Part shown: one piece after another, positions 1-43,560 of the stretch
How the letters are laid out: the number at the start of each line of letters is the position of its first letter
Position numbering within the stretch: position 1 is the first letter of the stretch
Origin: Acidobacteriota bacterium
Lineage (GTDB): Bacteria > Acidobacteriota > Terriglobia > Acidiferrales > UBA7541
DNA: 43,560 bases
Assembly: GCA_003223245.1 (NCBI GenBank)
Contig: QHYI01000163.1
Coordinates: 1-43,560, forward strand
Reading direction: 5' to 3'
The notes under the pieces: model-generated
Seen by the model: only the letters and a program-made list of their open reading frames with translations
Told to the model about the DNA's origin: nothing
Database searches by the model: none
Translations under genes and position numbers: made by a program

Positions 1-2210
1 AACTGTGCACCATTGTCCGCGGAGGTTGTCGCGGGCGTGGTGTAGCTAGCTGAAGTCGCCCCGCTGATGGCTGCGCCGTTCTTCTTCCACTGGTAGCTCA
101 ATGGCGCGGTGCCCGTGGCTACCACAGTGAACGTGGCCGTCTGCCCTACCGTCACCGTCTGGTTCGCAGGCTGCGTGGTGACCGCGGGCCCGACCGCCGC
201 ATTCACCGTAAAGAAGTCGGCCATAGGGAGCCGCGTGGATGCCCCGCCCAGGCCGGACGTGTTCACTCGAAGCGCGTCGGCGATGGTGCGCAGGATGTTG
301 GCTCCATCGTAGGTGTTGTTGTAGTTGGCAGGGTCCCCGGCTGTAGACTGGTAGGCCAGCTTGCTGAGCTGGCTGATCAGCACCGTTTCGACTTGACCGC
401 CGCAGCCTTGCCCGACCGTTGTGGTACTGCAGTTGGGGGTCCCGGATTTGTTGTCTTCCTCAAAAGCGACAATCAGCAAGCCGTCGCCTCCGGGTTGGAA
501 ATAGCTGCTCGCCAGGAGCGGGCCGACTTCGGTCTGTAGCCAGTTGTCGAATGTGCCGATCGAGCAGCTGTGCGCGTCATCGCACCCGTTCGGCGACAGC
601 CAGGAAAGATTTGGCAGCGCATGATTCGCCAGGTCCGTGGCGAATTGGCTGAAGCAAACAAAATTCGCTGTTTGGGTGTTGATGTTCGTAAAATATTGCA
701 GCGGGTCGTGGCGCACGATGTAGCTTCCGCTATTTAGGCCGCCACAGCCCGATGCGCTCGGAAGGTTCTCCACGTAGTCTTTCCAGGTCTTGCCCGCCTG
801 CTGCACCTCAAAGGCAATGTTGTCCGAGGAGAGAGGCAAACTAGACGGTGTCTGGGTGTCGTCATTGGTAAAGACTTGTCCCGCCGTGAAAACTTCGTAG
901 TTGCCGATCGAAGGATGGGTGTCGGCCCAATACTTGGTGGCCAGCCCGTACTGATTGGCGAGCGAGGTCAAGTACGGCATGTTGCTGCTGTTATAAGTCT
1001 GGCTGTAGGCAGAGGTCTCCCCGATGACGATAAAGACGTGTCCAAACTGCGGCATTGTGCCCGCCGGGTTCACCGTAAGCGTGGCCGCGTTACTGGTCAC
1101 GCTCCCTGCCGTGTTGCTGACCACCACCGCGAACTGCGCACCGTTATCCGCCGAGGTCGTCGCTGGCGTGGTGTAACTCGACGAAGTCGCCCCGCTGATG
1201 GCGGTGCCGTTCTTCTGCCATTGGTAGCTCAATGGTGCGGTGCCCGTAGCCACCACGGTGAACGTGGCGGTCTGCCCTGCTGTTACGGTCTGGTTGACCG
1301 GCTGGGTAGTGATCGAAGGTGCCGCCGCGGCCGCATTTACCGTAAGTGTCGCTGCACTGCTGGTCATGCTTCCCGCAGAGTTGCTGACCACGACAACGAA
1401 CTGCTCGCCACTATCCGCGGAGGTTGTCGCGGGCGTGATGTAGCTTGCTGAAGTCGCCCCGCTGATGGCGGTGCCGTTCTTCTGCCATTGGTAGCTCAGT
1501 GGCGCGGTGCCCGCGGCCACCACGGTGAACGTGGCGGTCTGCCCTGCTGTTACGGTCTGGTTGGCCGGCTGGGTAGTGATCGAAGGCGTCGCCGCGGCCG
1601 CATTTACCGTGAGTGTCGCTGCACTGCTGGTCACGCTCCCTGCCGTGTTGCTGACCACGACAACGAACTGCTCGCCACTATCCGCGGAGGTTGTCGCGGG
1701 CGTGATGTAACTCGACGAAGTTGCCCCGCTGATGGCGGTGCCGTTCTTCTGCCATTGGTAGCTCAATGGTGCGGTGCCCGTAGCCACCACGGTGAACGTG
1801 GCGGTCTGCCCTGCTGTTACGGTCTGGTTGACCGGCTGGGTAGTGATCGAAGGTGCCGCCGCGGCCGCATTTACCGTAAGTGTCGCTGCACTGCTGGTCA
1901 TGCTTCCCGCGGAGTTGCTGACCACGACAACGAACTGCTCGCTACTATCCGCGGAGGTTGTCGCGGGCGTGATGTAGCTTGCTGAAGTCGCCCCGCTGAT
2001 GGCGGTGCCGTTCTTCTGCCATTGGTAGCTCAATGGCGCGGTGCCCGCGGCCACTACGGTGAACGTGGCCGTCTGCCCTGCTGTCACGGTCTGACTAGTC
2101 GGCTGCGCAGTGATCGCGGGCGCCACTGGAAAGACAACTCCAGTACATCCACCACTCACAATCCCAACTCCGAGAAGCAAAAAACGCAAAACTATACGCC
2201 ACCGCTTCAT
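1..2210 (-). CDS. Ig-like repeat / phosphoesterase lipoprotein (3' end outside window)
   Basis: The reading frame is open from the ATG at 2210 to the window edge, at least 736 codons. The N-terminus has basic residues, a hydrophobic stretch and a lipobox-like GGC near residue 22, so a lipoprotein is likely. Four Ig-like repeats of 89 residues follow (about 2128 down to 1062), each with the core SYQWQKNGTAISGATSASY or a close variant. A phosphoesterase-family (PF04185, acid phosphatase/phospholipase C-like) domain then runs from about 1057 to 230, recognised from GHVFIVIGE, the NMPYLTSLANQYGLATKY stretch and DTHPSIGNYEVFTAGQ. A fifth Ig unit begins near 200 and runs off the edge. Family knowledge suggests phosphate-ester hydrolysis at the cell surface, with Ig units as spacers or binders; the substrate is unknown. 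A weak AAGGA lies 9 bases before the start. Confidence 0.85.
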   Translation of the reverse strand, partial: MKRWRIVLRFLLLGVGIVSGGCTGVVFPVAPAITAQPTSQTVTAGQTATFTVVAAGTAPLSYQWQKNGTAISGATSASYITPATTSADSSEQFVVVVSNSAGSMTSSAATLTVNAAAAAPSITTQPVNQTVTAGQTATFTVVATGTAPLSYQWQKNGTAISGATSSSYITPATTSADSGEQFVVVVSNTAGSVTSSAATLTVNAAAATPSITTQPANQTVTAGQTATFTVVAAGTAPLSYQWQKNGTAISGATSASYITPATTSADSGEQFVVVVSNSAGSMTSSAATLTVNAAAAAPSITTQPVNQTVTAGQTATFTVVATGTAPLSYQWQKNGTAISGATSSSYTTPATTSADNGAQFAVVVSNTAGSVTSNAATLTVNPAGTMPQFGHVFIVIGETSAYSQTYNSSNMPYLTSLANQYGLATKYWADTHPSIGNYEVFTAGQVFTNDDTQTPSSLPLSSDNIAFEVQQAGKTWKDYVENLPSASGCGGLNSGSYIVRHDPLQYFTNINTQTANFVCFSQFATDLANHALPNLSWLSPNGCDDAHSCSIGTFDNWLQTEVGPLLASSYFQPGGDGLLIVAFEEDNKSGTPNCSTTTVGQGCGGQVETVLISQLSKLAYQSTAGDPANYNNTYDGANILRTIADALRVNTSGLGGASTRLPMADFFTVNAAVGPAVTTQPANQTVTVGQTATFTVVATGTAPLSYQWKKNGAAISGATSASYTTPATTSADNGAQ
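1062..2128 (-). repeat. Four tandem 267-bp Ig-like coding repeats
   Basis: The plus-strand string ccattggtagctca recurs every 267 bases (near 1219, 1486, 1753 and 2020), equal to 89 codons. The copies around 1240-1443 and 1774-1977 are almost identical, and both differ more from the copy between them at 1507-1710. That pattern suggests duplication of a two-unit, 534-bp block. The outermost copy, nearest the N-terminus, is the most divergent. Confidence 0.9.
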
Positions 2211-2420
2211 GGACAGCATCCTTGTATCCTGCGAACTTGTGTTCTCCGGTACGCGGCTTTTTGAAACGTGGGAGCGTAGTTGACCGGGATGGAGCTTTAT
2301 TAAGCCAGCCCGCCCCTGGCTTATCGCTCGGTTGGGTGTTGAGGCTATATTCCCCTTCCCGCGGCGTCTACTGCTCAACAGGACAAAAATCGGGCTTCCT
2401 CATATTCGCCCGCTAGTACA

Positions 2421-2444
2421 GGCACCAATTCGTACCATGGTGCC
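2421..2444. repeat. Inverted repeat GGCACCA-N10-TGGTGCC
   Basis: Perfect 7-base arms with a 10-base spacer in a non-coding stretch, about 210 bases upstream of the Ig-repeat gene. It could be an operator or an RNA hairpin. No T-run follows on either strand, so a terminator is unlikely. Confidence 0.4.
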
Positions 2445-2660
2445 GACCCGTTTGAACTCAAGGACTCAGCACTTATTTTTAAGGGTAAGTTTTAGCGTGC
2501 GTATATCTCTAGACAGGTCCATGAGCGCCATTTGGCTCGCCAAGTAGAACGAGCTTCCGACGAGCTATCGCGCGAACCTGCCGGGCTCATCTGGCTGTTG
2601 ATCTATGGCAGTTGGGATGTGACGCGGGGTGTCCCGTTGTTAACTCCTGGGGCGTTTTGA

Positions 2661-2690
2661 AACCGGCCGTGAAGAGGCAAGCCGGCCTTC
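2661..2690 (-). terminator. Weak hairpin after the SelA-like gene
   Basis: On the minus strand an eight-pair stem (CCGGC/GCCGG extended by G-U pairs) starts about 18 bases after the stop codon of the SelA-like gene. No uridine tract follows, so factor-independent termination is doubtful. Confidence 0.25.
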
Positions 2691-2707
2691 AACAGTGCGG
2701 CTCGTGC

Positions 2708-3970
2708 TCATTTCGCTCCTTCGGATAAGACCTCCCGAAGACGACTCGCTACAATCTGATCTTCGCCCGGTTGCAACATCCAAACTCCCACGACGATCAC
2801 GTTGCTGCCTCCAGCCAGACCGGCGCTGGCGGGGCCTCCGCCCGTGGATGGGTTCAGCTCGATGCGCGGGGTTCCTTCGCGCATCCTTTGCATGACCTCA
2901 ATTGCCGAGAGCTTGATTCGATTCATATCGTAGGTGATCATCAGGTGCGGGACATGGTTAGCCACGGGAGGAATAAAAACTCTTGCTTCTACGCTCGGCA
3001 CGCTTTGCACGCGCTCTGCGATTAGCGCGGCTCGCTTGCGATATTCCGCTTCCATTGCAGCATCGTCCTGCGCAAGAAACCAGTCCACCGCTGCCACGAG
3101 ACCAACGATTTCTTCTTTTCCCACTTTCATCCCGCGACCGATTGTGTTTGAATACGGTGAATTGTTAAGTTGAGCCGCCTCGATCAGCTCTTTCTTCCCA
3201 AGCAGTAACCCGGTGCACTGCGGTCCACGAATACCTTTTCCCCCTGAAAAAGCCACCAGATCAAAGCCCATCTCGGTGTAGTTCCAGAGGTTTGAAATAG
3301 GGGGGACATCGGCAGCTGCATCGTTGAAGCAAGGGACTCCATGCTTGTGAGCCACGCGGACCCAATCTTCCCTGCTGATCCGCCCTCCCTCGGCAGCATT
3401 GAAGAATTGCGTCATCACCGTGCGTTCGGTGAAGGCGCGTTCGTATTCGTCAAGCGTTTCCACGTCGACGAACCGTGCGCCGCAATCTCGAATCGCGTGA
3501 TCGTAATCGTAGTGATGCGCTTTTTGGACGATGACTTCGTTCTTTAATCCCTGCATTTCAGTCGGGATATTGATAATCGCGGACTTGTTCCCCCGAGTCA
3601 TGCACGCTGCTGTCGCCAGCTTTATTCCAGCGGCGGCGCCCGACGTTACCAAGGCACCTTCACAACGTAATCGCTTGGCAAGATATTCCCCGGCCGCTTT
3701 GTGCAGCTCCATCAGATGGACTGGCTTTTGCGCAGCTGCCGAAATGGCCGCTTGTACCTGATCCGGCATGGTCGAGGCCGACAGGATCGTGTAGGTGCCG
3801 GCCGCGTTAATGAACGGCGTTACGCCAAGTTTCTGGTAATAATCTACGGCTGATGCGGGCGCTTCGGGTATAGAGGTGTTCACAGGCAATACGCTGCCGA
3901 TACACACGCCACCGGCGACAGCCTGACTCCCGTTGCGCAAAAACTTTCGACGATTGATCGATCGCGGCAC
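2708..3970 (-). CDS. Tat-exported SelA/DgaE-like PLP-dependent enzyme
   Basis: 420 residues from a GTG start, preceded by AAGGAGGA at good spacing. The N-terminus INRRKFLRNG followed by a hydrophobic stretch fits a twin-arginine signal, which suits a cofactor-loaded periplasmic enzyme. The rest is a fold-type I PLP enzyme of the SelA-like group (L-seryl-tRNA(Sec) selenium transferase relatives, including D-glucosaminate-6-phosphate ammonia-lyase DgaE). K245 in AFSGGKGIRGPQ is the expected PLP lysine, and FNDAAADVPP supplies the cofactor-ring aspartate region. It starts 12 bases after the amidohydrolase stop, so the two are probably co-transcribed. True SelA function is unlikely given the export signal and the neighbour. 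A lyase or racemase acting on amino acids or amino sugars is a guess. Confidence 0.85.
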   Translation of the reverse strand: MPRSINRRKFLRNGSQAVAGGVCIGSVLPVNTSIPEAPASAVDYYQKLGVTPFINAAGTYTILSASTMPDQVQAAISAAAQKPVHLMELHKAAGEYLAKRLRCEGALVTSGAAAGIKLATAACMTRGNKSAIINIPTEMQGLKNEVIVQKAHHYDYDHAIRDCGARFVDVETLDEYERAFTERTVMTQFFNAAEGGRISREDWVRVAHKHGVPCFNDAAADVPPISNLWNYTEMGFDLVAFSGGKGIRGPQCTGLLLGKKELIEAAQLNNSPYSNTIGRGMKVGKEEIVGLVAAVDWFLAQDDAAMEAEYRKRAALIAERVQSVPSVEARVFIPPVANHVPHLMITYDMNRIKLSAIEVMQRMREGTPRIELNPSTGGGPASAGLAGGSNVIVVGVWMLQPGEDQIVASRLREVLSEGAK

Positions 3971-3982
3971 GCTTCCTCCTTT

Positions 3983-5389
3983 TTAGTTTCTCGGATAACT
4001 GTCGGCGGTTGCCGGAAGAGAACCTTGTCCCATGGGAATATTGAAATATTGCGGACGCGCTTTTTCCCATTGGACCATACTTAAACCGGAAGGATCATCG
4101 AGAATTCGCCCGGCACGAACCGTCATTCGCGCCACGATCTGTGAAGTCCCTTCCATCTTGGCATAACCACAATCAACATAGCCGAAATGACCGTGCAACT
4201 CCTGCAAAACAGCGATGTCTGCCTCCCTGCCAACAGACAAAGTTCCCAGCTCTGGCCGATGAATTTCGTGTGCAGGATTGACGGTGGAACGGCGGATCAA
4301 ATCGGCCAGTGGAACTCCCATGCTCAGAAACTTGGACATCACATTGCTCATACTCAAAATTGTGAAATCGCCTGCGTGTAAGTCGGTGGACATCGAATCA
4401 GGGACAAATCCTTGTTTGACTGCAGGCACGGCATTTCGGAACCAGAAGCTCCCTGCTCCGTGGCCCACATCGAAAATGACGCCCCGGTTTCGCGCTTGTT
4501 GCAGGATGGGATTGATTTTCCCTTCAATAAGGATGGGGAATTGCTGCGCAAAAACATGAGTATGGATATCTCCGGGTCTGGCCTTTTGGAGAATGAGTTC
4601 GGCATAGCTTCTCTCAGGACGCGGCCAAAAATCATACATCACAGGAACTTTTGCTGCTTCTCCGCAAGCGATGGCGCGATCTACAGCGGCCCAAGCAGCG
4701 TGCAGGTCATCCAATGGCTTCTGCGGCCAGTAATGAGCGGTTTTTACGCCGACGATGATGTCTGAATATCTCAAGATCGTGTCGGCACACCGCTTCACGT
4801 CCATGGCATCAGCGTTTTGTTCCAATCCACCCTTGATGCCATCTGCTACGATGTTAAGAAAAGCCAGCACGCGTACCTTGGCGTGGTCGATCACCTTTTC
4901 CTTCTCTTGTAGAAACGTGTCCGCACCCGCCGTCCCCGCGTCAACGATTGTCGTTACGCCCGACTGCAAAGCTAAATCCGCTGGAATTCCGAGCGGAGCC
5001 AATTGCGAGCGCGGATCAGTTGTGAGTTCCGTTATGACGGGAATTTCGTGATCTGGAGAGTCGGCAGCGAACCAATTCAGCGGCGCGCCTCCGTGGCCAA
5101 TGTGGTCGTGAATGTCGATCAGCCCAGGTGTAACGTAGAAACCGGAGACATCCACGACCTTTGCAGCCTGAGTAACAGGAATGTCCTTTTCAACTGCGGC
5201 GATCCTCCCAAGGGAAACAGCGACGTCCATTTTTCCGTCCAATCCGCTGGCTGGATCGATGACCTGCCCGCCCTTTAGCAGTAAGTCATGCTTAGGTAAC
5301 TCCGTGCTGGGTAACTGCGCGTTAGCTACGCCAACCGCAATTATGAATAATTCCGCCAACGTGAAAACTGCCTTTACCGTTTGCCGCAT
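3983..5389 (-). CDS. Exported amidohydrolase (EF_0837-like metallohydrolase)
   Basis: 468 residues from the ATG at 5389. The frame extends further upstream, but this start has AAAGGGG seven bases before it and opens a Sec signal peptide (MRQTVKAVFTLAELF, cleavage near VANAQ). The amidohydrolase-superfamily metal site is visible: DIHDHIG (HxH) near residue 95, VGVKTAHYW with a candidate bridging lysine, DIHTHVF, FDVGHGAG and the terminal aspartate in MSTDLHAGD. The C-terminal LGTLSVGREADIAVL is typical of D-aminoacylase/dihydroorotase-like enzymes. From what I know of the family, relatives of this metallohydrolase are paired with SelA-like PLP proteins, as here. Likely hydrolysis of an N-acyl or cyclic amide substrate in the periplasm; the substrate is not identified. 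Confidence 0.85.
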   Translation of the reverse strand: MRQTVKAVFTLAELFIIAVGVANAQLPSTELPKHDLLLKGGQVIDPASGLDGKMDVAVSLGRIAAVEKDIPVTQAAKVVDVSGFYVTPGLIDIHDHIGHGGAPLNWFAADSPDHEIPVITELTTDPRSQLAPLGIPADLALQSGVTTIVDAGTAGADTFLQEKEKVIDHAKVRVLAFLNIVADGIKGGLEQNADAMDVKRCADTILRYSDIIVGVKTAHYWPQKPLDDLHAAWAAVDRAIACGEAAKVPVMYDFWPRPERSYAELILQKARPGDIHTHVFAQQFPILIEGKINPILQQARNRGVIFDVGHGAGSFWFRNAVPAVKQGFVPDSMSTDLHAGDFTILSMSNVMSKFLSMGVPLADLIRRSTVNPAHEIHRPELGTLSVGREADIAVLQELHGHFGYVDCGYAKMEGTSQIVARMTVRAGRILDDPSGLSMVQWEKARPQYFNIPMGQGSLPATADSYPRN

Positions 5390-5525
5390 TAAAGGCCCCT
5401 TTCGATGCTTCCAGGAATTCTGTCTCAAAAAACCGCGTTGCGCCGAACAAAGCGTGCTCTGCATTGAGCCGTGGCCCGGAGAGGTAATACAGAAGTCCAT
5501 CCTCGGTTGCCCTTCGATGCGAATG

Positions 5526-5554
5526 ATTATCCGGTGTTCCTTGTCCCGCAACAA
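5526..5554 (-). promoter_or_regulatory. Possible sigma-70 promoter of the amidohydrolase-SelA pair
   Basis: On the minus strand TTGTTG (5554-5549), a 17-base spacer and GATAAT (5531-5526) lie about 137 bases before the amidohydrolase start. The -10 is good (5 of 6), the -35 weak. The 189-base gap before this gene makes a separate promoter reasonable, although read-through from the upstream operon is possible. Confidence 0.3.
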
Positions 5555-5578
5555 CGACTCGACTCCCCGCTAGGTCCG

Positions 5579-7021
5579 CTATGGTGCGGTGGAGCTTTCG
5601 CGAGCCGAGTCGAGATGCACTCTGGCAGTGATGCGCAGCTCCGGAATTATAAATTCAGTGAACCCCTCGCGTTCAACGAAAGGCAGAGAAGCGCATCGGG
5701 GTTCCTCGGGGGATTCCAATCGAACGCGAGTGAAGCGGCCCTTCACTTGAACTTGCACATCGTCGGGCTGGGCCGCGTAGTTTACAAGGTACAGGGTAAC
5801 GTCTGAACGACTTTGCTCGTGATAGCCGGTTACGAGTGTGGTCAGGGAGTTCCACAAGGCAAGGGCCGATCGCTCTCTACCGATCAAACGGCGCAGGTCA
5901 CGGGCGAAATTTTCCGGATCGACAATCGGCTCTGTGAGTTCAACGACTTGACCTCGACCGACGGAGTAAACTTTCACGCGAGATTCCTGGCGAAGCGGTG
6001 GAGCCGAGTGCCAAGGAAATTCATCGTGAGTATTCACAAAAATGACCATCCCGCCAGTCGCGGCAAAGTTACGAAGCAATGCTAGGGCTTCCTTATTCAA
6101 AGGGCAAAAGACAACGACGGAGTTCCAGCCACTGAGCCGCGCTCGCGTGAGACCCGAGGAGCGAACGGATTCGAAGGCAAGATTATGACGCGCCATCAGG
6201 TTAACGGCCTCGTAACTGGCCTGTGCGTCATCGAAGATGACACCGAGATTCACCACTGGCAGCGTCCTCTCCATTGGCGCGTGAGAGGAGAAGTCCAGGT
6301 AGGGCATGACGGCTTTCCAAAGCGTCCAAGCCCGAGGATCGTCCGCAACGAGCGCCCTTTGCAGTGAGCCGGGGAGATCGATGGTGACGTCTGAGCGGAT
6401 TGCGTCCGCTTCGGCAATCGACACTGCATAGGCTTCGGCATCCGGGTGCCATATATCGGGCAGAGCCTGCGACTTGTCCCAGTGAAAATCGTAGAGGATC
6501 GGAAGTAACTCCGCATCCATCGATTGCGCGAGCCTGATCAAAGCGAGATTGGTATCGAGCCAAGGCTGGGAGGAAGGACTTGAAACTTGCAGGACGCCGT
6601 CACGTTCGACCACCAAACGTCCCTTCATTTGTGGCTGTTTTCCGCCGGGGACCAACACGCGGAATGTCAGGTTCCTATGTGCGGCGAAGTAAGGACGAAG
6701 CTGTTCGGCGGCGGGAGATTGGCTCGAGGGCACAGTGTTGGTGACGATCATTCCCGAGAATGCTGCGCGGTCCGCAGTAACGACGGCGGCGGCGAGGTCT
6801 TTGGATTCACACTGTAGAAAAACGCGGTAACCCTGAGCGCGGAGTTTGGCGATGGCCGATAGATCCCGCAGGGGCCAGAGCAGGACTACGTCATGAATCC
6901 CTGTCTTATCGGCGGGAGGCAGGGGCGACGGCTCCACGCGGAGAAAGACTTTCGCAGCTACCGGGGTGCCCGCGGCAATCGAGCCAAGAAACAGCAGGCA
7001 AAGAAAGGACATGCGCCTCAC
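5579..7021 (-). CDS. Exported protein of unknown function, GATase-like region
   Basis: 480 residues. The GTG start overlaps the apbE stop (GTGA); an ATG at 7012 is an alternative. The N-terminus MSFLCLLFLGSIAAG is a Sec signal peptide ending near PVAA. The central part contains LPVVNLGVIFDD, then SGWNSVVVFCPLNKEAL and FAATGGMVIFVNTHDEFPW. This alpha/beta pattern resembles the glutamine-amidotransferase-like domain found in beta-galactosidase trimerisation regions and in putative glycosidases. The C-terminal 100 residues look beta-rich (VTLYLVNYAAQPDDVQVQVK), like a small sandwich domain of a glycoside hydrolase. No catalytic pair can be assigned. It is the last gene of the DUF362-propeller-apbE operon and is probably periplasmic. 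I do not recognise a named family. Confidence 0.7.
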   Translation of the reverse strand: MRRMSFLCLLFLGSIAAGTPVAAKVFLRVEPSPLPPADKTGIHDVVLLWPLRDLSAIAKLRAQGYRVFLQCESKDLAAAVVTADRAAFSGMIVTNTVPSSQSPAAEQLRPYFAAHRNLTFRVLVPGGKQPQMKGRLVVERDGVLQVSSPSSQPWLDTNLALIRLAQSMDAELLPILYDFHWDKSQALPDIWHPDAEAYAVSIAEADAIRSDVTIDLPGSLQRALVADDPRAWTLWKAVMPYLDFSSHAPMERTLPVVNLGVIFDDAQASYEAVNLMARHNLAFESVRSSGLTRARLSGWNSVVVFCPLNKEALALLRNFAATGGMVIFVNTHDEFPWHSAPPLRQESRVKVYSVGRGQVVELTEPIVDPENFARDLRRLIGRERSALALWNSLTTLVTGYHEQSRSDVTLYLVNYAAQPDDVQVQVKGRFTRVRLESPEEPRCASLPFVEREGFTEFIIPELRITARVHLDSARESSTAP

Positions 7022-8103
7022 GGGAGCGATTCCCTCGCAGCTTTTGAAATTGCGGTGATTCTATTTTTCAGTGGCGAGACGTGGCTCGGACGGGTCTCTC
7101 CGGTCAGAAGGAAACTGACGCCGTCGCCGGCAAGTGTGCGCTGGCCATCAGAATCGATCCAAATAGCAGAGACGTTATGCAAAGTCTTCATCAAAGCCGC
7201 CCCCTTCGTGGGGCCGAGCAGAAGCAGTGTGGTTGCGAGTGCATCGGACGCAGTAGCGGATGGAGCGGTAACGCTGATCGCATAGCGTGTTTGCAAGGGC
7301 TTCCCGGTGCCGGGAAGAATGATGTGGCCCGGCGCGTCCCCTTGAAGCGAACTCGGAGCGCTCTGCTCGGAGGTGGAGACGCTGTTATTGATTAACATCA
7401 CTTCTGGATCCAGCTTATGCGATGGGTCGCGCAAACGAACGCGCCATGCATTGCCCCCGGGCGCCGCACCCAGGGCGTAGATGGTGCTGCCTCCGGCGTC
7501 GAGGTAGGCGCGGTGAATACCACGAGCGCTTAGTATTTCTATTGCGCGATCGACAGCGTAACCCTTCCCGATCGCACCCAGGTCCAATCGCATGCAATCG
7601 GAATGAAATTGAATGCGGTCGGGCGGTAGCAGTTCGATTTTCTGATATCCGACACAACGCAGCGCAGAAGCCTGGTCGGCGGCCGTAGGCAAGGGTCCAC
7701 CGGCGAGAGCCGCTTTCCAAAGATCGACAAGTGGGCCCACGCTGATGTCGAACTGGCCATCGGAATGACGCGAGTAAAAGAGCGACTCTTCGATCAATTC
7801 GTAAAGCTCGCGCGAAACATGGACTGGCTGAAAATGGGCAGTTCGGTTCATGCGGCTCAGGTTGCTTTCCGGCTTGTAGTTGCTCAGAATCCCGTCGAGA
7901 CGGACAACTTCATCAAGAGCGGCGCGCGCAGCAACATCTGCGCGCGGCAAATCTTCATCGTAGATGACGATTTCAAAGACCGTACCCATGGCGTAGCGCT
8001 TCTGGTGAACAAACGAGCTCTTCTGGGGCGAACATAGGATGGATGGGAGCGGCAGCATGGCCAAGGTCAGGGACGCTAACACCGCAGATTTAAGCCAGCG
8101 CAT
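7018..8103 (-). CDS. apbE: FAD:protein FMN transferase (ApbE)
   Basis: 361 residues from the ATG at 8103, which begins a signal peptide (MRWLKSAVLASLTLAML); the frame extends upstream, but the added residues lie inside the propeller gene. ApbE attaches FMN from FAD to Thr/Ser of periplasmic electron-transfer proteins. Family hallmarks are present: YAMGTVFEIVIY near the mature N-terminus, DISVGPLVDLWK, LDLGAIGKGYAVDRA, YLDAGGST, and near the C-terminus SVTAPSATASDALATTLLLLG, which carries the Mg-binding Asp/Thr region. The start overlaps the upstream gene by 14 bases and the stop overlaps the next gene by four, so translation is coupled. No FMN-binding-domain substrate with the usual flavinylation motif is obvious in this operon, so the acceptor is unknown. 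Confidence 0.93.
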   Translation of the reverse strand: MRWLKSAVLASLTLAMLPLPSILCSPQKSSFVHQKRYAMGTVFEIVIYDEDLPRADVAARAALDEVVRLDGILSNYKPESNLSRMNRTAHFQPVHVSRELYELIEESLFYSRHSDGQFDISVGPLVDLWKAALAGGPLPTAADQASALRCVGYQKIELLPPDRIQFHSDCMRLDLGAIGKGYAVDRAIEILSARGIHRAYLDAGGSTIYALGAAPGGNAWRVRLRDPSHKLDPEVMLINNSVSTSEQSAPSSLQGDAPGHIILPGTGKPLQTRYAISVTAPSATASDALATTLLLLGPTKGAALMKTLHNVSAIWIDSDGQRTLAGDGVSFLLTGETRPSHVSPLKNRITAISKAARESLP

Positions 8104-9151
8104 AAACGTCGCCTTCCATGCTGGCCAAGTAAATCGCTGTTTCCGTAACAACCGGAGCGGATTGCAGCGAATTTCCAAGGCCAGCGCGCCAGAGGATGTT
8201 ACCGTCGGCCAGGTTCAGCGCGTAGGTTATTCCCGACTGGATCCAGACTGTACTTCCACTGATTACGGGCGGTGCGGTGATGGCTTGGCCGAGACGCTGC
8301 GCCCATATCACTTTTCCGGTCTGTACGTTGAGCGCCCGGAGGACGCCTCCCTTACATCCGAAAACAACAAGATCGCCAGAAACGGCGGGTGAAGAAGTGA
8401 TGCCCAACTCGGCTTCGTACTGCCAACGAATGGCCCCGTTCACCGTGTCGATTGCGTAGAAGAAATAATCGAGCGAGCCCACAAACAACGTCTGTTTGGC
8501 AACGGCTGGCGAGCTGTCGATGCCGTCTCCGGTGGCCGTCTTCCAGAGAATGTTGCCGGATTTTGCATCCATGCTGTACATTTTGCCGTCGCTGCAGCCT
8601 ACGAAGACCTGCTGTCCCGCAATGCAAGCGGTCGAGTAGATTTTGCCTCCGAGCGCGCGTTTCCATTGCAGCGCCCCGTCAGCAGAGCTCACGGCCTGCA
8701 TGTGTCCGCTTGTGTCGCCGAAGAAGATCGTATCTTTCGAGACGATCGCCGAGGTCCAAACCTCCGCGTCTGTTGGCACATCCCAAGTTTTTGTGCCACT
8801 GGTCGCATCAATCGCATACAACCTGCCGCCGTCACAAGTGACAAGAACTTTCCCTGAATTCAGTGACGGCGTTGAGTGGATCGGCGCCATAGTTTTGAAC
8901 CGCCATCGCACTTTGCCGGTGTAAGTATCGATCGCATTTAGAAAGCCAGCCAGAGAAGAGACGTACAGGAGTCCGTCGTATAAGATCGGAGCGCTCCTCA
9001 CGGATCCTTCAACGCTAGCCTGCCAAAGAGATCTTCGGGGAGCTCGCCACGGCTGCGGGGGTTGTCCGCCGCTGTGCCTACTGTCGCAGAGCAGGCTAGG
9101 CCAGTCGCTCACCACTTCTACTTGAACCTCACAACGAAATGTCGCGTCCAT
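8090..9151 (-). CDS. PQQ-type (BamB-like) beta-propeller protein
   Basis: 353 residues built of about seven repeats of the pattern L(Y/F)AID-x-x-(S/T)G-x-x-x-W: AIDTYTGKVRWRF, AIDATSGTKTW, AVSSADGALQWKR, SMDAKSGNILW, AIDTVNGAIRWQY, ALNVQTGKVIW and ALNLADGNILW. These are tryptophan-docking blades of the PQQ-enzyme-like repeat family. Nothing shows that PQQ is bound, and catalytic domains of quinoprotein dehydrogenases are absent. There is no clear signal peptide; the N-terminus contains DWPSLLCDSRHSG, a variant of the usual DWPQFRGDPQHSG entry. The ATG overlaps the stop of the DUF362 gene by one base (TGATG). A scaffold or ligand-sensing role beside ApbE and DUF362 is inference. Confidence 0.85.
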   Translation of the reverse strand: MDATFRCEVQVEVVSDWPSLLCDSRHSGGQPPQPWRAPRRSLWQASVEGSVRSAPILYDGLLYVSSLAGFLNAIDTYTGKVRWRFKTMAPIHSTPSLNSGKVLVTCDGGRLYAIDATSGTKTWDVPTDAEVWTSAIVSKDTIFFGDTSGHMQAVSSADGALQWKRALGGKIYSTACIAGQQVFVGCSDGKMYSMDAKSGNILWKTATGDGIDSSPAVAKQTLFVGSLDYFFYAIDTVNGAIRWQYEAELGITSSPAVSGDLVVFGCKGGVLRALNVQTGKVIWAQRLGQAITAPPVISGSTVWIQSGITYALNLADGNILWRAGLGNSLQSAPVVTETAIYLASMEGDVYALA

Positions 9152-10320
9152 CAGCCAGCACCGAGCACACGATGATCGATTTGCTTAAGGTCGGAGGTGC
9201 CCAAACCGAGCTTTCCTGCCGCGGCGATGTGATGGGGCTGGCGGTAGAACAGATTCTTGGTGGCATCCTCGTAAAATTCGTCACCATTGTTGGTCAGACT
9301 CTTAGGATCGCGTGACCACACGCTGGGCGCGCCTTCTTTGCGGCGTTTCGCCTCAATCTTTTCGAGTTCAATGGTGTCCATTGCGACGGGGTCCGTGCCG
9401 ACCATCAATATGCCCGCGGGAAAAATAAACTTGCGGTTCTGACTGAGCGGCCCGCCGTGCCAAAGCATTCTCATGCCGTCCATAATGTGAAGCACGGCCT
9501 TCGAGCGCAGGGGTTCAACCGAACACATGATTCCAATCAACGGGTCCGTAAAGGAAAATGGACGGCGGTGAGAGCGATCCACGTTGTTGAACGTTCCATA
9601 GCCAATATTTTTTAGACAGCCTGTGACCCCCGCCGCGGAGTGATCCTTCATCGTGGGAACGCTGATGATCTTCGTCAAACTGGAAGATACAATACTGGCC
9701 ATATAGGAGCGTGTTTCCCATTCACCAAAAAAGTTAGCCTCGCAATAGATATTGGAATCGTAGCCGGAAGCATCCAGCTTGCGATCTTCTACGCCAATGA
9801 CGCGCACACCCATCGGCACAAGCGTTTGGTAACTGCCGATCTCGATTTCATACGCGTAACGATCGTAGACAAGAATGTTTTGCACTGGAACTCCGACCGA
9901 TTGCACGCCAGCGACAATTTCCCTCACGATTTCGGGAGAAGAGCAGCAGGCCGGAGCTCCCGAGGGATTGATCTTGATGCCCACAATGTCCTTCGGTTCG
10001 ATGAATTTGCTCCACGCTTCACGGATGTCTCGTGCTCCCGTCAATTCGCGCAAAGCACGGTCGAGCATCCGACCGATGACAGGCTGTGAAACACGATTGG
10101 CCACAATCGCTTGGGGATCCGCGATTTCTACAACGCGGCCCGGAAGGAGCCCGGGCATGCGCAATGGAGAAGGCTGCGTTCCCGCCGGTTCGCTTACGTG
10201 TATGGCCGGCACGGGAGGGATTAAGTCTTGGCTGTAGGCTGGCGAGGTCGCCCAGTGGTCCAAGCAAAGTGCCAATCCGCCGAGGAAGGTGCGCTTCACG
10301 AACAGACGGCGGTCGATCAT
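9151..10320 (-). CDS. Tat-exported DUF362 domain protein
   Basis: 389 residues from the ATG at 10320, with GAGGAC five bases upstream; the frame is open further upstream but this start opens a Tat signal (DRRLFVKRTFLGGLALCL, cleavage near AYSQ). The body matches the DUF362 family: IVGIKINPSGAP, NILVYDR, SLTKIISVPTMKDHSAAGVTG, CLKNIGYGTFNNVDRSH and AGILMVGTDPVAMDTIELEKIE. In other DUF362 proteins a ferredoxin-like segment may be present; none with CxxCxxC spacing is seen here. First gene of the coupled operon with the propeller, apbE and an unknown exported protein. The function of DUF362 is not established; a redox role is suggested only by the ApbE neighbour. Confidence 0.87.
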   Translation of the reverse strand: MIDRRLFVKRTFLGGLALCLDHWATSPAYSQDLIPPVPAIHVSEPAGTQPSPLRMPGLLPGRVVEIADPQAIVANRVSQPVIGRMLDRALRELTGARDIREAWSKFIEPKDIVGIKINPSGAPACCSSPEIVREIVAGVQSVGVPVQNILVYDRYAYEIEIGSYQTLVPMGVRVIGVEDRKLDASGYDSNIYCEANFFGEWETRSYMASIVSSSLTKIISVPTMKDHSAAGVTGCLKNIGYGTFNNVDRSHRRPFSFTDPLIGIMCSVEPLRSKAVLHIMDGMRMLWHGGPLSQNRKFIFPAGILMVGTDPVAMDTIELEKIEAKRRKEGAPSVWSRDPKSLTNNGDEFYEDATKNLFYRQPHHIAAAGKLGLGTSDLKQIDHRVLGAG

Positions 10321-10357
10321 CAATGTCCTCGGGACTGAAGCACCTAAGATGCGGGAC

Positions 10358-10363
10358 ATTTTA
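10358..10363 (-). promoter_or_regulatory. -10 element of the DUF362 operon
   Basis: TAAAAT on the minus strand, 37 bases before the ATG, predicts a leader of about 30 bases carrying the GAGGAC ribosome site. No good -35 lies 16-18 bases upstream; the inverted repeat at 10381-10399 covers that position, as expected if an activator or repressor acts here. Confidence 0.4.
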
Positions 10364-10380
10364 CCAGACCGGGCGCTCTC

Positions 10381-10399
10381 TAACACTTTAACCGTGTTA
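10381..10399. promoter_or_regulatory. Candidate operator TAACAC-N7-GTGTTA
   Basis: A perfect inverted repeat with six-base arms (TAACACTTTAACCGTGTTA) over the -35 position of the DUF362 operon promoter. Its position and symmetry fit a dimeric regulator; the regulator is unknown. Confidence 0.45.
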
Positions 10400-10480
10400 C
10401 TCAGGAAAGAACCGTTTGGCATTTGGCGCCCGGCAGGAGTTAATTTCGAACCCACGCCGCAATGGGCTCATGAGCACTCG

Positions 10481-10567
10481 CTAGAAGTGGAACTTCAAAG
10501 CGAACTGTAGGATGCGAGGGTCAAACTCGCTGGGGATGAAGCCGGCACCCGGGGCGCTGGTGAAAGC
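10481..10567 (-). pseudogene. Fossil C-terminus of a TonB-dependent (Oar-like) receptor
   Basis: On the minus strand the last 28 codons before a TAG read AFTSAPGAGFIP followed by SEFDPRILQFALKFHF. This is the terminal beta-strand of Oar-like receptors, ending in an aromatic residue; the receptor at 17604-21361 ends PRLVQFGLRFAF. No receptor sequence is found upstream of it (towards 10690), where the GH106 gene begins. The receptor body has therefore been deleted or displaced. Confidence 0.65.
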
Positions 10568-10689
10568 ACGTCGCGCTGTCTCTAGTCTATTTAACCTTGC
10601 GGTGCACGTTGCGCATTGCGAAATGATTCCAGCCATCATGAATTTTCTTTTTGCGCCAGCGGACCGCTTGGGTATGCTTCGCAGCGAGG

Positions 10690-13434
10690 ATGGAAACTTT
10701 GGGCCGCCTGCGATTTCATGTGTTTCTCGCCTTGCTTTGCGTGGCAGTAGGACTTCTCGGCAGGCGTGAGTCGCCGCAAACGAATACGCTTGCTGCACTG
10801 CGAGCCGGGTTTGCGAATCCTCCGCCCGATTGCCGCATGATGGCGCGCTGGTGGTGGTTTGGCCCGGCGGTCGTTAGGCCGGAGCTACGGCGTGAATTGC
10901 AAGCCATGCAGCAAGCGGGCATCGGCGGCGTGGAGATTCAACCGGTTTATCCCCTGGCACTGGATGATCCTGCTACCGGATTCCGCAATACGCCTTATCT
11001 TTCCGACGAGTTTCTTGATAACTTGCGCTTTGCTGCCGACACGGCCCGGGAATTAGGCCTTCGCGTGGACATAACGCTTGGCAGCGGCTGGCCCTTCGGC
11101 GGGTCGCACATTCCTGTAACGCAAGCCGCAGGCAAACTGCGTGTCGTCCAGACGCCCATTCCGGCTGGCGCGGATTCGCTGGCGGTGCCGTCGATCAGCT
11201 CTGGAGAGGAACTTCTCGCAGCTTTTCTCATCGATTCGGGACACGCGCCCAACTCCTTTTCTGTGCTGAACCTTTCGGAGGTTCGCAACGGTCGCGTGAA
11301 TCTGCCGAACAATCCGACCGCGCAAAGCGTAGCTTGGTTCATTGCCAGCCGCACGGGAATGATGGTAAAGCGCCCCGCCGTTGGGGCCGAAGGTTTCGTT
11401 CTCGATCACTTCGATCGTGCGGCCATCGACAACCACCTGCGCAATGTTGGTGAGCGCCTGCTGGGCGCATTCGGAAAGGCCCCGCCCTATGCGGTGTTTA
11501 GCGATAGTCTCGAAGTATACGGCTCGGATTGGACCGCGGATTTGCTGGAACAATTCCGGAAGCGGCGTGGTTACGACCTGAAGCCCTACTTGCCTGCTCT
11601 GGTGCAGGACATTGGTCCAGAGACTTCCGACATTCGGCACGACTGGGGCAAGACGCTCACGGAACTCATCAACGAGCGCTACCTTACGCCCGTTCGCGAG
11701 TGGGCCGCGCAACACGGTACGCGGTTTCGTTCGCAAACGTATGGGAGTCCGGCAGTCGCGCTTTCGAGCAATGCCGTTGTCGATTTGCCGGAGGGCGAGG
11801 GCGATCACTGGAGGGGCTTTTCCCCATCACGTTGGGCCTCTTCGGCAAGTCATTTGTACGGGAATAATGTAACGTCAGCTGAGACATGGACGTGGTTGCA
11901 CTCACCGGCTTTCCGAGCGACGCCACTGGATTTCAAGGCAGACGCGGACCTTTACTTCCTCCAAGGCATCAACCAGATCGTCGGACACGGATGGCCCTAC
12001 TCGCCTCCCGGAATCCCAGAACCAGGCTGGAGCTTCTATGCAGCCACGGCGCTGGACGACCACAACCCTTGGTGGCCGGTGATGCCGGAGCTCGCGCGGT
12101 ATCTCCAGAGGGTGAGCTACCTTTTGCGCCAAGGCAGCCCGGTAGTCGACGTTGCCTTACTTTTGCCTACCGACGATGCGTGGTCGCGCTTCAAAGCAGG
12201 AAGCGACTCGGTAAGCGATTCTATGCAAGGGTTGCTCGGCCCGAATGTGATTCCGCAAATCCTGGCCGCGCGCCTGAATTTCGATTTCATCGATGCGGAG
12301 GCCATCGAAAAGATCGGAATCCCTTATCCCGTTCTCATTCTGCCTGGAATCGAGCGTCTGCCTGTTTCGACCTGTCAGAAGATTGAGCAATACGCTGAAA
12401 AAGGGGGCGTAATAATCGCTGTGCGCGCTCTTCCGTCTATGGCGCCGGGACTTCTGGAAGGAAAGCTGGACACGTCCAAAGTCCGCGCAATTATCCGGAA
12501 ACTCTTTCGCGGCCCTGGGGCGAAGGGTTACTTCCTCGCCGATGACAACGCGCTGACCGCCTTTCTCAGCCAACATTTCACTGCGGACGTCGCCACTTCT
12601 CCGAGGGCGGAAGATCTGGGCTTTGTGCATCGCAAGCTGCCCTTTGCCGATCTCTATTTCCTGGCCAACACCTCAAATCGACCGCTCTCGACTACGGCTA
12701 TGTTTCGTAATAAGAGATGCTGTGCGGAATGGTGGGATCCATTCACCGGCGAAGTCGCGCCGGCGCAGCCAAGCCCCTCGGTCCAACTTGAACTACAACC
12801 TTACCAATCGCAGATCTTGGTATGGAGCGACCAGCCCGCGGCTCCCAAAACCACCTCGAATGCACCTCCCGCCGAAAAGGGAAACCTTGCGGAAACTATC
12901 GATCTTGGAAGCAACTGGACTGTTACTTTTCCAAGCTTGTCCCGCACCATTCCGATAGACGCATTACGTTCGTGGACCGATGACGAGGCGACGCTCTTTT
13001 ATTCCGGAGAGGCTGTCTATGAAAAGGATTTCACGGTTTCGGCAGATTGGTTGGGTAAGCGCACATGGCTCGATTTCGGACCCGGCTCGCCGATCGAACC
13101 GCCGCCAAGTGGTCTGCCGCACTTTCAGGCCTTGCTGGAGGGCCCGCTGCGGGAAGCGGCTTTGGTTTTCCTCAACGGGCGGGAGAGCGGCGCGATTTGG
13201 AAGCCGCCCTACCGGCTTGATGTTACCTCCTCAATTCGCGCGGGCCAGAACCGCCTGAGAATTGCCGTCTCTAACCTGGCGGTTAACGAGCTTGCGGGCC
13301 GCGCGCTGCCTGACTATCGCCTCCTTAACAGTCGATACGGAGAACGCTTCAAGCCCCAAGATTTGGAGAAACTTGAACCACTACCTTCTGGATTAGTCAC
13401 CGTGCCCCGCTTGGTGACAGAGAAACGCGAATAG
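10690..13434 (+). CDS. GH106-type alpha-L-rhamnosidase
   Basis: 914 residues from the ATG at 10690, which opens a signal peptide (LRFHVFLALLCVAVGLLG); a TTG 39 bases upstream is less likely. The N-terminal third matches GH106 (PF17132): MMARWWWFGPAVVRPELRRE, MQQAGIGGVEIQPVYPLA, LGLRVDITLGSGWPFGG and FSDSLEVYGSDWT. A middle part contains PVVDVALLLPTDDAW and a GATase-like stretch (PVLILPGIERLPVSTCQKIE). The C-terminal 170 residues are a beta-sandwich with VFLNGRESGAIWKPPYRLDVT, as in galactose-binding-like domains. Enzymes of this family release L-rhamnose from pectic rhamnogalacturonan and similar glycans. The length is near the lower end for the family. There is no clear ribosome site; a -10-like TATGCT sits 11 bases before the ATG. 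Confidence 0.85.
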   Translation: METLGRLRFHVFLALLCVAVGLLGRRESPQTNTLAALRAGFANPPPDCRMMARWWWFGPAVVRPELRRELQAMQQAGIGGVEIQPVYPLALDDPATGFRNTPYLSDEFLDNLRFAADTARELGLRVDITLGSGWPFGGSHIPVTQAAGKLRVVQTPIPAGADSLAVPSISSGEELLAAFLIDSGHAPNSFSVLNLSEVRNGRVNLPNNPTAQSVAWFIASRTGMMVKRPAVGAEGFVLDHFDRAAIDNHLRNVGERLLGAFGKAPPYAVFSDSLEVYGSDWTADLLEQFRKRRGYDLKPYLPALVQDIGPETSDIRHDWGKTLTELINERYLTPVREWAAQHGTRFRSQTYGSPAVALSSNAVVDLPEGEGDHWRGFSPSRWASSASHLYGNNVTSAETWTWLHSPAFRATPLDFKADADLYFLQGINQIVGHGWPYSPPGIPEPGWSFYAATALDDHNPWWPVMPELARYLQRVSYLLRQGSPVVDVALLLPTDDAWSRFKAGSDSVSDSMQGLLGPNVIPQILAARLNFDFIDAEAIEKIGIPYPVLILPGIERLPVSTCQKIEQYAEKGGVIIAVRALPSMAPGLLEGKLDTSKVRAIIRKLFRGPGAKGYFLADDNALTAFLSQHFTADVATSPRAEDLGFVHRKLPFADLYFLANTSNRPLSTTAMFRNKRCCAEWWDPFTGEVAPAQPSPSVQLELQPYQSQILVWSDQPAAPKTTSNAPPAEKGNLAETIDLGSNWTVTFPSLSRTIPIDALRSWTDDEATLFYSGEAVYEKDFTVSADWLGKRTWLDFGPGSPIEPPPSGLPHFQALLEGPLREAALVFLNGRESGAIWKPPYRLDVTSSIRAGQNRLRIAVSNLAVNELAGRALPDYRLLNSRYGERFKPQDLEKLEPLPSGLVTVPRLVTEKRE

Positions 13435-14059
13435 ACGGAGACGGAGCAAATGCCTGCGGACTCCAGATGGTCATGGCGGTCGCGTCTCCTCTGTTGTCGG
13501 CAGATTTCGCATTGCGCAATCAGCCTGGCAGGCCCCCGAACTGCTCCGGGTCGGCCGATTGTTCGCGCAAAGTGTTTTTGAATCAATCGCTCCCGCAGCG
13601 ACCCCCTCCTCTCACACCACGAAACTGCTCTTCCCCTTCGGAAACGATTTGCTCGCGCCACCTCGAATTTGTCGAAACTCGTTCGGTTGGTGTATGCCAC
13701 AATAACTCGGTCCGTGGGTAAAAAGGCAGCCGGTGTTCCTTCACCTGCTGCGCAACGAAACAATGGTTCGGCTGGGTTTGAGGCCTACTCGCTTGATGTT
13801 CGCCGCTTTGGCGCAACCGGCGATTTCCGCACCCGGCCACGTGCGGCGTGACAGATGCACAACTCGACAGGATCGAGTCTAAAATGCTATGACCGAAAAG
13901 CGGAAATCGAGCAAGAGCCCGGCGCCCTGGAATACCGTTTTTTTTTGATGCTTTTGATGAAAACGCCCGGGCCGTTTGACTCTCGAGATTTGAGTGCCGA
14001 CTTTGGGAGAATCAACTCAAACGCCACCGATCTTTGAATCAAGCAGAGTTTCTCAGTCT
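13435..14059 (+). other. Gene-poor region with possible gene debris
   Basis: 625 bases with no intact gene recognised. Near 13780-13850 one plus frame reads SLDVRRFGATGD, the usual start of a GH28 polygalacturonase or pectate-lyase-like parallel beta-helix, but the frame stops soon after. A palindrome followed by TAAAAT lies at 13862-13885. The remainder shows nothing I recognise. Confidence 0.45.
13862..13885 (+). promoter_or_regulatory. Palindrome ACTCGA-N5-TCGAGT beside a -10-like TAAAAT
   Basis: Perfect six-base arms at 13862-13867 and 13873-13878, then TAAAAT at 13880-13885. It lies about 175 bases upstream of the broken MFS gene and its OYE-DapA operon. No -35 at standard spacing is evident. 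It may be an operator within that operon's promoter. Confidence 0.35.
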
Positions 14060-14603
14060 ATGAGCGACTCTCGGCCGCAAACCGAGATGAATCGTGAGTC
14101 GGTGAAAGTTACCACTGCGTCTTTCCTTGTGCGGTTCAGCATTGTGGGCATGGCGCTGTGGGGACTTCCGTTTGATTACGATTTCATGGTGCAGCAGTTT
14201 GGCCGGACGCGCGCGCAAGTAACCTCCGGCAACGCGTTGAGCAAACTCGCAGTGGGGCCGCTATGCTGTTCTTGAGCCTGGACCTGCATTTTACGCAGGG
14301 CAAAGCGGCACAGGCTCTCTCCTTGGTTTTGGCCTTCAGTATTGCGGGAAGATTGGTGATGGGTTGGCTTGCTGACCGGTTATTTTCGGAATGGGTCTTG
14401 GGGGCGACTACATGATTGTTCCTCTGGTGACCGCGGAGATTTTCGGCATTCAGCGGCTTGGTCTTCTAATGGGAGTAATTTTGACCTCCAACGGCGTCGC
14501 CGAGGCAGTGTCTCCTTGGCTGGGCTTCTTTACGCTAATCGGAACGGCACTGCTCGGCGCGCTCGCGGCGGCGGTGCTGCCGAAAGGACAGCGGGCCACA
14601 TGA
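14060..14603 (+). pseudogene. MFS transporter remnant (OFA/oxalate-formate type), three internal deletions
   Basis: Three pieces of one major-facilitator transporter occur in order in different frames. Piece one (14060-14262) ends TSGNALSKLAVGPL and holds the first membrane segment. Piece two (about 14263-14380) reads MLFLSLDLHFTQGKAAQALS through GRLVMGWLADR. Piece three (about 14380-14603) reads FGMGLGGDYMIVPLVTAEIF, then GVILTSNGVAEAVSPWL, then GFFTLIGTALLGALAAAVLP. Relative to a usual transporter of about 420 residues, long stretches are missing after AVGPL and after ADR, and about 12-15 residues after SPWL. The first two junctions also change frame, so no working transporter can be made. 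The original stop still overlaps the next gene's ATG (ATGA at 14600-14603), showing it was the first gene of this operon. Confidence 0.8.
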
Positions 14604-16066
14604 GCACGCGGCCTTTTCTGCGTCTTGGCAGCGTAAAAAACGTGGAAGGCTTTCTGGACTACGTGCGGGCGCACGGCTTGCAGATTCCCTGTGATAAGGA
14701 AGTCGTGGGCGGACCTGACTCTCCTTTGATGGTTCCACTGGCGCGTGAGGGAATTCAGATCGGCAACCGGATTGCCGTTCAGCCTATGGAAGGGTGGGAC
14801 GGAACAAAGGATGGGAACCCCAGCGAGCTTACAATCCACCGGTGGCGACGATTTGGACGCAGCGGGGCGAAGCTGATCTGGGGAGGCGAAGCGGTCGCTA
14901 TATCGCACGAAGGCCGCGCCAATCCACATCAGCTTGTGATTGCGCGCCACACTTGCGAGGGCCTGGCAGGCTTGCGAAGGGTTCTCATTGAAGAACATGA
15001 GAAGACAACAGCGCTGCGAAAAGGGCTGCTCGTGGGCTTGCAATTGACCCACTCCGGGCGGTTCTGCCGCCCGAACGCGCACGACCGGCCTGAGCCGCGG
15101 ATTCTTTATCACCATCCGATATTGGATCGCCGGCTGGGGCTGCCTAAAGATTATCCGCTACTTGAAGACGGTCAAATTGAGACCATTATTGAAGATTTTC
15201 ATCGTGCGGGGAAAATGGCGTGCGATATGGGCTTTGACTTCGTGGACATTAAACATTGCCACGGATACCTGGGACATGAATTCCTCAGCGCGCACACGCG
15301 GGAAGGGAAGTATGGAGGAAGTTTTGAGAACCGGACGAGATTCTTACGAGAAGTAGTACAAGGAATTCGCGCCTTGGCGCCGAAGCTTCTGATTGGAGTG
15401 CGATTTTCTGCGTTTGATTCGATTCCGTACCGGCCTGATCCGCAGCAGTCAGCCAATGGAAAACCAGGCCCGGGGATACCTGAGCCCTTTAACGAGTTGC
15501 TTCTTTATCACTGGGGATTTGGCCTGAATCCCAGCGACCCGACACAGATGGATTTAAGCGAGACCATGCGATTCCTGTCCTTGTTAGAAGAGCTGAACAT
15601 TCGGCTGGTGAATGTCACGGCGGGAAGCCCTTATTACAATCCGCACATTCAGCGGCCTGCCTTCTACCCTCCATCGGATGGATACCAGCCGCCTGAGGAT
15701 CCTCTATCGAATGTTGCCAAACTGATGGGCGTTACGCGGCAATTGAAAGAGCAATTTCCAAACCTGATTTTCGTTGGGAGCGCATACAGCTACTTGCAGG
15801 AGTTTCTCCCGCTGGTGGCGCAAGCGGCAGTACTTGAAGGATGGGTGGATGCTGTGGGGCTGGGACGAATGGTTTTGACCTATCCCGAAATTTTATGGGA
15901 TGCGACTCACGGAAAGGGCATGCAGCACAAGAGGGTTTGCAGGACGTTCAGCGATTGCACCACGGCGCCACGGAAAGGCCTGCCATCAGGATGCTACCCG
16001 CTCGACGGTTACTACAAAACTTCCGAATTAGCGGCACAACTGAAGGCTGTGAAGGCCCAGCGATGA
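14600..16066 (+). CDS. Old Yellow Enzyme-family NADH:flavin oxidoreductase
   Basis: 488 residues from the ATG at 14600 (MSTRPFLRLG); the open frame extends upstream but there it runs through the MFS remnant. It is an FMN-dependent TIM-barrel reductase: RIAVQPMEGWDGTKDG near the N-terminus, WGGEAVAISHEGRANPHQL, LQLTHSGRFCRP, then FVDIKHCHGYLGHEFLSAHT and GKYGGSFENRTRFLREVV, and near the end GWVDAVGLGRMVLTYPE. The C-terminal CRTFSDCTTAPRKGLPSGCY has three cysteines, but their spacing is not that of the 4Fe-4S site of dienoyl-CoA-reductase-type members. The next gene starts inside its stop codon (ATGA). Likely reduction of an activated alkene or related step in catabolism of a compound once imported by the broken MFS protein; the substrate is unknown. 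Confidence 0.88.
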   Translation: MSTRPFLRLGSVKNVEGFLDYVRAHGLQIPCDKEVVGGPDSPLMVPLAREGIQIGNRIAVQPMEGWDGTKDGNPSELTIHRWRRFGRSGAKLIWGGEAVAISHEGRANPHQLVIARHTCEGLAGLRRVLIEEHEKTTALRKGLLVGLQLTHSGRFCRPNAHDRPEPRILYHHPILDRRLGLPKDYPLLEDGQIETIIEDFHRAGKMACDMGFDFVDIKHCHGYLGHEFLSAHTREGKYGGSFENRTRFLREVVQGIRALAPKLLIGVRFSAFDSIPYRPDPQQSANGKPGPGIPEPFNELLLYHWGFGLNPSDPTQMDLSETMRFLSLLEELNIRLVNVTAGSPYYNPHIQRPAFYPPSDGYQPPEDPLSNVAKLMGVTRQLKEQFPNLIFVGSAYSYLQEFLPLVAQAAVLEGWVDAVGLGRMVLTYPEILWDATHGKGMQHKRVCRTFSDCTTAPRKGLPSGCYPLDGYYKTSELAAQLKAVKAQR

Positions 16067-17037
16067 GCATCACCTCGCTGCTTCAAAGGCAGAAGCCGGG
16101 CCGCAAGGTCCAGGGAATTGCCGCGGCCCTGCTCCCTTACTTGCCGAATGGCGAGGTTGCGGTTGAAGCCTTTCAAAAACACCTCGTGGCTACAAATCGG
16201 GCCGGTCTGATGAACGCAGTGAATATGGACACCGGATACGTGAATTATCTGAGCGCGGCGGAAAAGCAAGAAGTCTTACGCTGGACGAGAGAAGCATTGG
16301 GAAGAGACGTGTTGTTTGTGGCCGGCGCATACATCGAGGGCCAAAGCGGCGACGTGGTTGCACTCTATCGAAAAGAAATGGAGTCCATTGTTGCTGCCGG
16401 CGGCATTCCGATATTGTTTCAGACGAGTCAGCTTCACGAAAAGTCGCCGAGAGAAAAAGCAGCAATCTATCAGGCGGCGTGCCAGGGCTTTTCGCATGTT
16501 CTTGCGTTCGAACTGGGACAAATGTTTGCGGCAAGCGGAGAAATCTTTGACGAAGAGACGGTTCACCGGCTTATGGATATTCCGCAAATCAAGGGGATGA
16601 AACACTCTTCGCTCGACCGGCTGATCGAGTTGCGGAGGCTCGCTGTTCGGGACGCGCACCGGCCGGACTTTCGCATTTACACAGGAAATGATCTGGGCAT
16701 CGATATGATTGAGTATGGTTCTGACTACTTGCTGGGCCTAGCGACGTTTGCGCCGGAGAAGTTTGCTGAGCGGGACCGCTTGTGGGAAGCAGGGGACCCG
16801 CGGTACTACGTTTTGTCGGATACGTTGCAGTATCTTGGAAATGTAGCATTTCGCGAGCCGGTGCCCGCGTACAAACATTCCGCCGCGGTTTTTCTTCGTT
16901 TAACGGGACGGATCCCGTCGGATCGAGCTCATCCTCGAAACCCGACGCGTCCCGCTTGGGAGGAGGAAATCCTGGCGGACTGCGCCCGGCGGCTGGGGTT
17001 GCAAGACCAAACTGGCTCGCTTGCTTTTTGCAGCTGA
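16063..17037 (+). CDS. DapA-like dihydrodipicolinate synthase/aldolase family protein
   Basis: 324 residues from the ATG at 16063, four bases inside the OYE gene. The fold is the DHDPS/N-acetylneuraminate-lyase TIM barrel (PF00701): KVQGIAAALLPYLPNGEV at the start, AAGGIPILFQTSQ in the middle and the Schiff-base lysine K180 in IKGMKHSSLDRLIELRR, then RIYTGNDLGIDMIEYGSDYL. The conserved tyrosine motif YNxPxR of typical members is replaced by FQTSQLHEKSP, and the TTGE motif by MDTGYVNYL, so it is not a lysine-pathway DapA. A lyase or hydro-lyase step downstream of the OYE reductase is plausible. No clear terminator follows. Confidence 0.85.
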   Translation: MSITSLLQRQKPGRKVQGIAAALLPYLPNGEVAVEAFQKHLVATNRAGLMNAVNMDTGYVNYLSAAEKQEVLRWTREALGRDVLFVAGAYIEGQSGDVVALYRKEMESIVAAGGIPILFQTSQLHEKSPREKAAIYQAACQGFSHVLAFELGQMFAASGEIFDEETVHRLMDIPQIKGMKHSSLDRLIELRRLAVRDAHRPDFRIYTGNDLGIDMIEYGSDYLLGLATFAPEKFAERDRLWEAGDPRYYVLSDTLQYLGNVAFREPVPAYKHSAAVFLRLTGRIPSDRAHPRNPTRPAWEEEILADCARRLGLQDQTGSLAFCS

Positions 17038-17603
17038 AGAAATGGTTCTTCCGTCGCGCCGCGCTTTGGGTCACGCATTGTTCCCGGCTCTCTGCATATT
17101 TCCTCAGTGCAACATTCAGTTTGGTTGGTAAAATTCATGGTTCTTTTTGTTGAACACCTGCTTGCTTTTTTCGGGGATGTGCGGATTTCACGCGCGTACG
17201 GACGAAGAGATCCACAACGGCCTGGCGCCCTTGTTCTTACACGGAGAAAGGCTAGTTATGGTTCGATAGGGCGGTGCAGGTTTGGATGCGATTACGCGCT
17301 CGCATTTTCCTTCGAAGACTTTGCGGATGACAGATTCACCTCAACCGGGCTGCAGATTTTTCTGTAAACAAGCCGAATGTCCTTGACATCGGCAAAGCGA
17401 CCCAATAGATTACGTGCGGTTGACCATCGCAGTTTCCCTGCGAAGTAAAATCCCAGCTCGGTTGCCGGAGTATACCTGCGAAGTAAGCGCCCCACAGCCG
17501 TCTAGCGTGGCTTGGTTTTCCTGGTGTGTCCGAAGGCAAAAGCATCCCTGTCGAGGGGGAACGGTGCGCGAGTGAGTCTCTTTCGTAGTGGAGGAGATCG
17601 CGT
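17038..17603 (+). other. Leader and promoter region of the TonB-dependent receptor
   Basis: 566 bases without a recognised gene. It holds a sigma-70 promoter at 17383-17411 and a 12-base direct repeat CCTGCGAAGTAA at 17437-17448 and 17475-17486 between that promoter and the receptor start. The leader would be about 185 bases; no riboswitch fold was recognised. Confidence 0.5.
17383..17411 (+). promoter_or_regulatory. Sigma-70 promoter of the receptor gene
   Basis: TTGACA (17383-17388, perfect), a 17-base spacer, then TAGATT (17406-17411, 4 of 6). Best promoter match in the 566-base gap, and it points to the receptor. Confidence 0.55.
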
Positions 17604-20600
17604 ATGAAAAAGTCAGGGATTTCTATCTCACTGCTTTGCCTGTTTGCCGCTGTGTTGTTGTTTTCCTCGCCTGTTCGAGCGCAATCCACCTACGGATCGG
17701 TCGTGGGGACGGTCACCGACCCATCCGGCGCGGCGGTAGCCGGCGCGCAAGTAACGCTGACGAACGCCGGCACGGGGGAGAGGCGCACGCAGCCCACCGG
17801 GCCGGACGGGCTGTATTCGTTTGTGAACCTCTTCCCAGGCAAGTACAAAATCGAGGTGGAGAAAACAGGGTTCAATCGCGTTACGCGCACGGATGTGACC
17901 GTGGAAGTGAATCAAACCGCGCGGATCGACGTGGCCCTGCAAGTCGGCGAGGTCACGCAATCGGTTGAGGTAAGCGGAGAGACGCCGTTGCTGCAGCCGG
18001 ACACGTCTTCACTCGGCCAAGTGATTGATCAGCGGGAAGCCAACGAACTGCCTCTAAATGGCCGAAACGTGTTCAACCTTGCGGAACTGGCCCCATCGGT
18101 AGTTCCACAGGGAAGCACGCTCGGCAACATCGTGGGCAAGAACCCATTCGACCTCGGGAATTTCCAGATTGGCGGATCTTTTGCGAACCAGGGGGCGGAG
18201 TATCTCGACGGCCAGCCGCTCAATATCGGCTACATCAACGTGCCGATGCTGGTACCAACGCAGGATTCCATTGGGGAATTCAAGGTGCAGTACAACAACC
18301 TGGGGCCGGAGTGGGGCAAGTTCTCCGGCGGCGTGATCAATTTCAGTACGAAATCCGGCACCAACACATGGCACGGCGGGTTGTACGAATTTTTGCGCGC
18401 GCGAGTTCTGAACGCGAACGATCCGTTCTTGAAAGCGCAAGAATTGCGGGCAGGGCAACCAACCAGTCGCCCACCGTACACGCAAAACCAGTTCGGGGGA
18501 ACGGCCGGCGGCCCGATCATCAAGGACAAGACATTTATCTTTGGCAGCTATGAGGGATACCGGCAGCGCGCGGGAACCGTTTTCACAACGACTGTTCCGA
18601 CAGCGCCTGAGCGGACGGGAAATTTCGCCGATTTGTGCAAATCAGGCTTCACTTTTGTGGATCCGACTCTTCCCGCGGGAAGCGCTCCGATTTGTGCCGA
18701 CACCGCCACGGTCAACGTGAACGGCACGCCGACCACCGTGCACATCGATCAGCTATACAACCCACTGACGGTGTTTCCAAATGGCCATCGCATGCCGATC
18801 GCCAACAACGATCTCACGGGAACAAATCCCATCACCGGTCAGCCGTATATCAATCCGACCGCGGCGTTCCTGATGGGAAAGCTGATTGCCAATCCCACTG
18901 GACCGGGCACTCCTTCCGATCCGGCAAGCGGACTTGCAACCAATAACTTTACCAAGTCCGCCAGCACCGGTGGAGACATAGACCAATACGTGATGCGAGT
19001 GGACCACAACCTCACACAAGCGCAACACCTTTTCGGGCGGTTCACTTACTTCAAGGAGCTAAGTTTGGCTCAGGATCCGTTTGGAACCGGGCTCTGCAAG
19101 GACCGTTGTGCGGAAAACACCACGAGCCGAAGCATTGCCGTAGGTTGGACCGACGTGTTGCCTTCCGCTTTAACCGCCAGCGTAAACACCAGCTTTAGCC
19201 GCTACCACTATATTCGCAAACCGATCAACGCGGGATTCGACGTGACGCAGGAAGGCTGGCCGGCAGGCTACAATTCCTTAGTCCCCGCCGGCGAGCGGAC
19301 GCCCATGACGCCGTGCTTTGCCAACCTCGACGCGCTGATCTCCTGCAGCCAGGGACAGAGCGCCATCCAAGACTGGGATACCCAGTGGAACCTATCCCCG
19401 CAGTTCACCAAAGTGCATGGACGGCACACATTCGCTTTCGGGTTGCAGCTCGAACAAACCTTTGACAACTACTATCAGACGAACATCGGCGGCGGAATCG
19501 TGTCGTTTAACGGATCTTGGACTGCGCCGGTGGCGGGAGGAGCCAGCCAGGTCAATGGAAATGATTATGCGGACTTCCTGCTCGGCTATGGTTTGGGGGT
19601 CGGAGCGCAATTTGGCAATCAGACCACCGGACAACTGACAATTTCGCAGCCAACAGCCGGAAAAGAGACTTACCGCGGATTCTACTTTGGCGATACGTGG
19701 AAACTCAGGAGCAAGCTGACCTTGAACCTGGGTTTGCGCTATGAACTGGCAGGGCCGTGGTCGGAACGGTTCGACCGATTGGATTACTGGAACCCTGCCG
19801 CCACTAGCGCGTCGGTGACGGGTTGCGGCGGAACGGTGGGCAGCCCCTGCCAAGGCGATGTCTTCCTGGTGAAAACAGGGATCAACGGCGGCAGGACGGC
19901 GGTGCCGCTACCGAAGGATGAGTTCTCGCCGCGCTTGGGAGCGGCTACGGCGTGTTCTTCATCCCTAATAATGTCTCATTCCAGGTAAATCCAAACAACG
20001 ATGCGCTCAACGACTCGGCTACCAATTTCTTTGCGAGCAACAATGGTGGATTGAGCCCTTCGGCGACTCTCAACGCAAATGGTTGCACATTAACCGGGAG
20101 CGGCGGAACGACGAACACGTTTACTTGCACGGGCCAGGGACCATTTGGGCAGAATACCTCCACGCTTATACCGCCGGCGGGGCGGAATCCTAAGCCAAAC
20201 GTGTCCACGTTCTTTGTGAATGCATCAGGACCCACCACTGCGGACTACACGGGATATAAGCCCGGATATGTGCAGCAATGGAATCTCGACATCCAACGGG
20301 AGCTGCCTGCCGGCTTCTTCGCGGATATCGCTTACGCCGGAGCACACGGCGTGCACCTACAACAATACAGCACGAACGTAAATCAAATTCCTGACAGTTT
20401 CCTGGCGCAAGCCGCGCAGCAAGCGGCGGCCGGGCAGACCGTGGCCATCGCTCAACCCTTCAGTGCTCCGTACCCGTTTAATTTCAATTTGCCAGGTTCT
20501 TTGGGACCGGGCAGTTTGAAAGTAGCGCAGCTCGATCGTGCTTATCCGCAATTTGCAGGGCTTAACCTGTACGACGACCCATGCTGTAGCAGCAGGTACG

Positions 20601-21361
20601 ATTCGCTGCAACTGACCGTGACCAAGCGGTTCAGTGGAGGCGGGACGCTGCTTGTTGCCTATACGAATTCCAAGTTGCTTTCCAACACCGACACGCTGAC
20701 GTCCTGGCTTGAAGGCCCTGCAGATGGCGGCGTGGGCGGCATTCAGGATTGGAATAATCTCAAGCACGAGTATTCGCTCTCTTCGCAAGATGTTCCACAG
20801 CGCTTGGCCATCAACTACGTTCTCGACGTGCCGGTCGGGCGGGGCCGGAGGTTCATGAGGGACGTCGCCGGAGTCGAGGACAAAGTCATCGGCGGATGGG
20901 GAGTTGACGGAGTGACCGTGTTGCAGCGTGGATTCCCGCTGAAAATCAGTGACGGAAACTCGCTGGCAATTTCCAGTTTAGCAGCGGGCGTGGGAACGAT
21001 GCGACCTAATTACGTACCCGGATGCAATAAGGGCGGCCCGCGAACGACCAGTGAATGGTTTAACACCTCTTGTTTTACGGACCCTGCGCCCTACACCTTT
21101 GGCGATGAATCGCGCACGGATCCCATGCTGAGGCAGGACGGCATTGTCAACTTCGATTTCGCGGTGTTCAAGAGGACCTACTTCGGACCTGATGAGAAGA
21201 TGCATGTGGAGTTCCGGACGGAATTCTTCAACCTGTTCAATCGTCCGCAGTTTGCGGCGCCGAATACTACCTTCGTCAACACAGGCGGCACTTTTGGAAA
21301 AGTGAGCGCCATCGCAAACAATCCGCGGCTTGTGCAATTCGGATTACGGTTCGCGTTTTGA
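17604..21361 (+). pseudogene. Oar-like TonB-dependent receptor, broken by an internal deletion/frameshift
   Basis: The ATG at 17604 has GGAGGAGA seven bases upstream and opens a signal peptide (SISLLCLFAAVLLFSSPVRA, then Q). A carboxypeptidase-regulatory-like domain follows (GSVVGTVTDPSGAAVAGAQV through GKYKIEVEKTGF), then a plug (DQREANELPLNGRNVFNLA) and a long barrel. The first frame ends at 19988 after FSPRLGAATACSSS. The barrel resumes in another frame as SGYGVFFIPNNVSFQ and runs to 21361, ending PRLVQFGLRFAF, a proper outer-membrane C-terminus. Related receptors have 15-25 more residues between SPRLG and GYG, so a short deletion near 19933-19945 shifted the frame. Joined, it would be about 1250 residues, normal for the family. 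The role would be outer-membrane uptake of a large nutrient. A sequencing or assembly error is possible. Confidence 0.85.
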
Positions 21362-21375
21362 AAGGTGCGGGACAT

Positions 21376-21404
21376 AGGGGGAGGCGAAAAAGCACCCCCT
21401 TTTT
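21376..21404 (+). terminator. Rho-independent terminator after the receptor
   Basis: AGGGGG pairs with CCCCCT around an inner GC pair and an A-rich loop, followed directly by TTTTT. It begins 15 bases after the receptor stop, separating the receptor from the CRTAC1-like gene. Confidence 0.75.
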
Positions 21405-21425
21405 CTATTTCTGCAGGGTTCAGGG

Positions 21426-21441
21426 AGTTGTGCGAACAACT
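21426..21441. promoter_or_regulatory. Palindrome AGTTGTGCGAACAACT
   Basis: Perfect 6-4-6 inverted repeat with a central CG, 153 bases upstream of the CRTAC1-like gene and just after the terminator. The form fits a dimeric repressor site; the regulator is unknown. Confidence 0.4.
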
Positions 21442-21593
21442 TCAGTATGCTTGGCGGTGCGGTTCACGTCGGATATGCTTTCAAGTGTTGAGCCGAGGAA
21501 GCGGTGGAAGAAAGCGGCGAAAACGTTCGCTTGTGCGGTAAGCCTATTGGGGCGGGGCGGGATGTGGGAAGAGCCGGGGGCCTGACGAAATGC

Positions 21594-23225
21594 ATGAAAG
21601 GGCGATTCAGCCGGCGACGATTTTTGCATTTGACAGCGTTCTCCGCCGGTGCGCCGATTTTTGATGCGAGGCTCCCGCGGGGGCTGGATTTCACACTCGA
21701 GAATTCACCAACCACTCAGAAATACCTCATCGAGACCATGCCCGGCGGGGTCGCCCTGCTCGATTACAACAACGACGGCTTATTGGACGTTTTTCTGGTG
21801 AATGGGGGGCGGTTGACAGATCCCATGCGGCTTCCGGAAAAATTTGACCGCGGCAATCCGCGGTATTGGAATCGGCTCTATCGCCAGAACAAAGATGGCA
21901 GCTTTACAGACGTGACCGAGGCTGCGGGCTTGGCCAATGCCGGGTCAGGAAATTACGGCATGGGCGTAGCGGTGGGTGATTACGACAACGACGGCTATCC
22001 TGACTTGTACGTGACCAACTACGGAAAGAACATTCTCTACCACAACAATGGAGACGGAACTTTCACGGATGTCACGGCAAAGGCTGGAGTGGAAGGCGGC
22101 GGGTGGTCGGCCTCCGCAGGATTTTTTGATTACGAAAATGACGGTCATTTGGACCTTTTCGTGACGCGCTACATGGAATGGGACACGCAGCACAGCAAGA
22201 CCTGCAATGGCGCTTGGCGAACATACTGTCCGCCTGCGGAATTTCCGCCGACGACGAACCTTCTGTACCGCAACCGTGGGGATGGCACGTTTGAAAACGT
22301 GAGTGAAAAATCCGGCATTGCCGCAAAGAAAGGGCGTGCTTTGGGCGTTGCCTTCGCTGATTACGACAATGACGGCTTCACGGACATTTTTGTGGCCAAT
22401 GACGGCATGCAGCAATATCTCTTCCGCAACAATCGCAACGGGACGTTCGCGGAATGCGCGCTTGAATCGGGCGCGGCGCTTTCTTCGGACGGCAGGCCGC
22501 TCTCGGGCATGGGCACGGTGTTTCAGGACTACGACAATGACGGCAAGCCGGATATTTTTGTGACTGTGTTGCCAAGGGAAATCTACGGCGCCTATCACAA
22601 CGATGGACAGGGATTGTTCAGCAATCAAAGCTTGGAAACCGGCCTCGGCGCGATGACCTCCGGCAGTTCCGGTTGGGGCGTGGGGCTGGAAGATTTTGAC
22701 AACGATGGCTGGAAGGACCTGCTGGTGGCCCAGAGCCACGTCCTGGATAACGTGGAGAGCATTGATCACTCGCTGCACTACCTTGAGCCACCGCTGCTGG
22801 CCTTGAATCACCAGGGACGTTTTGAGCCGGCGGAATCGGGAATTACCACGCCGCTTGCAGGACGCGGGTTGGCTTTAGGAGATTTGAATAATGATGGCTG
22901 GATGGATGCGGTGATGACCGTCCTCGGCAGGCATCCAATTGTGTTGATGAACCGAGGAGGCCGGCAGCATTGGCTGACGATTACGTTGCGCGGCACTCGC
23001 AGCAACCGCGACGGACTCGGCGCGCGCGTTCGAGTGAATGGACAAACCAGATTCGCGACTACTGCCGGAAGTTATCTCTCCGCAAACGACAAGCGCCTCC
23101 ATTTTGGTCTAGCAGATGCGGATCGCGCGGCCGTTGAAGTATGGTGGCCGTCGGGGGCGCATCAGGAGCTGAAAGACGTGCCAGTCAAACAGTTTCTGGA
23201 AGTCCGCGAACCGGAACGCCCATGA
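21594..23225 (+). CDS. Tat-exported FG-GAP/ASPIC-UnbV protein (CRTAC1-like)
   Basis: 543 residues from the ATG at 21594, chosen because it opens a Tat signal (MKGRFSRRRFLHLTAFSAG); upstream in-frame codons lack such a signal. Seven calcium-binding FG-GAP loops are visible: DYNNDGLLD, DYDNDGYPD, DYENDGHLD, DYDNDGFTD, DYDNDGKPD, DFDNDGWKD and DLNNDGWMD, making an integrin-like beta-propeller. The C-terminal 110 residues are an ASPIC/UnbV domain (QHWLTITLRGTRSNRDGLGA through LHFGLADADRAAVEVWWPSG). The function is unknown; such proteins in Acidobacteriota often lie beside Oar-like receptors and TPR proteins. The next gene's ATG overlaps the stop (ATGA). Confidence 0.9.
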   Translation: MKGRFSRRRFLHLTAFSAGAPIFDARLPRGLDFTLENSPTTQKYLIETMPGGVALLDYNNDGLLDVFLVNGGRLTDPMRLPEKFDRGNPRYWNRLYRQNKDGSFTDVTEAAGLANAGSGNYGMGVAVGDYDNDGYPDLYVTNYGKNILYHNNGDGTFTDVTAKAGVEGGGWSASAGFFDYENDGHLDLFVTRYMEWDTQHSKTCNGAWRTYCPPAEFPPTTNLLYRNRGDGTFENVSEKSGIAAKKGRALGVAFADYDNDGFTDIFVANDGMQQYLFRNNRNGTFAECALESGAALSSDGRPLSGMGTVFQDYDNDGKPDIFVTVLPREIYGAYHNDGQGLFSNQSLETGLGAMTSGSSGWGVGLEDFDNDGWKDLLVAQSHVLDNVESIDHSLHYLEPPLLALNHQGRFEPAESGITTPLAGRGLALGDLNNDGWMDAVMTVLGRHPIVLMNRGGRQHWLTITLRGTRSNRDGLGARVRVNGQTRFATTAGSYLSANDKRLHFGLADADRAAVEVWWPSGAHQELKDVPVKQFLEVREPERP

Positions 23226-24289
23226 CACTCGCGATCTTGTTTTTGTCGCTGGCCCTGCAAAATGTTTCTCCGGAAGTCGCGCAGCATATGCAGGCAGGTG
23301 TGGAGGCGCACAAGCAGGGAAGACTCGAAGAAGCCATCAGCGAATTTCGCAAGGCCACCGAGGCGGGTCCCAATCTCGCCGAGGGTTTTCTCGATCTCGG
23401 CGAAGTTTACGCGGAGATGCACAATTACAAAGCGGCGATCCCTGCGCTCCGGCGCGCGTTGGAGCTGAGCCCGGACCTCGATGCGGCGCATTTGCAACTG
23501 GGCTATGCGCTCCTGTCGCAAGGCTACGCTGCGGATGCCATTCCGCATTTGGAGCGCGTTCACGCGGTGGAAGCGTTAGGCGTGGCCCAGATCGCGACCG
23601 GGCAATACCAGGAGGCGATCGCAAATCTTGGCGCGGCCCTGGCGAAGCGCCCCGGGAACCCCGACCTCCTTTATTACCTCGGCCGTGCCAGCGGCCTGCT
23701 GTCCAAAAGCTCGATTGATGCGTTGCTGAGCGCCTATCCGGACTCCGCTCGCGCGCATCAGGCCATGGGCGAGAACTATTTCGTGCTGCGGCAAATGCCG
23801 CAAGCGCAAAAGGAATATGAGGAAGCTCTGCGTCAGCGACCCGACCTGCCTGGGTTGCGCATGGAACTGGGAATGGTGTTCGCGGGGGCGGCGCAATGGG
23901 ACAAAGCGGAAGAGCAATTCCGTTTGGAAGCTAAGGAGGAGCCGGGGAACGCCGAGGCAGCATATCGTCTCGGAGCGGCGTTATTGCAAGAGGGGAAAGC
24001 GCATGAGGCGAAGCAAGAGCTCGAGCGGGCCGACAGTCTCAAAAGCGATATGCCGGAGACGCTGTACTCGCTGGGCAAGGCTGCTTCCCAGGATGGCGAC
24101 GCGGCACTCGCTGAAAAGGCATGGATGAGAGTGATCGCCCTTGAAAAAGAAACTTCACTCGCCGCACAGGCGCATTTCGGTTTAGCGGGTCTTTATCGAA
24201 AAGAAGGCAAAACGGTGCAGGCGGAACACGAAATGCGGGAATTCGAAAAGCTGCAAAAGTTGATCGCGCCACCACCTGCTCCCAACTGA
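23222..24289 (+). CDS. Exported TPR-repeat protein
   Basis: 355 residues from the ATG at 23222, coupled to the CRTAC1-like gene by ATGA. A short hydrophobic N-terminus (MTLAILFLSLALQ) may be a signal peptide. The body is made of TPR helices: HMQAGVEAHKQGRLEEAISEF, LGEVYAEMHNYKAAIPALRRA, LQLGYALLSQGYAADAIPHL, MGENYFVLRQMPQAQKEYEEA, YRLGAALLQEGKAHEAKQEL and FGLAGLYRKEGKTVQAEHEM patterns, about nine to ten units. Probably a periplasmic protein-protein interaction scaffold for its CRTAC1-like partner; this is inferred from the coupling. Confidence 0.88.
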   Translation: MTLAILFLSLALQNVSPEVAQHMQAGVEAHKQGRLEEAISEFRKATEAGPNLAEGFLDLGEVYAEMHNYKAAIPALRRALELSPDLDAAHLQLGYALLSQGYAADAIPHLERVHAVEALGVAQIATGQYQEAIANLGAALAKRPGNPDLLYYLGRASGLLSKSSIDALLSAYPDSARAHQAMGENYFVLRQMPQAQKEYEEALRQRPDLPGLRMELGMVFAGAAQWDKAEEQFRLEAKEEPGNAEAAYRLGAALLQEGKAHEAKQELERADSLKSDMPETLYSLGKAASQDGDAALAEKAWMRVIALEKETSLAAQAHFGLAGLYRKEGKTVQAEHEMREFEKLQKLIAPPPAPN

Positions 24290-24458
24290 ATTTGCAAGCG
24301 GGGAGGACGCCACTGAACCGACGTGGGACCGTCGCGCGCAATGACTGATCTTAGATGGACCGCGCCGCGAGCCTCGGCCAAAGAGCCATTGAACTAGTGG
24401 GGAATGATTTGACCTCTGCCTAGTGGGAAGCACGACGAAGGGACGAAGGCCGCCAGTC

Positions 24459-24489
24459 TTGACAAAATATCACATTAGAAATATTCTAA
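24459..24489 (+). promoter_or_regulatory. perR promoter with overlapping PerR box
   Basis: TTGACA (24459-24464, perfect) and TATTCT (24482-24487) are 17 bases apart. The palindrome TTAGAA-ATA-TTCTAA (24475-24489) matches the PerR-box type TTAxAATnATTxTAA and covers the whole -10, so the regulator would block its own transcription. Predicted transcription starts near 24494, only about four bases before the ATG at 24498. Confidence 0.75.
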
Positions 24490-24497
24490 GCGGTCTA

Positions 24498-24974
24498 ATG
24501 AACGCTGCGGCGATTAAGCGGTCTTTCGAGGACAGCGGGTTGCGGTGCACACCACAGCGCTACGCCGTGATGGCCTTCTTGAGGGAATGCAACAGGCATC
24601 CCACGGCTGCGGAAATCTTCGAAGCCGTGAATCGCTTGGATCCGCGCTGTTCTCGGGCCACGACTTATAACAATCTTCGGGACCTGGTGCAGGCGGGATT
24701 GGTGCGGGAAGTGGCCGTCGAAGGCCGCGCCGCGCGATTCGATGCGAAAGGCATGCGCCATCACCACTTTATCTGCGACCGCTGCGGCAATGTAGAAGAC
24801 ATGGTGTGGTACGACGTGCCCAGGCCTACCTCGCGCACCCTCGGCAGGCGGGTTCTACACGAGTGCGAATTGATTTTCCGGGGGCTTTGCTCGAAGTGCG
24901 CTCTGCCGCGCTCTTCTCGTAAGGTTTCCAACGCGCGTGAATCCCGGATAAACGGCGCGCGTCCGCCAGCATAG
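24498..24974 (+). CDS. perR: PerR-like peroxide-responsive Fur-family repressor
   Basis: 158 residues from the ATG at 24498. The frame is open further upstream, but that part covers the promoter and box. The winged-helix DNA-binding part includes GLRCTPQRYAVMAFL and SRATTYNNLRDLV. The structural zinc site has C93-x-x-C96 and C131-x-x-C134. Residues matching the five B. subtilis PerR regulatory-metal ligands are present (H34, D82, H88, H90, D101). The last is aspartate as in PerR rather than the glutamate usual in Fur, which with the katG neighbour and the box supports peroxide sensing by iron-catalysed histidine oxidation. katG starts 97 bases downstream without an obvious promoter, so the two are probably co-transcribed. 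Confidence 0.88.
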   Translation: MNAAAIKRSFEDSGLRCTPQRYAVMAFLRECNRHPTAAEIFEAVNRLDPRCSRATTYNNLRDLVQAGLVREVAVEGRAARFDAKGMRHHHFICDRCGNVEDMVWYDVPRPTSRTLGRRVLHECELIFRGLCSKCALPRSSRKVSNARESRINGARPPA

Positions 24975-25027
24975 CCGCTAACGGTTGCTCGATTGGAAAG
25001 CCAAGATGGGCTCGCCATTCGCCACAG

Positions 25028-25052
25028 TTTTTTGACTCAATTTTTTGACCAA
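25028..25052 (+). repeat. Tandem 13-bp duplication TTTTTTGACTCAA / TTTTTTGACCAA
   Basis: Two adjacent copies differing by one base, directly upstream of the katG ribosome site. They could affect leader structure or simply be a slippage product. Confidence 0.5.
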
Positions 25053-25068
25053 CGGAAGGAAGGAGTAA

Positions 25069-27321
<2,253 letters not shown>

Positions 27322-27360
27322 ATCGGCAAAACCGAAGACCACGCTTTTCTTGGCTCGCGC

Positions 27361-27388
27361 GGGCCGGCTTGCGCGGCCCCTTGCTTTT
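27361..27388 (+). terminator. Hairpin terminator after katG
   Basis: GGGCCG (27361-27366) pairs with CGGCCC (27374-27379) around a seven-base loop, then CTTGCTTTT. It sits 40 bases after the katG stop. Confidence 0.55.
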
Positions 27389-27672
27389 GCGAGAATCCGC
27401 CCCGCCAAACGCAATTGCTGATTCTAGTGACTGAAAGCAGCCTCGCCTGTTAAAGAACAGGCCAGACAGGTGTTGTCTCGCGTATCTTTCCAGCTTTTCC
27501 CGGATTGACTACTCCGGGCACAAATCGCCATTGTTGCCGCGTCCGATTCCTTCACAAGTGACTTGCGCTCTGAACCAAAAGTGCCTTGAGGTACATCCGC
27601 CGCGCCGGACAACAGGGGCGTATACGAGGAAAGACGGAACGGCGCCGATTCAAACCCAGTACCGAAGAAGTG
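27389..27672 (+). other. Upstream region of the GH27 gene
   Basis: About 280 bases between the katG terminator and the chosen GH27 start. It holds the inverted repeat at 27445-27462. In-frame codons continue upstream of the GH27 start to 27586, but their translation is not signal-like. No clear sigma-70 promoter was found. Confidence 0.45.
27445..27462. promoter_or_regulatory. Inverted repeat GCCTGTT-AAAG-AACAGGC
   Basis: Perfect seven-base arms with a four-base loop, between the katG terminator and the GH27 gene. There is no T-run after it, so an operator or leader hairpin for the GH27 gene is more likely than a second terminator. Confidence 0.4.
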
Positions 27673-29892
27673 ATGAAGACCAGCCTCGATAAGACCCATG
27701 GAGGGCGCGCCTTGAGCTTGCGAAAACGAATGATTACACAGAGCCTCGGTCATCGCTTGACGAAGATCCTTGCGGCGCTGTGCTTCTTCCTCGGCTCTCT
27801 GGCCAATGCGCAGGTCAACGGAGCCGGCGACAAACCATATCTGGGGTGGAGTAGCTTTCCCGAGCAAACGGTACGGAGTAATTTTCTTACCCAGGCAAAC
27901 ATGATCGTCCAATCGGATGCGCTGCGGGCTTCCGGCCTTCAGGTCCATGGTTTCCGTTACATTAATCTGGACTCCGGATGGCAAGGTAGTTTCGATAGTT
28001 ACGGGCGCCCGATCCCCAACCCCGCAACCTTTCCCGACATCTCTGCTCTCGTCGCACACATTCACCAGAACGGCCAAAAAGCTGGAATTTATTGGATTCC
28101 AGGTGTGGAATATCCGGCTGTTGTCGCCAACCCCACCATCCTTGGAACGCCCTACCATATTCAGGACATACTCGCAGTTCCGAATCGAGCAGGCAATGCC
28201 TTTGGCATACCGGGAACCACGTCTCCTTATCACTATAAGATTGATTTTGCAAAGCCGGGCGCACAGGAATACATGAATTCTGTGGTGGATTTGTTTGCTT
28301 CGTGGGGCTTTGATCTCATTAAGCTTGACGGCGTTACGCCGGGTTCCTACAGCTATAACTTATCTATCGACAACCGGGCGGATGTACGGGCTTGGTCCAC
28401 CGCGATTGCCCAAAGCGAGCGCCCAATTTGGTTGACCATCTCCTGGGCGCTGGACAAGGACTATCTTAGTATTTGGCAGCAGTATTCCAATGCGCGTCGG
28501 ATTGAGGGTGACGTTGACTGCGAGCGCAACTGCGCCACGAGCACAAACTGGGCCTTGACTTCATACCGCTTTTACGACCTTGTGGGATGGCAAAACGCTT
28601 CTGGTGTCACACTCGGGTGGAATGATCTCGACTCGCTCGAGGTGGGCAGCGCCAGCTCAGGCTTGAGCGACGAAGAGCGCCGAACCGCCACGACACTATG
28701 GGCGATAGCCAACGCTCCGATGTATCTCGGCGGCGACTTGACTGCGCTGGACGATATAGGCAAACAGCTGTTGAGCAATGACGAGGTGATCGCGGTAAAT
28801 CAGTCCGGACATCCCGGACAGCAGATTTTAGGCGGCGACACACCTGTTTGGGCATCAGCGCTTGGCGACGGAACGTATTACGTGGCTTTGTTCAACCTGA
28901 ACGCGTTTCCCTCTCCCGTCGATTTCCCATGGAGCCGTATGGGCTTCGCGAACGCAACGCAGGTGCGTGATTTGTGGAGCCACCTTGATCTTGGAAACTT
29001 CAACCACGGCTTCAGTGCGGTTATCCCTGGCCACAGCGCACGACTGCTGAAGCTGACGGCCAGAGGAAGTGCCGCGGAAGCGCCTTCAGCCATTTCGCAA
29101 AGCTATGAGGCAGAAGCAGCCACGCTAAACGGTACTGCCGTAATTGCCAAGTGTGCGGCATGCTCTGGTGGAAAAAAGGTTGGCGGCCTTTGTTGTGGCG
29201 CTAACAACTACGTCATTTTCCCAAACGTCGTCGTCCCCCGCAAAGGAACCTATCTGATGCAAATCGATTCAATGACTCAGGGACCTCGCTCGTTACTTTT
29301 CCGCGTCAGCGGCGGTCATTTCACAACGCTCAACGTAGGTGGGGGAAGTTTTTTCCTGCCATCGAGCACAACCGTACCCGTCGAGTTGGAGGAGGGAATT
29401 AACAGCATCCAATTCGGCAACCCCACGAGTTATGCCCCCGACTTGGATCGTATCGTGATTAGCGGAAATGGATCTGCTTCTCCTCCAGAGTCCATCACCT
29501 ACGAAGCGGAGAATGCCACACTGGAAGGCGGGACAGGACACTTTTACTGCGAATATTGCTCGGGCGCTGCGGAGGCAGGCTTCATCGGCGGCAGCCCGGA
29601 AAACGACGTACTCTTCTCTGACGTTACCGTCCCAGTCTCCGGAACGTATGAGATGGAGATCGACTATTTGACCAGCGGGCCGCGGTCATTTTTCATAAGC
29701 GTCAACGGGGGCCCCGGTGCGGAACTGGATTTAAATGGCAGCAGCTTCAGCTTGCCCACCAGCACGGTAATCCCGGTTCAGTTAAAGGCTGGTTCGAATA
29801 CCGTCCGATTCGGAAACCCCACGGGGTACGCGCCAGCGCTCGACCGCATTGCGATACCCTTAACGCCGGCCTCGACAACGACACAGGAATAG
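27673..29892 (+). CDS. GH27 glycosidase (alpha-galactosidase family) with two CBM35/CBM6-like domains
   Basis: 739 residues from the ATG at 27673, with GAAGAAG six bases upstream; a second ATG at 27730 lacks a ribosome site. The signal peptide ends near GSLANA. The GH27 barrel (about residues 52-420) has PYLGWSSF, RYINLDSGW, the nucleophile D219 in DLIKLDGV, the acid/base D280 in RRIEGDVD and WNDLDSLEVG. The second aspartate of the usual galactose-binding NIDDCW motif is serine (S101) here, so the preferred sugar may not be alpha-galactose; GH27 also contains beta-L-arabinopyranosidases. Two jelly-roll carbohydrate-binding modules follow (SYEAEAATLNG to LDRIVISG, and TYEAENATLEGG to LDRIAIPL). 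Secreted or periplasmic. It converges on the GH30 operon. Confidence 0.88.
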   Translation: MKTSLDKTHGGRALSLRKRMITQSLGHRLTKILAALCFFLGSLANAQVNGAGDKPYLGWSSFPEQTVRSNFLTQANMIVQSDALRASGLQVHGFRYINLDSGWQGSFDSYGRPIPNPATFPDISALVAHIHQNGQKAGIYWIPGVEYPAVVANPTILGTPYHIQDILAVPNRAGNAFGIPGTTSPYHYKIDFAKPGAQEYMNSVVDLFASWGFDLIKLDGVTPGSYSYNLSIDNRADVRAWSTAIAQSERPIWLTISWALDKDYLSIWQQYSNARRIEGDVDCERNCATSTNWALTSYRFYDLVGWQNASGVTLGWNDLDSLEVGSASSGLSDEERRTATTLWAIANAPMYLGGDLTALDDIGKQLLSNDEVIAVNQSGHPGQQILGGDTPVWASALGDGTYYVALFNLNAFPSPVDFPWSRMGFANATQVRDLWSHLDLGNFNHGFSAVIPGHSARLLKLTARGSAAEAPSAISQSYEAEAATLNGTAVIAKCAACSGGKKVGGLCCGANNYVIFPNVVVPRKGTYLMQIDSMTQGPRSLLFRVSGGHFTTLNVGGGSFFLPSSTTVPVELEEGINSIQFGNPTSYAPDLDRIVISGNGSASPPESITYEAENATLEGGTGHFYCEYCSGAAEAGFIGGSPENDVLFSDVTVPVSGTYEMEIDYLTSGPRSFFISVNGGPGAELDLNGSSFSLPTSTVIPVQLKAGSNTVRFGNPTGYAPALDRIAIPLTPASTTTQE

Positions 29893-29938
29893 CTTCCCTA
29901 CTCTCTCTGGGCGACGAGGGCATGACGGCATGGTGCGG

Positions 29939-31495
29939 TCAGCGCAGTCGTCGCGACCCACCAGGGCCAGTGGTCCGCGACACTTCTTCCAGCACAAACG
30001 TGTATACCGATCTTGGATACAGATCGCTGGTGTACGTCTTCTTTGCTGGATCAAACGATAACCTATCGCTGTGCTGTTTCCAGTCGGGGACCTCGCCTCC
30101 GGGAGCCGTCGTAGTGGCAATCCGCTGAACAACACGACCGGCAGCGTTGAACTTTGACAAATCATATCTGATCGACACTCGGTCAGCGCCGGTCACGGTG
30201 ACAATCACCAACTTTCGCTCGCTCTCGTCGTAGGCTGCAATCGAGTTTGGATCGTTTATTTCGATGATGTGAAAACCGGGCCGCACATAGCGGGTGAATT
30301 GTCCAAATACGAAGAATTTCCGATTAACGCGAACCAGGTCCGTTCGGGTCTCGGGCTTGATCTGGTCCCCAGTGTCGACGTATGTGGCATTAATAAAGCC
30401 CCACCCGGACTCGGGTTCCACCGGCTGCCAGTAGACCCAGGCTCTGGGCTTGAACTCGCGGACATCAAGAATAATGGACTGAGCCATCTCGAAGCCTGAG
30501 CCGTCCGGACCGCCGTACTCCGATTGCCAAATGTCTTTGTCCCCGGCCGCTTGCCGAAGGGTATTTCGGTTAGATCCTCGGTAAGGGTGCGTGCCTCGGT
30601 AATAGCCGTGCACATTCACTTTTCCGACCATTGCTCTTGTGGCGGTATCGAAGGCACTCCAGGTGTGCAAGGCAACATCAACATCGTTTTCGTCGGAAGC
30701 TGCAATGGGCACTTCGCTGAGCTGCCCTCGGTCGAGCGCCTGCCGCAATTTCTCGAGAATGACTTTTTGGGTGGCGATATCGAAGTGGCAGCCCTCCTGA
30801 CGTTGGGGATACTTCCACCAGTCAGCCGACGGCTCGTTGAACGGCTCTACCGAATGAAACTTAACTCCCCAATGGTCGGCAGCATAGCGCGCTACGGTGG
30901 CCAAATAGACAGCAAAGCGCTCGTAGTTGGCTGGCGCGAGGCAGTCGCCCCCGCTGTCGCTGCCCGCGGTGCTGCTGTTGGAATTCATCCACCACATGGG
31001 CGAGTCGGAGAACAGCTCGAACACATCTGCGCCGCGCTCGCGAGCCTTGAGCATCATGGTGCGCTGGTTCAAGTCAGCGGCCCAATTCCAGCTGGGTGAA
31101 TTGGGATCCTCGGTGTTTGGATCCACCCAATATCCGTGAATATCCATTTGCCATTTCAGTTTGGGACCTTTGTTTTCGCGTGGCTGATTGATTCCTCCAC
31201 CGCCCACGTTGTAGCGCACGACATTGAGGCCGAGCCCAGGATAGCCATCGACTGACTTGAGCGTGTAAATAAGGTCCGCATAGTAGTCGGCGTTGCCGGT
31301 TCCGCCAATGGCACGTCCCCACCATGCCAGCGAACTGCCCCAGCCCTCCCACTTACCTTGGTCGTGATCGGGGTAGACCATAGCAACCTTCGCCTGTCGA
31401 CCCGAGGTGTCGCGCCGGTGCGCACGATTTGCACCAAACAAGCAACTCGCTGCCAACGTAGTAATCAGGAGTATCGAGCGGAGAGGGACGCGCAT
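29939..31495 (-). CDS. GH30-type endo-beta-1,6-galactanase-like glycosidase
   Basis: 518 residues from the ATG at 31495, chosen because GGAGG lies eight bases upstream and it opens a signal peptide (MRVPLRSILLITTLAASCLF). The frame extends upstream into the epimerase gene. The barrel starts with KWEGWGSSLAWWG and has RYNVGGGG, FSDSPMWWMNSN, the acid/base E221 in VEPFNEPSADWWKY and the nucleophile E326 in IWQSEYGG, the pattern of GH30 (PF14587-type, endo-beta-1,6-galactanases among them). The last 100 residues form the small beta-domain typical of the family. Likely cuts galactan side chains of arabinogalactan or related glycans in the periplasm or outside. Last gene of the sugar operon, 32 bases after the epimerase-like gene. 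Confidence 0.82.
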   Translation of the reverse strand: MRVPLRSILLITTLAASCLFGANRAHRRDTSGRQAKVAMVYPDHDQGKWEGWGSSLAWWGRAIGGTGNADYYADLIYTLKSVDGYPGLGLNVVRYNVGGGGINQPRENKGPKLKWQMDIHGYWVDPNTEDPNSPSWNWAADLNQRTMMLKARERGADVFELFSDSPMWWMNSNSSTAGSDSGGDCLAPANYERFAVYLATVARYAADHWGVKFHSVEPFNEPSADWWKYPQRQEGCHFDIATQKVILEKLRQALDRGQLSEVPIAASDENDVDVALHTWSAFDTATRAMVGKVNVHGYYRGTHPYRGSNRNTLRQAAGDKDIWQSEYGGPDGSGFEMAQSIILDVREFKPRAWVYWQPVEPESGWGFINATYVDTGDQIKPETRTDLVRVNRKFFVFGQFTRYVRPGFHIIEINDPNSIAAYDESERKLVIVTVTGADRVSIRYDLSKFNAAGRVVQRIATTTAPGGEVPDWKQHSDRLSFDPAKKTYTSDLYPRSVYTFVLEEVSRTTGPGGSRRLR

Positions 31496-31527
31496 GATCA
31501 ATCCTCCAATTACAGAGCGACGTAAGC

Positions 31528-32490
31528 TCAGCAGAACCGCTGTTGGTCGATCTGCTGTACTCGCAGCCGCAAGCTCCAGTTCTTGGTGCTGCCGGGTCGG
31601 AGCAGATCGTTTTCTCCACGCGCAATCGCTTCGCACAAGGAATCAGGCCGCCCGCTACATGGCTCCAGGGCCGCCGTGTAGTGCCCATGCGAGGGGTCGG
31701 GCCATCCGCCCTGGCAGATCCAAAGGCCGATGTAGGGCACGGTCATCGAGTCAAAGAGAAAGGAAATCGATTCGCTGGAAGCCGGCTTTAGAAACGAGCA
31801 ATTCCCTTCGGTAAGCCCACCAGTGAACACCTTGTCCGCAAAGCCGGCGGTCGGAGGAGCCAGGATGTCAAGACGTCGGCTGACACCCCGGGCTTCCGCC
31901 ACCGGCCAATAACATCTGTCGCCGAATTTCCCCAGGCGATCGTTGAGCGAGTAGTTGACCAACACTTCCTTGACCTCGGCTGGCAGGACGATTTTGCTTC
32001 CAGGCTCCACCGCCAGCAGCGGATGCGCCGACCAAAGGAATTTGATTTCTGAATCGCTCTCATTCACAAGCTCATAATCGATGACTACATCTTGCGATTC
32101 GAGACGAACGGTTTTGGTTAAGCGATATGGTAGGACTCTTCCGGAGGCGGAAAGACAGAGCTGCTCACTCGAAATCCTGACCTGCCAATATACGGACCAT
32201 AGTTCTCCGTGATCAGGCAGCAACTGCCCGCTGGTTGGGTCACGGCAGGCTGACACAGTCGGCAAACATTCATCGAAGCCGCTGGTGTCAAATGCTTCAA
32301 ACGGATCGCCGTATGTCGGACGGCGGAGAGGCCTTTGTGGCTGAAGGAGAAACTCGTGGCCGCTGGAGATCCTGACCAGAGAGGTCATTTTGCCGCCTAT
32401 TTCTGGCAGGAACCGCGCCCGCACCATGCCATTGTCCAACGTGACGCGATGCAGTCCACCAACAATTACGTCTTCTGTGATTACGGTCAT
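31528..32490 (-). CDS. Aldose 1-epimerase (galactose mutarotase)-like protein
   Basis: 320 residues with no signal peptide; cytoplasmic. The fold is galactose-mutarotase-like: TLDNGMVRARFLPEIGGKMT at the start, H94 in LLPDHGELWSVYW, a second histidine H156 in FLWSAHPLL and the glutamate E276 in YTAALEPCSG, placed like the catalytic His/Glu of GalM. The order and spacing differ from classical GalM, so it may belong to a relative acting on other sugars. Interconversion of sugar anomers after uptake by the adjacent sugar porter is the natural inference. The ribosome site is weak. Third gene of the operon. Confidence 0.75.
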   Translation of the reverse strand: MTVITEDVIVGGLHRVTLDNGMVRARFLPEIGGKMTSLVRISSGHEFLLQPQRPLRRPTYGDPFEAFDTSGFDECLPTVSACRDPTSGQLLPDHGELWSVYWQVRISSEQLCLSASGRVLPYRLTKTVRLESQDVVIDYELVNESDSEIKFLWSAHPLLAVEPGSKIVLPAEVKEVLVNYSLNDRLGKFGDRCYWPVAEARGVSRRLDILAPPTAGFADKVFTGGLTEGNCSFLKPASSESISFLFDSMTVPYIGLWICQGGWPDPSHGHYTAALEPCSGRPDSLCEAIARGENDLLRPGSTKNWSLRLRVQQIDQQRFC

Positions 32491-32587
32491 TAGAGCGTGT
32501 TTTGGTAAAGATGTGGGCGAATCAGTTTAGACTTCCATTTTCCGTATCCGCTGACCATGGGGAAGCACTCGTCTAAACTTCTTTTTC

Positions 32588-34030
32588 TTACCAGGCGCCT
32601 GCGGGTCTTCCCGTCAGATCGCGTTCGATCTGTTCCAAGGTCTTGCCTTGTGTCTCCGGCACACGCCAGTAAACAAAAAGGAAGCCGAGCAAGCAGATCC
32701 CCGCATAGCTCCAGAAGGTCCCGGCCGAACCTAAATCCTTGTTCAACATTGGGAAACTAAAGGCCAACAGGAAAGATGCAATCCAGAGCGCCGAAACCGA
32801 GACGGAGACCGCCGCACCGCGCACGCGGTTGGGGAAGATTTCCGAGATGAGCACCCAAGTCACTGGCGCCAGCGTGAGCGCATAAAAACCAATGGCGCAG
32901 AGTGTGAGGAGCAAAATCGGCAAACCTTTCAGTCCCATGCGGTAAGTGAATCCTAATACGGTATGTGAAAGCGCAATTCCGGCGCAGCCAAATAACATCA
33001 AGGCCCGGCGTCCGAAGCGGTCGATCAGTCCGAACGCAATCAGCGTGAAAAGAAGATTGACCGCGCCGGTGATCACGATGTTGAACAAAACGCCGCTGAC
33101 CCCGTATCCTGCCTCGCGGTAAACCTCTTCCGCGTAATTGAAAATGATGTTGATCCCGCTCCACTGTTGGAGGACAGCAAGCGCGACTCCGATGACCAGA
33201 ATCTTCAGAATTCGCGGCGAAAGCAGCTGCTGCCAGGCGGATCCAGTTTGCGCTTCTGTTTCCAAGGTGCCCCCGATTTCCGACAAGGTATGCTGCGCGT
33301 ATGGTTCTCCGCCGATGCGCGCCAGAACCAACCGGGCGCCCACGCTGTCGCCAGTTGCTACCAGCCAACGTGGGCTCTCGGGGATGAATAGAGCGGTGAC
33401 GAAGAAAACCATCGCTGGAACCGCGATTACCGTGAACATCCAGCGCCAGGCGTATTGTCCGTTCCAGGACACCCGAATCATTTCAGCCGTTGCATTTTGC
33501 GGAACCCGCTCGGCGATCAGCCAGTTGACAATCTGCGCCAGCAAAACCCCGATCACGATCATCAACTGGTTCGCTGCTACGAGCCGCCCACGCCAGCTCG
33601 CCGGACTGATCTCCGCAATGTAGGTGGGAGAAACATTTGAAGCCATGCCGATAGCGACGCCACCGATGATGCGCCAAACAATAAAAAACGAAAAGGTGAA
33701 CGCCCAGCCCGTCAACACCGAGGAGATGCCAAAAAGTATCGCCGAGAGGATCAGCAGCTTCTTGCGGCCCAGGCGGTCGCTTAATCCGCCCGAAAGGCAA
33801 GATCCGAAGAGGCAGCCGATCAGGGCGCAGCTATTGGCCCAGCCGATGAGTTCTTCGGATGTGAGCCGAAAATAGCTCTCGTAGAATGGCTTCGCCCCGC
33901 CGATGACAACCCAATCGTAGCCGAACAATAATCCGCCAAGCGCTCCCGCCGAGGCGATCGTTAATACATACGCGGCGTTAAAGCGTTCCCCTTCTTTGGT
34001 TCGAGAGGCGGCGCGGCTAGCCATGATCAC
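32588..34030 (-). CDS. Sugar porter (MFS SP family, XylE-like) sugar:H+ symporter
   Basis: 480 residues; a GTG start overlaps the upstream stop (GTGA), with an ATG two codons later. Twelve hydrophobic segments are visible. Sugar-porter signatures are present: GGLLFGYDWVVIGGA in TM1, LSDRLGRKKLL between TM2 and TM3, WRGRLVAANQLMIVIG, FIPESPRWL before the central loop, LQQWSGINIIFNYAEEV in TM7, GLIDRFGRRALM and VPETQGKTLEQIE at the end. It probably brings monosaccharides (galactose, arabinose or similar) released by the exported glycosidases into the cell. Second gene of the operon; the epimerase-like gene follows 97 bases later. Confidence 0.92.
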   Translation of the reverse strand: MIMASRAASRTKEGERFNAAYVLTIASAGALGGLLFGYDWVVIGGAKPFYESYFRLTSEELIGWANSCALIGCLFGSCLSGGLSDRLGRKKLLILSAILFGISSVLTGWAFTFSFFIVWRIIGGVAIGMASNVSPTYIAEISPASWRGRLVAANQLMIVIGVLLAQIVNWLIAERVPQNATAEMIRVSWNGQYAWRWMFTVIAVPAMVFFVTALFIPESPRWLVATGDSVGARLVLARIGGEPYAQHTLSEIGGTLETEAQTGSAWQQLLSPRILKILVIGVALAVLQQWSGINIIFNYAEEVYREAGYGVSGVLFNIVITGAVNLLFTLIAFGLIDRFGRRALMLFGCAGIALSHTVLGFTYRMGLKGLPILLLTLCAIGFYALTLAPVTWVLISEIFPNRVRGAAVSVSVSALWIASFLLAFSFPMLNKDLGSAGTFWSYAGICLLGFLFVYWRVPETQGKTLEQIERDLTGRPAGAW

Positions 34031-37000
34031 CGAGAGTGCGAAACGTCCACGAGTTGCAGCTCTAGTTCTTCCAAGAAATCCGCAGCGAAGGGATAGCTCT
34101 GATCGAGCGAAAGGACTTCGTTAATGAGCTGCTGCGCCTTTTTCCCGTCGCCTAGCCCGAGGTAGGCTTGAGCTTTAAGGAATGTCCCCTTGATGCGGTT
34201 CCGCATTTGCAGATCGTCTTCGAACAGCAGCATGGTTGGGAGCGACGTCGCGAAGTAATCGATAACAGCTGGGCGTCGAATGAGTTCCTCGGCGTGCTTG
34301 AGCACCGAACGCAAGAGATCCTCTGCTTCGGCGTGGCACTCAAGGCGCTTCAGCGCCAGCGCACTGTAATAGGTCATTTCCGAGTATGGCTTGACGCTCA
34401 TCTGCTGGAAATCACCCTTCTGCCCCGCAGCCCGTTGCCACCATTGCCGCGCTGCGGCCGAATCTCCGCTGGCCGCGAAACCAACCCCAAGCCAATAAAA
34501 GACATGACTTTGATTGGCCAAGACGTGCTTAGCTTCGCCAAGATTTTCGGGGCAATGAAATGCGGCCTCAAAGAATGCGCGGGCTTCTGTAGGATTTCCT
34601 TTAGCCAGGGCTTGACGGCCGAGCCCGAGGTGCGTCCGCACATGCTCGTCGAGGGCCAACCCCTCACCGCCTTCCCACGGTTGAAACTGGCGCGAGCCGA
34701 TCACCTCGAGAGCCTTTTCGTGCTGACGGGTAAGGTTATAAAGAGTGGCCAGTTCAATCGACAAATCGTCCCGAGAACTGACCAGGGTCGGATATCTTTC
34801 CAACTCGGCAAGCCGTCGCTTTGGTGATTCTCCCGCTCGCTTCCACAATTGGTCGCGCTCATAAAGCACTCGAGCGTCTTCAGGGTTGGCGCGCAATGCC
34901 TTATCAAACGCGGACCGCGCCGCCCGCGAGTCTCCCATCACATTGAAATAGGCAATTCCAAGGTTCCGCCATACAACAGAAAAGGAAGGGTCGCGTTGTG
35001 CCGATTGCTCCCAGAGACGAATGGCTTCATGATGCCTTCGCCGGTCATACCGAAAATTCCCGAGGTAGTATGCGGCTCGAGCGTCCGCCGGATTCCGAGC
35101 GAGAGCTGCCTCGAGAAAGATCATCTCCTCCAGTCGGCTGGGAAAGCAATAATCCGGACTCGCCGCTGCCGCCCCCGCATAAGCCGTAGCTGCGCCTGCT
35201 GTATCGCCCAGCTGCTCAAGAAAATAGCCGCAAGCATAACGCATCATGGGGACGGAGCCGTCTTTCGCTTTTTCGTCGGCGCGGTTCACTATCTCAATCG
35301 CTTCTTGAAACAGACCGGCGCGTGCGCACTCAATCGCCTTGTCCAGAAGCACCTGGTTCTCCACCTTGGACAAGCCGCCAGCAAGATAGCGAGCCTCGCA
35401 ATCCAAAGGATCGAGCGACAGTGTCTCGCGCAGCAGATCTTGCGCTTCCTCCAGCTCCCCCAGCTTGCGCAACACGATCACCGCGAGGTTCCGCGCCATC
35501 AAATGGTCCGCATTTCTCCGCAGGCAATCCTCGAGGTGTTGCCTAGCCTTCTGCCAGTCGCCCCGTTTGGCGTCGAGCTCTCCGAGCGCCAGGCAGGCGG
35601 GAGACTCCCATGCCTGATTCCACATCGCCTTACTAAAGGCATCGTAAGCCTCCCGATCACGACCGAGGTAACGCAAGGTTAGTCCGAGGTTGTAATACGC
35701 CTCTCCGTCTGCGGGATTGGCATTCCATTTCGTCAATCTCAAGATAGCTTTGCGGAAATACTCCTCAGCTTGCGGAAGCTCGCCTCTCCGGAGGTGCCAC
35801 AGACCCATTCTGTTGTTCGATCGTGCGTCGCCCGGGTCGCGGCGGAGTGCTTCACGCCAATAGGTGTCGGGATACCGTGTGGCATGCCGGTATTGGTCAA
35901 GATGCAATCCGGTTAGGTACAACTCGTCGTTGCTTTCAATGAGCTCGGGCAGCGGCGGAGCTGTAGCCGGCGCCGGGGATGTGCGCTTCTCCCTGGGCGG
36001 TGGCGAGTACCGGAGCAGTTCCCTGTTCTGCTTTGTTTCAACAAGGACTTGGATGTCCGTCTCCTTAGCGGCTGAGGGCAATTCACATGGTTCGAGCATT
36101 GGCCGCCCAGGCACCAGGTCACACGTCCACACACGGACTTCATCGCGGCCCGCCATCAAACGCACGCTTGCTCCTGGGAATGGTTGGGTGACACAAATCC
36201 CCACTTGCCCCTTTCCCTCCGAGAAACGCAAACTGAGCGCGGCATCCCGGTTGGCCTTTTGGGCCGGCCCGATTTCCTGGATGGGGTACCAATACTGGCT
36301 GAAGACTTTGCTTTCCCCCGGAGCCAGGAAGGAGAAATCGGGCTGGTTATCCGTGAAGACCCCGGCCATCAATTCGATGTAGGGTCCATCTTCATCGGTC
36401 AGATTGCGGTCCCAAGCATAGCCGAAGTCATGATTTCCCCAGGTCCACTGCTTCTTGCCAGGCGAGATGTGATGATCACAAACATGAATCAAGCCGGCCT
36501 TTCGCTTGTGGTCATAGCCTCCCAGAAAATCTTCTGCAGAGCCGACGGCCATGTAGCTGGTGGGCACAGGGATATTGGCGTACCAACTTAGGTCATTCGC
36601 TGCGTAAGTGCCGGGCGGGACGTAGCTTCGAGGCCGTTCGTCGTCAGGAACGCCATTTCTTGCTCGCTCGCCGTAGTTCACACCATAGTAGAAGCCTTCG
36701 CAAAGAGGAAAGCGGCTCACTGCGCGCCTGGCGTGGTCGGCAACATACTGGACGTCCGGGGGGAAAAAGGATTGGTAGAGTTCATGAACGGGTACCCCGA
36801 CATTGGCCCACCACAAGAAGGACTGCATAAACGGCGTACGGTTATAGAGTCGGACCTTCAGCTCGATGTAGCTTCTTGCTGGGTGGAGGCAGATGCCATG
36901 CATCCCCTTCATGCGGTTCAGGGGATCGTGATCGGAACACCAAATCGTCTGCGAGCCGTCAGCATGCTTTTCAATTTTCGCCTCGACCGGCATGAACGTG

Positions 37001-37416
37001 GCGGGCCGGTGATGCTGAGGCCAGTTGAACTCGACGCCGCCGGAAATCCATGGACCGGCGAGGCCCACCAGCGCAGGTTTGATTACGTTTTGGCGGTAAA
37101 AGAAGTCATAGCCGTTTGTTTTGTCCAGCCCCACATGGATTCGGCCGCCAATCTCCGGCAACACCATCACGCGAATGAATTCATTTTCTAGATGCGCGGC
37201 CTGCCATTGGTGTTCAACCGCTTTTGTAGCAATGCGATCGGTGAAGGGAAGTGGGTAGACACGCCCGCTGCTTCCTTGGTAGACGCGCTTCTCCAAGAAC
37301 ATCGGGTTCTTGTCGGGCAGCATGGGCAGGTAGCTGGGAATCGTGACCGGCGCAAACCAAGCTTTCACCGTGCCAGTCTGGTCTGGCGGTGCCTTCGGTA
37401 ATTCAAAGCGCTTCAC
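34027..37416 (-). CDS. DUF5107-TPR protein
   Basis: 1129 residues from a GTG start (MKRFELPKAPPDQTG); no signal peptide, so cytoplasmic. The first 420 residues are a DUF5107-type domain, related to galactose mutarotase-like folds: LENEFIRVMVLPEIGGRIHVG, YDFFYRQNVIKPALVGLAGP, GGVEFNWPQHHRPATFMP and GNHDFGYAWDRNLTDEDGP. A beta region and a proline-rich linker (near 480-500) lead to about fourteen TPR units to the end. First gene of the operon with the sugar porter, epimerase-like and GH30 genes. A sugar-metabolising or sugar-sensing role is inferred from this context; DUF5107 is not characterised to my knowledge. A promoter and operator lie 150-210 bases upstream. Confidence 0.82.
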   Translation of the reverse strand: MKRFELPKAPPDQTGTVKAWFAPVTIPSYLPMLPDKNPMFLEKRVYQGSSGRVYPLPFTDRIATKAVEHQWQAAHLENEFIRVMVLPEIGGRIHVGLDKTNGYDFFYRQNVIKPALVGLAGPWISGGVEFNWPQHHRPATFMPVEAKIEKHADGSQTIWCSDHDPLNRMKGMHGICLHPARSYIELKVRLYNRTPFMQSFLWWANVGVPVHELYQSFFPPDVQYVADHARRAVSRFPLCEGFYYGVNYGERARNGVPDDERPRSYVPPGTYAANDLSWYANIPVPTSYMAVGSAEDFLGGYDHKRKAGLIHVCDHHISPGKKQWTWGNHDFGYAWDRNLTDEDGPYIELMAGVFTDNQPDFSFLAPGESKVFSQYWYPIQEIGPAQKANRDAALSLRFSEGKGQVGICVTQPFPGASVRLMAGRDEVRVWTCDLVPGRPMLEPCELPSAAKETDIQVLVETKQNRELLRYSPPPREKRTSPAPATAPPLPELIESNDELYLTGLHLDQYRHATRYPDTYWREALRRDPGDARSNNRMGLWHLRRGELPQAEEYFRKAILRLTKWNANPADGEAYYNLGLTLRYLGRDREAYDAFSKAMWNQAWESPACLALGELDAKRGDWQKARQHLEDCLRRNADHLMARNLAVIVLRKLGELEEAQDLLRETLSLDPLDCEARYLAGGLSKVENQVLLDKAIECARAGLFQEAIEIVNRADEKAKDGSVPMMRYACGYFLEQLGDTAGAATAYAGAAAASPDYCFPSRLEEMIFLEAALARNPADARAAYYLGNFRYDRRRHHEAIRLWEQSAQRDPSFSVVWRNLGIAYFNVMGDSRAARSAFDKALRANPEDARVLYERDQLWKRAGESPKRRLAELERYPTLVSSRDDLSIELATLYNLTRQHEKALEVIGSRQFQPWEGGEGLALDEHVRTHLGLGRQALAKGNPTEARAFFEAAFHCPENLGEAKHVLANQSHVFYWLGVGFAASGDSAAARQWWQRAAGQKGDFQQMSVKPYSEMTYYSALALKRLECHAEAEDLLRSVLKHAEELIRRPAVIDYFATSLPTMLLFEDDLQMRNRIKGTFLKAQAYLGLGDGKKAQQLINEVLSLDQSYPFAADFLEELELQLVDVSHSR

Positions 37417-37572
37417 GATTTACTTCAACTTCTTATCTCCAGGGCCGGAGCCTAAAACATCCTCCCCGCTTGAAGGTCCGGCCACCGAATGATTGGAATG
37501 CTCGGCACGGTTGCCGCGACGATCTACGATGATCGAGAACAGGCGGCCATGGTTTCCTCGCAGAAATCCGTA

Positions 37573-37593
37573 CCGTGTCCGTTAACGGCACGG
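37573..37593. promoter_or_regulatory. Candidate LacI-type operator over the sugar-operon start of transcription
   Basis: A 21-base imperfect palindrome: CCGTG, one T, the perfect ten-base palindrome CCGTTAACGG, then CACGG. It covers about -3 to +18 of the predicted minus-strand transcript, where a repressor would block initiation. Related copies lie at 42014-42031 and 43413-43430. Confidence 0.6.
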
Positions 37594-37596
37594 ATG

Positions 37597-37625
37597 AAGA
37601 TACCCATAGCGCGGATTGCTGTCAA
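37597..37625 (-). promoter_or_regulatory. Sigma-70 promoter of the DUF5107/sugar-porter operon
   Basis: On the minus strand TTGACA (37625-37620, perfect), a 17-base spacer and TATCTT (37602-37597, 4 of 6). Transcription would start near 37590, giving a leader of about 175 bases to the GTG at 37416. Confidence 0.6.
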
Positions 37626-37664
37626 TGGCCGTTCGACTTAGACTGCTCTGGTGCACAGGACGCC

Positions 37665-37690
37665 GGGCAACCTGCTCGGACTGGTTGCCC
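37665..37690. repeat. Inverted repeat GGGCAACC-N10-GGTTGCCC
   Basis: Perfect eight-base GC-rich arms and a ten-base loop in the divergent region, about 100 bases before the TPR gene. It could form a strong leader hairpin in plus-strand RNA or be a protein site. No T-run follows. Confidence 0.5.
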
Positions 37691-37787
37691 ACATGCGATC
37701 CGGCTTGTCCGAGTCCTTATGGATAAAGGTGGAAAAGGAGGAAAGGGCCTGGGCGGAGGCTCCACCAGCGGGATTAAACTAGGCGCT

Positions 37788-40310
37788 ATGAGGTTTGCTT
37801 CGGGTCCCTTGAGCATTCTGATCTTTTTGCTCCCGCCTCCAGCTCGAGGCGCACAGCGCGCACCTGCGGCATCCCCCTCTCAGGGCGTCACGAACCCAGA
37901 AAGTCGAGGAAGCCGTTTGTTTTCTGCCGCAGAATATTTGCTGCAAAGGGGTTCCGTCCAGCAAGCCCACGAAAAGGTCGACGAAGGGCTGAAACTCGAT
38001 CCTTTCAATGCGCAAGGTTACAATTTGCTGGGGCTCATCTACCAGGCGGAACACCGATACGCCTTGGCTGCAACGGCTTTCCAGAGGGCTCAGAAAATCG
38101 CGCCAGATTCGGTCGAGATTCTCAGCAATCTCGGAAATGTTTATTTTCTCGAAAAAAAGTTCGAGCCGGCGGAAAACGAATTTCGCCATGCTTTGCGTCT
38201 GCAACCGGCAAATCGAGACGCAAATTACAGTCTTGGTCTTGTGTTGCTCAGAGAACATCGCGCGGAGGAGGCCATCCAGTATTTCCAGGCGGTCGAGCCC
38301 GCTGACACGCGCTCCCTGTTTAATCTGGTCCAAGCGTATTTCCAGGCCAAGCAAACGGAGCGGGGTTTGAAGACAGCGGAACAACTATCCGGGATGGCAA
38401 AAAACGATGTAAGGGTGCACTTTACGTTGGGCGTGGCGCTTGCCGCCAACAAGCAGTACGCAGCCGGCGTGCGCGAACTGGAAGCGGCGGACGCGATCCA
38501 ACCCGGCACTTTCGAAATCCTGCACAATCTGGGCCAGGCGTACTTGCAAAACGGGCAGATCGAAAGAGCTCAAGCGGCCCTTAGCCGAGCGCTCCGGTTG
38601 CGGCCCAAATCCGTTCCGACGCTTTTCTTGCTGGCTGAGACATATCAAAACCAACACGAAGATCTGAACGCGCTGGAGCTTCTGACCCAGGCGCACAAGC
38701 TTTCGCCAAAAAACACCGACGTCATTTTTCTTCTAGCCCGGCTCATGATGACGCAGGCCTACTACGAGGATGCCATACCGCTTCTAGAGAGCGGGGTGAA
38801 GACCGCTCCGACGCGCCCCGATCTTCACGCGGCGCTCGGGGAATGCTATTTCAGCGACGGGAAGGTTCAGAAAGCGATTCTAGAGTTTGAGAAGCTTCTG
38901 AAATTCGAGCCTTCAGCGGGATCCTATGCGTTTTTGGCGCTCTGTTACCGTCACCTTGGCCAATTTGACCAGGCAAAAAAATATCTTTCCGAAGGGCTTA
39001 AGTCCGACCCGCGCAACCCAGGGTGCCTATATAACATGGGATATATCGCCAGCCGGGAAGGCCACCTTGAGGAGGCGGAAGCGTGGCTGGGGCAAGCGGT
39101 CGCGGCCGATCCGAATTACGTCGACGCTCTTTTAGAACTTTCGAATATAAAGATGCAAGAGGGAAAGTATCGAGATGCCGTTCCGCTTCTCGAGAGATGC
39201 GCGCAATTAGAACCGCGTCGAGCCCCAGTTTATTACAAGTTGGCAACGGCGGAGCGGAATCTCAAGGAGATGGAGGCTGCTGAAAGAGATTTGAAGGTAT
39301 TCGAAACTCTGTCCCGTGATCCCAGTCCAGGCCCTTATCCTTATCAGCACCTTTTCGACTACTTGGATAAACGCGCCGGTCTTCCTCCGCAGGAGCAATC
39401 GAGATTCGACTTGGCGCAATTGCAAGAAGAAGCGAAGCGGCATCCGGGCCGACCTCGAGATCTCTATTTGCTAGCTGAAGCTTATCTCAAGCTTGGCCGG
39501 GCCGACGCGGCGGAGCAAACTATCGGGCAGCTGGATCAAATAAGCCAAGGCGATTTTCGAACCGCGGTGGGAGTTGGCGTTCTTTTGGCTCGCTATGGTT
39601 TGTACGCCCAAGCGATCGCGCACTTCCAGGCGGCTCTCCAGGCAGACCCGCATTCAAGTGACGCAGCTTATGACCTTGCCGACGCCTACTTTCGAGCCCA
39701 TGACTATCAGCACGCGCTCGCCGCAATCCAACACATCTCGACGAATGAGCAACAGGACCCGGCCTATCTCTCTCTGCTGGGCGACATTGAAGCTCACCTT
39801 GGGCGGACGGAGGAAGCGGTTCGTTCTTTCCGACAGGCGATTGCCAAGAGCCCTTACAACGACGTGAACTACTTGTCCTTGGCGATGACTTATCTTCGGT
39901 CAGGGAATACGGCTCTTGCCCGTGAAGTTCTCGGTGAGGGGCTGTCCCGGACTCCGGATTCCGGCCGGCTTTTCTGGGGAAAGGGGGTGCTTGTGGCGAC
40001 GGAGGGAAATCCTGAGGAGGCGGAAAAGTATCTCGAGAAGGCTGTGGAGCTGCTGCCTCAGTGGGCCGGAAGTTACTCAGCGCTGGGGGTTCTTTATTTC
40101 AAGACGGGCCAAATAGAGAAAGCCAAGGAGGTCTTAAAAAAATTTACCCGGAACGGCCCGCAAGGCGCGCTCGATGTGCAGAATATTGACCGCCTGTTAT
40201 CCGCCGCTTCGCAGAAAGAGTCTGCAGCTGGAAATCCCATCGCCCTTTCACCTCAAGCTCGGCAGGAGTTTCTGGCAATGGCTCTGTCGCTAACCGATGA
40301 TGTTCCCTGA
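37788..40310 (+). CDS. Large exported TPR-repeat protein
   Basis: 840 residues from the ATG at 37788, chosen because it opens a signal peptide (MRFASGPLSILIFLLPPPARG); the frame continues upstream without such a feature and the ribosome site is weak. The rest is almost entirely TPR: GYNLLGLIYQAEHRYALAA, LSNLGNVYFLEKKFEPAENE, HFTLGVALAANKQYAAGVRE, LHNLGQAYLQNGQIERAQAA, LYNMGYIASREGHLEEAEAW and YSALGVLYFKTGQIEKAKEV, some 18-20 units, with one less regular part around residues 530-560. Probably a periplasmic superhelical scaffold. It converges with another TPR gene (40391-41815). No enzymatic domain was seen. Confidence 0.87.
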   Translation: MRFASGPLSILIFLLPPPARGAQRAPAASPSQGVTNPESRGSRLFSAAEYLLQRGSVQQAHEKVDEGLKLDPFNAQGYNLLGLIYQAEHRYALAATAFQRAQKIAPDSVEILSNLGNVYFLEKKFEPAENEFRHALRLQPANRDANYSLGLVLLREHRAEEAIQYFQAVEPADTRSLFNLVQAYFQAKQTERGLKTAEQLSGMAKNDVRVHFTLGVALAANKQYAAGVRELEAADAIQPGTFEILHNLGQAYLQNGQIERAQAALSRALRLRPKSVPTLFLLAETYQNQHEDLNALELLTQAHKLSPKNTDVIFLLARLMMTQAYYEDAIPLLESGVKTAPTRPDLHAALGECYFSDGKVQKAILEFEKLLKFEPSAGSYAFLALCYRHLGQFDQAKKYLSEGLKSDPRNPGCLYNMGYIASREGHLEEAEAWLGQAVAADPNYVDALLELSNIKMQEGKYRDAVPLLERCAQLEPRRAPVYYKLATAERNLKEMEAAERDLKVFETLSRDPSPGPYPYQHLFDYLDKRAGLPPQEQSRFDLAQLQEEAKRHPGRPRDLYLLAEAYLKLGRADAAEQTIGQLDQISQGDFRTAVGVGVLLARYGLYAQAIAHFQAALQADPHSSDAAYDLADAYFRAHDYQHALAAIQHISTNEQQDPAYLSLLGDIEAHLGRTEEAVRSFRQAIAKSPYNDVNYLSLAMTYLRSGNTALAREVLGEGLSRTPDSGRLFWGKGVLVATEGNPEEAEKYLEKAVELLPQWAGSYSALGVLYFKTGQIEKAKEVLKKFTRNGPQGALDVQNIDRLLSAASQKESAAGNPIALSPQARQEFLAMALSLTDDVP

Positions 40311-40358
40311 AACGGACCTAAACGCGAGGCCATCGGTTCGCTCGGGAGTCCTAGCCGC

Positions 40359-40385
40359 CTAAGCTCCTAGCCAAGACCAGCTTAG
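40359..40385. terminator. Hairpin between the convergent TPR genes
   Basis: CTAAGCT (40359-40365) pairs with AGCTTAG (40379-40385) over a 13-base loop in the 80-base gap between the two stop codons. It is symmetrical and could serve either strand, but no T-run follows. Confidence 0.3.
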
Positions 40386-40390
40386 CCTCC

Positions 40391-41815
40391 CTATTGTGAC
40401 CGGCCGTCCTTCTGGCTTCCCCGAATGGAATAAACAAACTGACGAATCCGCTCGCGCTCTTGATTATCCTCGGCTAGGTGGCGCGCGTAGAGCTTTTGAT
40501 GAAGGGCGAACTCTTTCTCAGCGAGCTCCTTTTTCCCTAGGTGGACGTAGGCTTGGCCCAAAAGATAGTGTGCTTCAATGAGCTTCGGGTCGAGCTGGAC
40601 TGCCCGGTTGTATTCCGGGACAGCTTCGGAGTATTCGCGCTGCTCGGAGTAGAGCTTTCCTAGTTGCAAGTGCACGTCAGCGTAGGAAGGATCGAGTCTC
40701 GCTGCCTTCTCGAGCAGCGATACGACCTGGGGCAGAACGACATCGGAATTTTCCGCTCCCTTGAACTTCCACAAACTCATCGCGTAATAATAAGCAGCCC
40801 GCGTGTCATTAGGACAGAGATCCTCAAAACGTCGAAATCTCGCAATGATTTCGCTGGCTTCGCCCGGCGCCCGTTCATAAGCGTTGCTCAGGAAATAGTA
40901 AGTATGAGGATCGGAGGGGGCGAGATCGGTGGCCCGGAGCAAGGCCTTTACCGCTTCATCGTAATCGCCACGCCAGTAAAGGGCCAGACCCAGCCCGACG
41001 GCGAAGGGCACAGAATTGGGATACCGCTCGACTCCCTGGGAGAAAATCTCGACCGCCGGATTCCAGGTGTGGTGCAGCAAGTATTCGCTGCCCCAGTCGA
41101 AAATATTCTGTTCGCTTGGATCCAGGTGGGCGGCTTGCTGGTATTCCTTTGCCGAAGCCAGATAATCCCCCGACCGTTCGTCAACTTCGGCGAGAAGGTC
41201 GTGCAATTCGGCTGTTTCTCCGGTGCGGAGGAGTTCTTGAATCTGCCGGCGAGCCTCTTCGAGCTGCCCATTCTGCTCATAGGCTAAGGCCAGATCGTAG
41301 CCATTTTCGTAAGAGGAAGGACGAAGATGTTGGGCTCTGGCCAAGTAAGGGATGGCGCGCCCCATCCTGCCCGCTCTGGCGTAGAACTCGCCAAAGTCGT
41401 GATTCGCCTCAAAATTATCCGGCTCGGCCTTGACAGCCTGTTTGAATTCCGCTTCTGCCTGGCTGCTCTTGCCGAGCCGTGCCAGATTGACGGCCAGGTT
41501 TGCGCGCGCCGCCGCAGAAGCCGGGTTCAAGCGAACGGCTTCTTGCAAGACGCGATTGGCTTCCTCATCTTTACCTTCCGCAGAATAAACAAGACCCAGG
41601 AGTTCGTCGACCTGAAAGCTTGGCGGAATTTTTTGCGCCAAGGCTTCCAGCTCCCCAGCCGCCAGAGCATACTGGCCGGATTGATAGTGCGAGAGGGCTT
41701 CTTGGAACTGCTGCTGCGGCGGGCCGCCTCGCCGGGGTGCATTCTGCGCCCCCAAACACGTGACCAAAACCAGGGCGACTGACAGAAAACCCGCTGTCCT
41801 GCGAACTGCGCGCAT
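40391..41815 (-). CDS. Exported TPR-repeat protein
   Basis: 474 residues from the ATG at 41815, opening a signal peptide (RRTAGFLSVALVLVTCLGAQ). About ten TPR units follow: FQEALSHYQSGQYALAAGEL, DELLGLVYSAEGKDEEANRV, ANLAVNLARLGKSSQAEAEF, NHDFGEFYARAGRMGRAIPY, LQLGKLYSEQREYSEAVPEY and HYLLGQAYVHLGKKELAEKE patterns. No other domain is seen. TAAAAT at 41830-41825 lies nine bases before the ATG with no ribosome site between, so a leaderless or nearly leaderless message is possible. Likely a periplasmic scaffold; the partner is unknown. Confidence 0.87.
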   Translation of the reverse strand: MRAVRRTAGFLSVALVLVTCLGAQNAPRRGGPPQQQFQEALSHYQSGQYALAAGELEALAQKIPPSFQVDELLGLVYSAEGKDEEANRVLQEAVRLNPASAAARANLAVNLARLGKSSQAEAEFKQAVKAEPDNFEANHDFGEFYARAGRMGRAIPYLARAQHLRPSSYENGYDLALAYEQNGQLEEARRQIQELLRTGETAELHDLLAEVDERSGDYLASAKEYQQAAHLDPSEQNIFDWGSEYLLHHTWNPAVEIFSQGVERYPNSVPFAVGLGLALYWRGDYDEAVKALLRATDLAPSDPHTYYFLSNAYERAPGEASEIIARFRRFEDLCPNDTRAAYYYAMSLWKFKGAENSDVVLPQVVSLLEKAARLDPSYADVHLQLGKLYSEQREYSEAVPEYNRAVQLDPKLIEAHYLLGQAYVHLGKKELAEKEFALHQKLYARHLAEDNQERERIRQFVYSIRGSQKDGRSQ

Positions 41816-42187
41816 GGCGAGCAGATTTTAACACCCTTCGGACAAACCAAGCCAATCAAGCGATATAGGTGAATATCGTCCGCAGCCTGCAGGTGGAGGA
41901 AAGGCCAGAGGCAGGGAGCGGCTTTTGGCGAAAGCTCTCGGTCGAGCGCCGTGCCTGCACTTCTGGCGCTGAGGCACAACGCTAGCGTGCCCGGACGAAG
42001 CAGGGAAGCCAATCCGTGCCCGTACACGGCAACCCTCTCATCCCCCCGCTGCGTGGAGGGGAGGGCCCATCACCGATCCGCCCTCTCGATGGCCGCGCGA
42101 ACGCATTCCATGCAACCTCGTGCGGCCGGGCGCTCGGGAGCGTGCTGCAAATTCTCTTTCTCGGATGTAGACTGAGGGTCCAGGTTC
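41816..42187. other. Divergent region between a TPR gene and the LacI-type gene
   Basis: 372 bases without a recognised gene. It contains a -10-like TAAAAT for the minus-strand TPR gene and the second copy of the operator-like motif (42014-42031). No other structure was recognised. Confidence 0.5.
42014..42031. promoter_or_regulatory. Second copy of the operator-like motif
   Basis: CCGTGCCCGTACACGGCA matches 15 of 18 bases of the copy at 37573. Its own arms are CCGTG-N6-CACGG. It lies 157 bases upstream of the LacI-type gene, which would fit autoregulation. Confidence 0.45.
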
Positions 42188-43253
42188 ATGAAAAGAATCG
42201 GCATTCAAGAAATCGCGCGGTTGGCTAGTGTGTCGATTGGGACAGTCGACCGCGCTCTCCATGGCCGCAAAGAGATCAGCGAAGACACCCGGAAACGCAT
42301 TCTGCAAATCGCGAGGGAACACAAATACCGGCCCAATTTCGCGGCTCGCGCCTTGTCGGTTGGCAAGGCGACCATACGGATTGGGCTGTGCCTCCCACGT
42401 GAGGTCCACTATTTTTTCGACGAAGTTCGCGAAGGATTTCTCACTGAAGCGCGTCGTTACCGGGATCTCGGCGTGGAAGTCATCTATCGCCCGTTCGAAC
42501 GATTAGGAGTTGGCGAGCGGGAGACGATGGCAGAGCTTGTTCGTGGCCGCCCGCAGGCCCTGGCTATTTGTCCCGGGCAACCCCGAGAATCTTGCGCCGC
42601 TGATCAATCATGCGGAAGAGCGCCATACCCACGTGATTTGCGTGAACACCGACGCTCCGGGCACGGCCCGCTCTGCAGTAGTCTCGGTTGACCCGGTCGT
42701 GAGCAGTCATCTTGCAGCTGAATTGATGACTAAGCTGCTCGGTGCGAAGGCGGTCGTCGCGGTAATCACCGGGAGCACAATCACAGAGGACCACCGAAAA
42801 AAAGTTCAAGCCTTTTCCGAAAGCTTCACTCGCTTCTCGCCTCAAAGCAGGACCCTTGAGGTTGTCCAGGGACATGATGACGAAGACGAAACCTTTCAGA
42901 AAGTCTATGACCTCCTCGGCCGCCATCCGCATTTGGGAGGGTTGTACGTCAGCACGGCGAATTGCCTGCCGGTGTGCCACGCGATCGGAGCCAGCAGCCT
43001 GCGTGACAAAATCAAAGTGATTGCCACCGACTTGGTTAGGGAAATGGTTCCTTACTTTGAGCGGGGTCTTATTCTGGCCTCGATTCACCAACGTCCCTAC
43101 CTTCAGGGCCAAGTGGCAGTGCGTTTGGTGGTGGACCATCTTGTGAATGACCGGCCCATTCCCTCCGCCTACTTTCTAACTCCTCACGTCGTCCTGCAAT
43201 CGAACATGCATCTGTTTCGCGAGCTGCGTCAAGACGGGTTACCGGAAGGTTAG
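42188..43253 (+). pseudogene. LacI-family transcriptional regulator with a one-base frameshift
   Basis: The ATG at 42188 has GAGGG nearby. The LacI helix-turn-helix (IGIQEIARLASVSIGTVDRA) and hinge helix (PNFAARALSVGK) are intact, followed by a periplasmic-binding-protein-like sensor domain starting TIRIGLCLP. The first frame reads LAICPG and then runs to a stop at 42691. The sensor domain continues in the next frame as NPENLAPLINHAEERHTH and goes on normally to 43253 (ending MHLFRELRQDGLPEG). Removing one base in the CCCGGG at 42572-42577 gives PGNPENL and a 354-residue protein of normal length. Everything else looks well kept, so this is either a recent mutation or a sequencing error. Likely regulator of the nearby sugar genes (inference from three operator-like motifs). 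Confidence 0.87.
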
Positions 43254-43335
43254 GCGCCTTTCGAGACCTAAAATGCGCGGCAAAGTGTCGCTCGCGGCGC
43301 GCGCGCGAGCCTTGTCTTTGGGCATCAGAAGATTT

Positions 43336-43380
43336 TTAGAAGTTTTCGCTGTTAGAAGTTTTCGTTAGAAGTTTTCGCTT
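43336..43380 (+). repeat. Three tandem copies of TTAGAAGTTTTCG(CT)
   Basis: Copies at 43336-43351, 43352-43364 and 43365-43380, sharing a 13-base core with a three-base tail missing from the middle copy. They run straight into TTGACA. Likely slippage duplication, or repeated sites for a regulator or an AT-rich upstream element. Confidence 0.75.
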
Positions 43381-43430
43381 GACAAGTCCGAAGACGCTAG
43401 AGTAGTTTTCCGCCGTGTACGTTAACGAGA
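43379..43430 (+). promoter_or_regulatory. Possible promoter with third operator-like motif
   Basis: TTGACA at 43379-43384 (perfect), an 18-base spacer and TAGTTT at 43403-43408 (weak). CCGTGTACGTTAACGAGA at 43413-43430 matches the copy at 37573 in 15 of 18 bases and again covers the predicted start of transcription. The controlled gene would lie beyond the window. Confidence 0.4.
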
Positions 43431-43560
43431 TGCGCCGCTAAAGGGTGTCCGGATTCTCTTCGCAGCGTAATCCTTGATCGCCAAAGCCGTTTGGCTGGCT
43501 CGCTAAGCTGACCCGCCCTTGGGGTGGGAAGTCAAAAGCTGACAGGGGGCCAAAATGTCG

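Follow-up and report, generated by a model that had tools for sequence, protein, structure and literature searches.

Three intergenic sites in a stretch of 43,560 nucleotides from an Acidobacteriota genome (contig QHYI01000163.1, hereafter the window) are very probably operators of a LacI-family repressor that is encoded at 42188-43253 and controls a carbohydrate-utilisation module. Likely members of the controlled set are the operon for a DUF5107 protein, a sugar porter, an epimerase-like protein and a GH30 enzyme, together with a receptor gene and a GH5 gene beyond the window; lacI itself and two genes for TPR proteins belong to it less surely. We infer that the regulon may serve the use of galactan or arabinogalactan.

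The three sites were first described as 18-mers at 37573-37590, 42014-42031 and 43413-43430 in a first-pass annotation, whose sequences and coordinates proved exact, as did its count of 15 out of 18 positions identical to the first 18-mer for each of the other two. All three are non-coding, as had been claimed. In the 29.9-43.56 kb region, transcription units are separated by three intergenic stretches, which make up about 2.4% of the window and hold one site each. The one further gap in this region, 97 bases between the porter gene and the epimerase-like gene, is internal to the sugar operon. A mechanically called ORF with a GTG start begins within the site at 37573; the ATG at 37788, which precedes a signal-peptide-like stretch, is the likelier start of this TPR gene. 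The motif is an even palindrome with a central CG, where the half-sites CGTKWNC and GNWMACG of its core meet, and an even CG-centred palindrome is the usual form of a LacI-type operator. The first-pass annotation had also placed two sites behind a perfect TTGACA. This holds for 37573 and 43413, which sit just past the -10 region, on the start region of two predicted promoters (Table 1). A search to both sides of 42014 revealed no promoter-like pair, the best candidate having 5 of 12 matches. The LacI-family gene reported downstream of 42014 is indeed there, though frameshifted in the assembly.

Table 1. Predicted operators, promoter elements and genes of the proposed regulon, in window coordinates.
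Feature	Coordinates	Strand	Remarks
GH30 enzyme, probable endo-beta-1,6-galactanase	29939..31636	-	PF14587; nearest solved relative 24td, E 3.8e-101
Aldose-epimerase-like protein	31528..32490	-	weak match, under Pfam cut-offs
Sugar porter, major facilitator superfamily	32588..34030	-	PF00083, 364 bits; exceeds sugar porter subfamily cut-off
DUF5107-TPR protein, first gene of the sugar operon	34027..37416	-	PF17128, 176.5 bits, plus TPR families
Predicted operator 1, CCGTGTCCGTTAACGG	37573..37588	.	between divergent DUF5107-TPR operon (-) and TPR gene (+); matrix rank 2; counterpart before DUF5107 in L144
-10-like TATCTT, DUF5107 operon promoter	37597..37602	-	coordinates read from sequence
-35 TTGACA, DUF5107 operon promoter	37620..37625	-	spacing 17 to TATCTT
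Large TPR protein, divergent from the sugar operon	37788..40310	+	start codon uncertain; homologue near LacI and receptor gene in L176
TPR protein, divergent from lacI	40391..41815	-	homologue behind receptor gene in L179
Predicted operator 2 (weakest), CCGTGCCCGTACACGG	42014..42029	.	between TPR gene (-) and lacI (+); matrix rank 3, not above random
LacI-family regulator part 1, DNA-binding domain	42188..42691	+	PF00356, 54.7 bits (cut-off 27)
LacI-family regulator part 2, other frame, sugar-binding domain	42510..43253	+	PF13407, 110 bits (cut-off 35.1); homology from about 42564
-35 TTGACA, receptor promoter	43379..43384	+	coordinates read from sequence
Weak -10, receptor promoter	43401..43406 or 43403..43408	+	AGTAGT (spacing 16) or TAGTTT (spacing 18)
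Predicted operator 3, CCGTGTACGTTAACGA	43413..43428	.	on receptor promoter, between lacI and the right window end; matrix rank 1
First two receptor codons (apparent)	43555..43560	+	TonB-dependent receptor gene appears to run on into C23

The strength of the three sites was assessed by two scans. A degenerate form of the first site, with up to three mismatches allowed, matched the window three times where 0.12 matches are expected, and none of 100 shuffles gave three or more; the pattern was derived from these very three sites. A scoring matrix built on 34 sites (33 distinct) of other genomes, and partly non-blind in that these training sites were selected with a degenerate core from the window and from contig C191 of the same genome, ranked 43413 first (22.3), 37573 second (19.0) and 42014 third (12.25), followed by a fourth match at 11.1. 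As a control, 30 random first-order Markov windows were scored, the top score of which was 11.5 on average and 16.3 at most. Chance clearly does not account for 43413 and 37573, but for 42014 the matrix score alone is not significant. The idea that the score by itself proves 42014 was rejected, since random windows can score higher. The support for 42014, the score of which is no better than that of random sequence, consists of its position and of its counterparts at two loci with orthologous regulators (L143 and L145).

The genes around the sites were compared with those of a CUT locus. An inner-membrane sugar transporter, an enzyme and a regulator are encoded in the window itself; the best solved relatives of the porter are D-xylose-proton symporters, and 24td, the nearest solved relative of the GH30 enzyme, is an endo-beta-1,6-galactanase. 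The TonB-dependent receptor is encoded on contig C23, the start of which (L025:1-592) is nearly identical to the window end (42942-43560), with 92% identity over 621 columns including 16 mismatches and 31 gapped columns. The linkage of the receptor to the window rests on this overlap, in which the differences could be strain variants or point to two copies. One of them is a length difference in a short repeat just upstream of the -35 element, where the window has extra TTAGAAGTTTTCG-type units. The receptor gene on C23 (L025:587-4315) encodes 1242 residues with matches to PF25183 (653 bits) and PF13620. It is followed by the gene of the GH5 enzyme, which is nearest to endoglucanases and does not itself indicate galactan. 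A receptor gene also follows lacI on C191 and at several orthologue loci. Both large TPR proteins of the window have homologues near LacI or receptor genes in relatives (L176 and L179). At the other end of the sugar operon lies a GH27 gene with two CBM35-like stretches (27586-29892), of which an 86% relative is found at the end of a gene stretch in another genome of the genus (G024, described below); none of the top matrix matches in the window is near this gene.

Furthermore, the conservation of the motif beside related lacI genes was analysed. Contig C191 carries a second LacI gene, and the locus set comprised 33 loci with relatives of this C191 LacI and seven with orthologues of the window type (L143-L149), after removal of one duplicate contig, L098 and L149 being identical DNA. 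Up to one mismatch being allowed, the core was present within 450 bases upstream of lacI at 20 of the 37 loci with enough upstream DNA (exact core at 12) and absent at this stringency from the other 17. Before a receptor-like next gene it was present at 17 of 18 loci (exact core at 12), the rows of related genomes in these counts not being independent. A word pattern within the first 130 residues served to select the 18 receptor-like genes and missed some likely receptors, such as those of L093 and L111, both with sites; with any next gene counted, the core was found before 23 of 32, one contig being counted twice. As a control, 719 permuted half-site patterns were searched with one mismatch allowed and gave means of 0.42 (receptor) and 0.84 (lacI). 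Only one permutation, in which the two degenerate half-site positions are exchanged and which matches the same sites, reached the real counts (12 exact matches each; with one mismatch, 21 for lacI and 17 for the receptor). The next-best permutations gave 4 and 6 exact matches and, with one mismatch, 16 for lacI; the corresponding value for the receptor, 13, was seen among 300 permutations. A perfect TTGACA lies 25-59 bases upstream of 16 of the 17 receptor sites, the background in the receptor upstream regions being 2.5 per kb on that strand and zero on the other.

Each of the seven window-type orthologues is accompanied by a site with no more than one mismatch, and five have the exact core. 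In L144 the operator lies between the orthologous lacI and a DUF5107 gene (54% identical), in the DUF5107 promoter. By the first-pass annotation's own account, lack of conservation upstream of orthologous operons would have spoken against its reading; conservation was found at many, but not all, loci and includes this promoter facing lacI. Such conserved operators in front of sugar genes are a feature of LacI regulons and were found here. The repressor-operator reading of the first-pass annotation is upheld by conservation, by position and by co-occurrence with the regulator (see below). Its proposed autoregulatory site, 42014, is the weakest of the three; it is 159 bases from lacI in the window (CGTGCCCGTACACG), and sites at similar distances are present in L143 (CGTGGCCGTACACG, 154 bases) and L145 (CGTGATCGTACACG, 164 bases). 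The site upstream of lacI in L144 is more distant than these, and L146, L147 and L148 have no site with up to two mismatches in the 330 bases before lacI. The site before the receptor gene of L146 is imperfect. Among 59 loci, the residue that follows the conserved serine in the recognition helix was not found to covary with the presence of the motif (p 0.17 for the exact core, 0.48 with one mismatch).

The reading frame of the window lacI is lost near 42566-42590, as placed from alignment edges, between the DNA-binding and the sugar-binding domain. Compared with the seven window-type orthologues, all of which have open frames, the half before the break shows 64-79% identity and the half after it 58-69%, and because both halves are still this similar to open-frame relatives the frameshift looks recent or like an assembly artefact. 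In a tree of 61 rows, made from whole proteins except for the window regulator, which entered by its effector domain only, the window LacI groups with those of L144, L147 and L148 (support 97/93), which all come from a different family (f6) of the class. Among 35 other genomes of its own genus, no match to the window regulator (42564-43250) exceeds 53% identity. These data hint at a possible acquisition of the regulator by horizontal transfer. The 6.3 Mb genome has nine LacI domain matches.

The second LacI gene, on C191, has an open frame, and its product is 51-52% identical to the window LacI. The stretch VSIGTVDRALHGR, which we take to be the recognition helix, is identical in both proteins, and the operators on C191, CCGTTTACGTTAACGG and CCGTGTACGTTAACGC, of which one lies before lacI and the other before the adjacent receptor gene, match those of the window. 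It is possible, if rather doubtful, that the window sites are served partly or wholly by this C191 regulator, the frameshifted window lacI being a dying copy and two pathways sharing one operator. The neighbourhood of the C191-type relatives fits a second pathway: they adjoin genes for xylose isomerase in L087, xylulokinase in L103 and XylF in L106, each of which exceeds one cut-off or more, as well as genes for GH3 (L087, L103, L106) or GH67 (L082) enzymes; an assignment to GH67 at L087, L103 and L106 was rejected when these enzymes proved to be GH3. However, the identity of the window LacI halves to their orthologues, which makes the frameshift look recent or erroneous, argues against a dying copy, and the window-type orthologues have adjacent sites of their own. 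The neighbours of the window-type relatives include, in L146, a galactonate dehydratase that exceeds its cut-off and a short-chain dehydrogenase, and in L143 GH27 and GH59 enzymes. We tentatively consider, without favouring it, that both paralogues, one galactan-type and one xylose-type, share one operator through the same recognition-helix stretch, so that xylan and arabinogalactan use would be cross-wired with mutual backup.

A comparable gene set occurs in G024, of the same genus, where one stretch (L179:700-19900) holds homologues of receptor, TPR, epimerase-like, GH30, LacI, GH2, DUF5107, porter and GH27 genes. Its LacI belongs to another clade than the window LacI, and CGTGCACG-type variants or CGTGCACGTACACG-type palindromes precede its receptor gene. 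In the DUF5107/porter/receptor modules of L172-L174, which also have a LacI of another clade, no common palindrome was obvious.

The frameshift between the two LacI domains and the weakness of the 42014 site could also be taken to mean that the sites are relics of a regulator that is truly inactivated, the operon being constitutive. We consider this improbable, since 37573 and 43413 retain near-consensus cores, and the copy of the latter on C23 differs from it within the core only at a degenerate position (one comparison).

The 6.3 Mb genome was also searched for the motif. There are 12 distinct places with the degenerate core, a number close to the 10 of the reversed control. A GTTAACG half is present in five of the 12 (37574, 43414, C23:446, C191:7420 and C191:9018), C23:446 being a near-copy of 43414. 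The first-pass annotation had expected genomic matches to gather before carbohydrate genes and not at random inside genes, and the search bears this out; all five of these places are intergenic, before lacI, receptor or DUF5107 genes, and four of the other seven (C13:170994 and those on C174, C219 and C232) are within mechanically called ORFs. Among the remaining three, C13:180045 straddles an ORF end, the place on C173 overlaps the start codon of one of two closely spaced genes, and that on C153 falls between two ORFs. The stricter pattern CGTKWACGTTAACG occurs three times in this genome, its reversed control not at all.

Across 61 genomes, CGTKWACGTTAACG is present in 17. It was found in 15 of the 18 genomes with a close relative of the regulator and in 2 of the 43 without one (Fisher p 1.4e-9), the regulator set having been defined after the data were seen as those genomes with a best E of at most 1e-70. 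Within the genus the corresponding numbers are 13 of 14 and 2 of 22. The motif occurs without such a regulator in G024 and G033, and an exact match is missing from G025, G045 and G060, which do have the regulator. The reversed control gave 22 matches in 11 of the 61 genomes compared with 37 real ones, strands being counted apart; in the 18 regulator genomes the values are 6 and 35, in the other 43 they are 16 and 2. Inspection of 24 loci with the strict motif placed the L211 site and one of two in L218 within small mechanical ORFs and the L206 site away from any gene start. The remaining sites are near gene starts, including those of lacI, receptor-like and sugar genes, as named by eye unless profile-tested. 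That the similarity of the three sites is due to chance or marks the site of an unrelated factor, for which the score of 42014 and the genomic count of the degenerate core could be adduced, is very improbable in view of the conservation beside relatives, the co-occurrence with the regulator and the absence of reversed CGTKWACGTTAACG from this genome.

If the LacI-family repressor of the window acts on the three operators, regulation would proceed as follows. Without the sugar ligand, a LacI dimer would bind the palindrome just past the -10 element of the receptor and DUF5107 promoters and block transcription initiation. A sugar freed from the polymer, probably galactose or a galacto-oligosaccharide, would then release the repressor. 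Binding, repression and ligand are inferred here from the LacI family, and it is presumed that the frameshifted lacI, or an intact version of it, still yields a working protein. The receptor would take up the carbohydrate, by analogy to CUT loci.

Acidobacteria are abundant soil bacteria that are hard to culture. For plant-polysaccharide use in these organisms, the work presented here proposes a regulator together with its operator and target genes, and it connects DUF5107 and TPR genes, which have no functional name, with what is probably a galactan regulon. The motif should be helpful for finding further targets in other acidobacterial genomes. Among the literature matches listed, none describes this operator or regulon in Acidobacteria, and the excerpts of PMC4850484 and PMC10766802 contain nothing on either.

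In a survey of LacI regulators from seven phyla, 1173 of 1303 were reported to have an even CG-centred palindrome and 72% to be autoregulated (PMC4052901, Ravcheev et al. 2014); its main text nowhere uses the word Acidobacteria. The window regulon resembles the local LacI sugar regulons of that survey in its DNA-binding and sugar-binding domains, its even CG-centred palindrome and the position of the regulator beside sugar genes, and differs from them, as far as compared, in the operator CGTKWACGTTAACG and the DUF5107 and TPR partners. CUT loci of Xanthomonas can likewise be under a LacI repressor, for example sux with SuxR (Blanvillain et al. 2007, PMC1790865), and like sux the window system combines a LacI-type repressor with an enzyme, an inner-membrane sugar porter and, provided that the contig overlap is genuine, a TonB-dependent receptor. 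Unlike sux, it belongs to another phylum, has other enzymes and three operators with DUF5107 and TPR genes, and its receptor consists of a carboxypeptidase-regulatory domain and a PF25183 barrel. The xylose regulon of Caulobacter, the regulator of which is a LacI protein, is similar in layout in that one palindrome is common to receptor and catabolic genes. This palindrome has 20 bp and precedes the xylose genes and receptors (quoted in PMC1790865). Overall, LacI regulons and LacI-repressed sugar loci with receptors are already known (PMC4052901, PMC1790865), and the window regulon is new for a phylum outside the survey, as judged from the main text of the latter.
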